DNA of 64,000 nucleotides, taken from Acidobacteriota bacterium. GTDB lineage: Bacteria; Acidobacteriota; Thermoanaerobaculia; UBA5066. The notes beneath the pieces are model-generated. The model was not told the origin of the DNA. It was given only the letters and a program-made list of their open reading frames with translations, and ran no database searches. Positions 1-64,000 of the stretch are shown one piece after another. The stretch is taken from the NCBI GenBank assembly GCA_029781975.1, contig JAKOVQ010000023.1:62001-126000 (forward strand), written 5' to 3'. Positions within the stretch are counted from its first letter, which is position 1, and every line of letters starts with the position of its first letter. A program made the translations under genes and the position numbers.

Positions 1-1
1 T

Positions 2-844
2 ATGAGGGCGTCCTCTGGAAGGCCATGGGCGTTCTGGGGCGAACGGCCAGGCTTCCGTCAGCTCGGCCTGCTTGGCCGGCTTAGACGCCGCGCGTCTCTC
101 CGCTTGCTGCACAAAATGGATGTGCCGATCTGGGGGATCGGGTCCTGGGCTCTAGAGGCATGGCGTTCGGAATTCGGCTCGCAGCGCCGGTACCTAAACG
201 TTCCGTACTTCTCGGACCTCTCAAGGTTCATGTTGCTGCCCAGAGGTGAAGCGAGGCCGCCAGGGGAACGCCGATTCCTCTTTTCAGGGTCACTCGTCAA
301 GCGAAAGGGTGTCGACCTGCTGTCGGAGGCCTTCGGCCGCGTCTGCCGAGAGCATCCAGGGGCTTCTTTGCGCGTAGTCGGGGCCGGCCCCCTCGAGGGG
401 AAGATGCGCCGGGTGCTGAACGAATTCGTGAACCGGGTCCAGTTCGAGGGCTTCAAGGACTGGGACGACCTCCCGTCGTTCTATTCGGCGAGCGACATTC
501 TGTGCGCTCCTTCTCGTTACGATGGCTGGGGACTCATCGTTCCGGAGGGCCTGGCGGCGGGGATGCCCGTAATTGCAACCGACAGCATGGGAGCCGCTCA
601 CGAGCTGATTGCGCACGGCCGGAACGGGTGGAGAATCCCTGCCGACAACGTCGAAGCGCTCAGTCGGGCTCTTCGCGAAGCGATCGAAATGCCGGAGGCG
701 CAGCTCCAGAAAATGAAGGACGCGGCCCGCTCGTCCGTGGCTCGGCACTCGCTGCGGCAGGGGGCGGATCGCTTTGCTGAAGCCGTCTTCGCGTCCCTGG
801 GCGCCTTGTCGGAGAGATCTCGAGTCGAGGACCTCACTCCGTGA
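2..844 (+). CDS. GT4-family glycosyltransferase, 5' end cut by window
   Basis: The visible 280 residues are the C-terminal two thirds of a GT-B fold transferase. They include the sugar-nucleotide half with a 'FSGSLVKRKGVDLL' strand-loop, 'RVVGAGPL', and the GT4 signature region 'APSRYDGWGLIVPEGLAAGMPVIAT' whose E-x7-E-like acidic positions bind the donor phosphate. GT4 proteins are usually 350-400 residues, so the first M here is probably internal and the true start lies left of the window. It likely adds a sugar to a lipid-linked polysaccharide repeat unit at the inner membrane. The stop overlaps the GTG start of the next gene by 4 bases, so the two are co-translated. Donor and acceptor cannot be read from sequence. 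Confidence 0.85.
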   Translation: MRASSGRPWAFWGERPGFRQLGLLGRLRRRASLRLLHKMDVPIWGIGSWALEAWRSEFGSQRRYLNVPYFSDLSRFMLLPRGEARPPGERRFLFSGSLVKRKGVDLLSEAFGRVCREHPGASLRVVGAGPLEGKMRRVLNEFVNRVQFEGFKDWDDLPSFYSASDILCAPSRYDGWGLIVPEGLAAGMPVIATDSMGAAHELIAHGRNGWRIPADNVEALSRALREAIEMPEAQLQKMKDAARSSVARHSLRQGADRFAEAVFASLGALSERSRVEDLTP

Positions 845-1998
845 AGGTGCTTCACGTGGTCCCGGCGATTGCGCCCCGCTACGGAGGGCCGAGCCAAGTC
901 GCGGGGTCCCTTTGCAAGGCACTTAACCATCTTCCGGGCGTCGACGCGGAAATCGCGACAACGGACGCGGATGGCGTAGGAGGACGGATTCCTGTCGAGG
1001 CGCTGCCGGCTGGAGTGAAGACGCACCTCTTTCGCCGGATCGGATCCGAGCGATGGAAGCCTTCCATCACTCTTGGCCTGTGGCTCAACGAGCACGCCGC
1101 CGCCTACGATCTGCTGCACGTGCACGCGATCTGGAGCTTCGCGTCTACGGTTGGGGCCGCCGCTGCCCGTCGAGCCGGGAGACCATACGTCGTTAGGCCG
1201 GCAGGAATGTTGTCGAGGTACTCGCGCAGTCGGCGTGCGATGGGAAAGCGCATCTACTGGGCCGCAGTGGAGCGAAGAACGATCGAGGAGTCTGTGGCGA
1301 TCCATGCGACGAGCCGTGCTGAGGCCGATGAATTTGGGGAGCTGGCACCCGGGGTCCCAGCCTTCGTGATCCCGAATGGCGTCGACGACGCTGCGTGGGC
1401 CGCGCCGCGTGACCCTGAAGCCCTTCGTCAACGATGTGGAAATCCCGGTGGGGATGTTCCGATACTCCTATTCCTCGGGCGGCTCCATCCGAAAAAGGGA
1501 ATCGTGGACGTCCTGCTCCCTGCCCTTGCCGCTCTTCGCCAACCGGTCGTGCTCGCCATCGCCGGGGGACCGGACGATCACGCACCTGAACATGAGACCG
1601 AGATATCCGAAGCCGTGCGCGCCCTGGACCTCGGAACGATGGTGAGGACCCTTGGGAGAGTTTCGCCAAACGACCGGTGGCATCTGCTCGACGGTGCGTG
1701 CGCATTCGTACTTCCGAGCCATTCGGAGAACTTCGGTATCGCTGCGGCCGAGGCCATGGCGAGAGGGTGTCCCGTGGTGGTGAGCGACAAGGCCGACATC
1801 TGCGAGCACGTACGCGCGGCCGGCGCAGGCGTGGTCGTACCGACCGTTACCGGCCTCTGGACGGAAGCTCTGGAGCGACTCGTTATGGATGAGGATAGTC
1901 GTGTTCGAATGGGTGAAGCCGGCCGTGCCTATGCGAAGGCGAACCTGACGTGGGAGCGCGCGGCTTCCGCAACCGCCGAGATGTACCGGGCACTGTGA
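841..1998 (+). CDS. GT4-family glycosyltransferase
   Basis: A full-length (385 residues) GT-B glycosyltransferase. The N-terminal acceptor domain begins 'VLHVVPAIAPRYGGPSQVAGSL', typical of GT4 enzymes. The C-terminal donor domain carries 'LLFLGRLHPKKGIVDVL', then 'CAFVLPSHSENFGIAAAEAMARGCPVV' with the two conserved glutamates. The GTG start at 841 sits in a GTGA overlap with the upstream transferase stop, which supports translational coupling. It should extend the same lipid-linked oligosaccharide as its neighbour. A 128-base gap separates it from the carbamoyltransferase. Specificity is unknown. Confidence 0.88.
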   Translation: MKVLHVVPAIAPRYGGPSQVAGSLCKALNHLPGVDAEIATTDADGVGGRIPVEALPAGVKTHLFRRIGSERWKPSITLGLWLNEHAAAYDLLHVHAIWSFASTVGAAAARRAGRPYVVRPAGMLSRYSRSRRAMGKRIYWAAVERRTIEESVAIHATSRAEADEFGELAPGVPAFVIPNGVDDAAWAAPRDPEALRQRCGNPGGDVPILLFLGRLHPKKGIVDVLLPALAALRQPVVLAIAGGPDDHAPEHETEISEAVRALDLGTMVRTLGRVSPNDRWHLLDGACAFVLPSHSENFGIAAAEAMARGCPVVVSDKADICEHVRAAGAGVVVPTVTGLWTEALERLVMDEDSRVRMGEAGRAYAKANLTWERAASATAEMYRAL

Positions 1999-2126
1999 AG
2001 CCCTGCATTGCGAACGTGCCAACGGAAAGTACTTGCTCGTGACTGACCCGATCACCCTGACCTCTTTCTCGCTACGAGCGCCACAAGAAGGGATATTGGC
2101 GTCTACGCCTATACCAGGGAGGATGT

Positions 2127-3908
2127 TTGACTTTCGTTCTGGGCATTAACGCATACCATGGCGACTCCTCTGCCGCCGTCCTCCACGACGGGGCGTTCGC
2201 CTCCGGCGTCGACGAGGAGCGCCTGAATCGGATCAAGCACTGGGCCGGGTTTCCTTCGGGGGCGATTCGAACGACGATCGCGGATTCCGGCGCCGGTGGA
2301 GGAGATATTGAGCACGTTGCAATTTCGAGGAATCCGGGAGCGCACCTCCTCGATAAGGTGCTCTTCGCGTTCCGGAGGAGACCGTCGTTCGAGGCAATCC
2401 GCTCCCGGCTGGGAAACCAGCGTCGGGTGGGTGACATCGACACGTGCGTAGCGGCGGCGGTTCCAGGCCTGCGGGCGAAGCTCCACCACGTGGAGCACCA
2501 CCGTGCGCACCTCGCATCATCGTTCTTCTGCTCGCCGTTCGAAGAGGCGGCCTGCCTGACGGTGGACGGGTTCGGGGACTTCCTGTCGTCGATGTCGGCG
2601 GTGGGCCGCGGAAACCGCATCGAGGCCCTGGACGAGGTGATGTTTCCCCATTCGCTGGGCATCTTCTATACGGCCCTGACTCAGTTCCTAGGCTTTCCGA
2701 AGTACGGGGACGAATACAAGGTCATGGGTCTGGCCTCCTATGGAAAGCCGACGTTTCTCCCGGACCTGCGACAGGTCGTGAAGACGGTCGCGAACGGCGG
2801 TTTCGAGACGAACGTCGATTTCTTCAGACACGCTTCCGAGGGCGTGACGATGTCGTGGGAGGACGGGGAACCCTTCATCGGATCGCTCTGGACGGAGAAG
2901 CTTGCTGAGCTTCTAGGGCCGGCTCGCGAGCCAGGCTCGGAGATCACCGAGCGGCACCACGACCTCGCCGCATCCTTGCAGGCGATGTACGAGGAAGCAT
3001 TCTTTCACCGCGTTCGCTGGCTCCTGAAGAAGACGGGCCTGAGGAAGCTTTGCCTGTCGGGCGGGTGCGCCCTCAATTCAGTTGCAAACGGGAAGCTCTT
3101 CCGGGAGACAGACGTGACCGACGTCTACGTGCAGTCGGCGGCCGGCGACGGGGGAACCTCCCTCGGCGCCGCGCTCTACGTCTGGCATCACGTTCTCGCG
3201 AGGCCGCGCGGATTCGTTATGGAGCATTCGTACTGGGGGCCGCAGTTCGACGAGCCGCGGGTGGTGTCTGCAATGAGGGGACGGCTCGCCAGCTTTGCGG
3301 GGGATGTTCCCGAATCCTGGGTCGCGGTGGATGGCTTCGAGGTCCGTCGGCACCAGGGCGTGGAGCAGCTCTGTTCCGAGACGGCGGATGCGATCGCGGC
3401 GGGCGAGATAGTCGGTTGGTACCAGGGGCGGAGCGAATGGGGGCCGCGGGCGCTCGGAAACCGCTCCATCGTGGTGGACCCTAGGCGGGCGGAGATGAAG
3501 GACGTGCTCAATGCGCGTATCAAGCGGCGCGAGCCGTTCCGACCGTTCGCACCGTCCATTCTCGAGGAGCGCGTGGGCGACTACTTCGAGGAGACGTACC
3601 CGGACCCGTTCATGATCAAGGTCTATCCGGTGCGCCCGGAGAAGCGCTCGGTCATACCCGCTGTGACTCATGTGGACGGAACAGGCAGGCTCCAAACCGT
3701 ATCAAGGGCGCAGAACCCCCGGTACTGGGGCCTCATCCGTTCCTTCGAGGAGCGGACGGGAGTTCCTGTCGTCCTGAATACTTCGTTCAATGAGAACGAG
3801 CCGATCGTGAACTCCCCGGAGGAAGCTCTTGACTGCTTCTTGCGGACGAAGATGCACCGGCTTGTCCTCGGCGACTGGGTCATCCGGAGAATGGAGTTGA
3901 TCGCGTGA
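2127..3908 (+). CDS. NodU/CmcH/TobZ-family carbamoyltransferase
   Basis: 593 residues, the usual length for O-carbamoyltransferases, which transfer carbamoyl from carbamoyl phosphate via a carbamoyl-adenylate to a sugar hydroxyl. The N-terminal Kae1-like domain shows 'LGINAYHGDSSAA', the metal/ATP histidines in 'HHVEHHRAHLASSFF', 'TVDGFGDF' and 'LSGGCALNSVANGK'. The C-terminal YrdC-like domain starts near 'GRSEWGPRALGNRSI'. The TTG start is chosen because it follows a GGGAGG ribosome site (2116-2121) and gives the family's standard N-terminus. In a polysaccharide locus the substrate is most likely a repeat-unit sugar, as for NodU on Nod factor; the exact sugar is unknown. Confidence 0.9.
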   Translation: MTFVLGINAYHGDSSAAVLHDGAFASGVDEERLNRIKHWAGFPSGAIRTTIADSGAGGGDIEHVAISRNPGAHLLDKVLFAFRRRPSFEAIRSRLGNQRRVGDIDTCVAAAVPGLRAKLHHVEHHRAHLASSFFCSPFEEAACLTVDGFGDFLSSMSAVGRGNRIEALDEVMFPHSLGIFYTALTQFLGFPKYGDEYKVMGLASYGKPTFLPDLRQVVKTVANGGFETNVDFFRHASEGVTMSWEDGEPFIGSLWTEKLAELLGPAREPGSEITERHHDLAASLQAMYEEAFFHRVRWLLKKTGLRKLCLSGGCALNSVANGKLFRETDVTDVYVQSAAGDGGTSLGAALYVWHHVLARPRGFVMEHSYWGPQFDEPRVVSAMRGRLASFAGDVPESWVAVDGFEVRRHQGVEQLCSETADAIAAGEIVGWYQGRSEWGPRALGNRSIVVDPRRAEMKDVLNARIKRREPFRPFAPSILEERVGDYFEETYPDPFMIKVYPVRPEKRSVIPAVTHVDGTGRLQTVSRAQNPRYWGLIRSFEERTGVPVVLNTSFNENEPIVNSPEEALDCFLRTKMHRLVLGDWVIRRMELIA

Positions 3909-3962
3909 GTCGGGGTCGGCCTCCTGAATTTGACCCGTACGGCTGGCGTAGGTGACTCGAGG

Positions 3963-5900
3963 ATGAAGCTTCTCTGGCTCGCGGTCCCCATGTCGCTGGC
4001 CGGAGCGCTCGCGTACGTCCTCACGCCGCTGGCCCGTCGTCTCGCGATTCGGGTCGGCGCTGTGGATCGACCAGGGGTACGAAAGGTCCACGCCGCCGAC
4101 ACCCCAAGGCTGGGTGGGCTTGCGGTCCTCGTGTCCGTTGGTTTAGTCCTCTCCGCAGCCGCGCTGCGCATCGGTCCCCTGGCTCCGTGGGCGCCGGTGC
4201 GAGTGATGCTGGGGATTGGCATAGGGTTGCTGCCCGTCCTCGTCGTCTCCGTCTGGGACGACGTCAGGCCATTGCGGGCCGTGCCGAAGTTCCTGGCACA
4301 AGGGCTCGGGGCCGGGCTAGCGGTGTCGTTCGGAATCACCCTCATGCCGAAAGTCCACGTCTTCGGGGCCGAGGTTTCCCTGGGTCCGCTTTCAGTCGTC
4401 GTGTCGATCGTCTGGATCGTCGGCGTGACCAACGCCTTCAACATCGTGGACGGCCTGGACGGGCTGGCGGGGGGGCTGGCGCTGATCTCCGCTGCGAGCC
4501 TCGCGGCGGTCTTCTTCGTTTCTGGAAACGTTCCCATGGGGGGCGCGGCACTGGTGGTGGCGGGGGGAATCCTGGGTTTCCTCCCGTACAACGTCTACCC
4601 CGCAAAGGTCTTCCTAGGAGACACGGGGTCGGCCTCGATCGGGTTCATATTGGCCTGTCTGGCACTGAAGGGGGGCTCTACCTTGTCGGCCGGGCTCGCC
4701 ACGTTGGTGCCAGTCTTCATCATGGGGCTCCCCGTGGCCGAGACGTTTGTTTCGATGGCGCGTCGCACCGTGAAGAGGATGGAGAACCGGGCCAGCACCG
4801 GGGTCTTCGAGGCCGACAGGGGGCACTTTCACCACAGGCTTCTCGACCTAGGGCTGGACCACCGACGAGCAGTACTGCTGCTCTGGGCCGTGGGTCTCGT
4901 CTTGGGCCTGCTGGGCCTCCTCTCGGTTCTCTTCACGGCTCGACAGGCGGGCCTCCTCCTGGTGGCCATCGTGGCTGCGGCGTTCGTGGGGCTTGCGCGG
5001 CTGGGGTACGAGGAGTTCGCGGTGATCCGCAAGGGCGTCGTCTTGCGACTGTACGACGCTCCGGTGCTGAAGAAGGCCCTCTTCGTGGTCTTCGTCGATC
5101 TCGCCCTGGTCGCGGTCGCTGTGTGGGTCGCCATCGGACTGAAGTGGGACGACTGGGGGCTGCACGTTCATCGCGCAAGCGCAGTCGAGATGGCTGCTGT
5201 TCTGGCGCCAGCGACGGTGGGCGGGCTCTGGGTGATGGGGCTCTATCGGAGGGCGTGGCGCCTGGCCGGGATGGACGACTTCGTCCGCCTGGGCGTCGCC
5301 GTGGGAGTCTCAACGTTCACGGGGCTGGCGCTCGACTGGATCGTTGTCGGCGGGGAGGTGCCGGTCTCGGTCTTCCTGGTCTTCGCGCTGGCGAAGTCGG
5401 CGCTTTCGGCAGGCGCGCGAAGCTCGTTCCGGATCCTGAGCCTGTCGAAGAACAAGGCGGACGCCACCGGTCCGCCGGTGGCCATCTTCGGCGCGGGAAA
5501 GGCGGGGGTGGCGGCGCTGAAGGAGATCTGGGAAAACGAGCACCTCGACATGAACCCCGTGGCTTTCCTTGACGACGACCCGGAAAGAGTCGGTCTCTAC
5601 GTAAGCGGGCTCCGGGTGGCGGGGTCGCTCGAGGCCGTCGAGGAGCTGGCACGGAGGCACCCCCGGCTCACGCTCCTGGTTTCCTCGACGAAGGTCGACG
5701 CCGAGAGACTGCGTGACGCTGCTCGGCTGTGCCGGATCAACGGAGTGAGGCTGATGAGGATGGAGCTTGAGTTTCGGGAGCTGATTCCGATGAGGGAATC
5801 CCAGGGTAAGGCGGTTCTGGCGGCACCTTCGGAAGCTTCGGGGCCGGAGTCCGTGGCGGAGGAGAATCCAGCGGCTTGCCGGGTCACCCAGCCGGCATGA
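3963..5900 (+). CDS. WecA/MraY-like glycosyl-1-phosphate transferase fused to CapD-type N-terminal region
   Basis: Residues 1 to about 355 form a polytopic WecA/TagO-like domain with 'VVSVWDD' (metal Asp pair), 'NAFNIVDGLDGLAGG', 'FLGDTGSASIGF' and 'GHFHHRLLDLGLDHR', the cytoplasmic His motif of this superfamily. It should transfer a sugar-1-phosphate to undecaprenyl phosphate and start repeat-unit synthesis. From about residue 370 follow further membrane helices and a Rossmann-like domain with 'VAIFGAGKAGVAALKEI', matching the N-terminal half of CapD/FlaA1 nucleotide-sugar enzymes. The dehydratase/epimerase half is absent. The ATG at 3963 is chosen over an upstream TTG because the first helix starts there. 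The fusion is unusual: the second half may bind nucleotide or sense state rather than catalyse. Confidence 0.85.
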   Translation: MKLLWLAVPMSLAGALAYVLTPLARRLAIRVGAVDRPGVRKVHAADTPRLGGLAVLVSVGLVLSAAALRIGPLAPWAPVRVMLGIGIGLLPVLVVSVWDDVRPLRAVPKFLAQGLGAGLAVSFGITLMPKVHVFGAEVSLGPLSVVVSIVWIVGVTNAFNIVDGLDGLAGGLALISAASLAAVFFVSGNVPMGGAALVVAGGILGFLPYNVYPAKVFLGDTGSASIGFILACLALKGGSTLSAGLATLVPVFIMGLPVAETFVSMARRTVKRMENRASTGVFEADRGHFHHRLLDLGLDHRRAVLLLWAVGLVLGLLGLLSVLFTARQAGLLLVAIVAAAFVGLARLGYEEFAVIRKGVVLRLYDAPVLKKALFVVFVDLALVAVAVWVAIGLKWDDWGLHVHRASAVEMAAVLAPATVGGLWVMGLYRRAWRLAGMDDFVRLGVAVGVSTFTGLALDWIVVGGEVPVSVFLVFALAKSALSAGARSSFRILSLSKNKADATGPPVAIFGAGKAGVAALKEIWENEHLDMNPVAFLDDDPERVGLYVSGLRVAGSLEAVEELARRHPRLTLLVSSTKVDAERLRDAARLCRINGVRLMRMELEFRELIPMRESQGKAVLAAPSEASGPESVAEENPAACRVTQPA

Positions 5901-5916
5901 TGCGAAGGCGGAGTTA

Positions 5917-7251
5917 GTGAGGCACCGAAGAGCAAGATCGAATCCCGTGGTCGGCGCAGTGGTCCTCGTCGCGGTCTGCGCCGCAGCGAGACCTGGACTG
6001 GCGCAGATCTCCTCCGAGGAGGCGCCTCGCTCCCGAACGGTACCCCTGCAGGAGGACGTCCGAGCTCAGCTCGACTATTCCCGCTACCGGCTGGGACCGT
6101 TGCGTATCCAGCCGTTCTTCACGCTGCGAGACGTGGGCTACAACAACAACCTCTACGGGGCATCGGCGAGCGAAGAGACCGTGGGCGACTGGACGGCGAC
6201 AGCGGCCGGCGGCGTGAAATACCTCCTGCCCCTGGGGTCGAAGCTGGTGCTGCGCGGAACCGCGGCGCCGGAGTACACGTGGTACCTCGACCTGGCGGGC
6301 CGGCGGGGGTGGGGTGGCACATACGACGGGGAGCTCGTGGGCCTCTTCAACAGAGTGACAGTCGAAGCCGGCGGGGGCTACAGGAGGGCCAATCAGCTCC
6401 TCAGCTCGGAAGCGGAGGTTGCCAACTTCCAGGACCAGACGTTCGGCAAGGCCCGGCTAGAGATCGACGTCCTCAGGAGGCTGTCGATCTTCGGTGGGGC
6501 TGACGGCGTGAAGACGCGGATCGACCAGGGGGTTCCCATCCTTGGCTCCACCCAGCCGAACAGCTACCTGAACCGGACCGAGCGGGCCTACCGGGGAGGT
6601 CTCCGGTACAGGTTCCGGGAGTACTTTTCCATCGGGGCGCAGGTGGAGAAGGTGAGGACCGAATTCGTTGACGAGCCTATCGATCGGGACAACGACAGCA
6701 CCGGCTATCTCCTGGTGGCTCACTACGACCAGCCGCGGTTCTACGTGGACCTCTCGGGGGGCTACCGCGAGTCCAAGGCACTGTACGAGGGGTCGTATTT
6801 CGAGCCGTACCAGACCGGCACGTACGGCTACTTCGTTTCGTATGTCCTTGCGAGGCCGCTGGAGCTGCAGGTGCTGGGCTACAGGAAGCCGGTTCCCAGC
6901 TTCTTCGTCGCGAACTCGTATTACTTCGAGACTCGGAACGGCGCGGCGCTTTCGTTCACGGTGGGAACGCGCACCCGCATCAGCATCTCCGGGTCCCTTG
7001 GGTCGAACAGCTATCCGTCCGACGTGATCTACACCCCGACGAACGAGGTGATCAAGCGGAAGGACGACGTGCGCGACCTGAGCGGAGGCATCGGCGTGCG
7101 GCTCACCTCCACGCTCGGGATCACCGGGGTGGTGACGCAGTCGCGTTACACATCGAACATCCCCGGGTACGACCGCTCGGTCGTCCGGTTCTCGTTCGGG
7201 CTGACGTGGCAGCGGGACTTCATCTCGATCGGGGCCGGGGGGCGGTCCTGA
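5917..7251 (+). CDS. Outer-membrane beta-barrel protein of the polysaccharide locus
   Basis: 444 residues with a signal peptide (basic 'RHRRAR', hydrophobic core, cleavage near 'GLAQ'). The rest is amphipathic beta strands ending in aromatic or hydrophobic residues, with repeated 'GGLRYRFREYFSIG', 'FYVDLSGGYRES' and 'VVRFSFGLTWQRDF' patterns. This resembles the BBP2-type barrel porins often encoded beside Wza/Wzc. It lies 16 bases after the initiating transferase and its stop overlaps the candidate first start codon of the exporter gene, so it belongs to the same operon. A role in passing or anchoring polysaccharide at the outer membrane is inference. Confidence 0.75.
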   Translation: MRHRRARSNPVVGAVVLVAVCAAARPGLAQISSEEAPRSRTVPLQEDVRAQLDYSRYRLGPLRIQPFFTLRDVGYNNNLYGASASEETVGDWTATAAGGVKYLLPLGSKLVLRGTAAPEYTWYLDLAGRRGWGGTYDGELVGLFNRVTVEAGGGYRRANQLLSSEAEVANFQDQTFGKARLEIDVLRRLSIFGGADGVKTRIDQGVPILGSTQPNSYLNRTERAYRGGLRYRFREYFSIGAQVEKVRTEFVDEPIDRDNDSTGYLLVAHYDQPRFYVDLSGGYRESKALYEGSYFEPYQTGTYGYFVSYVLARPLELQVLGYRKPVPSFFVANSYYFETRNGAALSFTVGTRTRISISGSLGSNSYPSDVIYTPTNEVIKRKDDVRDLSGGIGVRLTSTLGITGVVTQSRYTSNIPGYDRSVVRFSFGLTWQRDFISIGAGGRS

Positions 7252-7286
7252 TGCGTGGGGTAGAGTGGCGCATGGCGAGGGAACGA

Positions 7287-8144
7287 ATGAACCGACCCGA
7301 TCGGTGGCGAACGGTTGCGACCCTGGTAATGACGAGCCTTCTCGTGGGCGGGGCGAGCCCCCTCCTGGCCCAGGCGCAGGGAGGCGAATACCGGATCGGG
7401 CCGCGAGACCTCCTGGAGATCAGGGTCCTCGAGGTACCGGAGCTGAACGTCGAGCGGCGGGTCGGCGACGAAGGGCAGATCACGCTGCCGCTGGTGGGAG
7501 ACGTCCAGATCGGTGGCCTCACGGCGTCCGACGCGGCGGACAGGCTGGAAGCCATCCTCACCGCCAAGTACGTGAACCGGGCGAACGTGAGCGTGATCAT
7601 CAAGGAGTTCGCGAACAAGCCGGTCTCCATCCTCGGGGCGGTTCAGACACCCGGGAGGTTGAACGTTTCCGGCACATGGGACCTGCTCCAGGCGATATCG
7701 GCCGCGGGTGGGCTGGCGCCAAACGCCGGGAAGAAGATCTACGTCCTTCGGAAGGCAGACAACGGCCTTTCGGACAGGTTGGAGATCGCCACGGACGACC
7801 TCTTCGTGAATCCCTCGCCGAAGTGGAACATCCCCATCTACCCGTCGGACGTGGTGAACATTCCTCCGCAGACGACGGTGCGGGTCTTCTGCCTGGGCGA
7901 GGTGAAGAGCCCGGGAGCCCTGGAGTTCAACACGGACGACCGGATCACGCTGCTCTCGGTCATCGCGAAGGCGGGGGGGCTGACGGACCGGGCCGCGCGG
8001 GGGAGCATCCGAATCAAGCGGCGCGGGCCGGATGGGAAGGACGTGGAGCAGGTGGCGGACTACAAGCGGATCGTCTCGGGGAAGGACGTGGACCCCACGC
8101 TGAAAGGCGATGACGTCGTCATCGTGAAGGAGTCGTTCTTCTGA
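7287..8144 (+). CDS. wza: Wza-like polysaccharide export protein (Poly_export plus SLBB)
   Basis: Periplasmic/outer-membrane polysaccharide exporter. After a signal peptide (cleavage near 'LLAQAQ') comes the Poly_export domain 'YRIGPRDLLEIRVLEVPELNVERRV' with 'GQITLPLVGDVQIGGLT'. Two SLBB-type segments follow, around 'VSILGAVQTPGRLNVSGTWDLLQAISAAGGL' and 'VFCLGEVKSPGALEF'. In-frame starts exist at 7251, 7272 and 7287; 7287 is preferred because GAGGGA sits just upstream and it gives a compact signal peptide. No lipobox Cys is evident. The stop overlaps the ATG of the co-polymerase gene (TGATG), as expected for interacting Wza/Wzc partners. Confidence 0.88.
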   Translation: MNRPDRWRTVATLVMTSLLVGGASPLLAQAQGGEYRIGPRDLLEIRVLEVPELNVERRVGDEGQITLPLVGDVQIGGLTASDAADRLEAILTAKYVNRANVSVIIKEFANKPVSILGAVQTPGRLNVSGTWDLLQAISAAGGLAPNAGKKIYVLRKADNGLSDRLEIATDDLFVNPSPKWNIPIYPSDVVNIPPQTTVRVFCLGEVKSPGALEFNTDDRITLLSVIAKAGGLTDRAARGSIRIKRRGPDGKDVEQVADYKRIVSGKDVDPTLKGDDVVIVKESFF

Positions 8145-10465
8145 TGGCGAACGAGGCAGGAACACTGGATCCCGAGCCGTTCGACGACGCGCCGCGGGAG
8201 GTGCACCTCACCGAGTACTGGAACACCGTCGTCAAGCACTGGCGCATCGTCGGGCTCTGCGTGGTGGTCGGCGTGGTGGGTGCGGCGGTGATGAGCTTCC
8301 TGGCGACGCCGCTCTACCGCGCCACCGTGATGCTGAACGTGGAGAAGGACAAGGGGAGCCCACTCGACATTGGTGGGGGACAGGTCTACTACGACTGGTA
8401 CAACCCCGAGTTCATTCCCACCCAGACGCGCCTGATGAAGAGCCGAGAGGTGGCGGAGCGGGTGGTGACGCGCCTGAACCTGATCGAGAAGCCGGAACTG
8501 AACCCCAAGGTGTTGGGCCCGGCGAAGGAGCCCGATCGGACGAAGGGGAAGGGAGCGATGCCGCAGGGGGTGAACGACCCGGAGATTCGGTTGGCGCAGA
8601 AGGTGCAAGGCGGATTGGAAACCACTCCTATCCACGGGACCAACTTGGTCGAGCTTTCGTACGTCTCCACGTCGCCGAAGCTCGCGGCCGACGTGGCGAA
8701 CGCCGTCGCCGACGCCTACATCGACTGGACCCTCGAGGCGAAGTACAAGATCGTGGGGCAGGCGTCGCAGTTCCTCGGGACGCAGATCGAGCAGCTGCAA
8801 GGCGAGGTGGACGAGAAGGAGAAGCAGCTGCAGGCCTACGGCCGGCAGAAGGACATCGTCTCGGTCGACCCGGGCCAGAACATCACGCTGCAGAAGCTGG
8901 AGTCGCTGAACAAGGACTACGCGGCCGCGGTGGCCGACCGGGTCTCGAAGGAGGCGCGGTACTACGAGATCCAGACGGCGCGGCCCGACGCCATCGCCGA
9001 CACGCTGTCGAACGGCCTCGTCACGCAACTCCGAAACGAGCTGCTGAAGAGCGAGCGCGAGTACGCCGAGAAGCTGAGCATCTACAAGCCCGAGTGGCCA
9101 GCGATGCAGCAGCTGCGGGCGCAGATCTCCAAGGGGAAGGAGCATCTGGCCTCGGTGGTGGAGGAGACCGTCGCGAAGGCGCGCGAGACGGCCAAGGCCG
9201 ACTTCCAGACGGCCCAACGGCGGGAAGAGAGCCTGAAGGACGTCCTCCGCGGCCAGAAGGCCGAAGCGATGACCCTGAACAGCAACGCCATCGAGTACAA
9301 CAACCTGAAGGTGGAGGTCTCGACGAAGAGGGCGCTCCTGGACACGCTCCTGAAACGCCAGAGCGAGACCGAGGTGATGTCGCGTCTGCAGGGGTCGCGC
9401 GAGTCGAACATCCGTGTCGTGGACCGGGCGCTGCCGCCGAATTCGCGCTTCCGGCCGTCGTACCGCCGGAACGGGATGCTGGGCCTGTTCCTGGGGCTGG
9501 TTGGGGGCGTGGGGCTCGCCTTCTTCCTGGAGTACGTCGACCGGAGCATCCGGACGCCGGAGCAGGTGGAGGAGATCCTGCACCTGCCCGCCCTCGGCGT
9601 GATCCCGGCGGTGGGCGAGGCGGGGAAGCGGGGCTACGGATACGGACGCTACGGGGTGGGCTACGGTTACGGGTACGGCCTGGTCCGGAGGAACAAGAAG
9701 GCCGCGGCAGCCGAGGAGACGGGCCCGACGTCCATCGAGCTGCTGCCGCACCTGCAGATCCGTTCGGTGGTGGCGGAGGCGTACCGGGGGTTCCGGACGG
9801 CGCTCCTCCTGGCGCAGGCGGGCGGCTGGAAGACGCTGGTCGTCACCTCGTCAGTCCCGGGCGAGGGGAAGACCTCGACGGCGCTCAACCTGGCCATCGT
9901 CCTCGGGCAGCTGGGGCGGCGGGTCCTGGTGGTGGACAGCGACCTTCACAAGCCGCGCATCCACGAGGTGATGAAGCTCTCGAACCGGGTGGGGCTGACG
10001 TCGGTCCTAGCCGAGGGAACGGACCTTGCGAAGGCGATCCAGCGGACCGAGATGCCCGGGGTGGCCGTCCTCACGTCCGGCCCCATGTCGCCCAACCCGT
10101 CGGGCCTCCTGGCATCGGACGGGATGGAGAAGCTGCTGGTGGCGTTCAAGGGGACGTTCGACCATGTGATCCTCGACTCTCCCCCCGTCCAGCCCGTTGC
10201 GGACGCCCTCATCCTGGGGCACTACGCGGACGGCGTCGTCATCTGCGTGAAGGGGGGCTCCACGCCGCGCGAGCTGGTGGCGCGGACGCGCGACAAGCTG
10301 GTGCGCGCGAACGCCCGGGTCTTCGGCGTCCTCATCAACAGCCTGCCGGACACGGCTGGGCAGTACGGGTCCTACTACCCGTACAAGACCGGGTATGAGG
10401 CGCCCGAGGAGACGGGCGGAACTTCGGGCTCTCTCTCCACGTCTCAGCAGGCCCTGCGCGGTTGA
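8144..10465 (+). CDS. wzc: Wzc-like chain-length regulator with BY-kinase domain
   Basis: 773 residues in bacterial tyrosine-kinase co-polymerase order. TM1 is about residues 34-53, followed by a long periplasmic coiled-coil region. TM2 is about 443-465. The cytoplasmic kinase shows Walker A 'SSVPGEGKTSTALN' near residue 570, Walker A' 'VLVVDSDLHKPRIH' and Walker B 'HVILDSPPVQP'. The C-terminus has the Tyr cluster 'YGSYYPYKTGY' that is autophosphorylated in this family. Between TM2 and the kinase there is an odd Gly-Tyr-rich stretch (residues about 497-513, bases 9632-9682). It partners with the Wza-like exporter and the phosphatase encoded next, and controls polymer length by phosphorylation cycling. 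Confidence 0.92.
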   Translation: MANEAGTLDPEPFDDAPREVHLTEYWNTVVKHWRIVGLCVVVGVVGAAVMSFLATPLYRATVMLNVEKDKGSPLDIGGGQVYYDWYNPEFIPTQTRLMKSREVAERVVTRLNLIEKPELNPKVLGPAKEPDRTKGKGAMPQGVNDPEIRLAQKVQGGLETTPIHGTNLVELSYVSTSPKLAADVANAVADAYIDWTLEAKYKIVGQASQFLGTQIEQLQGEVDEKEKQLQAYGRQKDIVSVDPGQNITLQKLESLNKDYAAAVADRVSKEARYYEIQTARPDAIADTLSNGLVTQLRNELLKSEREYAEKLSIYKPEWPAMQQLRAQISKGKEHLASVVEETVAKARETAKADFQTAQRREESLKDVLRGQKAEAMTLNSNAIEYNNLKVEVSTKRALLDTLLKRQSETEVMSRLQGSRESNIRVVDRALPPNSRFRPSYRRNGMLGLFLGLVGGVGLAFFLEYVDRSIRTPEQVEEILHLPALGVIPAVGEAGKRGYGYGRYGVGYGYGYGLVRRNKKAAAAEETGPTSIELLPHLQIRSVVAEAYRGFRTALLLAQAGGWKTLVVTSSVPGEGKTSTALNLAIVLGQLGRRVLVVDSDLHKPRIHEVMKLSNRVGLTSVLAEGTDLAKAIQRTEMPGVAVLTSGPMSPNPSGLLASDGMEKLLVAFKGTFDHVILDSPPVQPVADALILGHYADGVVICVKGGSTPRELVARTRDKLVRANARVFGVLINSLPDTAGQYGSYYPYKTGYEAPEETGGTSGSLSTSQQALRG

Positions 10466-11193
10466 TCGACCTCCACTTCCACTGCTTTCCCGGGATCGAC
10501 GACGGCCCGGAAAGCTGGGAAGCCGCGGTGGCGCTGTGCCGCGCGGCAGCGGCCGAGGGGACGAAGACCATCGTCGCCACGCCGCACGTGCTGCGCGACC
10601 CGTGGCTGAACGAGGACCCCGCCGTCCGCGACCAGATGCTGCTGAAGCTGAACACGCTGCTGGGAGGGACGCCGGCCGTCCTGGCGGGGTGCGAGGTCTG
10701 GTTCACGGGCGACCTGGTGGAGCTGGCCGAGAAAGGTGAAGCGGGGCCGCTGACGCGGCTGAACAGGCAGGGGTACTTGCTCGTGGAATTCGCTCCGGGA
10801 CACGTGCCGCAGTCGGCCGAGGCGGCGTTCCACGAGCTCGTCCTGTTGGGGGTGACGCCCGTCGTCGCCCACCCGGAACGGAACCTCGTCCTGGCGCGGG
10901 ACGCGGAGCGGCTGGCGAGCCTGGTGGAGCGGGGCGCGGTGGCCCAGGTGACGGCGGCCAGCCTGCTGGGTGAGCTGGGGCGACCGGCGATGGTGGCCTG
11001 CGAGGAGTTCTTCCGCCGGGGGCTGGTCCACCTGGTTGCGTCCGACGCGCACTCGATGGAGAAGCGCCCTCCGCGCCTGAAGGCCGCGCGGGAGAGGGTG
11101 CGGAAGAGCTGGGGGGCCGAAGCGGAAGAGGCGCTCTTCGTCTCGAACCCGAAGGCGGTGGTGGAGGGGAAGCCGCTGGGGTGGCCAGTTTGA
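10462..11193 (+). CDS. CpsB/YwqE-type PHP-domain protein-tyrosine phosphatase
   Basis: 243 residues, matching the metal-dependent PHP phosphatases that dephosphorylate BY-kinases. Metal-binding motifs are visible in order: 'DLHFHCFPGIDDGP' at the N-terminus, 'IVATPHVL', 'FAPGHVP', 'VVAHPERN' and 'LVASDAHS'. The TTG start at 10462 overlaps the kinase stop (TTGA), giving translational coupling with its presumed substrate. It should reset the tyrosine-phosphorylated tail of the Wzc-like protein so that polymerisation can cycle. Confidence 0.9.
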   Translation: MIDLHFHCFPGIDDGPESWEAAVALCRAAAAEGTKTIVATPHVLRDPWLNEDPAVRDQMLLKLNTLLGGTPAVLAGCEVWFTGDLVELAEKGEAGPLTRLNRQGYLLVEFAPGHVPQSAEAAFHELVLLGVTPVVAHPERNLVLARDAERLASLVERGAVAQVTAASLLGELGRPAMVACEEFFRRGLVHLVASDAHSMEKRPPRLKAARERVRKSWGAEAEEALFVSNPKAVVEGKPLGWPV

Positions 11194-12947
11194 CCGGAGC
11201 TACCGGAGCGATCCGGCGGCTGGGGGTTCTCGGGTGCCTCGTCCTCTCGGTTGCGGCCCTTCTTCACTGGTTCGCCGATCAGCACCGACGGGGTGCGGTG
11301 GAGACCTACGCCAGGACGTACGGCTTCGACGTTCGCCGGCCGGCATGGCTCGCGCAGGCGGCGATGCAGCCCTCGTCCGACTTCGCGGCGACCACGCTGG
11401 CGGACGCCGCGGTGATGGACGAGATGGGGACCGTGCGGTTCGGCGACCTCGACGCGCGGGAGCGGCAGGCGTGGCTGGCCAGCGTGGCGCAACGCGACGC
11501 GGAGCTGGACGGGGCGCGGTCGCTGATGCTGGACGCGGTGGTCCTCAACCCCGGGCAGGCGATTCACCAGACGCTTGTGGGGGTGCTGACCTACCTGTCG
11601 GAGCGGCGCGCGGACGCGGGGGGTGCCGCGGCCCGGCCCGAGAAGTGGCTGGTGCCTCTGCGGCAGGCGATGTTGCTGGCTCCGGGCTACGACCCGGCCT
11701 GGACGTTCCTGGCGGGGGCGCTCCTCGAGACGTGGGAGGGGCTTCCGGAAGCCGAGCGGATGGGGGCGCCGCCCGTCCTTTCCCGCGCATTCCTCGACAC
11801 GGGGTTCGTGGGCCAGAACTTCCTGCGGGCGGCGTGGGTGCTGGGGTTGCCGAAGGCGGCATCGCTCCTCCCCTCCGTTCCTGCGGCCATCGCCAGCGCG
11901 CAACGCCAGCTGGCGGCGGCGGGAGGCGTGCAGGGGGCCGCGACGCTGCGGTCGATGTGGGAGAAGGCCGAGGCGACGGCCCGCAGCGACGACCTGGCCC
12001 GGCTGGAGGAGCGGGCGCGGCTGGGCGACCTGGATGGCCTCCTCTCCGGGTGCCGGGCGTGGATCTCGGCCCATAGCCCGTGGGAGTTCGACGACCCCGC
12101 AGCCCGCCGGCAGGCAGCGCGGGTGATGGAGCTGTGGCCGCCGGGGGCCGAGGGGACGTGGCGGGGGGACCGGCGACGCGAGCTGGTCCGCTACTTCCTC
12201 GACGACAGGAGCTCGAGCGCCGACCCTGGAGCCTTCTACCGGATGGTCGACGGGCTCCGCGGCGTCCCGGTCGTGGTGCAGGCGCGCGCCGCGCTGCGGG
12301 CCGGGGATACGTACGCGTGGGACAGCATCCTCCGGACCTCCGGGTCGGTGGGGTCGCTGGAGTGGACGCCGTTCTTCGTGGAGAAGGCGTGGGCCGACCT
12401 GAAGAGGGGAAGGGTCGACGACGCGGTAGAAGCGCTGAGGAACGTGGCGGCGGCGGCGCGAGACGAGTTCGACGTGCTCCTGCCGCGGCGGGAGCTGGCC
12501 AGGAGGCGGAACGACGAGAAGGAGCGGGAGCGGGTGGACGGGCTCATCGAGGACGCCCGGAGCGAGCCAGTGGGGCCCGAGGCGTGGTCCCCGACGGGGG
12601 CGCTCTCGCTCTGCGTCGACCCGGAGGCGGATGCGACGGGGGGGCTTCGCGTGAACCTGCATGCCGACAAGCCCGCGCTGGTGACCTGGGGCTGGAACGG
12701 GGCGCGGGACGGCACGGCCTTCGTGGACGGGGAGAGGACGCTGACCGCCCCGTTCGCGGGGCTTCAGGGGCGGGTGACGTTCGCGGTGCGGCTCCTGGCG
12801 GGAGCGCAGCCCACGGTGGAAGCTGCGGAGAGGACGACCGGCTCGTCGCTCTCGCGCCAGAGCGCGGCGGCGACGGAGGCCCCCAGGACGGCCGCGAGCG
12901 TGGCAGGCGTGGCGGGGAGCGAGAAGTTGAACTCGGCGAGGCCGTGA
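11181..12947 (+). CDS. Membrane-anchored TPR-like protein of the polysaccharide locus
   Basis: 588 residues. One N-terminal membrane helix (about residues 12-30, 'LGVLGCLVLSVAALLHWFA') is followed by a long helical region rich in A/L/R with TPR-like spacing, then a beta-type tail. No enzyme motif is recognised. The GTG start overlaps the phosphatase end by 13 bases. The last 184 bases overlap the 3' end of the opposite-strand Wzy-like gene, so one or both C-termini are poorly constrained; the Ser/Thr/Ala-rich tail after about residue 545 looks like antisense of that gene. It may organise Wzy or other assembly proteins, which is inference from neighbourhood. Confidence 0.7.
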   Translation: MASLTGATGAIRRLGVLGCLVLSVAALLHWFADQHRRGAVETYARTYGFDVRRPAWLAQAAMQPSSDFAATTLADAAVMDEMGTVRFGDLDARERQAWLASVAQRDAELDGARSLMLDAVVLNPGQAIHQTLVGVLTYLSERRADAGGAAARPEKWLVPLRQAMLLAPGYDPAWTFLAGALLETWEGLPEAERMGAPPVLSRAFLDTGFVGQNFLRAAWVLGLPKAASLLPSVPAAIASAQRQLAAAGGVQGAATLRSMWEKAEATARSDDLARLEERARLGDLDGLLSGCRAWISAHSPWEFDDPAARRQAARVMELWPPGAEGTWRGDRRRELVRYFLDDRSSSADPGAFYRMVDGLRGVPVVVQARAALRAGDTYAWDSILRTSGSVGSLEWTPFFVEKAWADLKRGRVDDAVEALRNVAAAARDEFDVLLPRRELARRRNDEKERERVDGLIEDARSEPVGPEAWSPTGALSLCVDPEADATGGLRVNLHADKPALVTWGWNGARDGTAFVDGERTLTAPFAGLQGRVTFAVRLLAGAQPTVEAAERTTGSSLSRQSAAATEAPRTAASVAGVAGSEKLNSARP

Positions 12948-14296
12948 AGGGCGAGCGAGACGAGCGCCCCGAGCCCGGCGAGGGCGAAGGCCCGCTCCTC
13001 GCGGTGCTGCTGTCCCTGCCAGCCGCGGCTGAGGAGGACGAAGAGCGAGACGACCGCCCCGGCGCCGAGGAGGAAGCCGGCGAGGCCGCCCGTGACCAGG
13101 AGCTGCATCGGGTCGCTGTGGGCCTGCTCCAGGAGGCCCCCCAGCTCCCGCGGCTGGACCATCCGGATGGCCTCGCGGAACGTGCCGAGGCCGGATCCGA
13201 ACACGGGGAACCGCTTCCAGACGTCGAGCGACAGGCCCCACACCTGGACGCGAGTGTCGGCCCCCAGGTCGCGCGGGTCGGTGGCGAGGAAGCGCAGGAG
13301 TGGCCGGCCGCCGAGAGCGGCCGCGGCGAAGAGGAAGCCGGCCACGGCGGCGGCGGCGCCGGCCGCCTTCTCGCGCATGCCGGTCTGGTGCCGCCGGGCC
13401 GGGAACGCGGCGGAGAGTCCGCCGACGAAGAGAGTGGCGGCGAAGGCGGCGAGGATCCCGCCGCGGGACTGCGTCAGCGCGATGCCGGAGGCCAGGACGG
13501 CCCAGAGGATGACGGCGAACGCGACGGCCGCCAGGCGCCTCTCCAGCCCTTCCACCGAGTGCGTCCTGCGGAACGCCCGAACGACGCGCGCCGCCACCTG
13601 CCACGCGAGGACGAAGGCGAAGGGGAGGCCGATCTCGAGGTAGCCGGCGAAGTGGTCGGGGTTGAAGTAGGGGCCCGAGATCCGAGCCTCCTGACGCTCG
13701 GCGCCGACGGCCGTCAGGACCTGGAGCGCCATGCTGCCGAGGAGCGTGGCGCCGAAGAGGCGGCGGCGGAGGCGCGTCCGCACCAGCTGGACCGCCGCCA
13801 AGAACATGGCCGCGTAGGCGAGGGCCAGGAGGACGACGCCCGACGTCTCGTAGGGGGCGATGGAGACGCGCGGAGCGGGGCTGGCGTGCCGGAAGAGGGA
13901 GAGGACGCCCTGCGCCCCGCTGTAGACTGCGGCGCTGGCGGGCGAGACGGCCTTCAGGACGCCCGCGGGAAGGGGAAGCAGCTGAACGGCACCGAGGACG
14001 GCAAGGGCGGCCACGAGGGCCGCGGCGAGCAGGGCGAGACGAGGAATGCGTTGGCGGCCCGGAGGTCTCTCCTCGAGCAGCGCCGCCGAGAGGGCGAGGA
14101 AGGCCAGGAGCTGGATGCGCAGCGTGCCGCCCGGCTGGACGCCCCCGAGCGGAAAGGGGGCCGTGGCGGCCGCGACGAGAAGAACGACGAGGCCGACGGC
14201 CCCGGCGGGGCTCGGTCCGAGGATGGAAACGACGCTCGCGGCGGATCTCGCGGCCACGGGGTCGACCCGTTCGCGCAGTCGATGAAGAAGCTCCAA
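12764..14296 (-). CDS. wzy: O-antigen ligase/polymerase (Wzy_C family)
   Basis: 510 residues on the minus strand with about 10-12 hydrophobic helices and one large periplasmic loop. The Wzy_C signature appears as 'SGPYFNPDHFAGYLEIGLPFAF', followed by 'GIALTQSRGGILAAF' and 'VFGSGLGTFREAIRMVQP'. It should join lipid-linked repeat units or ligate polymer. The start is TTG at 14296. The orientation is opposite to the rest of the locus. Its 5' end overlaps by 15 bases the divergent start of the next plus-strand gene, and its 3' end overlaps the TPR gene by 184 bases. It is therefore nested between plus-strand genes and its promoter must lie inside a neighbour. Confidence 0.85.
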   Translation of the reverse strand: MELLHRLRERVDPVAARSAASVVSILGPSPAGAVGLVVLLVAAATAPFPLGGVQPGGTLRIQLLAFLALSAALLEERPPGRQRIPRLALLAAALVAALAVLGAVQLLPLPAGVLKAVSPASAAVYSGAQGVLSLFRHASPAPRVSIAPYETSGVVLLALAYAAMFLAAVQLVRTRLRRRLFGATLLGSMALQVLTAVGAERQEARISGPYFNPDHFAGYLEIGLPFAFVLAWQVAARVVRAFRRTHSVEGLERRLAAVAFAVILWAVLASGIALTQSRGGILAAFAATLFVGGLSAAFPARRHQTGMREKAAGAAAAVAGFLFAAAALGGRPLLRFLATDPRDLGADTRVQVWGLSLDVWKRFPVFGSGLGTFREAIRMVQPRELGGLLEQAHSDPMQLLVTGGLAGFLLGAGAVVSLFVLLSRGWQGQQHREERAFALAGLGALVSLALHGLAEFNFSLPATPATLAAVLGASVAAALWRESDEPVVLSAASTVGCAPARSRTANVTRP

Positions 14297-15226
14297 GTCG
14301 TCTCGATCCTCTACGTCGTTTTCGCAGTCATCGTGATCGCGGGGCCGATTCTAGGTGCAACCCCGACCCAGGGGGACTTCTACGGCGCGCGTCTTCGGGC
14401 CGGCCGGGAGGAGGCGCGGCTGGGCCGGCACCTGGAGGCGGTGGACGACCTGCAGATCGCCTGCTTCGGCTTTCTCGACGAGCCCCCGCTCCTGGTGGAG
14501 GGGCTCGTTCGTTTGGCTCTCGAGCAGACGGCGGCGGGACGGAGCGAAGACGCGGCCGGGACCCTGGCCCGCTTCACCGACGTGGAGGGGCGGTTCGGGG
14601 TGTGGTGGAAGGCGAACCTCGAGCCCGAGACGCGGGCCGCGTTCCTGAGGCTGCTGACGGCGAAGATCGGGGCGGCCGGGGTGAAGGCGCTGCCGTCGCT
14701 GACCGCACCGCCGGAGCCGGTGGAGACACCGGCGGCGACGGCGCCCGTGGTTCCGGCCCTGACAGCTGCACCCGCTCCTGCCTCCACTCCTGCCTCCACC
14801 CCGCCACCCACTTCCACTCCGCCTCCTCCTCCTGCTCGGCCCGCCCAGCAAGCTCCCGCGTCCGCTGCCGCGATGCTGGCCGAGTCGAGAAGGCTGGTGC
14901 AGGAAGGGAAGTACGTCGAAAGCTACCGCGTCCTGACCTCGGCCGTGGCGGCCGACCCGAAGAGCCGCGACCTCCGGAAGGCCCTTCTGGAGGCCGCGGT
15001 GCTGACGAAGGACTGGAAGACCGCCGCCGCCCAGGTGGACAAGGTGAAGCCGTTCGGAGAGGGCGAGGAGAACCAGATGTTCTACGCCGCGGTGGCGCTC
15101 TATGAGACCGGTTCCGCGGCGGAGGCGAAGACTCTGGCGGAAAAGGCTTTACCGAAGGTTGCGGCCAACCCGTTCGTCGAATACTACGGAAAGCGGATCC
15201 TGGGGACGAAGCCGGCGGTTCGATGA
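14282..15226 (+). CDS. Secreted TPR-type protein with Pro-rich linker
   Basis: 314 residues from the ATG at 14282, which opens a clear signal peptide ('VVSILYVVFAVIVIAGPILGA'). An N-terminal helical domain (about 30-150) is joined by a Pro/Ala/Thr/Ser-rich linker (about 155-198, including 'STPPPTSTPPPPPARP') to a C-terminal TPR-like domain with 'LAESRRLVQEGKYVESYRVLTSAVAADPKSRDLR'. It starts inside the divergent Wzy-like gene, an overlap of 15 bases. The reading frame is open far upstream but that extension is antisense to wzy. It is probably a periplasmic scaffold; the function is unassigned. Confidence 0.72.
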   Translation: MKKLQVVSILYVVFAVIVIAGPILGATPTQGDFYGARLRAGREEARLGRHLEAVDDLQIACFGFLDEPPLLVEGLVRLALEQTAAGRSEDAAGTLARFTDVEGRFGVWWKANLEPETRAAFLRLLTAKIGAAGVKALPSLTAPPEPVETPAATAPVVPALTAAPAPASTPASTPPPTSTPPPPPARPAQQAPASAAAMLAESRRLVQEGKYVESYRVLTSAVAADPKSRDLRKALLEAAVLTKDWKTAAAQVDKVKPFGEGEENQMFYAAVALYETGSAAEAKTLAEKALPKVAANPFVEYYGKRILGTKPAVR

Positions 15227-15262
15227 ATTTAGGAGAAAAGGTCTCTCACCCCCGTCTGCGGG

Positions 15263-15290
15263 TTGCACATTCGCTGCCGGAAGCTGTAGA
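15263..15290 (+). promoter_or_regulatory. Candidate sigma-70-type promoter
   Basis: TTGCAC (15263-15268), 16-base spacer, TGTAGA (15285-15290), about 75 bases before the ATG at 15365, in the only gap of the locus with visible promoter-like hexamers. It would start a transcript for the small secreted protein gene and possibly the matrixin-like gene behind it. Confidence 0.4.
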
Positions 15291-15364
15291 TTGCGCGAAG
15301 GTTGTCCCGATCCGCCAGGCTGCGTCGCAGTTTGGTTTGTAGCTCACACGAGGAGACCGGTCCC

Positions 15365-16072
15365 ATGAAGAAGATCTCGAGAGTCGCCGCTGCCGCCCTC
15401 CTGCTGGGAGGGTTCACGACCGTCCGGGCGGAGGACCAGAAGATCCTTCACGACCCCCTGACCTGCCTGCCGGCGGGCTCGAACGCCCGGATCACGGCCG
15501 AGATCAAGGGGCCGGACCCGGTCACGTCGGCGCGGGTCTACTTCCGCCCCGTCGACGCCGCGAACGACTACTACCTCGAGATGAGGCGCGGCGAGAACGA
15601 GCAGCGGTACACGGCCGTTCTCCCCGTCCCGGCCTCGCCGGACACCGCCATCACCTACCGGCTGGTGGTGCAGAACGCCTCCGGGGCGAAGACGGTGACG
15701 GCTCCGGTAAAGGTGACGGTCGCGCCCTGGTGCTCGGTGGCGCTGAGCGACGACGACCTGAAGATCGCCCGGAACCTCGTGGTGGGCCTCACCGCGCGGG
15801 GCCAGGACGTCGTACCGGCCGGTTTCCGCCGGGCCGGAATCGTCGCGAGCATCTCCGCCGAGGGCGACCTGCAGATGCTCCCCTCGGGAGGCGAGAAGGC
15901 CCCCGCGCCGCCACCGGTCGTCTCCAGCCGGACGGGGCCGGCGCCGGCGTGCGAAGGCTGCGGCACGCTGACGATCGGCGGGATGACGGGAACCTCTGTC
16001 GACCCGCACGTGATCCCGGCGCCGAGGCCGACGCCTCCCATCTCCCCCATCCGCCCGACGGGCGGGAACTGA
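15365..16072 (+). CDS. Secreted protein of unknown function with Cys pair
   Basis: 235 residues from the ATG at 15365, preceded by AGGAGA. Signal peptide about residues 1-22 ('VAAAALLLGGFTTVRA'). A central beta-rich part 'ARITAEIKGPDPVTSARVYFRP...YTAVLPVP' looks like an Ig/fibronectin-type fold. The tail is Pro-rich with a CEGC motif ('PACEGCGTLTIGG'). I do not recognise a named family. It lies 62 bases before the matrixin-like gene in the same direction, so both may share a transcript. Confidence 0.7.
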   Translation: MKKISRVAAAALLLGGFTTVRAEDQKILHDPLTCLPAGSNARITAEIKGPDPVTSARVYFRPVDAANDYYLEMRRGENEQRYTAVLPVPASPDTAITYRLVVQNASGAKTVTAPVKVTVAPWCSVALSDDDLKIARNLVVGLTARGQDVVPAGFRRAGIVASISAEGDLQMLPSGGEKAPAPPPVVSSRTGPAPACEGCGTLTIGGMTGTSVDPHVIPAPRPTPPISPIRPTGGN

Positions 16073-16133
16073 CGGTTCGGTGGAGGCGCATCCCATGTTG
16101 CAGACCCTGCCGAGCCGATCCAGGAGGTCCACG

Positions 16134-19001
16134 ATGAGGTTCCCGTTTCGGGGCACCCCCTCCATCGCGATTCTCGCCTGCGTTGCTCTCTCCGGGGCTG
16201 CCCGGGCGGCCGTCTATCTCCCGATGGAGGACGGCACCGTCTTCCGCCGGAGCGACGGCGTGGCCGTGGCTCGTTGCGTCGGGTCCGACGTGGTGGCCAC
16301 GGCGGGAGGGCTTCCCGAGACGCGGGCCCGCTTCGCCGTCCTCGACCCGCTCTCGGGTGTGACGGAGCCCGAGATCGTGGTGGCCGTCCCCGGCGGGATG
16401 CTCCCCAGCGGCGTGCAGCTTCGCGTCGCCGGCGTCCCGAGCTTCGCGCCGGGCCACGTCTACCTCCTGGCCCTGCAGGCCCGTCCGGACGGGTCGTGGG
16501 CGCCGACCGAGATGGGGATGGGCGTCTTCGACGTCGTGAAGGACGACGCGGGGAAGAGCTACGCCACGCGCGCCCTCTTCCGCGCCGGGCCGGACCGCAC
16601 CGTCCTGCTGCGCGAGGTGGACGGGCGGCTTTCGGCCCGCCCCGAGCCGCTGCGCGAGCTCGCGGGCTTCACCGAGTGGGTGCGCGCCGCGCGCTACCAC
16701 GATCCGCTGGAGAGCACCTCCTCGCTGGTGGTGACGGCCCCGGCGGGCCGGCTCCACGCCGTGAGGCAGGGGGCCGTCAAGGCCCAGTGGGACGACCAGT
16801 GGTGCCCATCGGGCATCGCGGGGACGTGCGGGGACGCCTTCACCCGCTTCCGGTGGGTCGACCCGACGGCGGTGGCCGGCTGGTGCGACGAGGATCGCTC
16901 CACGGTCGGGCAGTGGGGGGTCAACAACGGCGGCGGGGTCGAGTTCAACGCCGCCGTCGCGCTCTGGACGAACGACCCCGACAGCTCGATCCACTTCACG
17001 TCCTCGGGACCGAGGACCGACTCGTGCGACCCGGCCGCCATCCCCGCGGCCGGAACCGTCGCCTTCTACTTCGACGACCTGTCGATGTTCAACGGCCAGC
17101 CCATGACCTGCCCGAACGCGGAAGGAGGGCTCCTGGCTCTCGCGGGGGTCGTGACCGACAGCTCGGTCAACGTCTACAAGGGTGACAGCTACAAGACGAT
17201 TCGCGCGGGCATCGCCTGGATCCGGCGCTTCAGCGCCGCGTGCGACTTCGACAACTACCCGTCGAGCCTCTTCCAGACCGTCATCGCCCACACCGTGGGG
17301 AACACGCTGGGCCTGACGGCGCCGGACCAGAGCCGGAACCCGAACGACCTCAACCCGGCGGACGACTCGCAGTCGATCATGACGTCGGTCTACGCCAGCA
17401 TCCCCTCGCCGGTGCTCGGAAGCGACGATCGCGCCGCGATCTGCTATCTCTACGGCGCCTGCGTGGGCCAGCCGATCCAGGCCCGGGTGTTCGTCCCCGT
17501 CGTCCTCTCCACCACCGGCCTCCAGGGCGCGCACTTCACCTCGGAGATCGCCTTCACGAACCGCAGCCAGACGGACGCCGAGATGGTCCTGAACTACACG
17601 GCGTCGCTGGGGACGGGGACTGGCTCGGCGACGTTCACGCTGCCCGCGGGCCACCAGGACATCCACACCGACGCCATCGAGTACCTGAGGTCCCTGGGGA
17701 TCCCGATTCCCGCCACGGGGGACCGGGCCGGCTCTCTGTGGGTGACGTTCAAGGGCGTCTACCCGACGAACGTCTCGGTGACGGTGCGGGCGTCGACACC
17801 CGTTCCGCCGGCTTCCCAGACGCCGATCGGCCAGGCGGGGCTCGCTTACGCGGGGGTCCTCGAGTCGCGGCTCCTCACCGGGCCGGCGTGGCTCTTCGGG
17901 CTGCGGAACAACGCGGCGGACCGCACGAACATCGCCCTCGACCACGCGGGGACGCCCGCAGACGCGCCCATCACCCTGAGGCTCTCGTACTACTCGGGCG
18001 CTACCCCCTCGGCCACGCCGCTCGCCACGATGGACAAGGTCCTCGCCGGCGGCACGTGGATGCAGATGCCCCTGACCGACCTCTACCCGAACGCCACACA
18101 GGGCTTCGTGAAGGTGGAGCGCGTCGACGGCCGGGCGCCCTTCTACGGCTACGCGGTGGTGAACGACAACCAGAACTCGGACGGCTCGTTCATCCAGCCC
18201 ATCACCGACGACGCCATCCAGAACCAGACGTCGCTCACGCTGCCGGTGGCCGTCGAGGCCAACGTCTACACGAGCGAGGTCGTGGTAGTGAACGTCTCCG
18301 CGTCGCCGAAGGTCGTGAACCTCCGCTACGTGGCGAGCGCCATCGCGGGCGGGACCGCCACCCTCACCTACACGATCCCCGCGGGCCAGCAGATCGTCAT
18401 TCCCGACTTCGTCCAGGCGCTGCGTGACGCGGGCGCCACCGGCGTCGGACCGAAGGGCGCCACCTTCCAGGGCGCCGTCTTCGTCTCCGTCAGCGGCGGC
18501 ACGCTCGCCGGGATCGGCGTCTCCAGCCGTGCCCTGAACCCGGCGGACGACACGCTGCCCGGCCGCCGCCCGGCCGCCCTGGCCACGCAGATCGGGAACT
18601 ACGGGGTCTTCTACCCGGCGGTCTCGACGAACTGCCTGGCGACCCAGGCGTCGTGGCTGGGCGGGCTCCAGCAGACCGACATCGCGCGCACCAACCTCTC
18701 CATCGTCAACACGGGCGAGACGGACGGCGGCACCGACACCTACCTCGTGGAGATCTACGACGGGACCACCGGCCTGAAGGTCGGCGAGGCGACCGTCGTC
18801 CTGCCGGCGCTCGGCTTCGCCCAGCTCAACCAGGTCCTGACCCAGTTCGCGCCCGGCGTCCAGAACGCCTACGCGCGCGTGACCGTGAAGAACGGCAGGA
18901 ACCCGTTCATCACCTACGCCGTCGTGAACGACGGCTCAGAGCCGGGGAAGCGGTCGGGGGACGGAGCCTTCATCGAGAGCGAGATCGTGCCGGTGGAGTA
19001 G
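16134..19001 (+). CDS. Secreted matrixin-like protein with degenerate zinc motif (pseudoprotease)
   Basis: 955 residues from the ATG at 16134 (AGGAGG upstream) with a signal peptide ending near 'GAARA'. Residues about 200-450 align by pattern with matrixin-type metallopeptidases of the same style. At 386-396 the sequence is HTVGNTLGLTA where the family has HExxHxxGxxH, so the catalytic Glu is Thr, the second His is Asn and the third His is Ala. The later 'SIMTSVY' resembles the Met-turn and 'SDDRAAICYLYG' the family end. The rest is three beta-rich modules beginning 'VFVPVVLSTTGL', 'TLPVAVEANVYTSEVVVVN' and 'VFYPAVSTNCLATQASWLGG'. It is likely a non-catalytic surface or secreted binding protein. 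It follows the polysaccharide locus and ends at a hairpin. Confidence 0.75.
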   Translation: MRFPFRGTPSIAILACVALSGAARAAVYLPMEDGTVFRRSDGVAVARCVGSDVVATAGGLPETRARFAVLDPLSGVTEPEIVVAVPGGMLPSGVQLRVAGVPSFAPGHVYLLALQARPDGSWAPTEMGMGVFDVVKDDAGKSYATRALFRAGPDRTVLLREVDGRLSARPEPLRELAGFTEWVRAARYHDPLESTSSLVVTAPAGRLHAVRQGAVKAQWDDQWCPSGIAGTCGDAFTRFRWVDPTAVAGWCDEDRSTVGQWGVNNGGGVEFNAAVALWTNDPDSSIHFTSSGPRTDSCDPAAIPAAGTVAFYFDDLSMFNGQPMTCPNAEGGLLALAGVVTDSSVNVYKGDSYKTIRAGIAWIRRFSAACDFDNYPSSLFQTVIAHTVGNTLGLTAPDQSRNPNDLNPADDSQSIMTSVYASIPSPVLGSDDRAAICYLYGACVGQPIQARVFVPVVLSTTGLQGAHFTSEIAFTNRSQTDAEMVLNYTASLGTGTGSATFTLPAGHQDIHTDAIEYLRSLGIPIPATGDRAGSLWVTFKGVYPTNVSVTVRASTPVPPASQTPIGQAGLAYAGVLESRLLTGPAWLFGLRNNAADRTNIALDHAGTPADAPITLRLSYYSGATPSATPLATMDKVLAGGTWMQMPLTDLYPNATQGFVKVERVDGRAPFYGYAVVNDNQNSDGSFIQPITDDAIQNQTSLTLPVAVEANVYTSEVVVVNVSASPKVVNLRYVASAIAGGTATLTYTIPAGQQIVIPDFVQALRDAGATGVGPKGATFQGAVFVSVSGGTLAGIGVSSRALNPADDTLPGRRPAALATQIGNYGVFYPAVSTNCLATQASWLGGLQQTDIARTNLSIVNTGETDGGTDTYLVEIYDGTTGLKVGEATVVLPALGFAQLNQVLTQFAPGVQNAYARVTVKNGRNPFITYAVVNDGSEPGKRSGDGAFIESEIVPVE

Positions 19002-19026
19002 GGTTCGACCAGGGTCCGGAATCACC

Positions 19027-19052
19027 TGAGCCCGGCGGCGTGGCCGGGCTCA
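19027..19052. terminator. Bidirectional hairpin between convergent genes
   Basis: Perfect 10-bp stem, TGAGCCCGGC (19027-19036) with GCCGGGCTCA (19043-19052), 6-base loop, then a weak T-run. It lies between the end of the matrixin-like gene and the end of the minus-strand RRE gene, so it probably serves both. Confidence 0.65.
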
Positions 19053-19085
19053 GCTATTTCAGGAGTATCGAACGGCGCATCGCGC

Positions 19086-19367
19086 TCAGAGGGGGCCCAG
19101 GCAAGTCTGAAGCTGGTCCAGGAAGCTTGCGATGTCAGCCTGCGCCCGGGCCTCGTCAACATTGAATTCGGACGTGATCCTTCTAACGAGATTCGTCTCG
19201 TCGATGACGCCAGAGCGGATGGCGTCAATCAGCACGGCTCCGGTCGGATTCAAGGTCAAGACTTGAAGCCCGTTCATGTCGAGGATGACTCCGGAACCGT
19301 CCGAGAGGGAGGAGTAGGAGAGGCGCTCCGAGCGGAGTGCGGCTGCGGCTCTTTCAAGGTGGTTCAT
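19086..19367 (-). CDS. PqqD-family RiPP recognition element protein (lasso B1-like)
   Basis: 93 residues, the size of a stand-alone PqqD/RRE domain. It shows the family's order: a beta hairpin 'GVILDMNGLQVLTLNPTGAVLIDAI' (the LNPTG motif at about 39-43), then helices with 'VRRITSEFNVDEARAQADIASFLDQL'. RRE proteins bind the leader peptide of a RiPP precursor and hand it to the modifying enzymes. The ATG at 19367 is chosen because GGAG lies 8 bases upstream and the result has family length. It is divergent from the kinase-cyclase-precursor operon. No pqq genes are near, so a role in PQQ synthesis is not supported. Confidence 0.85.
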   Translation of the reverse strand: MNHLERAAAALRSERLSYSSLSDGSGVILDMNGLQVLTLNPTGAVLIDAIRSGVIDETNLVRRITSEFNVDEARAQADIASFLDQLQTCLGPL

Positions 19368-19403
19368 GTGACACTCCGAAGAGGATCCAGAGAGTTCATC
19401 GTT

Positions 19404-19432
19404 ATCATACGCATTCAACCGGCGGCTGCCGA
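19404..19432 (-). promoter_or_regulatory. Candidate promoter for the RRE gene
   Basis: On the minus strand TCGGCA (19427-19432), 17-base spacer, TATGAT (19404-19409), 36 bases before the RRE start codon. The -10 hexamer matches 5 of 6 consensus bases. The 116-base divergent region must also hold the promoter for the kinase operon, which I cannot pick out with confidence. Confidence 0.5.
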
Positions 19433-19483
19433 GTCGATGCCGGGCTTGGGGTCCTGCCGTCTTCACGAGTCGCCGACCCGAGA

Positions 19484-20518
19484 ATGCCCCTGACGGAACC
19501 CACCAACCTGGCTTTCAGCCACGATCACACCTGCGTGGTCAGCTTCGGCGGCTTTGGCCGATCGACGCTCGAGAGGGTCGCGCGCGTCTGGCGGCTTTCG
19601 CGGGTAGAAGGGAACGTACCTGAGCCGTACGTGGTCGAGAGAATCCCCTGGACGTCGGTCATAGAGCGATTCTGGGAAGCGAGGCCTCGGCCGGGCGAGC
19701 ACCTGAGCTGGCGCAGGCTCCTGGATGAAGACGTCCTCATCGGAGTCTCGGGGGTGCTCTGGCTATCCCCGGGCAGGCCTGGTGCCCGCGTTGCGCTGCA
19801 ACCGGCGGCGGGGTCTTCGCCGGACGTCGATGAGCTGATCGGTGCTGCGATCGTTCACGCCCTTTCGCGCCGAGGCCGGGTGCCGCTGCATGGAATGGCT
19901 GCGACAGTAGGCGGCAGGGGTGTCCTGGCCCTGGGACAATCGATGGTCGGGAAGTCGACGCTGGCGCTCGCACTGCTCCATGTCGGCGGTCGGCTTGTTT
20001 CGGACGACTTCCTGCTCTGCCAATGGGCTCCTGAAGGCGCCAGGGTCCTTGCCTTGAGGGAGGACCTCTACGTACGGGAGGGTAGCTTTCCGCTGATTCC
20101 AAACGAGCTTCGTTCCAGGTTCTCAGAAGACCTGCCGGGTTCGGGTCGGATGGTACTGCGGCGAGAAGACGCCCCGGCCTGCTTCGCTGACGAACTCTCA
20201 CCGGACGCGGTGTGGTTCCTCGACGCCGTCCGGGCGGCTCCCGAAACGGAACTAATCAGACTGACTCAGGCGCAAGCGCTGGCCAGTCTTTTCGCCAGCA
20301 CGAGCCCTTTGTTTGCGAGCGGCAAGTACCTGGAGGAGAGGCGCCAGATGCTTCCGGTCTTGCTGAGGCTGGCCGAAGCAGCGGCCTGCTTCAAGGTGAG
20401 GCTCGGAAGCAGCCTGCTCGACTCGCCGATCCGGGTGGTGAACGACCTACTGAAGCGGGCCACACGCTCAATCCCAACGCCGAGGCAGCCGCCAGGCGAC
20501 GGTTTGAAGACCGCATGA
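19484..20518 (+). CDS. HprK-related kinase of a RiPP (lasso-type) cluster
   Basis: 344 residues from the ATG at 19484. The C-terminal half is an HPr-kinase-like P-loop domain. 'PLHGMAATVGGRGVLALGQSMVGKSTLALALL' holds the Walker A at residues 151-159, and 'GGRLVSDDFLL' provides the acidic pair seen in this family. In lasso clusters such kinases phosphorylate the precursor or mature peptide (paeninodin type), and relatives occur with PqqD proteins in other loci. True HPr kinase is unlikely: there is no HPr gene here and the N-terminal half differs. It is followed after 103 bases by the cyclase gene. Its third-position GC is lower than in flanking regions. Confidence 0.8.
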   Translation: MPLTEPTNLAFSHDHTCVVSFGGFGRSTLERVARVWRLSRVEGNVPEPYVVERIPWTSVIERFWEARPRPGEHLSWRRLLDEDVLIGVSGVLWLSPGRPGARVALQPAAGSSPDVDELIGAAIVHALSRRGRVPLHGMAATVGGRGVLALGQSMVGKSTLALALLHVGGRLVSDDFLLCQWAPEGARVLALREDLYVREGSFPLIPNELRSRFSEDLPGSGRMVLRREDAPACFADELSPDAVWFLDAVRAAPETELIRLTQAQALASLFASTSPLFASGKYLEERRQMLPVLLRLAEAAACFKVRLGSSLLDSPIRVVNDLLKRATRSIPTPRQPPGDGLKTA

Positions 20519-20621
20519 TCGATAGTATCGAAGCGAGTTCAACTCGGCCCTTCATCGAAGGGAAGCAATGGATCTGTAGCCGATTGCGGCCCGAGGCCAA
20601 ACGCCCCGCAGCCTGAGCAGC

Positions 20622-22412
20622 ATGGGTGGGATTCTGGCAGTAATTGGTGGACGGGGAGATCCTGAGCTCGAAGAGCGCCTCACCCAGATGATGGCGGTAT
20701 CCCCGCATCGAGGGGTGGCAGTGCGGGTGCTTAAGACCGAGTTCGGCCTAGCGATGGCGGTGCAGAGCCGCTTTGGCGAATCGACGGTCGTCCAGGACGG
20801 GAGCAGCCTGACTGCCGTGACCGGTTGGCTTGCCGACACCGGTCAGCCATGGTCGTCACTCCCCGGGAGCGCGGGACGGGGCGAGCGACTTGCGGGGAAG
20901 CTGGCCCGCTCGCTCGTCGCGGCAGACCTCGAGGGGATCCGCGAATGCGCGGGTGCCTGGACGGCGCTGCAGTTCGACACGAGGTCCGGGACGCTGAGAG
21001 TGGCGCGGGACGTCTCAGGCTCCCACAGTCTGCTCTATAGATGGGATCGGGACCGACTGATCATTGCAACCGAGGTTGCCCAGATAGCAGCCGGATCCTC
21101 GCAGGGACTCGAGCCGGATGTCGAGACGATCGTCCGAGAGCTGGTCATGCGTTTTGAACCGGGCGAGGTATCACTCTTCAAAGGGGTGGGGGCGTTCAGG
21201 CCGGGGTGCCTGACGACGATCGAGTGGGGTGCTCAGCGCTCGACGTCACGGGAGTTCTGGGCGCCGCCCTCGGCGGAGAAGGGCAGCCTGGCACCTGATG
21301 AAGCTCGAGAAGCCCTTGCGGCTGCCGTGTCGGCGTGCGTTCGGCGGAGCCCGCCGCTGGGGTCTGCTGCGATTACGCTGAGCGGAGGTGTCGATTCAGG
21401 TCTCGTATGGGTCACCCAACGCGCGCTCCCCCTGCAGGGACCGGGGCCAGTGGTGAAGGCGCCTCTCGCTCTCAGCCTCACGTTTCCGGGATGGGGCTGC
21501 GATGAGACACAGGAGATTGATCGCCTCATCGGAGCAACTGGGGGAGAAGCGGTATGCCTCCGCGGTGACTTTCCTGGTGTCGTGGAGCTGGCTACGGTGC
21601 TGGCCAGCCGGCTTGATACTCTCCCGTATGACACGGCGTATTTTGCGGTACTCCTTGCTCAAGAGGCCAGCCGTCGTGGTTGTAAGATCCTCCAAACAGG
21701 CCATGGAGGCGATCACTGGCTCGCGAGTCCCCGCGCGCCTGCGACGCTCAGGATGCTCACTCGACGCGCGGCAGGGGTGCCGAGAGCACTGCAGCGACGG
21801 TTTCGGGCGTTGACGGACGGGGCCTCGGGGAGTTCCGGCGCTCTTCGTGGGAGACAAAAGCAGACGCCAGGTTCGCTGGCCTGGCTCGCGCCCGCTTGGC
21901 GGGAAGCGTTGGTTGCGAAGAACAGTACGGGTCACGGCAATGTCTACGGAGACGACCTGCTGCGAAATTGTCTAGGGTATGAGCAGTACGGATTCGGACA
22001 GCGGACGTGGGAACGCCTAGCAAGTCGGGAGGGCCTTCTGGTCCATCACCCGCTGATGGACCGGGAGCTGATTGAGTTCGCCTTTCGCTATTGGCGCTCG
22101 TTCGGGCAAGCGGGCCGGAAGGACGTGGCGATTTCCGTCCTGCGTCAGGTCATCGCAGATCATCGCTGCTTCATCGAGAAGAAAAGGTACTTTGATTCGC
22201 TCATCGTGAGTCGATTCCCTGATCTGACAAGACTTTTCCCGATTGAATGCAGCCAGCTCGTTCGGCTGGGAATAGCTGACCGGGATGGACTTGACAGAAC
22301 GCGTCGGTCTCCGGATGATGACCCCGAGAAGATCCGATGGTGGGCACGGCTCTGCCTTACTGAGCTCTGGCTTCAGAATTGGTTCAAGGGCGTTTCCGGA
22401 GGGAGGTGCTGA
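20622..22412 (+). CDS. Asparagine-synthetase-like lasso cyclase (McjC/LasC type)
   Basis: 596 residues in AsnB layout. The N-terminal Ntn-like half begins 'MGGILAVIGG' and lacks the Cys nucleophile right after Met that glutamine-dependent enzymes need. The C-terminal ATP-pyrophosphatase half has 'TLSGGVDSGLVW' (P-loop at residues 254-260), 'TGHGGDHWLAS' and 'VHHPLMDRELIEFAFRYW'. Loss of the glutaminase Cys with an intact adenylation site is what lasso macrolactam synthetases show: they adenylate an Asp/Glu side chain and join it to the peptide N-terminus. The stop overlaps the ATG of a 62-residue peptide gene. The neighbouring RRE, kinase and nucleotidyltransferase support this over a housekeeping asparagine synthetase. 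Confidence 0.82.
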   Translation: MGGILAVIGGRGDPELEERLTQMMAVSPHRGVAVRVLKTEFGLAMAVQSRFGESTVVQDGSSLTAVTGWLADTGQPWSSLPGSAGRGERLAGKLARSLVAADLEGIRECAGAWTALQFDTRSGTLRVARDVSGSHSLLYRWDRDRLIIATEVAQIAAGSSQGLEPDVETIVRELVMRFEPGEVSLFKGVGAFRPGCLTTIEWGAQRSTSREFWAPPSAEKGSLAPDEAREALAAAVSACVRRSPPLGSAAITLSGGVDSGLVWVTQRALPLQGPGPVVKAPLALSLTFPGWGCDETQEIDRLIGATGGEAVCLRGDFPGVVELATVLASRLDTLPYDTAYFAVLLAQEASRRGCKILQTGHGGDHWLASPRAPATLRMLTRRAAGVPRALQRRFRALTDGASGSSGALRGRQKQTPGSLAWLAPAWREALVAKNSTGHGNVYGDDLLRNCLGYEQYGFGQRTWERLASREGLLVHHPLMDRELIEFAFRYWRSFGQAGRKDVAISVLRQVIADHRCFIEKKRYFDSLIVSRFPDLTRLFPIECSQLVRLGIADRDGLDRTRRSPDDDPEKIRWWARLCLTELWLQNWFKGVSGGRC

Positions 22413-22600
22413 TGTCAACGAACGAAGACCCTTCAACGGTGAAAGGGGAGGTGCCGACGACCGCGGCATGTTCAGCGGCCTCGCTCCCTGATCGACGCGG
22501 GTATGAGCCGCCCAGGTTCCTGGTCGTCCCGCTCATTGCGGCCGTGAACGGGGCTCCGGGATCGATTCGGGACGGCGTCACAAGCGGAAGGAGGCCTTGA
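22412..22600 (+). CDS. Candidate lasso-type RiPP precursor peptide
   Basis: 62 residues. The ATG overlaps the cyclase stop (TGATG) with a strong GGGAGG ribosome site at 22401-22406. The leader contains YEPPRF at residues 31-36, fitting the YxxPx-hydrophobic motif that lasso RRE proteins bind. A core starting at Gly47 would read GAPGSIRDGVTSGRRP, placing Asp54 at core position 8, so a Gly1-Asp8 eight-residue ring is possible. Tyr lies at -16 and Pro at -13, one residue nearer the core than in classical leaders. The -2 residue is Val45, not the usual Thr, so the cleavage site is uncertain. Core Thr/Ser at positions 11-12 are possible kinase targets. No other small gene in the cluster fits better. 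Confidence 0.72.
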   Translation: MSTNEDPSTVKGEVPTTAACSAASLPDRRGYEPPRFLVVPLIAAVNGAPGSIRDGVTSGRRP

Positions 22601-22602
22601 CG

Positions 22603-23274
22603 ATGCGAGTATCGAAGTTTTGGCGCCGGACAACGGTAGCGATGGTGGGACTGATCACGGCTCTCGCGGGAGTCGCTAACGCCGGCCCAATCAATCTGAC
22701 CGCGCGTCCGCGGGGAGGCACGACCAGCGGTGGGGTAAAGGGCGGCGGGGCGGCCCCAACGCAAGGACCTGCCACGGGAACGACGTGGTATGCGCAGGCC
22801 CCCTTTGGAGCGCAGATCTTCGGATACAGGAACGAGACCGTCGCGTGCGTCAACCTCCCCTTCACGAGCGCCTACACCGACTTCTTCACAAAGGAATTTT
22901 TGGCGCTTCCAAGCACGGAAGCCGTCGAAGTCGAATTCAACGCCGCTTTCAACCTCTTCCCCGAAACGACGGAGAGGCTTGGGGTATCTCTCCAGTGTAC
23001 GGTGGAGCAGGATACGACTGGTGGCGGCTACGATCCGCCCGTTCCGTGCTCCGGGATCGATTCGGATCCTGGACTGGCACCCTACATCACGTTCTCCTCA
23101 TCCACGGACGTTTGGGGCTTCACGCAGCAGGCGTCGTACACGGGTTACGTTGCAGTACCAAAGGCGGATCCTCCAGTGAAGACCCGGGTCAAGCTCTCGC
23201 TGAAGCCGTGGCGTTTCGTCGGGTCGGCGGGGGCGGTTCTGGTCTGCAATGGGAACATCAGGATTAGCTACTAG
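22603..23274 (+). CDS. Secreted protein co-encoded with the RiPP precursor
   Basis: 223 residues beginning 2 bases after the precursor stop, with AAGGAGG upstream of the ATG. Signal peptide residues 1-26 ('VAMVGLITALAGVANA'). A Gly/Thr-rich linker ('RPRGGTTSGGVKGGGAAP') leads to a beta-rich domain with four Cys (in 'TVACVNLPF', 'SLQCTVEQ', 'PVPCSGID' and 'LVCNGNIRISY'), suggesting two disulfides in the periplasm or outside the cell. I recognise no family. Its tight coupling to the precursor suggests a role with the peptide product (binding, immunity or target), which is inference. Confidence 0.72.
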   Translation: MRVSKFWRRTTVAMVGLITALAGVANAGPINLTARPRGGTTSGGVKGGGAAPTQGPATGTTWYAQAPFGAQIFGYRNETVACVNLPFTSAYTDFFTKEFLALPSTEAVEVEFNAAFNLFPETTERLGVSLQCTVEQDTTGGGYDPPVPCSGIDSDPGLAPYITFSSSTDVWGFTQQASYTGYVAVPKADPPVKTRVKLSLKPWRFVGSAGAVLVCNGNIRISY

Positions 23275-23540
23275 ATAGGCGCGGCGAGGCCAGAGCGGGG
23301 AGAACTTCCCTGCGCGGAGGGAAACGCTGGTTCTGAAGGTTCGGAATGAAGGAGGGTCTCGAGGCATCGCAAGCCCGTCCTAGCGAACCGGAGTGGAATA
23401 TCATGGCTTCTGTAGAGCCATTGCCGGATGTGCGACGGGCGGTGTGGGTTCTACCAATCAATCGAACCACTTCACTTACCCCACGGGTACTTCGGTTACG
23501 AGATCGGAGTGCGATTCGAGGGGTCTGCGCCGCTCTCTCG

Positions 23541-24707
23541 TTAGCCCGCCTTCGCAATCTTCGCCCGCCTCAGCCGTAGCGCCAGGTCGAACGGCCTGAG
23601 CAGCTGCCGCGCGGCGTAGCCCCCCCAGCGTCTCGGCCGCCCGTAGATCGCGTCCACCTGGGCGCGGCTGAGGACGACGGCCTTGTAGACCCACCTCAGG
23701 GTGGCGAGGGGGAAAGGTAGATCCGTTGGACTCCGAAATGACCGGGGGTTTGCCTTGAGGCCGAGGGCGTAGGCCGGGTCGACGTTGCCTGAGACGAGGT
23801 GATGGAGAAGGGAGCGGGGCGTGCCGTCGGGGAGATCGAGCGCCGATCCGGACGCGAGAGCCGAGAGGAGCGAGCCGACCGTCTCGAGGTCGTCGGGGTC
23901 GAAGTCGCGAAGGAAGCGGCCGGCTTCGGGCAGCTGCTCGGGCCCGGCGCCGAGGTCCTGCAGGTCCGCGAGGAAGCGGAAGAGCGGATACGAGCCGGGG
24001 GCGTAGCCGTGCTGGACGAGGCCGTGGACGAGGACGTGGGCGATGAGGACGGTGCGAGCGGGAGCGCGAACGGTGCCGCCAAAGGCGGGGAGAGGCTCCT
24101 TCAAACCCGCGTCGAGAAGGGTCTTCGCGTCGAAGGAGCGACGGGAGCCGGGAGGGCGGACGCCGGGGACGCACCGGTGGAGCTCGATCATTCCGAGCGA
24201 CGAGTGCGTGAGGGGCGCCTCCTGGTGCTCGCTCCCGGCAAGCGGGGAGAGGGTCCAGCCTGCCGCGACGAGGGCGGTGCGCAGCTCGAGGATGCGGTCG
24301 AGAGGGACGAGGATGTCGAGGTCGCAAAAGGCGCGCGCGCCGGGCAGGCTGATACCGAGGAGGCCGATCGCGCTCCCCTTGAGGACGACGAGGGGAATTC
24401 CCAGGTTGGCTGCGAGACCGGCGACGTTCCGCAGCGTGACCTCGTAGCGAAGGGCGTTTGCCGCGGCGAGATGAGCGGCGCGCGTGAACTCGTTGGCCGT
24501 CGACCCCACCTCGGCGTTCAAGGTGCCTGGGCCGCTCCGGGCGCCGATCCGGGCCGCGAGGTCGAACCGGGTGGCGAGGTCGAGGGCCGCGGCGGGATCG
24601 CGTGGTGGGGCAACGGGGGTCTCGGGGCTCGCGAAGGCGCGGTGAAGGACCCAGCGCAGCTCGGGGGTGGGATCGACGCGGGGTGGGTGGAAGCGGACGG
24701 CCTTCAA
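23541..24707 (-). CDS. Nucleotidyltransferase-like protein (lasso-cluster type, PF14907-like)
   Basis: 388 residues on the minus strand. The catalytic region shows 'LGIPLVVLKGSAIGLLG' (LKGSA at 109-113) and 'GARAFCDLDILVPL' with the metal Asp pair at 129 and 131. These are the G-S and DxD elements of the uncharacterised nucleotidyltransferase family that often sits in lasso clusters with HprK-like kinases; a member in the pseudomycoidin pathway phosphorylates its peptide. The start is TTG at 24707, without a clear ribosome site. It is convergent with the secreted protein gene and about 1.1 kb from the precursor. Codon use is strongly GC3, unlike the cyclase and kinase, so it may be of different age in the locus. 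Confidence 0.78.
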   Translation of the reverse strand: MKAVRFHPPRVDPTPELRWVLHRAFASPETPVAPPRDPAAALDLATRFDLAARIGARSGPGTLNAEVGSTANEFTRAAHLAAANALRYEVTLRNVAGLAANLGIPLVVLKGSAIGLLGISLPGARAFCDLDILVPLDRILELRTALVAAGWTLSPLAGSEHQEAPLTHSSLGMIELHRCVPGVRPPGSRRSFDAKTLLDAGLKEPLPAFGGTVRAPARTVLIAHVLVHGLVQHGYAPGSYPLFRFLADLQDLGAGPEQLPEAGRFLRDFDPDDLETVGSLLSALASGSALDLPDGTPRSLLHHLVSGNVDPAYALGLKANPRSFRSPTDLPFPLATLRWVYKAVVLSRAQVDAIYGRPRRWGGYAARQLLRPFDLALRLRRAKIAKAG

Positions 24708-24765
24708 CGCGTGCCGATTATGCGGCGTTGGCTCGCATGCGCTCCCGGGCCTGAGACCGGGCAGC

Positions 24766-25347
24766 TCAGGTCGGCTCGGCGTAGAGGGAGGGCGCGTGGC
24801 CCTCGTCTCCCCGGTGGCTCCCGTCGAGGACGCGCACGATCGCCTCGACGATCTCCTCGACGAAGGTCCCCTTGAACGCGAAGCCGAGGACGCCGGCTCC
24901 CCGGGCGGCAGCCTCGTCCTCGGCGCGGACGTAGCCGGACGTCAGGACGACCGGCACGCCGGGGCGGACGGCGAGGACCTTCCTCGCCAGCTCCAGGCCC
25001 GACATGCGCGGCATCGAGACGTCCGACACGACGGCGTCGAACTCGTCCGGCCGGACGAGGAACTCGGACAGCGCCGCCTCGGCGCTCGTGAACCCCGTCA
25101 CGCGGTACCCCACGCCCCCGAGGCCGCGGGCGAGGAGCTCGACCAGGGCACGGTCGTCGTCGACGAGGAGGAGAGCGCGCTCGCGGAGGGTGCCGGAAGC
25201 CGGGCCGGGCGGCCGGCGGATCGAGACGCGCGAGTCCCGGGGTCCGGAAGGGTCCTCCCGGGGACCCTCCCCCCGAGGCGGTCGGGGGGTCCGCGGTGCG
25301 GGCTCCGGATCCTCCCCCTCCCGAGCCTGTCGATTCATCCCTTCCAT
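24766..25347 (-). CDS. Single-domain response regulator
   Basis: About 193 residues. A disordered Pro/Arg/Glu-rich N-terminal tail (about 60 residues) precedes a CheY-like receiver: 'LLLVDDDRALVELLARGL' (acidic pocket), phospho-acceptor Asp in 'VVSDVSMPRMSGLEL', 'VVLTSGY', and Lys in 'GFAFKGTFVEEIVEAI'. No output domain follows. Start choices are GTG 25368, ATG 25347 and ATG 25338; none has a good ribosome site, so the N-terminus is uncertain. It is divergent from the histidine kinase gene at 25689 and is a likely partner of that kinase or the next one. Confidence 0.8.
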   Translation of the reverse strand: MEGMNRQAREGEDPEPAPRTPRPPRGEGPREDPSGPRDSRVSIRRPPGPASGTLRERALLLVDDDRALVELLARGLGGVGYRVTGFTSAEAALSEFLVRPDEFDAVVSDVSMPRMSGLELARKVLAVRPGVPVVLTSGYVRAEDEAAARGAGVLGFAFKGTFVEEIVEAIVRVLDGSHRGDEGHAPSLYAEPT

Positions 25348-25368
25348 CGTCGCGTCGGGCGCCTCCAC

Positions 25369-25688
25369 CCGTTAAGTGGCCCGGAACGGCAGAAATTCAG
25401 ACAGGCAGGGTGAAGATTTCTTCGATTTTTCTCGATCCGCCTGCCTCGGGGCTCTCGAGACTCGGGCCTCGCTGGCACTGCGGTTGCGTAGACTCGTCGC
25501 GGTCCCGCTCGGTGCGGGGGGCTGGCGATTCCGTCCTTCGGCGCCCCGATGCGGCGGCCCGGGACGGGCGAGAGAGAGAATGCGCCTTAAGAGAACCGTG
25601 AACCACACGCCGCACGCCCCGGCCCGACGCCGTCGCGAGGACGCCATCCGATTCGTCGCGGAGCCCTTCCGGACGGAGGCCCCGATCC
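25369..25688. other. Divergent intergenic region of the signalling block
   Basis: 320 bases between a minus-strand response regulator and a plus-strand histidine kinase. Apart from the sigma-54-like site described separately I see no gene, repeat or terminator in it. A T-rich stretch at about 25420-25435 is the only clear drop in GC. Confidence 0.5.
25473..25487 (+). promoter_or_regulatory. Candidate sigma-54 promoter (-24/-12)
   Basis: TGGCACT-GCGG-TTGC has the GG and GC dinucleotides separated by exactly 10 bases, as required for RpoN, and matches the consensus at all key positions. It points toward the histidine kinase gene about 200 bases downstream. An activator would be needed; none is encoded in the window. 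Confidence 0.5.
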
Positions 25689-27650
25689 ATGCCGCGTTCG
25701 AAGCCCCCGCGAGATGACTCCCCCGCCCCCCTCGGCCCGAGCGCCGAGGTGGGCCGGGGCGAGGCGCCCGGCGCTGCCGGCGGGCCCCTGGCCGCGGGGC
25801 ACGTGGCGGGGCTCGCCGAGAAGGTCCGCCTCCTGTCGACGGCCATCAAGGCCGCGAACATCGGCCTCTGGCGGTGGGACCTGCGGTCGGACTCGGTCTG
25901 GTACTCGTGGGAGTGGAAGCGCCAGCTCGGCTACCAGGATCACGAGGTCGGAACGGCGCTCGACGAGTGGAGGTCGCGGGTCCACCCGGACGACCTCGGG
26001 AGGGCCGAGGCGCGGGCACGGGCGTTCATCGCCGCGCCGTCGGCCGGCTTCGAGAACGAGTTCCGGATGCGGCACCGGAACGGCACGTGGCTCTGGATCC
26101 TCGCCCAGGGCTCCCTGGAACGCGACGCGCTCGGGCGGCCTTCGGCCCTTTACGGGTCCCACACCGACGTGACCGAGATCCACGAGGCGCGCGAGACGGA
26201 GCGGCGGTACACCGACCTCATCCAGAACGCGCGGGACCTCGTCTTCACGCTCGACGCGGAGTTCCGCCTCGTCTCGGTGAACTCGATCGCGGCGGAGCTG
26301 CTCGGGGTCGCCCTGGACGAGAACATCGGGAGGCCGATCTGGGACCTCGTCCATCCGGACGACCACGGGAGCGCCCGGACGGCCTTCGCCGAGAAGCTCT
26401 CCGGGAAGGCCCAGACGCTCTACCGCGCCCGGCTCCTCGGGAAGGACGGGGCGGTGGTTCCCGTCGAGGTCAACAGCTGGCTCCTCTGGAGGGACGGGGC
26501 GATCGCGGGCGTCCAGGGAATCGCCCGCGACGTCTCGGACCGGGAGGCCGCCGAGTCCGCGGTCCGCGCGAGCCAGGACCGCTATCGGGCGGTGGTCGAG
26601 AACGCGTCCGACGCGATCTTCCTGGCCGACGGAACGGGCACGGTCCTGGAGGTCAACCAGGCCGCCTGCAGGCTCCTGGACTACCCGCGGGAAGCGCTCG
26701 CCGGGAGGAGCCTCACGGACATCACCGTCGTGCCCGAGGACGACCCGATCCGCTGGGCGGACCTGCGGCAGGGGCGGAGCGTCCTGACCCAGCGGGAGAT
26801 GATCCGCCGGGACGGCTCCCGGGTCCCCGTCGAGATCAGCTCGCGCCTCTTCCCGGACGGGCGGCTCCTCGGCATCGTCCGGGACGCCTCGGCGCGCCGC
26901 AAGGCGGAGCAGGCCGCGCGCGAGGCGAACGCCGAGCTCGAGGCGCGCGTGCGCGAGCGGACCGCGGCCCTGGAGGAGGCGCTCTCCGAGCTCGAGGCGT
27001 TCGCGTCCTCGGTGGCGCACGACCTCCGGGCCCCCCTGCGCGCGGTCGACGGGTTCAGCCAGATCCTCGTGGAGGACTACGGAGGCGTCCTCGACGAGGA
27101 GGGCCGCAGGATCCTGGGGCGCGTTCGCGGCGGCGCGCAGAAGATGGGGCGCCTCGTCGACGACCTCCTGCGCCTCTCGAAGGTCTCCCTCACCGCCGTC
27201 CGGAGGGAGGACGTCGACGTCTCCGGGATCGCCGCCGGGATCGCGGACGACCTCGCCGCCTCGGACCCCGCCCGGCGGGTCACCTTCGAGATCGAGGCCG
27301 GGCTGAGGGCGAGGGCCGACAAGGGTCTCGTGACGATCCTCCTCGACAACCTCCTCCGGAACGCCTGGAAGTTCACGTCGAGGCACCCGGAGGCCCGGAT
27401 CGAGGTCGGAGCGGAGCCGGGCAGCGAGGAGGGACGGTTCTTCGTGCGGGACGACGGCGCGGGGTTCGACCCGTCGCACGCCGGCCAGCTCTTCCAGCCG
27501 TTCCAGAGGCTCCATCCCGCCGACCTCTTCGAGGGAGCCGGGATCGGCCTGGCCATCGTCGAGCGGATCGTCCGCAAGCACGGAGGCCGCCTCGACGCGG
27601 AGGGGGCGCCGGAACGCGGGGCCACGTTCCGGTTCACCCTGGAGCGCTGA
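25689..27650 (+). CDS. Cytosolic multi-PAS sensor histidine kinase
   Basis: 653 residues, no membrane helix. Three PAS domains (about 45-165, 170-290 and 297-410; for example 'NIGLWRWDLRSDSVWYSWEWKRQLGY' and 'IFLADGTGTVLEVNQAACRLLDY') lead through a coiled coil to HisKA with 'SSVAHDLRAPLRAVDGFSQ' (phospho-acceptor His). A HATPase_c domain follows with N box 'LDNLLRNAWKF' and G boxes 'DDGAGFD' and 'GAGIGLAIV'. The H-box form HDLRAPLRA is that of phytochrome-type kinases. GGAGG precedes the ATG at 25689. The next kinase begins 11 bases later, so the two form an operon with the response regulators downstream. Confidence 0.9.
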   Translation: MPRSKPPRDDSPAPLGPSAEVGRGEAPGAAGGPLAAGHVAGLAEKVRLLSTAIKAANIGLWRWDLRSDSVWYSWEWKRQLGYQDHEVGTALDEWRSRVHPDDLGRAEARARAFIAAPSAGFENEFRMRHRNGTWLWILAQGSLERDALGRPSALYGSHTDVTEIHEARETERRYTDLIQNARDLVFTLDAEFRLVSVNSIAAELLGVALDENIGRPIWDLVHPDDHGSARTAFAEKLSGKAQTLYRARLLGKDGAVVPVEVNSWLLWRDGAIAGVQGIARDVSDREAAESAVRASQDRYRAVVENASDAIFLADGTGTVLEVNQAACRLLDYPREALAGRSLTDITVVPEDDPIRWADLRQGRSVLTQREMIRRDGSRVPVEISSRLFPDGRLLGIVRDASARRKAEQAAREANAELEARVRERTAALEEALSELEAFASSVAHDLRAPLRAVDGFSQILVEDYGGVLDEEGRRILGRVRGGAQKMGRLVDDLLRLSKVSLTAVRREDVDVSGIAAGIADDLAASDPARRVTFEIEAGLRARADKGLVTILLDNLLRNAWKFTSRHPEARIEVGAEPGSEEGRFFVRDDGAGFDPSHAGQLFQPFQRLHPADLFEGAGIGLAIVERIVRKHGGRLDAEGAPERGATFRFTLER

Positions 27651-27660
27651 GGGGGGCGGG

Positions 27661-30600
27661 ATGGCTGGGTCCGTCGGATCGTCTCGCAGCGCCTCCGGGA
27701 GGGAGGCCCCGTCCGCTGGACGCTGGCAGGTCCTCGCCGGCGTCGCGGTCTTCCTCCTCGCCGCGGGAGGCGTGACGCTCCTGGTCTCGCGCCAGGAGGG
27801 GCGGCTCGTCGATTCGTGGCGGCGCCGCCTGTCGGCGCTGGCGGACGGCCGGCGCGAGAGCGTCGACGCCTACCTGAGGGAGCGGGGCGTCGACGCGGCG
27901 ATCCTGGGCGCGTACCCCACCGTGCAGGATCTCCTGTCTCCCGGCGCCGAGGCGGGCCTCGCGCCCTCACGGCTGAAGCACGTGGAGACGGTCCTCGAGA
28001 CCTCCCGGGAGAAGGAGCGGGACCTCACCACGGCCCTCCTGGGGCCGGACGGCGTCGAGCGCGCCCGCGCGGGGCCGCCTCTCCCGGAGGAGGCTTTCGC
28101 CCTGGCGCGCGGCGCGGGCGGAGGCGACTTCCGGTGCGCCGTGATCCGGGCGGGCGGCACCGACCTCCTCGTCGTCGCGCACGAGATCGCCGGCAGCGGC
28201 GGCCCGTCGCCGCTCGGCTGGGTGGTCATCGTCCATCCGGCGGAGCAATCGCTCTGGCCGATCCTCGTCCGGGCGAGCCCCCGGGCGACCACGGTGGAGA
28301 CGGTCCTCGTCGGCCGCGAAGGCGACGACCTCGTCTTCCTCTCCCCCCTTCGCCACCCACCCCGAAGCGGGCGCCTTCGCCTGCCGCTGGCCGAGACGGA
28401 AGCCGTGGCGAAGCTCGGCGTCGAGGGGCGGGAAGATTTCGTCGACGGGGTGGACTACAGGGGCGTACCGGTCCTCGCGGCCGTGCGCCGCCTCCGGACG
28501 ACCGGCTGGGCGCTCGTCGTGAAGGTCGACCGAGCCGAGGCGTTCGAGCCCCTGCTGACGGACCGCGGCCTGGGCCTCGGCGTCCTCCTCGCCGTCGCGA
28601 TCGCCATCGTCGCGATCGTCAGGGGGTCGAGGACCACCGAGAGGCTCCGCGCCTCGGAGAAGCTGAGGAAGGACGAGGAACGACATCGGATCGTCCTCGA
28701 CAGCGTCCGCGACGCCGTGGTCTGGGTCCGCCCCGCCGACGGCCGGATCCTGGAGGCGAACCGCGCGGCGGAGGCCCTCTCGGGGTACTCGCGCGACGAG
28801 CTCGTGAGGCTCACCGTGCGCGACCTTATCCCCCCCGAGGGCGCCGCGGGCGTCCTGGGTCGGGTCCTGGCCGCAGCGACCTCGGGGGGGCTCTCCCGCG
28901 GGACGTTCCTGGGGAAGGACGGCCGTCAGGTCCTCGTCGAGGCCTCGTCGAAGGGCGTCCTGCTCGGCGGCGAGGAGGTGCTCGTGGTGGTCGCGAGGGA
29001 CGTGAGCGAGAACGAGGCGGCCCTCCGGCGGATCGTCCTCCTCAACAGCCTCCTGAAGACCGTCCGGACGATCGACCAGGTCCTCGTGAGGGAACGGGAG
29101 ACCCCCCGGATCTTCGAAGGGATCTGCCGGGCCTTCGTCGAGCAGGGCGGCTTCGTCCTGGCCTGGATCGGCGTGCCCGAGGCCATGTCGGACCGGATCC
29201 TCCCGACCGCCCGGGCCGGGTCCGACCAGGGGTACCTCGACGAGATCTCCGTCCGCTCGTCGGACATCCCGCTGGGACGGGGTCCGACGGGGACCGCGTA
29301 CCGCGAGCGACGGACGATCGCCATCCAGGACTGGGAGTCGGACCCGCGCATAGAGCCGTGGCGCGAGTCGGCCCGGCGGCGCGGGTTCCGCTCGAGCGCC
29401 GCCTGCCCGCTCCTGAAGGGGGGCGAGGTCGTCGGCGTCCTGACGGTGTACGGGAGCGCTCCCGCAGTCTTCGTCCCGGAGGTCGTCGAGCTCATCGAGG
29501 AGGCCGCCGACGACGTCGGGTTCGCGCTCGACCTCGTCTCCCTGAGGGAGCGGCACGCGAAGGCCGAGGAGGACCTCCGCGAGAGCCGGGAGAGGTTCGT
29601 CCGTTTCATGGACCAGCTCCCGGCCGCGGCGTACCTCGTTCGGCCGGACGGGAGCATCGAGTGGGCGAACAGGTACCTCGAGGAGCTGGTCGGCGCCGGT
29701 CCGCTCCGGGGCCGCGAGACGGCCGAGGTCCTTTCCGACGGGGAGGCCGAAGGGCCGGCCGGCGACGAGGGGAAGGCCCCCGCAGGCGGCCCGGCCACGC
29801 GCGTCTGGCATCTGGGGCCTCCCGGCGGCGAGAAGCGGCTCTTCCGGGCGCTCGAGTTCCCCGTCCCCGCTGCCGACGGCAGCCCCCTGGTGGGGGGCGT
29901 GTCGATCGACGTGACGGAGCAGGTCCGGGCCGAGGAGGAGGTCAAGAGGCTGAACGCGGAGCTGGAGGAGCGGGTCGCCAGCCGCACGGCGGAGCTCGTG
30001 GCGAAGTCGGCCGAGCTCGAGTCGTTCGCCTCCTCCGTGTCGCACGACCTCAGGGCGCCGCTCCGGGCGATCGACGGGTTCTCGAAGATCCTCCAGGAGG
30101 ACCACGCGGCGGTGCTCGACGCGGACGGGCTGCACGTCCTGACGGTGATCCGCGAGAACGTCCTGCGGATGGGGCGGCTCATCGACGACCTCCTCGCCTT
30201 CTCGCGGGCGGGGCGGCACGAGCTGCGCCGGGGGCCGGTGGACATGGAGACGCTCGCCCGGTCCGCCCTCGACGAGGTGCTTCCCGCGGCGGAGCGGGAA
30301 CGGACCGACGTCCGGATCGGGCCGCTCCCGGAGGCGACGGGGGACGCGGCCCTCCTGCGCCAGGTCTGGGTCAACCTCCTCGCGAACGCGGTGAAGTTCA
30401 GCGCGGGACGGGAGAGGCGCAGAATAGAGGTCACGGGGGAGCGGGACGCTCACGGGGTGGTCTACAGCGTCACCGACAACGGGATCGGGTTCGACATGAA
30501 TTACGTCCACAAGCTCTTCGCGGTGTTCCAGAGGCTCCACGGCCGGGAGTTCGAGGGGACGGGGATCGGCCTGGCGCTCGCCCACAGGATCGTCTCGCGG

Positions 30601-30687
30601 CACGGAGGCTCCATCCGGGGGGCCTCGGGACCCGAAGGAGGAGCCGTCTTCACCTTCACGCTCCCGCACCTGGAGGAGGACCCGTGA
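27661..30687 (+). CDS. Membrane sensor histidine kinase with PAS-GAF-PAS
   Basis: 1008 residues. TM1 about 24-42 and TM2 about 300-319 flank a roughly 255-residue extracytoplasmic sensor domain of dCache-like length. Inside the cell follow PAS ('HRIVLDSVRDAVVWVRPADGRILEANRAAEAL'), GAF ('ICRAFVEQGGFVLAWIGVPE...ACPLLKGGEVVGVLTVY') and PAS domains. HisKA with 'SSVSHDLRAPLRAIDGFSKIL' and HATPase_c ('WVNLLANAVKFS', 'DNGIGFD', 'GTGIGLALAHRI') end the protein. Its stop overlaps the ATG of the next response regulator (TGATG), which is therefore its probable phosphorylation partner. Confidence 0.9.
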   Translation: MAGSVGSSRSASGREAPSAGRWQVLAGVAVFLLAAGGVTLLVSRQEGRLVDSWRRRLSALADGRRESVDAYLRERGVDAAILGAYPTVQDLLSPGAEAGLAPSRLKHVETVLETSREKERDLTTALLGPDGVERARAGPPLPEEAFALARGAGGGDFRCAVIRAGGTDLLVVAHEIAGSGGPSPLGWVVIVHPAEQSLWPILVRASPRATTVETVLVGREGDDLVFLSPLRHPPRSGRLRLPLAETEAVAKLGVEGREDFVDGVDYRGVPVLAAVRRLRTTGWALVVKVDRAEAFEPLLTDRGLGLGVLLAVAIAIVAIVRGSRTTERLRASEKLRKDEERHRIVLDSVRDAVVWVRPADGRILEANRAAEALSGYSRDELVRLTVRDLIPPEGAAGVLGRVLAAATSGGLSRGTFLGKDGRQVLVEASSKGVLLGGEEVLVVVARDVSENEAALRRIVLLNSLLKTVRTIDQVLVRERETPRIFEGICRAFVEQGGFVLAWIGVPEAMSDRILPTARAGSDQGYLDEISVRSSDIPLGRGPTGTAYRERRTIAIQDWESDPRIEPWRESARRRGFRSSAACPLLKGGEVVGVLTVYGSAPAVFVPEVVELIEEAADDVGFALDLVSLRERHAKAEEDLRESRERFVRFMDQLPAAAYLVRPDGSIEWANRYLEELVGAGPLRGRETAEVLSDGEAEGPAGDEGKAPAGGPATRVWHLGPPGGEKRLFRALEFPVPAADGSPLVGGVSIDVTEQVRAEEEVKRLNAELEERVASRTAELVAKSAELESFASSVSHDLRAPLRAIDGFSKILQEDHAAVLDADGLHVLTVIRENVLRMGRLIDDLLAFSRAGRHELRRGPVDMETLARSALDEVLPAAERERTDVRIGPLPEATGDAALLRQVWVNLLANAVKFSAGRERRRIEVTGERDAHGVVYSVTDNGIGFDMNYVHKLFAVFQRLHGREFEGTGIGLALAHRIVSRHGGSIRGASGPEGGAVFTFTLPHLEEDP

Positions 30688-31118
30688 TGGCCGCGGCATG
30701 GCCCGACGTCCTCCTCGTCGAGGACAACCCCGACGACATGGAGCTGACCCTCCGCGCCCTCCGCCGGCACGGGCTCGAGCATCCCGTCCACGTCACGAGG
30801 GACGGCGCCGAGGCCGTCAGCTACCTCCTCGGGGATTCGCCGGGGACGAGCCGGCCGCTCCCGAAGGTCGTCCTCCTCGACCTCAAGCTCCCGAAGGTGG
30901 GGGGCTTCGAGGTCCTCTCCAGGATCCGGGCGGACGAGCGGACGCGCCGCCTCCCCGTCGTCGTCATCAGCTCCTCGAGGGAGGAGCCGGACATCCGCGA
31001 GGCGTACCGGCTCGGGGCCAGCAGCTACATCGTGAAGCCCGTGGAGTTCGAGGAGTTCGTCCGCTCGGTCGGGATCGTCGGCGTCTACTGGCTGACGCTG
31101 AACCAGCCGCCCGCATGA
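30687..31118 (+). CDS. Rcp1-like single-domain response regulator
   Basis: 143 residues, all receiver: 'VLLVEDNPDDMELTLRALRRHG', phospho-acceptor Asp in 'VVLLDLKLPKVGGFEVL', 'VVVISSS' and 'SSYIVKPVEFEEF'. The extended loop before the Asp ('YLLGDSPGTSRPLPKV') is typical of the Rcp1 type paired with phytochrome-like kinases having the HDLRAPLRA box. It is translationally coupled to the upstream kinase and 7 bases before the GGDEF/EAL gene, so phosphate signals probably feed into c-di-GMP turnover. Confidence 0.9.
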   Translation: MAAAWPDVLLVEDNPDDMELTLRALRRHGLEHPVHVTRDGAEAVSYLLGDSPGTSRPLPKVVLLDLKLPKVGGFEVLSRIRADERTRRLPVVVISSSREEPDIREAYRLGASSYIVKPVEFEEFVRSVGIVGVYWLTLNQPPA

Positions 31119-31125
31119 AGCCGAG

Positions 31126-33171
31126 ATGATCGACGAAACGAAGCCCCCGCTGGCCCTCTCGCGGATCCTCGTCCTGGAGGACGTCCCCGTCGACGCCGAG
31201 CTCGTGGTGCGGACGCTCCGGCGCGAGGGGCTCGAGTTCGAGTGGGTCCGGGTGGAGACGGCGGAAGCGTTCCGCGCCGCGCTCGACGAGTTCGCCCCCG
31301 ACGCCGTCATCGCGGACTACACCCTCCCCCACTGGGACGGCATGAGCGCGCTGAAGGTCGTCCGCGCCGAGCGCCCGGACCTGCCCTTCGTCGTCGTGAC
31401 CGGGTCGCTCAACGAGGAGACGGCCGCCGACTGCATCAAGCAGGGGGCCGACGACTACGTCCTGAAGGAGCGCCTGCAGAGGCTCCCGCATGCCCTCCGC
31501 GCCGCCGCGGAGCGGCGGGCGACGGCAGCCGCCCACCGCCGGGCCGAGGAGGAGCTGAGGCTCAGGCGGTCCGCCCTCGAGGCGGTCGCGAACGGGGTCG
31601 TCATCACCGAGCTCGACGGGACGATCCTCTGGGTCAACCCGGCGTTCTCGGAGATGACCGGGTTCGCCCTCGAGGAGGTCGTCGGGCGCAACCCGAGGAT
31701 CCTGAAGTCGGGCGTCCAGGGCGAGGCGTTCTACAAGAACATCTGGTCGACGATCGAGGCGGGACGGGTCTGGCACGGCGAGATCTACAACAAGCGGAAG
31801 GACGGCCGGCTCTACGTCGAGGAGATGACGATCACCCCCATCCTCGGGCCGACGGGCGCGGTGACGCGCTACGTCGCCGTCAAGACGGACGTGACGGAGC
31901 GGCGGCGGCAGGAGGAGGCGATCCGGACCCTGGCGACGAGGGACCTCCTGACCGGCCTCCCGAACCAGGCGGCCTTCGTCGAGGAGCTCGAGCACGCCGT
32001 CACGGCGTGCCGCGCGGGCGGGACGGCCTCCCTCGTGATGCTCGACCTGGATCGATTCGCCGTCCTGAACGACGCGGCGGGCCACCCGGTGGGGGACAGG
32101 CTCATCGCCGTCGTGGCCGACCAGATCGCGGTCCTCCTCCCTCCGCGCGCGAGCCTGTTCCGGTTCGGGGGCGACCAGTACACGGTCATCCTGGACGGGG
32201 CGGACCTCGACGAGGCGGAGGCGCTCGCCGAGGCCCTGCGCGCGGCCGTGGAGAAGATCCGGTTCGAGGTGGACGGGGCCGCCTACCACGTGACGACGAG
32301 CGCCGGCGTGGCCCCCGTCTCGCCCGCCGGGAGGGCGTCCGAGGCTCTCGCCCTCGTCGACTCGGCGCTCCAGGAGGCGAAGGAGAGGGGACGCAACCGC
32401 GTCGTCGCGTTGCGTGCGATGCCGTCCGGCATGTACCGGATGGACGAGCAGAGCCGCTGGGCGGTCCGCGTCAAGGAAGGGCTGAAGGCCGGGAGCTTCC
32501 GTCTCCTCGCCCAGCCCGTCGTCTCGCTCTCGACGGGGGAGTCGGCCCACGCCGAGGTCCTCCTCCGCTTCGTCGACGAGAGCGGCGGGCTCGTCTCGCC
32601 GGGCGCCTTCCTACCCGCGGCGGAGAAGTTCGGGCTCATGCCGGCCATCGACCGGTGGGTGGTCGGGCAGGCGATCGCGATCACGGCCGCGGACCCGGGC
32701 CGGAAGCTGTTCGTGAACCTCTCCGGGGCGAGCCTCGGCGACGGGAGGCTCCTCGAGTGGATCGAGGAGTCGGTGACGAGGAGCGGGATCCAGCCCGGGG
32801 CGCTGACGTTCGAGATCACCGAGACGGCGGCGATCGCGGACGTCCCGGGCGTGCAGCGCTGGACGCGCCGGCTCAAGGAGCTCGGCTGCGCCTTCGCGCT
32901 CGACGACTTCGGGACCGGCTTCTCGTCGTTCGCCTACCTGCAGGCGCTGCCCGTCGACGTGGTCAAGATCGACGGGTCGTTCATCCGGGACCTCGACACG
33001 AACCGGACGAACCAGGCCCTCGTCCAGGCGATGGTCACCGTCGCGCACGCCCTCGGGAAGTCCGTGGTGGCGGAGATGGTGGAGCGCCCCGCCGTGGCGG
33101 ACGTCCTCCGCTCGTACGGCGTGGAGTTCGGGCAGGGCTGGAACTGGGGACGTCCCGCGCCGATCCCCTGA
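31126..33171 (+). CDS. Receiver-PAS-GGDEF-EAL protein, probable c-di-GMP phosphodiesterase
   Basis: 681 residues. Receiver (about 13-128, phospho-Asp in 'AVIADYTLPHWDG'), PAS (about 145-262), GGDEF (about 275-425) and EAL (about 440-680). The cyclase signature is 'RFGGDQY' instead of GG[D/E]EF, so diguanylate cyclase activity is doubtful. The EAL domain keeps its catalytic set: 'AEVLLRF', 'FVNLSG', 'FEITET', 'ALDDFGTGFSS', 'VKIDGSF', 'VAEMVER' and 'GQGWNWGRP'. It should hydrolyse c-di-GMP under control of receiver phosphorylation and PAS input. It belongs to the same operon as the two kinases. Confidence 0.88.
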   Translation: MIDETKPPLALSRILVLEDVPVDAELVVRTLRREGLEFEWVRVETAEAFRAALDEFAPDAVIADYTLPHWDGMSALKVVRAERPDLPFVVVTGSLNEETAADCIKQGADDYVLKERLQRLPHALRAAAERRATAAAHRRAEEELRLRRSALEAVANGVVITELDGTILWVNPAFSEMTGFALEEVVGRNPRILKSGVQGEAFYKNIWSTIEAGRVWHGEIYNKRKDGRLYVEEMTITPILGPTGAVTRYVAVKTDVTERRRQEEAIRTLATRDLLTGLPNQAAFVEELEHAVTACRAGGTASLVMLDLDRFAVLNDAAGHPVGDRLIAVVADQIAVLLPPRASLFRFGGDQYTVILDGADLDEAEALAEALRAAVEKIRFEVDGAAYHVTTSAGVAPVSPAGRASEALALVDSALQEAKERGRNRVVALRAMPSGMYRMDEQSRWAVRVKEGLKAGSFRLLAQPVVSLSTGESAHAEVLLRFVDESGGLVSPGAFLPAAEKFGLMPAIDRWVVGQAIAITAADPGRKLFVNLSGASLGDGRLLEWIEESVTRSGIQPGALTFEITETAAIADVPGVQRWTRRLKELGCAFALDDFGTGFSSFAYLQALPVDVVKIDGSFIRDLDTNRTNQALVQAMVTVAHALGKSVVAEMVERPAVADVLRSYGVEFGQGWNWGRPAPIP

Positions 33172-33256
33172 CGGGGCCCGGGCTCCGGCACGGTCCGGGA
33201 GACGGCCCCGCCGTGCCTGCGCCGGCCCTAGAATCGTGCCCGAGGGAGGAACGAAC

Positions 33257-35110
33257 GTGACGTCGAGGCCCGAACGCCCCCGCTCGCTCGCCTGGTCGAC
33301 TCTCCCGCCGGGGGAGTCGAGACGGGATGCCGACGTCGAGGCCGCCGTGCGCGCGCTGTGCGACCCGGACGTCCTCCTCTCGGCCTTCCAGCCGGTCTTT
33401 CGCGCGAGCACCGGCGACCTCGAAGGATGCGAGGCGCTCCTCAGGCTCCCTCCGAACGGCCCCTTCCGTGGACCCTACGACGCGTTCGAAGCGGCCCTCG
33501 CGACGGGCCTCGGCGCGGAGCTCGAGGCCGCGGCCACCCTTCGGACGCTCCGGGACGCCGAGCCCTACACCGGCGGGCTCCGGCTCTTCCTGAACCTCCT
33601 CGCGCCCGTGTTCCACGACTCCCGCTACGACGCCGCGTGGCTCGTCGACCAGGTCCTCGCGGCCGGTCGGATTCCCTCCCAGGTCATCCTGGAGATCCCG
33701 GAGATCAGCCGGATCAGCGACTACGTGGAGTTCGGGAGGGCCATCGAGCCGTACCGGACGGCGGGCTTCCGGATCGCCATCGACGACTTCGGCGCCGGCT
33801 ACACGAACCTCCGGATGATCACGGACCTGTCGCCCGACTTCGTGAAGGTCGACCGCGTCTTCGTGGACGGGATCTCGGCCCACGCGAGGAAGCGGATCCT
33901 GGTGGAGTCCGTGGTGGCGCTCTGCCACCGGATCAACTGCGGCGTGATCGCCGAGGGGATCGAGAAGCCGGAGGACCTCGACGCGGTGCTCGCCGCCGGC
34001 GTCGACTTCCTCCAGGGCTACCTCCTGGCGAGGCCCGCGCCCGCGGAGGAGGCGTTCGTCGTCGAGGACCTCGCCCTGAAGGCGCACCCGTACCGGCTGT
34101 CGGCAGCCGACCTCCGCCACCTCCTCGACTCGTCCGCCACGATGGACGCTTCGGATCCCGCGTCGGCCGCCCTGCAGCGGTTCTCGGCCGAGCCGGGGCT
34201 CCAGGACGTCCTCGTCCTCCTGAAGGAGAGGCCGATCGGCCTCCTCACGCGGCAGGCGGCTGCGGCGTGGCTGGCGACGGGCGCCGGGACGACGTCCGTC
34301 TCCCTCGCCAGCGTCGTCGAGGACACGCCCCTGGACGAGGTGCCGGAGACCTCCTCCCTGGAGGAGGTCGTCGACGTCGTCTCCCGGCGTCCGGCGGCGA
34401 GGCGGTTCGCGCCGATCGTCGTCACGGGGCCGGGGAAGGTCGTTCGGGGGCTGCTCAGGCTCGACGCCCTCCTCGAGGAGGTCGTGAGGCGCCATGCCGA
34501 GAGCTTCCTTCACGTGAACCCGTTGACGCGGCTTCCGGCCCGCCACGAGATGGAGGAGGTCCTGGCGGGGCGCCTGCGGGAGGGCGCCTCCGTCGAGCTC
34601 GCGCGGGTCAACCTGCGGCGCTTCCGGAGCTTCAACGACCGCTACGGGTTCCTCCGCGGGGACAAGCTCCTCACCGCCGTCGCCGGGCTCCTGCGCGAGG
34701 AGCTCGCGCGCGTGCCGCACTCGTTCCTTGCGCACTACGACGGGGACGACTTCGCCTTCCTGGCTGCGGCCGGGAGCGGCGAGGGGGTCGTCCGGCGCCT
34801 CTCGGACCGGCTCGCGGCGCTCGTCTCCGAGCACTACGACCCGGAGGACGTGGCCGCGGGGGGGATCGTGGGGCACGACCGCCAGGGGGCCCCCGTGACC
34901 ATCGCTCCCGTGGAGGTCGCCGCGGGCGTCGTCCGCGTGGACGGGCACGACGGCCTCGGGGTGCGCGACGTCACCGAGCTCGCCCAGCAGGCCGTGGAGG
35001 CGGCGAGGAAGGGGCCAGAGAAGGTCGTCACCTACGGGATCGGCGCGGCGGGGAGCCGGAGCCTGCCTCCGATCACCCAGGTGCGGCTTCAGAGGCCCCG
35101 GCTCCCGTAG
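33257..35110 (+). CDS. EAL-CBS-GGDEF protein, probable c-di-GMP phosphodiesterase
   Basis: 617 residues from the GTG at 33257, chosen because GGGAGGA lies 7 bases upstream (a GTG at 33236 is also in frame). The N-terminal EAL domain has all key residues: 'CEALLRL', 'FLNLLAP', 'LEIPEIS', 'AIDDFGAGY', 'VKVDRVF', 'IAEGIEK' and 'LQGYLLARP'. A middle segment of two CBS-like repeats follows (about 300-430, 'GTTSVSLASVVEDTPLDEVPETSSLEEVVDVV'). The C-terminal GGDEF domain reads 'HYDGDDF' at the signature, so it is probably regulatory, for instance GTP-binding. The EAL-first order is characteristic of a subfamily of two-domain enzymes. Confidence 0.85.
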   Translation: MTSRPERPRSLAWSTLPPGESRRDADVEAAVRALCDPDVLLSAFQPVFRASTGDLEGCEALLRLPPNGPFRGPYDAFEAALATGLGAELEAAATLRTLRDAEPYTGGLRLFLNLLAPVFHDSRYDAAWLVDQVLAAGRIPSQVILEIPEISRISDYVEFGRAIEPYRTAGFRIAIDDFGAGYTNLRMITDLSPDFVKVDRVFVDGISAHARKRILVESVVALCHRINCGVIAEGIEKPEDLDAVLAAGVDFLQGYLLARPAPAEEAFVVEDLALKAHPYRLSAADLRHLLDSSATMDASDPASAALQRFSAEPGLQDVLVLLKERPIGLLTRQAAAAWLATGAGTTSVSLASVVEDTPLDEVPETSSLEEVVDVVSRRPAARRFAPIVVTGPGKVVRGLLRLDALLEEVVRRHAESFLHVNPLTRLPARHEMEEVLAGRLREGASVELARVNLRRFRSFNDRYGFLRGDKLLTAVAGLLREELARVPHSFLAHYDGDDFAFLAAAGSGEGVVRRLSDRLAALVSEHYDPEDVAAGGIVGHDRQGAPVTIAPVEVAAGVVRVDGHDGLGVRDVTELAQQAVEAARKGPEKVVTYGIGAAGSRSLPPITQVRLQRPRLP

Positions 35111-35188
35111 GGGCGGCCGGCGAGCGCTCCGCCGGGCCGGAGGGGGCGAAGGCCGGGGGCGCGCCCGGGTCGACACCGAGGAGGTCGG

Positions 35189-36889
35189 ATGGACGAAGAG
35201 GGGCGCGACGACCGGATCCCCCGGTACATCGAGGCGACCGAGGCGCTGCGGGACGGGCAGTTCGGCGTGGAGGTCCCGGTCGCCGGGGCGAACGACGACG
35301 TCGACCGGCTCGGGGCGGCGCTCAGGGACCTCTCCGTCAGCCTCGAGAGGCGCAGGCGCGAGGTGTCGGAGCTCGACGCCGTGTCCCGTCGGATCGGCGC
35401 GGGGATCCTCCTCGACGACGTCCTCGCGGAGTTCTACGAGGAGGCCCGCGAGATCTTCCCGTACGACCGGATCGGGTTCTCCCTCCTGGAGGACGGCGAT
35501 CGCGTCGTCCGGGCGCGCTGGGCCAGGAGCGACCTGGGGCCGCTCCGCCTCGGGAAGGGCTACGCCGCCGAGCTGGCCGGGAGCAGCCTGGAGACGATCC
35601 TCCGGACGGGTCGGCCGCGCATCATCAACGACCTGGTCGCGTACCTCGCGGCCAAGCCGACGTCCGAATCGACCCGCCTCGTGGTGGAGGAGGGCGTCCG
35701 GTCCTCGCTCACCTGCCCCCTCGTCGCGAACGGGGTCCCGATCGGCTTCATGTTCTTCTCGAGCTCCCGCCCGAACGCGTACGCGGACGCGCACGTCGAG
35801 GCCTACCAGAGGATCGCCGGCCAGCTCTCCGTGATCGTCGAGAAGGGCCGCCTGGTCTCCGAGCTCGCCGAGCAGAAGGCGCAGCTGGAGGTGCGGAACA
35901 CCTTCATCGTCCGGACGTTCGGCCGGTACCTGTCCGAGCCGGTCGTGAACCAGCTCCTCGAGACGGCGGACGGCCTCCGCCTCGGGGGGGAGCGCCGCGT
36001 CGTCACGGTCCTGATGAGCGACCTTCGGGGCTTCACGCCCATGGCCGAGGTCCTGCCTCCGGAGCGGGTCGTCACGCTCCTGAACCTCTACCTCGGCGCG
36101 ATGACGGAGGTCGTCCTCCGCCATGACGGGACCGTCGACGAGTTCATCGGCGACGCGATCCTCGCGCTCTTCGGGGCGCCCCTCGCGCGGCCGGACGACG
36201 CGAGGAGGGCCCTCGCCTGCGCCGTGGAGATGCAGCAGGCCATGGTCGACGTGAACGCCCGGGCGAGGGAGCTCGGCCTGCCGGAGCTGGGGATGGGGAT
36301 CGGGGTCCACACGGGCGAGGTGGTGGTCGGGAACATCGGCTCGGAGCGGCGCGCCAAGTACGGCGTCGTCGGGGCCACCATCAACCTCGCCTCGCGGATC
36401 CAGGGGTTCACCCTGGGCGGCCAGGTCCTGGCCTCGGAGGAGACGATCGGCGCCGCGGGCGGCGAGATCGACGCCGGCGCCCGCTTCTCGGTGCAGCCGA
36501 AGGGCGTCCGCGGCCTCGTCCCGCTCGTCGAGGTGCTCGGCGTCGGCGGCGCACGGATCGCACCGGTGTCGGACCCGCTGACGCCGCTCGGGGCGCCCGT
36601 GGAGGTGGAGGTCGAGCGGCTCGGCCACGCACCCCCGAAGCAGCTCGGGGCGACCGCGCTCCTCCGCGCGGTCGGCCGGTGGGAGGCCGCGGTCGAGACC
36701 GCCGAGACGTTCGAGCCGCTCGACGAGGTGCGCCTCCGGTTCCCCGGCGGCCTCGACATCCACGCCCAGGTGCTCGGATCGGCCGGGCGGGGGGCGGGCG
36801 TCCGCGTCCGGTTCGGATCGCGTCCGGAGGAGGCGGCTCGCCTCCTCGCTCTCCTCGCCGAGAAGGCCCGGCCGGCCACCGGGGGCTGA
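35189..36889 (+). CDS. Class III nucleotide cyclase with GAF domain
   Basis: 566 residues, GAGGAGG upstream of the ATG. A HAMP-like segment ('LRDGQFGVEVPVAGANDDVDRLGAAL') is followed by GAF (about 60-225), a coiled coil and the cyclase homology domain (about 265-440). Metal Asp residues are in 'LMSDLRGFT' and 'FIGDAILALFG', the adenine-type Lys in 'RAKYGVVG', and the transition-state Asn and Arg in 'TINLASRIQ'. The second purine-specifying position is Ala ('VGATIN') where adenylyl cyclases often have Asp, so substrate choice is not certain. The last 100 residues ('VRLRFPGGLDIHAQVLGSAGRGAGVRVRF') look PilZ-like, a possible c-di-GMP link. It follows the EAL genes in the same direction. Confidence 0.85.
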   Translation: MDEEGRDDRIPRYIEATEALRDGQFGVEVPVAGANDDVDRLGAALRDLSVSLERRRREVSELDAVSRRIGAGILLDDVLAEFYEEAREIFPYDRIGFSLLEDGDRVVRARWARSDLGPLRLGKGYAAELAGSSLETILRTGRPRIINDLVAYLAAKPTSESTRLVVEEGVRSSLTCPLVANGVPIGFMFFSSSRPNAYADAHVEAYQRIAGQLSVIVEKGRLVSELAEQKAQLEVRNTFIVRTFGRYLSEPVVNQLLETADGLRLGGERRVVTVLMSDLRGFTPMAEVLPPERVVTLLNLYLGAMTEVVLRHDGTVDEFIGDAILALFGAPLARPDDARRALACAVEMQQAMVDVNARARELGLPELGMGIGVHTGEVVVGNIGSERRAKYGVVGATINLASRIQGFTLGGQVLASEETIGAAGGEIDAGARFSVQPKGVRGLVPLVEVLGVGGARIAPVSDPLTPLGAPVEVEVERLGHAPPKQLGATALLRAVGRWEAAVETAETFEPLDEVRLRFPGGLDIHAQVLGSAGRGAGVRVRFGSRPEEAARLLALLAEKARPATGG

Positions 36890-37006
36890 TCCGCTCGTCC
36901 GGGCCGGACCCGACCGTCCCGAGGCCGAACGCGGTCCCGGCAAGGTGGAAGGCGCGACGCCGACCGGTCGGGCCACGGCCTAAACTCTCCCGGGACACGA
37001 GCGGGG

Positions 37007-37423
37007 ATGATCGACGTCGGATATCACGGTCGGGCCGTCCTGCTGGCGCTTCGCCTCGAGGCGAGGGAGCGGCGGGGGAGGCCGTTGCTCCCGGGGCGCC
37101 GCACGGGGCGCGGCGCGAGCCGGCTGTCGCCTCGCGACGCCGAGCAGTCCGTCCTGGCCAGCCGGCGGGCCGTCTCGCGGATCTGCCGGCTGAACACGTG
37201 CCTCACGAGGTCGATCGTCCTCTTCCAGCTCCTGGAGAGGCGGTTCCCGGTGGAGCTGGTGCTGGGCTTCCGGCCGGGCCGGGAGGGGGTGGAGGGGCAC
37301 GCCTGGGTGACGGTGGACGGTGTGCCCCTGGGGGAGACCGAGGCGGGCCTCGAGGGGTTCGTGCCGGTGGCTGCAGATCAGCGGGCGGGGGCCAGGCCCG
37401 AGGCGGTCTTCAGGTCCTCGTGA
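37007..37423 (+). CDS. Lasso peptide B2 (McjB-like) transglutaminase-fold protease
   Basis: 138 residues. The C-terminal half is a clear McjB_C domain: 'CRLNTCLTRSIVLFQLLERR' with catalytic Cys65, then 'VELVLGFRPGREGVEGHAWVTVDG' with His98. The acid is Asp104 or Glu110; the C-to-H distance of 33 fits the family. B2 proteins cut the leader from lasso precursors so that the cyclase can close the ring. No precursor, RRE (other than a fragment) or cyclase is adjacent: upstream is the nucleotide cyclase and downstream the bufferin operon. The only cyclase, at 20622-22412, lacks its own B2, so this gene may serve it in trans. Codon use is strongly GC3, unlike the cyclase. Confidence 0.85.
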   Translation: MIDVGYHGRAVLLALRLEARERRGRPLLPGRRTGRGASRLSPRDAEQSVLASRRAVSRICRLNTCLTRSIVLFQLLERRFPVELVLGFRPGREGVEGHAWVTVDGVPLGETEAGLEGFVPVAADQRAGARPEAVFRSS

Positions 37424-37600
37424 CCTCCACGACCATCCCCGACGCGACGAGCCGGGCCAGGTAGCCGAGGACGTCCGCCTCGAGGCCGATCCCGCCGCCC
37501 GCCCCGGCGCCGCTCACCGTCACGTCGCCGCAGGTGGTACCGCCCTTCGACGTGGCGATCGCCGCTCCGGGCGGTCGGCCGGTATTGACATCGCGTCTCG
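37410..37600 (-). pseudogene. RRE/PqqD-like C-terminal coding fragment
   Basis: The minus strand between about 37600 and the TGA at 37410-37412 reads open with almost every codon ending in G or C, the mark of real coding sequence here, but has no start codon or ribosome site in frame. The end reads 'GGTTCGDVTVSGAGAGGG' then 'IGLEADVLGYLARLVASGMV', which resembles the last two helices of PqqD-type RRE proteins. It overlaps the B2 3' end by 14 bases, tail to tail. It could be a truncated lasso B1 gene or an unrelated decayed gene; the assignment is tentative. Confidence 0.35.
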
Positions 37601-37613
37601 ATCGGAGTGATAT
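37585..37613 (+). promoter_or_regulatory. Candidate promoter of the bufferin operon
   Basis: Perfect TTGACA (37585-37590), 17-base spacer, TGATAT (37608-37613; 3 of 6 to consensus). The region is visibly A/T-richer than its surroundings and lies about 115 bases before the precursor start, leaving a long 5' leader that contains the 11-bp repeats. Confidence 0.45.
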
Positions 37614-37671
37614 CCACGATTTTTCTGACGGAGCCCGAACCCGGCCGCGGCTGGCCTGGCCCCGCGGAAGT

Positions 37672-37715
37672 GAGACCGAGACGAGACCGGAGCGAGACCC
37701 GAACGAGACCGAAGA
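37672..37715 (+). repeat. Four 11-bp direct repeats in the bufferin leader
   Basis: Units GAGACCGAGAC, GAGACCGGAGC, GAGACCCGAAC and GAGACCGAAGA follow each other without gaps (37672-37682, 37683-37693, 37694-37704, 37705-37715) and end at the precursor's ribosome site. An 11-bp period places every copy on about the same helix face, which would suit cooperative binding of a regulator or an RNA-level switch. Confidence 0.8.
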
Positions 37716-37726
37716 GGAGGACCCCC

Positions 37727-38017
37727 ATGAACCGTCGTCAGATCATCGGCGCCGTTGCGGCCATCGCGGCCGCGTCCGTCTTCTCCGCCCAGTACGGGGC
37801 CGCGGAGGACGCCAAGCCCGCCGCCGCGAAGAACTTCAAGTGCGTCGGCGGGAACGCGTGCAAGGGGCAGAGCGAGTGCGGCGTGAAGGGCGCCCACGGC
37901 TGCCACGGCCAGAACTCCTGCCGCGGCAAGGGCTGGGTGATGGTGGAGAACGAGGCGGCGTGCAAGGAGGCGAAGGCCAAGAACGCCGAGGCGGAGAAGC
38001 ACCAGAAGAAGGGGTGA
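37727..38017 (+). CDS. bufA: Bufferin-type Cys-rich RiPP precursor
   Basis: 96 residues with GAGGAGG six bases before the ATG. A Sec-type signal peptide (1-26, 'QIIGAVAAIAAASVFSAQYGAA') serves as leader. The mature part has six Cys (39, 45, 51, 59, 65, 79) in repeated CKGQ, CHGQNSC and CRGKGW units, then a Lys/Glu-rich tail. This is the layout of BufA2-type bufferins, whose Cys residues are turned into thiooxazoles by an MNIO enzyme; the products bind copper and protect against copper stress. The MNIO and partner genes follow directly. A hairpin after the stop probably gives more precursor than enzyme mRNA. Confidence 0.88.
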   Translation: MNRRQIIGAVAAIAAASVFSAQYGAAEDAKPAAAKNFKCVGGNACKGQSECGVKGAHGCHGQNSCRGKGWVMVENEAACKEAKAKNAEAEKHQKKG

Positions 38018-38043
38018 CACCCGACAGGGGGCGGCGGCCCCTG

Positions 38044-38100
38044 GGGCCCGGCTTCCGGCGGACCTTCGGGCCCTCCCGGGAGCCGGGCCCTTCTTCCTTT
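38044..38100 (+). terminator. Attenuator-like hairpin between precursor and MNIO genes
   Basis: A 15-bp stem with one mismatch (38044-38058 pairing with 38076-38090, both built on GGGCCCGGCT/AGCCGGGCCC), 17-base loop, then the pyrimidine run TTCTTCCTTT. Placed 27 bases after the precursor stop, it should end most transcripts and let a minority read into the enzyme genes. Confidence 0.7.
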
Positions 38101-38130
38101 CGGATGCGCCAGCTGAGATCCTGAGAGCCG

Positions 38131-39012
38131 ATGGCCGTCGACCGCCCCGTCCCCTTCCTCGGGTTCGGCATCGGGCTGCGCCGCGAGCACTACCGGGAGA
38201 TCCTGGAAGGGGAGCCGCGGTGCGACTTCTTCGAGGCGATCTCGGAGAACTACATGGAGGTCGGGGGCCGCGCGCGCGAGGTGCTGCTGGCCGTGCGCGA
38301 GCGCTTCCCGCTGGTGCTCCACGGCGTCTCGCTCTCCATCGGCTCGACCGACCCGCTCGACACGGGGTATCTGCGCGCGCTCAGGGCGCTGGCGGAGGAC
38401 GTCGCTCCGGAGTGGGTCTCGGACCACCTCTGCTGGACGGGAGTGGGGGGGCACAACGCCCACGACCTCCTCCCGCTCCCCTACACGGAGGAGGCGCTGG
38501 CGCACGTCGTCGAGCGGGTGAGGCGGGTGCAGGACGCCCTGGGGCGCCGGATCGCGCTGGAGAACGTCTCGAGCTACATGACCTACCGGGCCTCCGAGAT
38601 GCCCGAGTGGGAGTTCGTGGCGCGGGTGGCGGAGGGGGCCGACTGCGGCCTCCTCTTCGACGTGAACAACATCTTCGTCAGCGGCCACAACCACGGCTTC
38701 GACCCTCGCACCTACCTCGAGGCGATCCCCCCGGAGCGCGTCTGGCAGATCCACCTCGCCGGCCCCTCCGAGCGCGGCGCCCTCCTCCTGGACACCCACG
38801 ACAGCCCGGTCCGCGACGAGGTCTGGGAGCTTTACCGCCTCGCCCTCCTCCGCTTCGGCCCCGTCTCCACCATCCTCGAGCGCGACGACCACATCCCCCC
38901 CCTTGCCGAAGTCCTCGCCGAACGCGACCACGCCGCCCGGATCGCAGATCACCCCGACCGGAGGTCTCCCAACCGGGGGTCACCAACCGGGGGTCAGGTC
39001 TGTGATCCGTGA
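38131..39012 (+). CDS. bufB: MNIO-family (DUF692) bufferin-modifying enzyme
   Basis: 293 residues, TIM-barrel multinuclear non-heme iron oxidase. Probable iron ligands are seen in order: His64 ('LVLHGVSLSIGS'), Asp98/His99 ('VSDHLCW'), Glu144 ('LENVSSY'), Asp177 ('LFDVNNIFVSGHNHG'), His186/His188, His208 ('QIHLAG'), Asp221/His223 ('LDTHDSPV') and Glu250 ('ILERDD'). Members oxidise precursor Cys residues, making oxazolone-thioamide in methanobactin or thiooxazole in bufferins. The last residues ('RRSPNRGSPTGGQVCDP') and the stop codon are encoded by a REP-like palindrome, so the native C-terminus may have been replaced. Confidence 0.92.
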   Translation: MAVDRPVPFLGFGIGLRREHYREILEGEPRCDFFEAISENYMEVGGRAREVLLAVRERFPLVLHGVSLSIGSTDPLDTGYLRALRALAEDVAPEWVSDHLCWTGVGGHNAHDLLPLPYTEEALAHVVERVRRVQDALGRRIALENVSSYMTYRASEMPEWEFVARVAEGADCGLLFDVNNIFVSGHNHGFDPRTYLEAIPPERVWQIHLAGPSERGALLLDTHDSPVRDEVWELYRLALLRFGPVSTILERDDHIPPLAEVLAERDHAARIADHPDRRSPNRGSPTGGQVCDP

Positions 39013-39085
39013 TCCGGGCCGCCCCTCGGGCGATGGAGAGTCACCCGTGACCAGGATGGAAATCACGGATCACAGACCTGACCCC
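38990..39085. repeat. REP-like palindromic element forming the bufB-bufC junction
   Basis: Two perfectly complementary 24-base arms (38990-39013 and 39062-39085) flank a 48-base centre. The outer ends read GGGGTCAGGTC, a sequence style common in REP elements moved by IS200/RAYT-type transposases. Just before it AACCGGGGGTCA is present twice (38971-38982 and 38985-38996). The left arm contains the bufB stop; the right arm encodes the start of bufC. It could also act as an mRNA hairpin tuning bufC expression. Confidence 0.8.
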
Positions 39086-39982
39086 AAGGTCGGTGATCCC
39101 AATCTCGACCTGGCGGGGGTGCAGGGGGCGGTGTGGGAGCTGATCGTGGCGCCGGAGGGGGTGGCGAAGGCGCTGGAGGAGGGGCCGGGGAGGCGGGAGG
39201 CGCTGGCGGCGCTGCTGGCGGGAGACGAGCGGGCGACGGCCGAGGAGCGGCTGGACGTCTACGCGAACATGTACTTCTTCCGGATCAAGGCGGCGCTGGA
39301 GGAGGACTTCCCGCGGACTGCGGCGGTCCTGGGAGAGGCCCGGTGGCACAACCTGGTGACCGACTACCTCCTGGCGCACCCGTCGACGCACTGGTCGCTC
39401 CGGTGGGTGGGGCGGCGCTTGCCGGCCTTCGTCCGGGCGCGGTCGGGGCGGGAGGGCTTCCCCCCCTGGCTGGGCGATCTCTCCGAGCTGGAGTGGGCCC
39501 GCGGCGCCGCCTTCCAGGCCGAGGACGCGCCGGCCGCGACCCGGGCCGACCTGGCCGCCGTCGCGCCGGAAAGGTGGGGCGAGCTGCGGTTCGCGGCAGT
39601 GCCGGGGGCTCAGCTCCTGGTGCTGGGATGGGACGTGCCTGCCGCCTGGGACGCCCTGGAGGAGCAGCGGGGGTCGGGCGGACCGGTCCCGGACGTCCCG
39701 GTCGGGCCCCGGACCGTCCTGGTCTACAGAGAAGCTGGCGACGACGCCCACGAGGCGTTGGAGGGGGGCGAGGCCCACGCAACCCGCATGTTGTTCGAGG
39801 GAAGAGACTTCGCCGAGGTGTGCGAGACGTTCCTCCCGGCTGTGGAGGACGCTGCAGAGGGCACCGCCGAGATCTCGCCCGAGGCCGCGGAGGCCGCCGG
39901 CGCACGGGCGGTGGCGCTTCTCGTCTCGCTCGTCGACCGCGGAGTCCTCCGCCTGGCTCGCCCGGCCGGTGAGGCTGGCTGA
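39047..39982 (+). CDS. bufC: DUF2063 partner of the MNIO enzyme (MbnC-like)
   Basis: 311 residues from the GTG at 39047, preferred because GGAGAG lies 6 bases upstream; an ATG at 39056 is also in frame. The N-terminal DUF2063 domain is clear: 'LAGVQGAVWELIVAPEGVAKAL', 'ERLDVYANMYFFRIKAALEEDFPRTAAVLG' and 'LVTDYLLAHPSTHWSLRWVGRRLPAFV'. Such proteins bind the precursor leader and form a complex with the MNIO enzyme. The first about 13 residues come from the REP-like element and are probably not part of the fold. No DoxX-like membrane gene (bufD) follows: the next gene is unrelated. Confidence 0.88.
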   Translation: MTRMEITDHRPDPKVGDPNLDLAGVQGAVWELIVAPEGVAKALEEGPGRREALAALLAGDERATAEERLDVYANMYFFRIKAALEEDFPRTAAVLGEARWHNLVTDYLLAHPSTHWSLRWVGRRLPAFVRARSGREGFPPWLGDLSELEWARGAAFQAEDAPAATRADLAAVAPERWGELRFAAVPGAQLLVLGWDVPAAWDALEEQRGSGGPVPDVPVGPRTVLVYREAGDDAHEALEGGEAHATRMLFEGRDFAEVCETFLPAVEDAAEGTAEISPEAAEAAGARAVALLVSLVDRGVLRLARPAGEAG

Positions 39983-40095
39983 GATTCATCTGGCGGGAGC
40001 GTTAGTTGATCCTCCACCGGAGCACTCCATGGAAACGATGCCGCGGGTGGATCCCTCCCGCCTGCGGACATCCCGTTTCACCCGAGGAGGCGCCC

Positions 40096-41553
40096 ATGTC
40101 GCGTTCGGTCTCGCGTCGGCTCCTGTCGATCCTCGCCGCCGCCCTCGTCCTCCCGCTCCTCGCCCTGCCTGTGGCCGCCGACGGCCGCGCCTCCCCGGAG
40201 AGCCACGAGGCCCGGGGCGCCTTCGCCGTCGAGGGGACCGTCAGCGCGATCACGTCCCTTCCGACTCCCGGCTCCGCGCCGGTCCTCTCCCTCCTCGGCG
40301 GGCTGATCTCGATCGACACCGCCGGAGCCGAGGTGAAGCTCCCCGACGGCTCCACCGGAACCGTCGCGGACATCGCCGTCGGGAGCCGGATCGTCGCCCT
40401 GGTGGCCGACCCGGGCACCGCGACCGGGCCGCTGGCCGCCCAGCTGATCGTCGTCCTCGGCGTCCAGGACGAGGCGACGCTGCGCGGGACGGTCCAGGCG
40501 GTCGACGCCTCCGCGATGACCTTCCAGATGCTCGGCCTGACGATCCACGTCACCGACAAGACCTCCTTCGGCGGCCCGTTCGAGGGGGCGAGCACCTCGA
40601 GCATCGACGACCTCCACGTGGGCGACCAGGTGCAGGCGGGGGTCACCTCGGTGAACGACGAGATCGTCGCGCGGCGCGTGATCGTGACCACGCTGATCCC
40701 GCCCGAGACCGACCGCTACACGGGGACGGTGAAGTCGATCGCGGCCGATTCGTGGGTCGTCACCGTGAACGGGATCGACACGACCTTCGCCGTGAACGCT
40801 TCGACGAAGATCGTGGGCGACCCGAAGGTGGGCGAGAAGGTCGACGTCCTGGCGCAGAAGGACTCCTCGGGCGCGCTGACGGCGCTCCTCATCCTCGGCC
40901 GCCCGGCGACTTCCGGGCCCGCGACGCGCCTGCACGGCGTGGTGAAGGAGACGAACCCGACCGCCTGGGTGATCACGATGAGCGAGCGGGACGTGACGGT
41001 GGGGATCACGGACAAGACGAAGTTCGTGGGCGACCCGACCGTGGGTGACACCGTCGACGTGGTCGGGCAGTACGACCCGAGCGGCGCGCTGACGGCGCTG
41101 ATGATCATGAAGTCGGTCCCCGTCCCGACGCCGCCGGCCGTCGTCGCCTTCCGCGGCGTCGTCCAGACGATCGCCACCGACGCGTGGGGGATCAAGGTGG
41201 GCGACGCGACCCTGAACGTCCTCGTGACCGACAGGACCCGGATCGTCGGGAGCCCGAAGGTGGGCGATACGGTCGACGTGGCCGCGACGAAGGCGGACGA
41301 CGGCACGCTGACGGCGCTCGCGATCGCGCGGGCCGACTCGACGGGCGCCGGAGACCCCTCCCCGGGCCAGTCGAGCTTCGTCGGGACGGTCAAGGGGATC
41401 ACGCCGCTCGTCTGGACGGTGGGCGACGTCCACGTCCTGATCACGCCGATGACGAGGATCGTGGGCAAGCCGGCGGTGGGCGATACCGTGAAGGTGACCG
41501 GTCGCCGGGCGTCGGGCGGCGACGTCGTCGCCCAGACCATCGAGAAGCAATGA
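40096..41553 (+). CDS. Secreted DUF5666-repeat protein
   Basis: 485 residues from the ATG at 40096 (AGGAGG upstream). Signal peptide about 1-29 ('LLSILAAALVLPLLALPVAA'). The rest is about six modules of roughly 70 residues following the pattern G-x-V-x-x-I ... W-x-V-x-V ... V-T-x-x-T-x-I-x-G-x-P-x-V-G-D-x-V-D-V ... G-x-L-T-A-L, e.g. 'TKFVGDPTVGDTVDVVGQYD' and 'TRIVGSPKVGDTVDVAATKA'. These match small beta-barrel DUF5666 domains. The function of such arrays is unknown. It is transcribed alone and ends at a strong terminator. Confidence 0.82.
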   Translation: MSRSVSRRLLSILAAALVLPLLALPVAADGRASPESHEARGAFAVEGTVSAITSLPTPGSAPVLSLLGGLISIDTAGAEVKLPDGSTGTVADIAVGSRIVALVADPGTATGPLAAQLIVVLGVQDEATLRGTVQAVDASAMTFQMLGLTIHVTDKTSFGGPFEGASTSSIDDLHVGDQVQAGVTSVNDEIVARRVIVTTLIPPETDRYTGTVKSIAADSWVVTVNGIDTTFAVNASTKIVGDPKVGEKVDVLAQKDSSGALTALLILGRPATSGPATRLHGVVKETNPTAWVITMSERDVTVGITDKTKFVGDPTVGDTVDVVGQYDPSGALTALMIMKSVPVPTPPAVVAFRGVVQTIATDAWGIKVGDATLNVLVTDRTRIVGSPKVGDTVDVAATKADDGTLTALAIARADSTGAGDPSPGQSSFVGTVKGITPLVWTVGDVHVLITPMTRIVGKPAVGDTVKVTGRRASGGDVVAQTIEKQ

Positions 41554-41660
41554 CGGGACCCGGCACGGGTCCCTCGGTCTCCGTGGCGGCGGGGCCGCCG
41601 TCGGAGGGGCTCCGTCCCTCCATCCCGTTCGGTTGAGGGTGAGCTCGGTTCGATCACCGG

Positions 41661-41688
41661 AAAGGGGGGCGCGAGCCCCCCTTTCCCT
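41661..41688 (+). terminator. Rho-independent terminator
   Basis: Perfect 10-bp stem AAAGGGGGGC (41661-41670) with GCCCCCCTTT (41675-41684), 4-base GCGA loop, followed by CCCTTTT. It ends the DUF5666 gene transcript about 110 bases after the stop. Confidence 0.8.
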
Positions 41689-41763
41689 TTTGCGGGGCCT
41701 CGCCGTCGCACGGGTGGTCCTCCGCGCCCGGCAGGTGCCGAACCGCTGGCATACTGGCTCGGC

Positions 41764-43281
41764 ATGCGCACGAGGCTCCTGCTGGCCGCCACCGTCGCAG
41801 CGGGGCTCTGGTCGTGCACGGGCCACGTCCGTGAGCGCGCCCTGACGCTTTCCCTTCCCTACGACCTCGCGACGCTCAACCCCGGGGCTCGCGACCGCCT
41901 CAGCGACTTCGCCCTCCTCTCGAACCTCTACGAGCCGCTGGTGACGACCGACGCGAGCCTCAAGGTCCTCCCGTGCCTCGCCGAGCGGTGGGAGAACCCG
42001 GACCTGACGACGTGGATCTTCCACCTCCGGAAGGGGGTGTCGTTCCACGACGGCACCCCCCTCACCGCGGAGGACGTCGTCTACTCGCTGCAGCGCCTCC
42101 GCGCCGACGAGTCCCTCGAGGCCCGGAGGCACGTCTCCACGATCGATGACGCGCGGGCCGACGGCGAGAGGCGGGTCGTCATCCACACGCGGACCCCTCT
42201 CGCCGACTTCCTCAACCGGATCCGGTTCATCCACGTCTGCCGCAGGGGGGCCACGAAGGAGGAGCTGGAGAGGAAGGCGAACGGCACCGGCCCTTACGAG
42301 CTGGTCTCCTTCCGTCGCGGGGAGGAGATGGTCCTCCGGCGCAGCTCCGGCTACTGGGGCCCGCGGCCGGCGATCGACCACGCCGTGATCCGTCTCGACC
42401 GCACGGCGGATCAGGCGGTGGCAGACCTCGAGTCCGGCGGCAGCGGCTTCGTCCAGGCGAACTCCTTCGCGGCGATCCGCGCGGCCCGCGGGCGCCCCGG
42501 CCTGACGATGGCGGAGGTCCCGAGCATCACGGTGAAGCTGCTGTTCTTCGACGTCGCCAGCGAGCGGACGCCCTTCGTGAGGGGGGAACGGAACCCGTTC
42601 CGGGACCGGCGGGTGAGGGAGGCGATCGACGTCGGCGTCGACCGGGATCGGCTGGCCCGCCGGCTCTCGGTCCCCGCGGTCCCGGCGTTCCAGCTCGTCC
42701 AGCCCTTCATCTTCGGCTACGACCCCGACCTGGCCGCCCCCGTCCCGAGCGTGGAGCGCGCCCGGTCCCTCCTGGCCGAGGCGGGGTGGAAGGACGGCTT
42801 CGAGGCAACGCTCCACACCCGCCGTCTCCTCGCGGACGGGGCGGTCGCCCTTCGCGAGGAGCTCGCTCCGCTCGGGATCCGGCTGAACCTCGAGCTCCTG
42901 AGCGAGGAGGCGTTCTTCGCCGCGACGCGCGAGCGGCCGGAGTTCGTCATGGGGCTCACCCGGTTCGGGTGCCCGACCGGCGACGCGGCCAACTTCCTCG
43001 ACGCGGCGCTCCACACGCCGGACCCGGCCCATGGGTACGGCAGCGTGAACAACGGCGGCTACGCCAACCCGGAGGTGGACGGGCTGATCGAGCAGGCCGC
43101 GCGGGAGCTGACCCCGTCCCTGCGCCGGCCCCTCCTGGAGCGGATCATGCGGATCGCCTCCCGCGACCTCGCCTGGATCCCCCTCTACGTCGACCGCGAC
43201 GTCTACGTCTTCGACGCGGGGCTCGCGTGGCGCCCGCGCCTGGACAACTACGTCATCGTCTCCGAGATCGAGGCGCGCTGA
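41764..43281 (+). CDS. Family 5 solute-binding lipoprotein (ABC peptide type)
   Basis: 505 residues. A signal sequence ends in 'LWSC' with Cys18, a plausible lipobox. The body matches SBP_bac_5: 'LTLSLPYDLATLNPGA', 'LLSNLYEPLVTTDASLKVLPCLAERWE', 'TWIFHLRKGVSFHDGTPLTAEDVVYSLQRL', 'NGTGPYELVSFRRGEEMVLRR' and 'RRVREAIDVGVDRDRLARRL'. Proteins of this family bind oligopeptides or other solutes for an ABC importer. No permease or ATPase gene is nearby, so the partner transporter is elsewhere or it acts as an orphan sensor. It stands alone between a terminator and a convergent SnoaL-like gene. Confidence 0.88.
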   Translation: MRTRLLLAATVAAGLWSCTGHVRERALTLSLPYDLATLNPGARDRLSDFALLSNLYEPLVTTDASLKVLPCLAERWENPDLTTWIFHLRKGVSFHDGTPLTAEDVVYSLQRLRADESLEARRHVSTIDDARADGERRVVIHTRTPLADFLNRIRFIHVCRRGATKEELERKANGTGPYELVSFRRGEEMVLRRSSGYWGPRPAIDHAVIRLDRTADQAVADLESGGSGFVQANSFAAIRAARGRPGLTMAEVPSITVKLLFFDVASERTPFVRGERNPFRDRRVREAIDVGVDRDRLARRLSVPAVPAFQLVQPFIFGYDPDLAAPVPSVERARSLLAEAGWKDGFEATLHTRRLLADGAVALREELAPLGIRLNLELLSEEAFFAATRERPEFVMGLTRFGCPTGDAANFLDAALHTPDPAHGYGSVNNGGYANPEVDGLIEQAARELTPSLRRPLLERIMRIASRDLAWIPLYVDRDVYVFDAGLAWRPRLDNYVIVSEIEAR

Positions 43282-43319
43282 GGCCGGCCCCTCGCGGGCG
43301 GCGATCCGCTCCGGGGGGC

Positions 43320-43682
43320 TCAGCCCTTCTGGTAGAAGAAGCGTTCCGAGGCCACCTTGCCGTCCTTCCACGTCCGGACCGACACCTGGTGCATCTTCGA
43401 GCGCGGCGCCCCCTTGAACGTGAGGTCGAGCGTCCACTCCGAGAAGGAGACGCCGTCGGCGACCGCCACCGGCCCGAGCGTGGCGCCGTGGAACGTCTCG
43501 ACCGCGGCGAGGAAGGCCTCCTCGCGGGCCCGGTTCGCGGCCTTGCCGACCGTGGGCGGCTCGTCGTTCTCCTGCATCGTCACGTCGTCGGCGTAGAAGC
43601 GGTCGAAGGCGCCGAGGATGTCGCCCTGGAGGACCGTCCGGTTCAGCTCGTTCTCGAGGGGGAGGATGTCGTTCTGGCTCAT
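43320..43682 (-). CDS. SnoaL-like (NTF2-fold) protein
   Basis: 120 residues, the size of a single cone-shaped NTF2/SnoaL domain: 'LNRTVLQGDILGAFDRFYADDVTMQEN', a middle helix, and strands 'GVSFSEWTLDLTFKGAPRSKMHQVSVRTWKDGKVASERFFYQ'. Members are small-molecule isomerases, hydrolases or binding proteins; no specific activity can be assigned. It lies downstream of the MarR gene on the same strand but behind a terminator, so it likely has its own promoter in the A/T-rich stretch at about 43700-43740 and may be a target of that regulator. Confidence 0.8.
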   Translation of the reverse strand: MSQNDILPLENELNRTVLQGDILGAFDRFYADDVTMQENDEPPTVGKAANRAREEAFLAAVETFHGATLGPVAVADGVSFSEWTLDLTFKGAPRSKMHQVSVRTWKDGKVASERFFYQKG

Positions 43683-43740
43683 GGTCTTTCCTTTCCTTGC
43701 TGGTCCGACATTCGTCTGATATATGGTTGATTGGTCATCT

Positions 43741-43772
43741 AAAAAGGGCGGCCCGAGCTCTCCGGGCCTCCC
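43741..43772 (-). terminator. Rho-independent terminator of the MarR gene
   Basis: On the minus strand a 10-bp stem with one mismatch (43763-43772 pairing with 43746-43755, GGGAGGCCCG / CGGGCCGCCC), 7-base loop, then TTTTT. It begins 6 bases past the MarR stop. Confidence 0.85.
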
Positions 43773-43778
43773 CGGGTT

Positions 43779-44252
43779 TCACTCTTTCCGGATCGCCTCC
43801 AGGATCTGGAGGAGCCGCTCGACGTCGGCCCTCGGGAGCCGCCCCAGCGCCTCCTCGTCGGCCCTGAGGACGACGGCGTCCATCCGGGCCAGGAGCGCGA
43901 GGCCGTCCTTCGTCACCTCGCACAGGACCCGCCGGCGGTCCCGCGGGCAGCGGGTGCGGCGGACGAGCCCCTTCGCCTCGAGGCGGTCGAGGAGACGGGT
44001 GACGCCGGGCGTCTCCTCGATGAGGCGCTCGCCGATCTCGAGGGTGGGGAGCCCCCCCTCGCCCGCCCCGCGCAGGATGCGGAGGACGTTGTACTGCTGG
44101 AGCGTCACGCCGTGCGGCTCGACGACCGCGGAGACCCTCCGCCTCACCATGTCGGCCGTCTTCAGGAGCGCGACCGTCCCCTCGGCCGCCGCCGAGGCGA
44201 ACGGCTTCGTCTGCTTCAGCTCGTCGAGGAGGGGGGAGCGTTTCCGCGTCAC
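43779..44252 (-). CDS. MarR-family transcriptional regulator
   Basis: 157 residues from the GTG at 44252. The winged helix-turn-helix is clear: 'VTLQQYNVLRILRGAGEGGLPTLEIGERLIEETPGVTRLLDRLEAKGLVRRTRCPRDRRRVLCEVT', flanked by dimerisation helices. An ATG at 44282 is in frame, but the -10 box lies downstream of it, so the transcript should begin at about the GTG, making it leaderless. It probably represses its own gene through the palindrome in the promoter and perhaps the SnoaL-like gene; the ligand is unknown. Confidence 0.87.
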   Translation of the reverse strand: MTRKRSPLLDELKQTKPFASAAAEGTVALLKTADMVRRRVSAVVEPHGVTLQQYNVLRILRGAGEGGLPTLEIGERLIEETPGVTRLLDRLEAKGLVRRTRCPRDRRRVLCEVTKDGLALLARMDAVVLRADEEALGRLPRADVERLLQILEAIRKE

Positions 44253-44258
44253 GGCTGC

Positions 44259-44287
44259 AATATGGGCCGAAAAACATGACATGTCAA
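44259..44287 (-). promoter_or_regulatory. MarR promoter with palindromic operator
   Basis: Minus strand TTGACA (44282-44287), 17-base spacer, CATATT (44259-44264); the GTG start follows 6 bases later. The -35 box overlaps the perfect 10-bp palindrome TGACATGTCA (44277-44286), a fitting site for a MarR dimer. Confidence 0.65.
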
Positions 44288-44438
44288 GTATTGTCTGGTC
44301 CTGTAATTCACGCGCGCACCTCCTGTTTACCGACCGGACGTTCGGTCGCCATCTGACCGGCCGGCGAACGGATTTCCCTTCTCAACCGGTGCGGCCTCGG
44401 TCACAATTCCCGGCACCACGATCCGGGAGGGAGCTCCG

Positions 44439-44873
44439 GTGACGGCGACAGGCGGCGGTGGGGACGGAGGGTCCGGGGGCGAGGCCCCACTGACCACCGC
44501 TTCAGGCGCAACCGTCGTGTCTGCCGTGTCTGCCGCGCAGCGCGCGACCCCCTCGCGGAAGCGGGCTCCCTGCCTCAGCGAAGACACCCGGATCGTCCTC
44601 CTGCAGAAGGGCGCGAAGGGCGTCGCGAAGCGGCGCGGCATCTCGATGCGGACGCTGATCCGTGACCTGAAGGACGGCGGCGAGAGCGCCGCCAGCCTGA
44701 CGGCCCGGATCCGCCGCGACGAGATCCTCGCGCTCCTTCATACCGAGGTCCCCCTGTGCGAGGTGGCCCGGCGCGTGGGGCTTTCGGGGACGCAGGCGCT
44801 GACGCGCTTCTGCAGGCGGCTCCTCGGCGATACGCCGGGGCGGCTGCGGCGGGAGAGCTTCCGGGAGAACTGA
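44439..44873 (+). CDS. Small AraC-type helix-turn-helix protein
   Basis: 144 residues, GTG start after GGGAGGGAG. The first about 45 residues are low-complexity (Gly/Ala/Ser/Thr). The C-terminal part has two HTH units of AraC type: 'RRGISMRTLIRDLKDGGESAASLTARIRRDEILALL' and 'TEVPLCEVARRVGLSGTQALTRFCRRLLGDTPGRLRRE'. No sensor domain is present, so it may be a minimal DNA-binding regulator. It is divergent from the MarR gene (186 bases between starts) and could share its regulatory region. Confidence 0.78.
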   Translation: MTATGGGGDGGSGGEAPLTTASGATVVSAVSAAQRATPSRKRAPCLSEDTRIVLLQKGAKGVAKRRGISMRTLIRDLKDGGESAASLTARIRRDEILALLHTEVPLCEVARRVGLSGTQALTRFCRRLLGDTPGRLRRESFREN

Positions 44874-44920
44874 GCCGAAGCGTTGGACGACGGGCGAGGT
44901 GGGACCGCGGCGACGCCCGG

Positions 44921-45259
44921 TCAGGCCCGGTCGGAGAGGTCGAAGCCGAGCTGAACCAGGATGGACCGTTCGACCTACTCCATGTCTGAGCGAACGAGCT
45001 GACCGACCCTGCCCGAGAGCCTCGGCTTGCTCACCGTCGCGAGTCGATCGGCCATGGCCTTGCGGCGGTGACCCTTCACCGAAACGTACGCTTCGCTGGG
45101 GTAGAGCCGGTCGACATTGGAGGTGAGAGGAACGACCTGGACCCGGTTGAGGAACCTGTTCGAGACGTCGTTGCTGACGATCACGGCGGGCCGTTTCTTT
45201 CGTACCTCACCCCCTGTGGACGGCTCGAGGTTGACCTACCAGACCCCTCGGCATTTCAT
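44921..45259 (-). pseudogene. mazF: MazF/PemK-type toxin gene with two in-frame amber codons
   Basis: Read through, this is a normal 112-codon MazF toxin: 'MKCRGVW', stop, '[23 protein letters not shown]', '[24 protein letters not shown]', '[10 protein letters not shown]', stop, 'VERSILVQLGFDLSDRA'. TAG stands at codon 8 (45236-45238), where the family usually has a second Trp (TGG), and again at 44975-44977 near the end. The ATG at 45259 overlaps the antitoxin stop (ATGA), as in intact modules. A product starting at the internal GTG (45184) would lack the N-terminal strands of the RNase fold. Other genes here use TAG as a true stop, so decay is more likely than recoding. Confidence 0.85.
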
Positions 45260-45477
45260 GGGCGACGTCCGAAGACGGTGGCCTCGGCCCATTCGTTGGC
45301 CTCGGCCTCGCGAGCTTCGTCGGCGGCCATGTCGCGGTAGGCAGCGACGAGGTCCGGGGAGATGACGTGCGGACGAACGAGGGACTCTATGAACCGGCTG
45401 ATCTTGTGGCGGCCGACGACCTGGTGAAGGCCGGCGCAGACGCTCTCATCGACGGAGATCGTGAGCTTCTTCCGCAT
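45256..45477 (-). CDS. RHH-type antitoxin of the MazF-like pair
   Basis: 73 residues from the ATG at 45477. The N-terminus 'MRKKLTISVDESVCAGLHQVVGRHKISRFIESLVRP' is a ribbon-helix-helix DNA-binding domain; the acidic tail 'AAYRDMAADEAREAEANEWAEATV' is the toxin-wrapping segment of MazE/PemI-like antitoxins. It seems intact although its toxin is not, as expected when the toxin is lost first. The upstream extension of the frame is not supported because the promoter lies directly before this ATG. It should autorepress by binding the CGTATG repeats at its start. Confidence 0.85.
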   Translation of the reverse strand: MRKKLTISVDESVCAGLHQVVGRHKISRFIESLVRPHVISPDLVAAYRDMAADEAREAEANEWAEATVFGRRP

Positions 45478-45483
45478 ACGTAC

Positions 45484-45512
45484 TACATACGGGTACTGCG
45501 TCTGCGCGTCAA
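45484..45512 (-). promoter_or_regulatory. Antitoxin promoter with CGTATG direct repeats
   Basis: Minus strand TTGACG (45507-45512), 17-base spacer, TATGTA (45484-45489), then 6 bases to the ATG, so the transcript is probably leaderless. CGTATG occurs twice, spaced 5 bases, over the -10 box and start codon, suitable for RHH binding and autoregulation. Confidence 0.5.
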
Positions 45513-45861
45513 GCGACTGCAGGAGAGGGGTTAAGCGGCGAGCGAAGCGGGGCTGCACCTCTCCGGCCCCCGCTCACCCCCTTTTCCTCTTGTCACCAAA
45601 TGTCAATTGAGCCCCACGCAGGGGGCCGCGTAGCCTCGCCTGGTCATTCGGGGGAGGAGTGAGAGGCCAGATCAGCTGGACGTTTCCGAGGGCCCGCCTG
45701 AGCGTGCGGGCGGCGGTCGCGAACGTACCCGTCGCCGTGCGGATGTCCGCCCGCCCGGCTGCGGCCGGCCATTTCGCACCCCACAGTTGCGGTCAGAGAG
45801 CCATGCCTGGAGTGAGTCAGCCCGAACCCGTCTGGGCGGGGTTCAGCTGGAGTAGCCGCCA
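45513..45861. other. Intergenic region with no recognised gene
   Basis: 349 bases between the antitoxin promoter and the beta-helix gene. Short open frames are present but none has a ribosome site or the local GC3 pattern. An A/T-richer patch at about 45590-45610 (TTGTCACCAAATGTCAATTGA) could hold a promoter or binding site; I see no terminator, repeat or RNA gene. Confidence 0.4.
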
Positions 45862-47457
45862 ATGACTGATCTGTCGTCGTCCCCGGTCTCCACGCGTCCG
45901 AGTGGCCGTGGTCTTCCATTCGACGCGCTGCGTGTCAGGCGGACACGCACGGTACGGGGTCCAGGCGCTACGGCTCCGCTGGCGAGGCTTCTCCTCGCTG
46001 GCGTCCTCGTGGCCAGCGGGTGGTCGCTGTCGGCAGACACGACGGTCAGCGGCAACATCTCGACGTCGACCACGTGGACGCTCGCCGGCAGTCCCTACAT
46101 CGTCACGGGCGCGGTGTCGGTTTCCGGAGCGAACTCGCCGGTGCTGACGATCGAGCCCGGGGTGGTGGTGAAGTTCAATGGCGGGCAGGGACTGTGGATC
46201 GGGAACGGTGGACCTGGGGGGGTGAGCGCGGTGGGAACGGCAGCGCAGCCGATCCGGTTCACGACGACCCAGGGGACGGTGAGCGAGGGGTTGTGGCGAG
46301 GGATCTTCCTGGGGGAGCAGAGCCTCCCGGGCAGCCGGATCGCGAACGCGGTCGTGGAGGGGGCGGGGTCGGCCTACGAAGGCGGGGTGATCGTGGACGG
46401 AGGGTCGCCGACGCTGGACACCGTGACGGCGCAGAAGAACAGGGCCGCGGGAGTCCGGGTCAACGGCGGCTCTCCCACCATCTCGAGCTGCACCGTCACC
46501 CTGGGTAGCCAGCGGGGGATCTGGCTCCTCGGGGGGAACGGCGCTCGGGTGTACGGGAACGTCGTCACGGCCAACGCGTGGGCCGGCATTCAGAACGAGA
46601 GCTCCAGCGCGAGCATCCGCTTCAACACCGTGTCGGGGAACGGAACGGACGGAATTCTCGACGTCAGCGGTGCGCTGAAAGTGCGCGACAACACGGTGGC
46701 GGGCAACGCGACTCCATCCCGGAACACCGACTCGGCGAACAGGACCCTGGATGCTCGCCAGCAGTGGTGGGGCTCCCCGGAGCCGCCGACGGGGTTCGTC
46801 GGCCGTGTCGAATACGATCCGTGGCTCGGCAGCCCGCCCACGCCCCTCTTCGCGATCGGCGCCTTCACCCGATCGACCTCGAGCTTCAACCCTGAAGGCG
46901 CCAGCGTCCGGTTCTCCTTCTCCTTCCCGTCGGCCGCCTCCTGGACGTTCACCGTCACCGACACCGGGGGGACGGACGTCCGGACCTTCAGCGGCTCCGG
47001 CGACGCCGGCTCAGTCGTCTGGGACGGAACCGACGGGGCGGGGACGGCTCCGGCCGACGGCAGCTACACCTACCGCCTCGACGCCGTCGAGACCGCCACG
47101 TCGACCCCCTCCGCGCCCCTTCTGGGCCGAGTGACCCTGGACAGGACGATCCCGATCGCCGACATCGCGACGCCCGGGGAAGGGAACGAGGTCTCCGCTC
47201 CGATCACGGTCGGGGGTACGGCTGCCGGGACCGGGTTCACCGGATACCTGCTCCAGTACGGAAGCGGCGAGTTTCCCCCGACCCTGACGACCAGCGATCA
47301 GGGCTCCGTCGCGGTCACGGCCGGAACCCTCGGGCTCTGGAGCGCCGTCCTCACCGAGCCCGTCTACACGGTGCGGTTGACCGTGAACGCCTCCGGCGGG
47401 AAGAGCGCGGTCCAATCGCTCACCGTGCGGCCGTCCGGCCAGTCGGTCTGCCCGTGA
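45862..47457 (+). CDS. Secreted right-handed beta-helix protein
   Basis: 531 residues. After a basic N-terminal tail there is a signal peptide (about 40-59, 'LARLLLAGVLVASGWSLSA'). Residues about 60-320 form a parallel beta-helix of pectate-lyase/NosD type, e.g. 'LTIEPGVVVKFNGGQGLWIGNGG', 'GGSPTLDTVTAQKNRAAGVRVNGGSPTISSCTV' and 'AGIQNESSSASIRFNTVSGNGTDGI'. A FlgD-like Ig fold ('ASVRFSFSFPSAASWTFTVTD...VVWDGTDGAGTAPADGSYTYRL') follows, then one more beta domain. No catalytic residues stand out, so it is likely adhesive or structural. It opens a three-gene operon: its stop overlaps the next gene's start region. Confidence 0.8.
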   Translation: MTDLSSSPVSTRPSGRGLPFDALRVRRTRTVRGPGATAPLARLLLAGVLVASGWSLSADTTVSGNISTSTTWTLAGSPYIVTGAVSVSGANSPVLTIEPGVVVKFNGGQGLWIGNGGPGGVSAVGTAAQPIRFTTTQGTVSEGLWRGIFLGEQSLPGSRIANAVVEGAGSAYEGGVIVDGGSPTLDTVTAQKNRAAGVRVNGGSPTISSCTVTLGSQRGIWLLGGNGARVYGNVVTANAWAGIQNESSSASIRFNTVSGNGTDGILDVSGALKVRDNTVAGNATPSRNTDSANRTLDARQQWWGSPEPPTGFVGRVEYDPWLGSPPTPLFAIGAFTRSTSSFNPEGASVRFSFSFPSAASWTFTVTDTGGTDVRTFSGSGDAGSVVWDGTDGAGTAPADGSYTYRLDAVETATSTPSAPLLGRVTLDRTIPIADIATPGEGNEVSAPITVGGTAAGTGFTGYLLQYGSGEFPPTLTTSDQGSVAVTAGTLGLWSAVLTEPVYTVRLTVNASGGKSAVQSLTVRPSGQSVCP

Positions 47458-47465
47458 GGAACGCC

Positions 47466-50400
47466 ATGCGCCGCCGGCTTCCGCTCGCGCTCCTCGCCTC
47501 GCTCCTCGTCGCGGGCTCGCTCCACGGGGGAGACGTCACCCTCGGATCGGGCCAGTACCGCCTCATCGGCGCGAGCTTCGACGTCACGCCCGTGGAGCAG
47601 ACGGTCCCGGTCGGGGTGGCGGCCGCCGTCAGGACGGTCTTCGGGGGCTCGGCCCAGACGCTCGCGGCGACCGGGGCACGGGTCGCGGCGGAGCTCTCCG
47701 GCCCTGGTGTGCCGTCTCCCGTCACGATCAGCGCCGCCCCCGGAGAGGACCTCGTCGTTCCGCCCCTCTCCGTCAAGGGCGAGTACCGCCTCGACAACAT
47801 CCGCCTCGCGGACGGAGCCGGGACCTCGATCCCGGCGGCGCATCCCTCGGCCCGGATCGTGGTGAGCGACATCCTCGTGACGCGGGTCACCTCCCACGCC
47901 CTCACCTCCGCGGAGCTCGCCTCCCGGGGGATCGTCGTCAACGACTCCAACTTCAAGGCCTACTCGTTCGCCCTGGGCCTCGCGATCCAGGGCCGAACCA
48001 TCACCATCGAGATCCCGACGGTGATCCGGACGTCCACCGGCTACCAGCCGGTCGGCCCTCCGGTCGTGGGCATCGAGAACCGCGACGAGCGCTTCGTGCC
48101 CCCCACCGTCATCGCCGTCCCGCTCTCCGTCGAGGGGATGCCGGACACGACGGCGCCCGATCCGGAGGTCATCGAAGAGGGCGAGGTCACACCGACTCCC
48201 GTCTTCGGTGTCCTGGTCTTCCCCGGGAACATCCGGTTCCTGAACCAGTTCTTCTCCGTCGTCCTGATGGTCCAGAACGGCGCGGCCTCGGGGTCCGCGT
48301 TGTCGATACGCGACGTCAAGGCGACGATCAGCCTCCCTGCGGCGTCGCTTCGGCTCGCGCAGACGACGCCGGCCGTCCCGGACGGGGAACCGCTCCCGGT
48401 CAGGGAGCCGGGACCGGACAACGTTCTCGGAACGGCGGACGACGTCTCGGTCATCGTCGCCCAGGCGACCGGGCAGGCCGAGCTCGTGACCGAGGGGCTG
48501 AGGGTCGGGACCCACGAGGTCACGTGCGACCTCGAGGCCACCCTCGACGGGCTCGCCAACCAGCCCCCGCGGAAGCTCACCGGCCGCGCCCGGGGAAGCG
48601 TCCTCGTGCGCGACCCGAGCTTCGGCCTCACCTTCAACCACCCCGACGTCGTCCGGTCCGGCGAGGACTACGAGCTTCGCGTGACGGTCGCGAACACCTC
48701 CACCGTGCTGGCTCAGGAGGTGTCGATCTCCATCGACGCGGCCTCGATCACCGGAGCGACGCCGGTCGGCGTTCCGCAAGGGGTGGACCCGGTGGCTGCG
48801 CTCGGGTCGATTCCCCCCGGAGAGTCCAGGCTCGCCAAGTTCAGCTTCCACGCCACGCGGACCGGCCGGGTGGTCGCCTCGTCGTTCACGTCGGACGGAC
48901 CCGTCGTCGGATCGCTGCGCCTCCGCATGGGAGTCACGAACGACGGGATTCCGCTCTCTCCCGACACCTTCATCTTCCCCGGGGTCATCTCGGCTCTCCC
49001 CCCGGAGGTGGTGGACCCGGCGACGGCCCTCATCGGCATCGCCCACGGCCTGGCCACGATGGACCCGACGGCGCCCGGTGCCGGCTGCGCGGGCCTGGGG
49101 GTGAGCTGCTCGGCACGGTTCGGCGACGGAGTCGTCAGCGACCGTGTCGCCGACCTCGTCACGGCGGCGCGCCGGACCGGCCTCGGAGAGCCGGTGGCGT
49201 CGGCCGTCGCCGACCTCACCTTCGCCTGGCTGGGCGAGGCCGCACCGTCTCCCGGATTCGACAGGGTCCGTCGGTCGAACGACCACGGACGCGAGCTCGA
49301 GGCCGGAATCGCCGCCGTTCTCGGGGACCACCTCGCGGCCGCGGGCCCGGAGGCCTTCCGGCAGACGCTTCTGGACGCTGCCTTTGCGGCCCTTCCGCCC
49401 TTCGATCCGGCGCTCCCGCTGACCGGACCCGTCTGGGCGATCCTCGACGAGGGCGAGGCGAGCGACCCGACCGCGAGGCTCTATCTCGGAGACCAGGCGA
49501 CCGGCGCCCTCACCGGCCTCGCGCCGGGGGAGCCCGGCTTCGTCCGGGACACGCCGTTCTCCGCTCTCTTCCCTCTCGCGGGAACGGGAGGCGGGGAGCT
49601 CGGAATCGTCGGGATCCCGGGGGCGGCGGGCGTGACCCTGGGGATCTCAGGGAGGAAGACGGGCACCGTCGGCCTGACCGTCTTCTTCCCGGACGGCGCC
49701 GGGGGATTCAGACAGGCCCGCTTCGACGGGCTCGTCACGGTGCCCGGCTCGGTCACGAACGTCCTCGTCACGCCAGGAGCCGCGGAGCTCCTGGCCATAT
49801 CCGCGACCGACGTCCTTCGGACGGCCTCGGCGGCAGCGGCTTCCCCGACGCCCTTCGCGCCGTACGGGGCGTATCAGGACCTCGACGCGAGCCCGGTCGG
49901 GACCGCGGTCTCCCTCGTCTTCAACCGCCCGCTCGACAGGGTCGGCGCGGCGGACGTGAGGGGTTATCGCCTCCCTGCCCCCAGGGCCGACGGCGGCTCG
50001 TTCGAGCGCCGGGTGACCGGCGCGTTCCCTGGGGAAACTGACCCGCGGCATGTCGTCCTGGTCTCCGGGACGGTCATCAGCCCGTTCCGGCCCGGCGACG
50101 TCGTCGGGACGAACGTCCCCGGCCGCGATGGCGCGCTCTGGAACGGGACCCTTCCCATCGTGACCCGGCTGAGCCTTCCGGGCGGGACCGTATCCGGTCG
50201 CGTCATCGGTCCGGACGGGACACCCCTGGCGAACGCTCCCGTCCGGCTCTCCGAGGCTGCCACCGACGACCTCTCCGGCGAGGTCTTCCAGGCCACGACG
50301 TCGGTCACGACGACCGACGCGGCGGGGGGGTTCTTCTTCGACTACGTTCGCAAGCAGGACGGGAAGCCCTTCCGGATCGACTCCTTCGACGCCATCACGG

Positions 50401-53400
50401 GCTCGAAGGGGTACGCCGTCGGGTCGATCCGGACGCAGGGCCAGACGGTCCAGGTCGACGTCGTCCTCCAGGGGCGAGGGACGGTCCAGGGGACGGTCGT
50501 GGACGGCGGGGGGAGCCTCCTCCCGGGGATGATCGTCCGTTGCTCGAGCGGCACGGACGGCGGCTTCCGGACGGCGCAGCTGTCGGACGCGAACGGCGCC
50601 TTCTCGTTCGCGTCGGTCCCCGTGGGGAACGTCCAGCTCCAGGCGGAGGACCCTCTCACGAACCGCACCGCCTTTGCGACGGCGGTCCTTGGCGCCCCCG
50701 GCGCCGTCGCCACGAAGGAGCTCGTCCTCGCTCAGCTCCCGAGGACCTCGCTTCGGGGGACGGTCCTGCACGGCTCGGACGGCTCGCCCTACCCGAACGT
50801 CTACGTGGCGGGCTATGGCCAGCTCGGCGAGTACTTCGGCGTCCGGCTGACCGGCGCCGACGGGACTTTCGCCTTCGCGTCGGCACCTGCGGGCAACGCC
50901 CGGCTGGAGCTCTTCGACCCGGCGTCCTCCACGGGCAGCCTGCTGGTGCAGGCCGTGACGCTCGTGGCCGACCTGCCGGCGGAGGTCACCCTCACCGTCA
51001 CCGAGACGACCCCGCGCTACGGCTCGATCGCGGGCGTCGTCCGCAGGACGGTCGCCGGCGTGCCCGTCCCCGCCCCGGGCCTCGTCGTCTTCGAGCGCAG
51101 CTCGGGCCTGCGGACGACCTCGTCCTCCGACGGGAGCTATCGACTCGACGGCGCGCCCGTCGGAAACGACACGGTCGTCGCCCTCGACCCCTCCACCGGC
51201 CGCTCCGTCTCGGCGCAGGTCGGCGTCCAGGAGAACCTGACGTCGACGGCCGACCTCCTCTTCGCCGACGCCTCGCTCGGAAGCATCGCGGGCGTCGTCG
51301 TCGACCAGCAGGGGATGCCCAAGAGCGGCGTCGCGGTGGCTATCTACGACGAGGGGCCGCCCATCGTTCTGGTGGCCCATTCGGTGACCGCCGCCGACGG
51401 GAGCTTCACCCTCCTCGATCTCCCCCCCGGTCCCCATCGCGTCCAGGCGACGTTCGCGGAGCAGAGGGGAGCGATCTCCCTTCGGAACGCCGGAGCCTCC
51501 ACCGTCATCGTGCCGGGACCCGGCACCACGGTCAGCACGACCATCCAGCTGCGGGGCTGGCTCACCGTTACGGGACGGGTGATCGCGCGCGTGCGCGATC
51601 GCGACGGCGTGCTGCACGACAACCCGGTCTTCGCACCGGTCGAGCTTCAGACGTCCCGATTCACCGACGGGCAGCACAACCCGGACCCGGAGGTGGGGCC
51701 CCTCTACGTCGACGGTCCCAGCGCCTACACCACGCAGAGCACCGATCCCGAGTCCGGGACGTTCCGGTTCGACGACGTCCGCGGCGGTCCCGTCCGCCTC
51801 GTGGTGAGGAACCCCTTCTACGGAGACAGGGAGCTGGACCTCGGCTTCGTCCAGGGAGATTCGAGCCGCGGCCCGCTGGACGTCGTCTTCGAAGGCAACA
51901 TCGGCGTCGTCGACGGCTACCTCTTCGACGCGGACGGGACGCCCGTCGTCGGGGGCAGCGTCACCCTGTCCGGAGCGCCGGGCTTCACGGACTTCGAGGC
52001 CAGGACGAGGCCTGCCGGCCCCTCGAACGACGCCGGCTACTTCGTCTTTCCTCTCGTCCCGTTCACGCCGGTCGCGACGGTGAGGTTCACCGGGACGGTG
52101 AACGGGGTCGAGCGCTTCGCAGAAGCGCACGTCTCGGTCTCCGCGCAGGCCCCGACCGCTCGTGCCACGCTCCGGGCGCTCGGCGTCGGGACCGTGGGGG
52201 TCCGCGTCGTCCAGCCCACGGGGAACGACCTGGTCCCGGTCCCCGGCGCCCAGGTCCGCGTCGAAGAGCTCGGCGGCCTGCGCCGCTCCTTCACGCAGAC
52301 GACCGACGCGGCGGGACGGGCCAGCTTCCCGAACGTCACGGAGGGGCATCTCACGGTCCTCGGGCGCCTCGGTCTCTTTGCGGGGCGAGCCTCCGTCTTC
52401 GCCTCGGGCGAGGGGTTCCAGGTGGACGGGGTGGTGACGCTGACCGGGACGGCGCGGGTCTATGGGACGGTGCGGAGCCCGGTCGACGGCTCCGCGGTCC
52501 CCAACGCCAACGTCGTCCTCTCCTCCCTCGGCGGCGGCGGACTCTCCATCGGGCCGCTGGCGGCCGGCACCTCCGCCGCGGACGGCAGCTACGACCTGAG
52601 CGACGTTCCCGCGGTCGACGGGGCGACCTATCGAGTCGAAGCCGAAGACTCCGGGACGCTTCGCCACGGCCGGTCCACGCCCTTCGTGCTGGCAGCGGGG
52701 GACGATCGGGAGATCGACGTGATCTTCCGCCCGCGAGGCTCCGTCGCGGGACGCCTGACGTCATTCGACGGCGTCACGCCCTTCGCCGGGGTCCCCGTCG
52801 ACGTCCGATGGGAGGCGTCGGCAGCGGGGGAGCGCTGGATCACCGTGACCACGGACGGAGACGGCCTCTATCGGGCAGACGGGGTCCCTGCCGGCTCCGT
52901 CTCGGTCAGCGCCTACGACGCGCTCACCGGTCTTTCGGCGAGGGGCTCCGGGACGCTGTCCAGCGAGGGGGAGGTCGTCACCATCGACCTGCGCGCGACG
53001 CCGACCGGCCGCGTCCAGGGGATCGTGCGCGCGGCGGACGGCTCGCCGCTGGGCGCGGCCGCGGCCGTTCCCACCGTCTCCCTCTCGGCGAGCCGGACCT
53101 GGACGGTCACGGCCAAGACCTACGATTTCGCCGGCGTACCCGCCGCGGGGGACGGATTCGTCCTCTACGCCTCGGAGCCCGTCAGCCCGTTCCACGCGGC
53201 GCTGTCGAGCGGGACGGTCGGCGCGGGACAGACGGCCACGGTCGATCTGCGGTACGGGCCGTTCGGTACCGTCAACGTCCACGTCCGCAAGCCCGACCCG
53301 GCGACGCCCGGAGCTTTCCTTCCGGCACCTGGTCTCGTGACGATCTACCAGGGTGGCCCCTACGCCTCCCGCTTCCCGTCCTGGTCGTCTTTCCGGACCG

Positions 53401-56400
53401 ACTCCCAGGGGGACCTGACGATCATCGACGTGGGAGGCGGATTCGGCCTCCGTGTCACGGCGATCGAGGACGGGTCGGGAGCCGCCGGGTCGGTCGAGGT
53501 TCCTGACTTCACGTCGGACGGCCAGACCGCGGAGACCACCGTCGTCGTCGAGCCGCGCGGCATCGTCCGGGGGCGGATCCTCCTTCCCGGCGGCGTCGAT
53601 CCGGCCCCCCAGACCGCGGTGGGCCTCTACCTGAAGGGGTACGGCGTGAGCCCGGTCTCGCTCCCGGGTGCGACGTCCACGGCGGTCACGGGTGCGGACG
53701 GGCGGTTCGAGATGCGCGACATCCCCTTGCGGGAGCTCTTCGTCGTCGCCGGAACAGCCTCACCCGTCTCCAGCGCCTACGGCGACGGCGAGCTCACCCC
53801 CGCGGCCCCCATCCTCGACATGGGAGACCTGGTGCTGGACGACGTCCGGCCCACGGTCGTCTCCAGGGAGCCGGCGGACGGGTCGACCGGCGTCGGCCTG
53901 ACGCCGACGATCCGCTTCACCTTCTCCGAGCCGATCTGGCCCTACGGGGGCTCGGTCGGGGCCTTCGTCCGCCTGTCGACGGCTGCCGGAGAGCTGGGCT
54001 CCTACGTTCCCGCCTCGCTGGACGCCACGGGAACGGTCCTCTCGATCACGCCGAACGATCCCCTGCCCGGGAACACCCTCTGCGAGGTCCGGCTCCTCGG
54101 CGGCATCCGGGACCGGAGCCTCCTCGAGATGGGGGCGGACGTCGTCCTCCGGTTCACCACCGCGGACCTCACCAATCCCGTCCTCGTCAGGTCGCAGCCC
54201 GTCTCGGGCCAGGTCCAGGTGAGCGTCCTCCAGAACCCGACGGTCGTCCTCTCCAAGCCGCTCGACCCGGCATCGGTCGCAGGGGGAGCGCACCTCGAGC
54301 GCCTCGACACGCCGGCGGGCTCGATCGACCTCGCTCCGGCGCTCCAGGCGGACGGCAGGACGATCGTCCTCAACCCCTCGACTCCTCTCGTGGCCGAAGC
54401 CGAGTACCAGGTCGTCCTCGACGCCCTCCGGGACGTCGCCGGCAACCCCCTCCTTTCGACCGTCCGGATCCCGTTCTTCACGCGGGACGACCAGGCTCCG
54501 TCCCTCACCCTCGATACGCCGGACACGGCGACGCCGGTCGAGGGGACGACGCACACCTACACCGTTCGATACGACGACGACGACGTGAAGACGGTCACCC
54601 TCTACCTCCTCGCCCCGACGGGGGAGATCCGCAACGCCGTCCAGCCGGACGTTTCCCCCCCGCGCACCGACCGCTCGGTCTCCTACACGGTGACCCTCCC
54701 GCGGATCTCTGCGGCCGGGGGGACGGCGATCCGGGTCCGGACCTACGCCACCGATTTCGGCGGGAACGGCTCGCAGCCGGTCGACCTGCCGCTCACCCTC
54801 CAGGTGGATGCCCCTCCCGCGATCTCCTCGGCGGTACCTTCGGCCTCGGCCGTGAAGGTCGGGGGGACCTTCTCCGTCACCGTCTCCGCGACCGACGACC
54901 GGTCTCTGAACCGGATCGACGCCACCCTCGCGGCAGGCCTCGAGGCCGTCTCGACCGAGGTCCTCGCGAGCTCGGCCACCGGCCGGACCGAGCTCCGGAC
55001 CTACAGGGTCCGCCTCGACGCGGCGCCGGGACCGGCGAGCGTCTCGTTCGTGGCGCAAGACGGCGTCGGCCAGCTCTCGCCCGCCACGCCGGTCTCCGTC
55101 ACGGTCGTGCCGGACGACCCGCCGTCGGTGGCCATCGTCGCGCCCGCTGCCAATAGCACCTTCCTCTCGGGCTCTTCCTTCCCGGTGACCTTCTCCTCTT
55201 CGGACGACCTCGGCGTCGCCTCGGTGACGATTTCTCTCGGCGGCTCCCAGGTGACGGTTCCGAGCCCGGCGGGGACGGCAACCGCGAGCCTCACGGCGCC
55301 GATGGTCGCCTCGGCCCAGGCCGCGAGCATCACCGCCGTCGCCACCGACTCCACCGGGCACACGTCCTCCGCGTCGGTCGCGGTCACCGTCCTCCCCGAC
55401 GCGCCGCCCACAGTCACCGTCGCCTCCCCGGCCACGGGCACCCACGTCCAGGCAGGCGCGACCCTTCTCCTGACCGGCTCGCTCGAGGACGACAACCGAC
55501 GGGCCACGCTCACGGCCACGCTCGGCTCCGTCACCAGGACGGCGAGCACCGTCGGCCCGTTCACCCTCGCCTTCGCGGCTCCCGTCGTGACGGTGCCAAC
55601 GCCCGTGACGCTCGCCGTGAGGGCCCGGGACAACACCGGCCACGAGGCGGCGCCGGTCGACGTCCCCCTCGTCGTCGACCCGGACACCGTCGCTCCCACC
55701 ATCGCGATCGGAAGCCCGTCCGCGGGCGCGACCGTCATCGGGGGGGTCGGCTTCTCCCTCGTCGCCACCGCGAGCGACGACGTCGCCGTCACCGCCTTCC
55801 GATACCGAATCGACGGCGGTGCCTTCATCGCTGTGAACGGCGCCGTCCTCTCGACGCAGGTGCCGACCTCCGCCGTCGGCGCCCCGACGCCTCTCACCAT
55901 CGACCTCGAGGCCGAGGACCCCTCCGGGCACCTGGCGGGCGCCAGCCGGCAGGTCACGGTCGTTCCGAACCTCCCCCCGACGCTCGCCGTCACCCAGCCG
56001 GCGAGCGGGGCCCGGATCACAGCCGGCACGGCCTTCTCGGTCGCAGGGTCGGCATCCGACGACTCCGGCGTCCCCACGGTCACCGTGACGTTCGACGGCG
56101 TCCCACGGAACGCCGTCGGCCAGGAGTTCTCGATCGGCCTCACGGCGCCCGCCGTCTCGACCGTGACCGACTTCGTCCTCACGGTCTCGGCCCGCGACCC
56201 CCAGGGCAACGCCTCGGCGCCCGTCGCCGTCCCGGTCACCGTCGTGCCCGACGTGGGCGGCACGCCCACGGTCGCGCTCACCGCACCGGCCCCGGCGGTC
56301 CTTTGCGCCGACGAGACCTCCTCGGTCTCCCTCACCTTCGCCGACAACGTCGGCCTCTTCTCGGGGACGGCCGAGGTGACGGGGGCCTTCGTCTCAGGGC

Positions 56401-58688
56401 CCCGGAGCTACGCCCTGTCCGGCACGAGCGCCGTCCGGGACGTCCCCGTCACGCAGGCGGTGACCCCCTTCGGGGAAACCGCCCGGATCACCGCCCGCAA
56501 CGTCGACCTCGGGGGGCGCACCGCCCTCCTCGACCTGACGCTTCCTGTCGCCTATCACCGGCTCGAGACGCCGCTCCCCCCGGGACCCTACGCCGAGGGG
56601 GGGACGCTCACCGGTACCTTCCGGATCTCGGCCTCCGGGCGCGCCCGGGCGGCTGCGCTCCGCTTCGAGATCGGGACCCTCTCGGGCCAGAGCTTCACCG
56701 TGGTCACCTGCGTCCAGAAGCTCGCGCCGCTCGGCGCCCTCGAGACGCTCTCCGTGCCGATCCCGGTCGGCCGGAACGGGCTCTACGCCCGCTCCGTCCT
56801 GGTCGAGACGACGGGAGCCCGTGCCGTGGGCGCAACCGCCGACCGGCTCTCGCTCCTCGTCGAGCCCATCGCCACCACGGGCGACGGCGCGAGCCCCACC
56901 GTCTCCATCTCGATCCCGGCGCCTGGCACGCCGGTCGTCAGCGGCGACCCCCTCGCCGTCAGCGTCACGGCCAGCGACGACACGAGGATCGAGCGGGTCG
57001 ACGTCGCCTTCGCCGGCATCACGAAGAGCTGCAGCTCCGCGCCGTGCGCCGTGACCTTCTTCGCCCCGGTCGTCTCCGCGAGCACGGCCCAGACGATCAC
57101 GGCCACCGCCCGCGACGGCGCCGGGAAGAGCGCCTCCGCGTCGGTCTCCGTCACCGTCGTGCCGCGCACCGGGGGCGGCTCCCAGGTCGTGGCGTCGGGC
57201 CCGGTCCGCGGCGACGGCGTCGCCCCCACGCTCCGCTTCCTCACCCCGTACGTCTCGCCCGCGCCGGTCGCCCCGGGGGCCCTCTTCCGGCCGGCCGTGG
57301 AGGCCACGGACGCGGACGGGATCGAGAAGGTCGAGCTCTCCCTCGGCCCGTCCGGCGAGCCTTGCCTCACCCTTCGTCCCCCGACGCCGGCGCGCGGAGG
57401 GTGCCTCGTCCCCGACGCGCCTGCCGGCACCCGCCTCACTCTCCGCGCCGTCGCGTTCGACCGCTCCGGAGACCGGTCCGAGCGCGAGACCGAGCTCGTC
57501 GTCGTCCCGGGTCCGAGGCTCGGCGAGCCCGGCGTCCTGCGCGCGTCTCCCGATCTCGTGGACCGGACCGTGTTCGTTGAGGCCGACGTGAGGCTCGAGG
57601 GGGCGCTCAGCGTCGGGTCGCTCGTCGTCCGCGACGGGGGCAGCCTCTCGGCCACGCCCGGCCAGGCGGTCGCGGTGAAGGCTCGCTCCGACGTCTTCCT
57701 CGACACGGGATCGGTCGTGACGGCGACGGGGATGGGTCCCGCGCCGTCGAGCGACGTCCCCGAGCTCGCCACCCCGGCGGGCGAGGGGGGCGCCCACGGT
57801 GGCGACGCCGGATCCCGTCTCGGGTTCGACTCCTTCGTCACGCCTCGGCTGCCTGGTGCGTCCGGCGGCGACAGCCCCGACGGCGCCTTCCGCGGATCCC
57901 GCGGCGGCGGCGTGGTCACCATCGAGGCCCACCGGATCGTCCTCGCCGGGACGGTCGAGGCCGGCGGAGGGCCTCAGCTGCCGGGCCGGGGAGCCGGGAT
58001 TGGCGCGGGCGGCAGCGTCCGCCTCGAGGCGGTCTCCGAGATCCGGGCGACGAGCGGAGCTCTCCCCGACGGGCCCTACGCGCTCGTCTCGGCGGTGGGA
58101 GGCGCCGTCACTTTCGAGGTGCCGCCCGCCGCCCTCGGCGCCGGCGGACGCGTCGCCCTCGCGGCCCCTCTCGTCGAGGCCGTCGACGTCGACGTCTCCG
58201 GATCGGACGGCGGCGACCACGTCGGGGCCGCCGGAACGGCGTACGTGCGAGACGAGGGACACCCCAACGGCGTCCTTCTCATCCGCGGGCAGCTCGCGCC
58301 GGACCCCGAAGGGGATCCGCCCGCCGTCCCGATCGCCTCCTCCCACATCCCGGCGCTGGGCTGCGGCCGGCTCGAGCCGCGAGGTGAGGACGGCGTGGCG
58401 CAGCCCGGGCGCCGCCTCCCGCTCGGCCTCTCCGGCGTCTGGCTCGAGCTGACCGGGCCTTCGCCGCGCCGATTCCGCATCCTCGAGGGGACTCCCGACG
58501 GCTTCCGGCTCGAGCTCCCCGCCGGCGAGCCGAGGCTCTCGTCTCTGGCCGGTCGCAGCTACTGCGGCCTGGTCGTCCTCGACGGGCTCCTCGTTCGGCG
58601 GGGTGCTCGCGCCGTCTTCTCGGACCGTCTCGAGGTCCCGCCCCATCGGATCGTCCTCGACCCGAACTCCAGCCTGGAGAAGCCGTGA
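47466..58688 (+). CDS. Giant secreted multi-domain beta protein (3740 residues)
   Basis: The ATG at 47466 follows GAGGAA and opens a signal peptide ('LPLALLASLLVAGSLHGG'); a GTG at 47454 is less likely. Residues about 25-890 are varied beta domains. From about 900 to 2110 come some ten carboxypeptidase-regulatory-like (Ig-type) repeats with the G-x-V...DG...F-x-F/D-x-V-P-x-G pattern. Ig_5-type domains ('RPTVVSREPADGSTGVGLTPTIRFTFSEPI') occupy about 2125-2350. Cadherin/Big-like repeats ('DAPPTVTVASPATG', 'NLPPTLAVTQPASG') reach about 3320, and a Gly-rich beta-helix-like domain about 3370-3640 ends with 'SRGGGVVTIEAHRIVLAGTVEAGGG'. No enzyme or toxin motif is visible. It is probably a surface or extracellular fibre. 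Its stop overlaps the next gene's GTG start. Confidence 0.82.
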   Translation: MRRRLPLALLASLLVAGSLHGGDVTLGSGQYRLIGASFDVTPVEQTVPVGVAAAVRTVFGGSAQTLAATGARVAAELSGPGVPSPVTISAAPGEDLVVPPLSVKGEYRLDNIRLADGAGTSIPAAHPSARIVVSDILVTRVTSHALTSAELASRGIVVNDSNFKAYSFALGLAIQGRTITIEIPTVIRTSTGYQPVGPPVVGIENRDERFVPPTVIAVPLSVEGMPDTTAPDPEVIEEGEVTPTPVFGVLVFPGNIRFLNQFFSVVLMVQNGAASGSALSIRDVKATISLPAASLRLAQTTPAVPDGEPLPVREPGPDNVLGTADDVSVIVAQATGQAELVTEGLRVGTHEVTCDLEATLDGLANQPPRKLTGRARGSVLVRDPSFGLTFNHPDVVRSGEDYELRVTVANTSTVLAQEVSISIDAASITGATPVGVPQGVDPVAALGSIPPGESRLAKFSFHATRTGRVVASSFTSDGPVVGSLRLRMGVTNDGIPLSPDTFIFPGVISALPPEVVDPATALIGIAHGLATMDPTAPGAGCAGLGVSCSARFGDGVVSDRVADLVTAARRTGLGEPVASAVADLTFAWLGEAAPSPGFDRVRRSNDHGRELEAGIAAVLGDHLAAAGPEAFRQTLLDAAFAALPPFDPALPLTGPVWAILDEGEASDPTARLYLGDQATGALTGLAPGEPGFVRDTPFSALFPLAGTGGGELGIVGIPGAAGVTLGISGRKTGTVGLTVFFPDGAGGFRQARFDGLVTVPGSVTNVLVTPGAAELLAISATDVLRTASAAAASPTPFAPYGAYQDLDASPVGTAVSLVFNRPLDRVGAADVRGYRLPAPRADGGSFERRVTGAFPGETDPRHVVLVSGTVISPFRPGDVVGTNVPGRDGALWNGTLPIVTRLSLPGGTVSGRVIGPDGTPLANAPVRLSEAATDDLSGEVFQATTSVTTTDAAGGFFFDYVRKQDGKPFRIDSFDAITGSKGYAVGSIRTQGQTVQVDVVLQGRGTVQGTVVDGGGSLLPGMIVRCSSGTDGGFRTAQLSDANGAFSFASVPVGNVQLQAEDPLTNRTAFATAVLGAPGAVATKELVLAQLPRTSLRGTVLHGSDGSPYPNVYVAGYGQLGEYFGVRLTGADGTFAFASAPAGNARLELFDPASSTGSLLVQAVTLVADLPAEVTLTVTETTPRYGSIAGVVRRTVAGVPVPAPGLVVFERSSGLRTTSSSDGSYRLDGAPVGNDTVVALDPSTGRSVSAQVGVQENLTSTADLLFADASLGSIAGVVVDQQGMPKSGVAVAIYDEGPPIVLVAHSVTAADGSFTLLDLPPGPHRVQATFAEQRGAISLRNAGASTVIVPGPGTTVSTTIQLRGWLTVTGRVIARVRDRDGVLHDNPVFAPVELQTSRFTDGQHNPDPEVGPLYVDGPSAYTTQSTDPESGTFRFDDVRGGPVRLVVRNPFYGDRELDLGFVQGDSSRGPLDVVFEGNIGVVDGYLFDADGTPVVGGSVTLSGAPGFTDFEARTRPAGPSNDAGYFVFPLVPFTPVATVRFTGTVNGVERFAEAHVSVSAQAPTARATLRALGVGTVGVRVVQPTGNDLVPVPGAQVRVEELGGLRRSFTQTTDAAGRASFPNVTEGHLTVLGRLGLFAGRASVFASGEGFQVDGVVTLTGTARVYGTVRSPVDGSAVPNANVVLSSLGGGGLSIGPLAAGTSAADGSYDLSDVPAVDGATYRVEAEDSGTLRHGRSTPFVLAAGDDREIDVIFRPRGSVAGRLTSFDGVTPFAGVPVDVRWEASAAGERWITVTTDGDGLYRADGVPAGSVSVSAYDALTGLSARGSGTLSSEGEVVTIDLRATPTGRVQGIVRAADGSPLGAAAAVPTVSLSASRTWTVTAKTYDFAGVPAAGDGFVLYASEPVSPFHAALSSGTVGAGQTATVDLRYGPFGTVNVHVRKPDPATPGAFLPAPGLVTIYQGGPYASRFPSWSSFRTDSQGDLTIIDVGGGFGLRVTAIEDGSGAAGSVEVPDFTSDGQTAETTVVVEPRGIVRGRILLPGGVDPAPQTAVGLYLKGYGVSPVSLPGATSTAVTGADGRFEMRDIPLRELFVVAGTASPVSSAYGDGELTPAAPILDMGDLVLDDVRPTVVSREPADGSTGVGLTPTIRFTFSEPIWPYGGSVGAFVRLSTAAGELGSYVPASLDATGTVLSITPNDPLPGNTLCEVRLLGGIRDRSLLEMGADVVLRFTTADLTNPVLVRSQPVSGQVQVSVLQNPTVVLSKPLDPASVAGGAHLERLDTPAGSIDLAPALQADGRTIVLNPSTPLVAEAEYQVVLDALRDVAGNPLLSTVRIPFFTRDDQAPSLTLDTPDTATPVEGTTHTYTVRYDDDDVKTVTLYLLAPTGEIRNAVQPDVSPPRTDRSVSYTVTLPRISAAGGTAIRVRTYATDFGGNGSQPVDLPLTLQVDAPPAISSAVPSASAVKVGGTFSVTVSATDDRSLNRIDATLAAGLEAVSTEVLASSATGRTELRTYRVRLDAAPGPASVSFVAQDGVGQLSPATPVSVTVVPDDPPSVAIVAPAANSTFLSGSSFPVTFSSSDDLGVASVTISLGGSQVTVPSPAGTATASLTAPMVASAQAASITAVATDSTGHTSSASVAVTVLPDAPPTVTVASPATGTHVQAGATLLLTGSLEDDNRRATLTATLGSVTRTASTVGPFTLAFAAPVVTVPTPVTLAVRARDNTGHEAAPVDVPLVVDPDTVAPTIAIGSPSAGATVIGGVGFSLVATASDDVAVTAFRYRIDGGAFIAVNGAVLSTQVPTSAVGAPTPLTIDLEAEDPSGHLAGASRQVTVVPNLPPTLAVTQPASGARITAGTAFSVAGSASDDSGVPTVTVTFDGVPRNAVGQEFSIGLTAPAVSTVTDFVLTVSARDPQGNASAPVAVPVTVVPDVGGTPTVALTAPAPAVLCADETSSVSLTFADNVGLFSGTAEVTGAFVSGPRSYALSGTSAVRDVPVTQAVTPFGETARITARNVDLGGRTALLDLTLPVAYHRLETPLPPGPYAEGGTLTGTFRISASGRARAAALRFEIGTLSGQSFTVVTCVQKLAPLGALETLSVPIPVGRNGLYARSVLVETTGARAVGATADRLSLLVEPIATTGDGASPTVSISIPAPGTPVVSGDPLAVSVTASDDTRIERVDVAFAGITKSCSSAPCAVTFFAPVVSASTAQTITATARDGAGKSASASVSVTVVPRTGGGSQVVASGPVRGDGVAPTLRFLTPYVSPAPVAPGALFRPAVEATDADGIEKVELSLGPSGEPCLTLRPPTPARGGCLVPDAPAGTRLTLRAVAFDRSGDRSERETELVVVPGPRLGEPGVLRASPDLVDRTVFVEADVRLEGALSVGSLVVRDGGSLSATPGQAVAVKARSDVFLDTGSVVTATGMGPAPSSDVPELATPAGEGGAHGGDAGSRLGFDSFVTPRLPGASGGDSPDGAFRGSRGGGVVTIEAHRIVLAGTVEAGGGPQLPGRGAGIGAGGSVRLEAVSEIRATSGALPDGPYALVSAVGGAVTFEVPPAALGAGGRVALAAPLVEAVDVDVSGSDGGDHVGAAGTAYVRDEGHPNGVLLIRGQLAPDPEGDPPAVPIASSHIPALGCGRLEPRGEDGVAQPGRRLPLGLSGVWLELTGPSPRRFRILEGTPDGFRLELPAGEPRLSSLAGRSYCGLVVLDGLLVRRGARAVFSDRLEVPPHRIVLDPNSSLEKP

Positions 58689-61600
58689 AATCCACCCGCG
58701 AACCCGTCCTCCACACGGCCGCCGGCCTCGACGTCCGCGGCGGCCTCGCCAAGCTCGCAGGCCTGGCCGGCCTCGTTTTCTCCGGCCTTACCCTGCTTTC
58801 CGCTCCGGCGCTCGGACAGCAGGACCCCTTCACCGTCATGCCGGACCTCTCGGGTCAGGCGGTCTTCTCGGCCGCCCAGCTCACGGTCAACGGCTCATCC
58901 ACCGTCGACTCGAAGGGGGTCAACGGGAGCCCGGGAGCCAACGACCAGGGACACGTCGTCTCGAACGCCGACATCACGCTCAACGGGAACGCCAGGGTGA
59001 AGGGAAACGCCACCTGCGGCCCCGGCAAGACGATCCGGACGAACGGGAGCTCGTCGGTGACGGGCGTGAGGGGCCAGCTCCCGGCTCCCCGCGATCCGGC
59101 GCCCATCGACCTCTCGGGGCTCGCCGTGCAGCTGGCTGCCCGGAACGACAACGGGCTGATCGGACCGACGAGCAAGAACCACGATCCACTCCAGGGGCCG
59201 AACGGGACCGACCTCGTCCTGAACGGCAACGAGGCCCTCACCCTCCCGGCGGGGACCTTCTACTTCACGAAGATCACCGTCAACGGCGGCTCCAGGCTCG
59301 ACCTCTCCGGCCTGACGAGGGTCCTCTGCACCGGCCCCGTCACCGTCAACGGCCAATCCACCGTGAACGAGGGGGGCGGCCCCTGGCAGCTTCGGCTCTG
59401 GGTCTCGGGCTTCCAGGTCGACCTGAACGGCGGCGGCGGGGTCAGCGGCTTCGTCTACGCCCCGTCCGCCCAGGCGACGGTGGACGGCGGGGCCGTCCTG
59501 ACCGGCGGGCTCTTCGCGTCGCGCGTCACCCTCAACGGCGGTGGAAGGGTCACCCGTTCGGCGGACGATTCGGCGCCTCTGGCGCTCTCCCTCACGAGCG
59601 GCGGCCAACCCCTCGGAGACGGCTCGGTCTTCCGGACGGACGTCGCCCCGGTCGTCACCGCCACGGGCGGGATCCCGCCCGTCGCCACCCGCGTCACCCT
59701 CGACGGCGCGGCCTTCGTGGCCGGCACGCCCGTCACGGCAGAGGGGACCCACCGCCTCGTGGCGACCGCCGACGACCTGGCGGGCCGCCACGTCGAGGCC
59801 ACCGTGACGTTTGTCATCGACCGGACGGCCCCGCGGCTCACCGTCCAGCGGCCGGCGAGCGGCGAGGTCGTCGCGGTGTCGCCCATCGACGTCTATGGGA
59901 CCTCGGACGACGCCGTCGGCGTGACCGTGAACGGCGTCCCTGCGGTTCCGACGGGAGGCGCCTACGTCGCTCGCGGCGTGGCGCTCGCCGAAGGGTCCAA
60001 CACCTTGAGCGTCACCGGGGCGGACCGGGCCGGCAACGTCGGCTCGACGCTCTCCGAGGTCGTCCTCGACACGCAGGCCCCCACGCTCCTCGTCACCTCG
60101 CCGGCCAGCGGGGCGATCACGAAGGAGCCGGCCATCCCCGTGCAGGGGACCGTCGCGGACGCTCACCTCGCCTCCCTTTCCGTCGGGGGGGTCGCGGTGC
60201 CCGTGCCCCCGACCGGCGGCTCCTTCTCGGTCGCGATACCGCTGGCCGAAGGGCCCAACGCGATCTCCGTCGAGGCCCGGGACGTCGTGGGGCACGTGGC
60301 GAGCCGGTCGGCCGCCGTCGAACGGGACAGCGTCAAGCCGGTGATTCGGGTCGAGGAGGGGGGCGTCTCGCTCCAGGATGGACGCGCCTACGACCACGAC
60401 CTCGTCATCGCGCTCCGCGTCGTCGACGCGCATCCGGACTCCCTCACGGCGACCCTCGACGGTGCCGCCTTCGCTTCGGGGACGACGGTCTCGAGCGAGG
60501 GGGACCACGTCCTCAGCGCCGCCGCGAGGGACCTGGCCGGGAACAGCGAGTCGGTGACTCTCCGTTTCACGATCGACAAGACGCCTCCTTCGCTCGCGAT
60601 CACCTCGCCGGCGCCCGGGACGACCGTGACGAGCCTCCCACAGCCGCTCGAGGGGACCTCGGGCGACGCCGTCGCGGTCCTCGTGAACGGCTTCGCGGTG
60701 ACGCCGTCGGCGGGCCGCTTCACGATCGCGGCCTTCCCCTTCGCCGAGGGGCCCGTCACGGTCACGGCCACCGGGACCGACGCGGCCGGCAACACGGGCA
60801 CGGCTGCCGCCACCTACCTCGTCGACACCCTGCCGCCCCAGGTCGCGCTCTCGTCGCCCCCGGACGGGGCGATCCTCGGCTCGGTCCCCCTCTTCGTCAG
60901 CGGCGCGGCCTCCGACGCCAACCTCACCGGCGTCAGCGTCAACGGCCTAGTCGCGAGCCTCGGGCCCGACGGCCGTTTCCGGGCCGGCCCCTTCAGCCCC
61001 GCGGACGGTCCGGTCACGTTCACCGCCACGGCGACCGACCGGGCGTCGCGGACGGCGTCCACGAGCCGGACCGTCACCATCGACACGGTCCCCCCCGTGA
61101 TCGCCATCCGCGACGCGGCCACCACCACCCCCGTCATGGAGGGCGCCCTCTTCAACGCCCCGGTCGCGCTGGCGGTCGGCGTCACCGACGCCACGACCCA
61201 GGCGCAGACGACCCAGACGACCACGCTGGATGGCGCGCCCTACGCGGGCGGGGCGGTGAGCGCCGAGGGATCGCACCGCGTCGAGGTCGTGGCCCGGGAC
61301 GGCGCGGGAAACACCGCGACGGCCTCGGTGACCTTCGTCCTCGACACGGTCGAGCCGGTGTTCTCCTCCCTGCTCCCCCCGGCCGGCACGATCGGGCGGA
61401 CGACGCCGGTGACCGTCTCGGGCCAGGTGAGCGCCGACACGGTCACGGTGACTGTGGGCGGCCAGGCCGCCGCCTGCTCGGGCGGCGCCTTCTCTCTCGC
61501 CGGCGTCGCGTTGGCGGAGGGGCCGAACGACCTCCTCCTCGTCGCGACGGACCGGGCCGGAAACCAGGGGACGGCCACGCTCCGGCTCGTCCTCGACACC

Positions 61601-64000
61601 ACGAGCCCGGTGGTCGCCCTCTCGGCTCCCGCCGACGGGCAGCTCGTCGGCTCCCTCGGCGTCACGGTGAGCGGGACCGCGACCGACGCGAACCTCGACG
61701 CCGTGTCCGTGGAAGGGGCCCCGGCCACCGTGCAGCCGGGGGGCTCCTTCACCCGCGCCGGGGTGGCGCTGGCGGAGGGGCCGAACGTCCTCACCGCCAC
61801 GGCGCGCGACAAGGCCGGGAACTCGGCGTCGGCGAGCGTCCACGTGGTGGCGGACTCGCTCCCTCCCACCCTGTCGATCACCGCTCCCGGCGCGGGCACC
61901 GTCCTCGGCGAGAGCCCGGTGACCGTGGCGGGCACCGCGTCCGATCCCCACCTCGACATCGTCCTCGTGAACGGCGTCGCGGCGGCCGTCGACGCCTCCG
62001 GGCGCTTCACCGCGGCGGTCCCGGTGACGGAGGGGGCCAACACCCTCACCGCCGTCGCCCGCGACACGCTGGCGCACCAGTCGCAGTCCAGCGTCAGCGT
62101 CACCCTCGACTCCGCGGCGCCGAGCGTCCTCGTCACCTCGCCGCAGGACGGCTCGCGTTTTCGGACGACTCCTCAGACCGTGCGCGGCACCGTCGACTCG
62201 TCGGAGAACCTCGAGGGTGTCACGGTCAACGGCGTCGCCGCCACCCTCGCCGGCACCAGCTTCGAGGCCTCGGTCCCGCTCCTGGAAGGGACGAACACCC
62301 TCACGACCCGCGCCCGCAAGACGACCGGGAAGGAGGGGACGGCCAGGATCGACGTCGTCCTCGACACCAGGGCGCCGGCCCTCACGACCTCCTCGCCGGC
62401 CGAGGGGCAGTCGGGGGTCTCTCTCACGCCCGAGATCCGCCTCACCTTCTCCGAGGCGCTCGACCCCTCGACCGTCGTCGACTCGTCCTTCACGCTCGCC
62501 GTTCCGGGCGAGGCCGCCCCTGCCCTCGCGGCCTCTCTCGGCGGCGCCGGCTCGAACGTCGTGGTGCTCCTTCCGGCGACCCCGCTCCTCGACGGGCGGC
62601 CCTACACACTGGCCGCCTCCGGAACGTTGAAGGACCTCGCCGGGAACGAGGTGGCGGCGCCCATCGCCATCCACTTCACCACGGTGGACCAGACCCCTCC
62701 GCCCGCCCCGGTCGTCGACGAGGTCCCGCCGGTCCTCTGCGCCTCCTCGCTCACTCTGACGGGGACAGCCGAGCCCGGCGCCACCGTCAGCGTCACCGGC
62801 GGGACAGCGGGCGCCCAGGCGACCGTCGGTGCTGACGGCCGCTTCACGGTCGCCGTCCCGGTCTCGGCCGGATCGACCCTGACCCTCCTCGTCACGGCTC
62901 GGGACGTCTCCGGGAACCTCTCCGCTCCCGCGACGGTCGGCATCACGGTGGACTGCGCGCCGCCGCACGTCGTCGACGTCGCCGCGGGCCCCTCCTCCGT
63001 GGCCGTCACGTTCGACGAGCCGCTCCTCCCGTCCTCGGTCGTGGCGGGCGCGACGGCCCGCCTCGACGAGACCGGTGGCAACCCGATCAGTGCGGCGGCG
63101 GAGCTCTCCGCCGGGGACCGGACGCTCACGCTGACCGCGAGCGGCGTCGACCTCGCGGCGATCGAGTTCACGCTCTCGCTCTCCTCCGGGGTCACCGACC
63201 TCGCGGGCAACGCCCTGACGCCCTTCGTCAGGACCTTCGCGCCGCAGACGGTCTCCACCGTCCTTCTCGGCGAGGTCTACGACGACGCCATCGGCCGACC
63301 CCTCGGCGGCGCCACCGCCACGATCCTCGTCTCGGGGGGCTCGGCGACGGCCGAGCCTCACCCGTTTGCCACGGCCACCTCGGCCGGCACCTTCGCCGTC
63401 CCCGTCCTCACCGGTGACGCGCTCGTGAGGATCGACGCTCCCGGCTACCTCCCGGTCTACCGGCGGGAATCGATCGCGGCGGGCGGCTCCGGCTCCCCGG
63501 GCCCCTCCTCCGCCACCCTCTTCGACGCCCGCCTGACCCCGGAGGCCGGACCCGCGACGGCGACGAGCACGCCGGCGGGCGCGACCTACTCGGCGACCTT
63601 CGGGTCGCGCGTCGTCACCCTCGAGGTCCCGGCGGGGAGCCTGCCGGCGGGCGTCGTGGCACGGCTCACCCTCCGCCGACCCCAGGGCCTCCCCGTCCTG
63701 GCGCCGCTCGGCTGGTCGGTCGCCTCCGCAGTGCGGGTCTCGCTCGGCGACGCGTCGGGCAATCCGCTCGCCCCCAGCGGGACGATGATGCTCTCGCTCC
63801 CCGATCTCTACGGGGCGACCTCCTCCACTCCGCTCGTCCTCGCGCGGCTCGACGCGGCGTCGCTCCAGTGGGTCGACGAGGGGACAGCGAGCCTGGCGAC
63901 CGGCAACGACGGCGTCGCCGTCCTGACGGCGTCGATCGCCTCGGCGGGCGACTGGGCCGTCCTCGTCCCGGACCCGGCTCCGACCGCTCCGGACCTCCCC
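58685..64000 (+). CDS. Giant secreted Ig-like repeat protein, 3' end outside window
   Basis: Open without a stop for 1772 codons to the window edge. The GTG start overlaps the upstream stop (GTGA). Signal peptide about 24-45 ('LAGLAGLVFSGLTLLSAPALG'). Residues about 55-290 are an Asn/Gly-rich beta-solenoid-like region with recurring 'VNGSSTV', 'LNGNARV' and 'VNGGSRL' units. Some ten Ig-like repeats of about 85-90 residues follow ('DTQAPTLLVTSPASGAI ... LAEGPNAISVEARD'), then Ig_5 domains ('SPAEGQSGVSLTPEIRLTFSEALDP'), a carboxypeptidase-regulatory-like domain and a beta region at the edge. Its downstream part, perhaps an RHS-type or other tip domain, is not visible. Confidence 0.82.
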   Translation, partial: MKSTREPVLHTAAGLDVRGGLAKLAGLAGLVFSGLTLLSAPALGQQDPFTVMPDLSGQAVFSAAQLTVNGSSTVDSKGVNGSPGANDQGHVVSNADITLNGNARVKGNATCGPGKTIRTNGSSSVTGVRGQLPAPRDPAPIDLSGLAVQLAARNDNGLIGPTSKNHDPLQGPNGTDLVLNGNEALTLPAGTFYFTKITVNGGSRLDLSGLTRVLCTGPVTVNGQSTVNEGGGPWQLRLWVSGFQVDLNGGGGVSGFVYAPSAQATVDGGAVLTGGLFASRVTLNGGGRVTRSADDSAPLALSLTSGGQPLGDGSVFRTDVAPVVTATGGIPPVATRVTLDGAAFVAGTPVTAEGTHRLVATADDLAGRHVEATVTFVIDRTAPRLTVQRPASGEVVAVSPIDVYGTSDDAVGVTVNGVPAVPTGGAYVARGVALAEGSNTLSVTGADRAGNVGSTLSEVVLDTQAPTLLVTSPASGAITKEPAIPVQGTVADAHLASLSVGGVAVPVPPTGGSFSVAIPLAEGPNAISVEARDVVGHVASRSAAVERDSVKPVIRVEEGGVSLQDGRAYDHDLVIALRVVDAHPDSLTATLDGAAFASGTTVSSEGDHVLSAAARDLAGNSESVTLRFTIDKTPPSLAITSPAPGTTVTSLPQPLEGTSGDAVAVLVNGFAVTPSAGRFTIAAFPFAEGPVTVTATGTDAAGNTGTAAATYLVDTLPPQVALSSPPDGAILGSVPLFVSGAASDANLTGVSVNGLVASLGPDGRFRAGPFSPADGPVTFTATATDRASRTASTSRTVTIDTVPPVIAIRDAATTTPVMEGALFNAPVALAVGVTDATTQAQTTQTTTLDGAPYAGGAVSAEGSHRVEVVARDGAGNTATASVTFVLDTVEPVFSSLLPPAGTIGRTTPVTVSGQVSADTVTVTVGGQAAACSGGAFSLAGVALAEGPNDLLLVATDRAGNQGTATLRLVLDTTSPVVALSAPADGQLVGSLGVTVSGTATDANLDAVSVEGAPATVQPGGSFTRAGVALAEGPNVLTATARDKAGNSASASVHVVADSLPPTLSITAPGAGTVLGESPVTVAGTASDPHLDIVLVNGVAAAVDASGRFTAAVPVTEGANTLTAVARDTLAHQSQSSVSVTLDSAAPSVLVTSPQDGSRFRTTPQTVRGTVDSSENLEGVTVNGVAATLAGTSFEASVPLLEGTNTLTTRARKTTGKEGTARIDVVLDTRAPALTTSSPAEGQSGVSLTPEIRLTFSEALDPSTVVDSSFTLAVPGEAAPALAASLGGAGSNVVVLLPATPLLDGRPYTLAASGTLKDLAGNEVAAPIAIHFTTVDQTPPPAPVVDEVPPVLCASSLTLTGTAEPGATVSVTGGTAGAQATVGADGRFTVAVPVSAGSTLTLLVTARDVSGNLSAPATVGITVDCAPPHVVDVAAGPSSVAVTFDEPLLPSSVVAGATARLDETGGNPISAAAELSAGDRTLTLTASGVDLAAIEFTLSLSSGVTDLAGNALTPFVRTFAPQTVSTVLLGEVYDDAIGRPLGGATATILVSGGSATAEPHPFATATSAGTFAVPVLTGDALVRIDAPGYLPVYRRESIAAGGSGSPGPSSATLFDARLTPEAGPATATSTPAGATYSATFGSRVVTLEVPAGSLPAGVVARLTLRRPQGLPVLAPLGWSVASAVRVSLGDASGNPLAPSGTMMLSLPDLYGATSSTPLVLARLDAASLQWVDEGTASLATGNDGVAVLTASIASAGDWAVLVPDPAPTAPDLP

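What the first reader, a model, noticed from the sequence alone, without database searches (positions are those of the whole stretch)
19086..24707. Lasso-peptide-like RiPP cluster with kinase and nucleotidyltransferase but no local B2 protease
Seen: a PqqD/RRE protein, an HprK-like kinase with Walker A, an AsnB-like protein lacking the glutaminase Cys, a coupled 62-residue peptide, a secreted protein and a PF14907-like nucleotidyltransferase. Known: RRE plus AsnB-like cyclase plus precursor defines lasso loci, and HprK-like kinases and such nucleotidyltransferases modify some lasso peptides. Inference: this is a phosphorylated or otherwise tailored lasso-type peptide pathway, with leader cleavage supplied from elsewhere.
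Basis: partly seen in the sequence, partly recalled or inferred. Interest (0 to 1): 0.85.

Follow-up and report, generated by a model that had tools for sequence, protein, structure and literature searches.

The report
Tailored lasso-peptide gene cluster, protease elsewhere
The genes encode a small knotted (lasso) peptide that is probably phosphorylated; it is a new, divergent member of a known antibiotic-like peptide type, notable for a protease gene that lies about 13 kb away and for a conserved secreted partner protein of unknown role.

Summary
In detail: PqqD/RRE, HprK-like kinase, AsnB-like cyclase without the glutaminase Cys, a translationally coupled 62-residue peptide, a secreted protein and a PF14907 nucleotidyltransferase are all present. 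The lasso reading is well supported. The AsnB-like protein falls in a five-member clade (SH-aLRT 100) inside the Cys-less lasso-cyclase clade, apart from Cys-bearing amidotransferases including E. coli AsnB. All five loci carry a precursor with YxxP, Val/Ile(-2), Gly1 and an acidic residue at position 8 (9 in one); window core GAPGSIRDGVTSGRRP.

"No local B2" needs correcting: the genome's only B2 homologue lies in this window at 37007-37423, 12-18 kb from the cluster. It passes the curated lasso-B2 model and has native codon usage, whereas the cluster is a low-GC island; acting in trans is inferred. A second genome shows the same split; three others have B2 in the cluster.

The kinase carries the catalytic residues of BsfK, which phosphorylates a ring Ser in a described lasso precursor with Ile(-2). 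The window core ends in Pro, so C-terminal Ser phosphorylation is excluded; ring Ser5 is likeliest.

New here: a leader one residue shorter, and a secreted protein family found only beside these cyclases. A new variant of a known kind.

The parts
19086..19367 (-). PqqD-type RRE (B1) protein, 93 aa; binds the leader
   Evidence: PF05402 E=9e-12; NCBIfam lasso_PqqD model E=9e-10, below its cut-off; homologues at all related loci
19484..20518 (+). HprK-like precursor kinase, 344 aa
   Evidence: PF07475 E=1.8e-8; H, G, GKS and DD residues of characterised BsfK conserved
20622..22412 (+). AsnB-like lasso cyclase (C protein), 596 aa, no glutaminase Cys, SGGVDS ATP motif
   Evidence: PF00733 E=1.5e-13; tree
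22412..22600 (+). lasso precursor peptide, 62 aa; leader YEPPRF...V(-2)N(-1), predicted core GAPGSIRDGVTSGRRP (last 16 codons, Gly1-Asp8 ring)
   Evidence: TGATG overlap with the cyclase; aligns with four related precursors and BsfA; core boundary inferred
22603..23274 (+). secreted protein, 223 aa, family with conserved Cys, found only at these loci
   Evidence: homologues directly behind the precursor in L028, L029, L082
23541..24707 (-). PF14907 nucleotidyltransferase (N protein)
   Evidence: PF14907 E=2.7e-18; homologues at three related loci
37007..37423 (+). unlinked B2 leader-peptidase homologue, 138 aa, the only one in the genome
   Evidence: PF13471 E=1.2e-16; NF033537 lasso_biosyn_B2 58.1 bits, cut-off 33; Cys and His aligned with other B2

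Best explanation
This is a lasso-peptide pathway with a tailoring kinase and nucleotidyltransferase, apparently acquired as a low-GC island without its own protease. Proposed order: the RRE protein holds the leader of the 62-residue precursor; the HprK-like kinase phosphorylates a core hydroxyl before leader removal, most likely ring Ser5; the native B2 protease encoded at 37007-37423 cuts after Asn(-1) in trans; the AsnB-like cyclase activates Asp8 with ATP and closes the Gly1-Asp8 ring around the tail; the PF14907 protein adds a hexose or nucleotide to the phosphate; an unlinked ABC exporter releases it. The co-operonic secreted protein probably meets the product outside the cytoplasm, as carrier, receptor or immunity factor. 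The gene set, phylogeny and precursor pattern are shown; the enzymatic steps, their order, the trans B2 and the role of the secreted protein are inferred.
For: Cyclase within the lasso clade and apart from Cys-bearing synthetases. Five cognate precursors with YxxP, V/I(-2), G1 and D8, E8 or D9. Three related loci have B2 inside the cluster, close to or overlapping the RRE gene, so this gene family does use B2. The genome has one B2, passing the curated model. The other split locus, in G368, also has a single, unlinked B2. Kinase residues match BsfK, which phosphorylates ring Ser3 of a lasso precursor with Ile(-2) in a cluster with an N gene (PMC10368454). Island: genes from 19086 to 23274 have GC3 0.67-0.75 against 0.91-0.97 for most neighbours, and the lowest 4-kb GC of the window.
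Against: B2 in the trans role is untested; its best match is another unlinked B2 (G013) in a polysaccharide-type locus, not a cluster B2. Position 3, the BsfK site, is Pro here. In BsfA, changing Ile(-2) to Val nearly abolished leader removal by its B2 (PMC10368454), so B2 enzymes are selective. No local exporter. The window cyclase sits on a long branch (1.92). No expression or product data.
Confidence: 0.64

Rival explanations
1. A genuine lasso pathway, but the leader is removed by an unrelated host protease or by a B2 lost from the assembly; the B2 at 37007 serves something else.
For: The B2 at 37007 has native codon usage and resembles an unlinked B2 of a relative. The assembly is 96% complete. 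A published title states that pseudomycoidin forms in vivo without leader and leader peptidase (cited in PMC9266682).
Against: It is the only B2 of the genome and passes the lasso-B2 cut-off; the second split genome shows the same arrangement.
Confidence: 0.2
2. An imported cluster that has lost B2 and its exporter and is decaying; no product is made.
For: No B2 or ABC exporter gene in the cluster, while the related cluster L082 has both; long cyclase branch.
Against: All reading frames are intact, catalytic residues of kinase and cyclase are kept, and the translational coupling is intact.
Confidence: 0.1
3. An AsnB-type peptide modification that is not a lasso, for example an unthreaded macrolactam, or one that acts on the secreted protein.
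For: The secreted protein is as tightly coupled as the peptide; threading cannot be read from sequence.
Against: Cyclase phylogeny, RRE/B2 partners and the Gly1-Asp8 precursor pattern are those of lasso systems; one related locus lacks the secreted protein.
Confidence: 0.06

Closest known systems
bsf cluster of Bradymonas sediminis (BsfA/B1/B2/C/K/N), PMC10368454
   Same: Kinase and N gene, RRE as separate B1, Ile/Val at leader -2, core starting GxxG with Asp8 (GTSGNEVD vs GAPGSIRD); kinase motif shared except one dispensable Gly; the paper reports Ile/Val(-2) precursors in Acidobacteriaceae too
   Different: Here the leader from Tyr is 16 not 17 residues, position 3 is Pro and Ser is at 5, B2 is unlinked, and a secreted protein follows the precursor; homology is detectable only by profile (kinase 31.6 bits)
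Paeninodin (PadeK) and pseudomycoidin (PsmK/PsmN) clusters, as reviewed in PMC9266682
   Same: HprK-like kinase; in pseudomycoidin also a nucleotidyltransferase-type protein needed for hexose addition
   Different: Those modify a C-terminal Ser; the window core ends in Pro
Related loci found here: L028 (G368), L029 (G174), L082 (G537), L083 (G523)
   Same: Cyclase clade, kinase, RRE, precursor; secreted protein and N in L028, L029, L082
   Different: B2 is local in L029, L082, L083; L028 adds a sulfotransferase and a second RRE; L029 has the precursor in frame with the cyclase; L083 lacks the secreted protein

Membership tests
Lasso peptide cluster | AsnB-like cyclase without the glutaminase Cys, in the lasso-cyclase clade | tested here: met
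   MGGIL start; tree
Lasso peptide cluster | RRE (B1) protein | tested here: met
   PF05402
Lasso peptide cluster | B2 transglutaminase-like leader peptidase encoded (usually in the cluster) | tested here: inconclusive
   Not in the cluster; the only B2 of the genome is 12-18 kb away; its link to the cluster is inferred
Lasso peptide cluster | Precursor with YxxP leader motif and core Gly1 plus Asp/Glu 7-9 | tested here: met
   third position of the YxxPxL motif is Phe here
Lasso peptide cluster | Thr at leader -2 (common, not universal) | tested here: not met
   Val here; Ile/Val(-2) is a documented lasso subgroup (PMC10368454), so this does not exclude membership
Lasso peptide cluster | Threaded macrolactam product | not testable with these tools
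   needs MS and NMR
Phosphorylated lasso peptides (PadeK/BsfK type kinase) | HprK-like kinase with H, GxxxxGKS, DD residues | tested here: met
   the Gly at BsfK 166, dispensable there, is Met
Phosphorylated lasso peptides, PadeK type | C-terminal Ser as acceptor | tested here: not met
   Core ends in Pro
Phosphorylated lasso peptides, BsfK type | Ser/Thr at core position 3 | tested here: not met
   Pro3, Ser5 in the window; Thr3 in L082 and L083

The most novel reading that the evidence does not exclude
The conserved secreted protein is a new dedicated component of lasso systems: an extracytoplasmic partner that binds the modified lasso peptide as carrier, receptor or immunity protein. It occurs in four of five loci of this clade, always directly after the precursor, and in no other genome searched.
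Probability: 0.3. Interest if true: 0.6.

Novelty: new variant of a known kind. Interest (0 to 1): 0.42.

Why it matters
It defines a small, sharply bounded clade of kinase-bearing lasso clusters in which the C-terminal Ser rule of paeninodin-type kinases cannot apply. It offers two directly testable questions: whether one B2 protease can serve an unlinked, separately acquired cluster, and what a secreted protein tied to a lasso precursor does. The kinase site (Ser5 against Ser3) would also test how these kinases choose their residue.

Tried and rejected
PqqD-like tail on the minus strand behind the B2 (37423-37560): it looked like a decayed RRE, but Pfam and my profile gave no support; dropped. 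Second and third AsnB-like genes of the genome (contig 32): one weak Asn_synthase protein not near lasso genes and, by my reading of its sequence, a QueC-type enzyme; not lasso cyclases. Weak matches to the secreted family in G105 and G523 (E about 0.006) cover mainly the signal region and are unrelated proteins. Structure of the secreted protein from a single sequence gave a low-confidence beta sandwich (pLDDT 52); Foldseek hits to viral jelly rolls and CBM22 have TM below 0.5 and about 10% identity and are not used. A dedicated exporter was not found: the best ABC homologue is 39% identical and unlinked.

Full report
Observation. Window 19086-24707 holds a divergently arranged set: PqqD/RRE (19086-19367, -), HprK-like kinase (19484-20518, +), AsnB-like protein (20622-22412, +), a 62-residue peptide (22412-22600, +), a secreted protein (22603-23274, +) and a PF14907 nucleotidyltransferase (23541-24707, -). 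The last three + strand genes are tightly coupled: TGATG between cyclase and peptide, and the next ATG directly after the peptide stop. The AsnB-like protein starts MGGIL, so the glutaminase Cys is absent, and keeps SGGVDS.

Is it a lasso cyclase? No close relative exists in the held genomes of its order. A profile search shows a sharp break: two further members at E about 1e-90, then everything else at 1e-55 or weaker within the class, and at 1e-69 or weaker in the phylum sample. In a tree with E. coli AsnB and other Cys-bearing amidotransferases, the window protein sits in a five-row clade (SH-aLRT 100) inside a clade made almost wholly of Cys-less proteins from lasso-type loci (100). I labelled rows 'lasso' by absence of Cys and by neighbours, so the label is partly by construction; the position apart from the Cys-bearing enzymes is not. 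The window branch is long (1.92).

Precursor. The related loci L028, L029, L082 and L083 each have a cognate peptide: YAAPTLVVRRLEEVVR|GEEGSEPDVYGAATEP, YEKPRLEASPLEQVVA|GGSPTGVRDGLRTLRKG, YEQPLVSGHALDQAVR|GNTGSFTDGDPAGFHVG, YAPPTIAVSRAHAAIA|GGTGPTKEPVVEPGAPDMMA; the window has YEPPRFLVVPLIAAVN|GAPGSIRDGVTSGRRP. With the cut placed so, all have Val or Ile at -2, Gly1, and Asp8, Glu8 or Asp9. The leader counts 16 residues from Tyr; the canonical count is 17 (Tyr -17 in BsfA, PMC10368454). Boundaries are inferred; in L029 a cut one residue later would give a 17-residue count and an 8-residue ring. The pattern is found in 0.4% of shuffles of the window peptide.

Known relatives. Duan et al. (PMC10368454) characterised the bsf cluster of Bradymonas: Ile(-2), kinase BsfK phosphorylating ring Ser3 with help of the RRE, a B2 needing Ile(-2), an N gene, and Ile/Val(-2) precursors in Acidobacteriaceae and Sphingomonadales. 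BsfA, B1, B2 and K match my family profiles weakly but specifically (12.0, 26.0, 38.4 and 31.6 bits). The catalytic residues of BsfK are conserved in the window kinase except Gly166, whose change to Ala that paper found harmless. Paeninodin and pseudomycoidin kinases use a C-terminal Ser (PMC9266682); the window core ends in Pro. Ser5 is shared by window, L028 and L082; L082 and L083 have Thr3, and L029 has Ser3 in the 9-ring register. I therefore favour Ser5, at moderate confidence.

B2. The genome (96% complete) has one PF13471 protein, at window 37007-37423. It passes NCBIfam's lasso_biosyn_B2 cut-off (58.1 against 33) and aligns at Cys and His with cluster B2 proteins. It lies 12-18 kb from the cluster genes, directly before a bufferin cluster. 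L029, L082 and L083 carry B2 in the cluster, close to or overlapping the RRE gene. L028's genome has one unlinked B2 beside an RRE gene of its own. The window B2 has native codon usage (GC3 0.93), the cluster genes 0.67-0.75 (the nucleotidyltransferase 0.87), and the cluster is the GC minimum of the window. The simplest account is import of a cluster without B2 that relies on a resident B2. Against it, the nearest B2 is an unlinked one in G013 (37% over 118 residues), which may have another function.

Secreted protein. Its family occurs directly after the precursor in window, L028, L029 and L082 (23-31% identity to the window protein). Profile searches of 396 phylum genomes and of 93 and 149 class genomes (overlapping sets) found it only at these loci (two weak hits rejected). 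No Pfam, NCBIfam or PDB sequence match. The link to this clade is therefore strong; the role is unknown, and carrier, receptor or immunity is inference from secretion and coupling.

Verdict.

Noticed in passing
37727-39982: Bufferin-type cluster: BufA2-like secreted Cys peptide (NCBIfam 54.3 bits, just under its cut-off of 60), MNIO maturase BufB (364.7 bits, over cut-off) and a DUF2063 protein, directly behind the B2 gene.
   Followed up: partly
L029:8030-8320 (-): In G174 the lasso precursor is in frame with the cyclase with no stop between, so cyclase and precursor may be one polypeptide (an internal ATG could also start the peptide).
   Followed up: partly
L028:697-1734 (-) and L028:5636-6406 (+): Related lasso locus with a sulfotransferase gene (PF13469) and two tandem RRE proteins.
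   Followed up: partly
L044:8839-9592 (+): Unlinked RRE + B2 gene pair with no cyclase beside it in G368; suggests that B1-B2 pairs have a life outside lasso clusters.
   Followed up: partly
L098:2251-11406: In G014 a Cys-rich peptide with a leader of nitrile-hydratase type, a B2-like protein, a radical SAM-like protein, an RRE and an HprK-like kinase lie together (named partly by eye); may be an unusual RiPP system.
   Followed up: no
19086-23274: Low-GC island (GC about 63% against 70.6%, GC3 0.67-0.75) in a very GC-rich genome, consistent with horizontal gain.
   Followed up: yes
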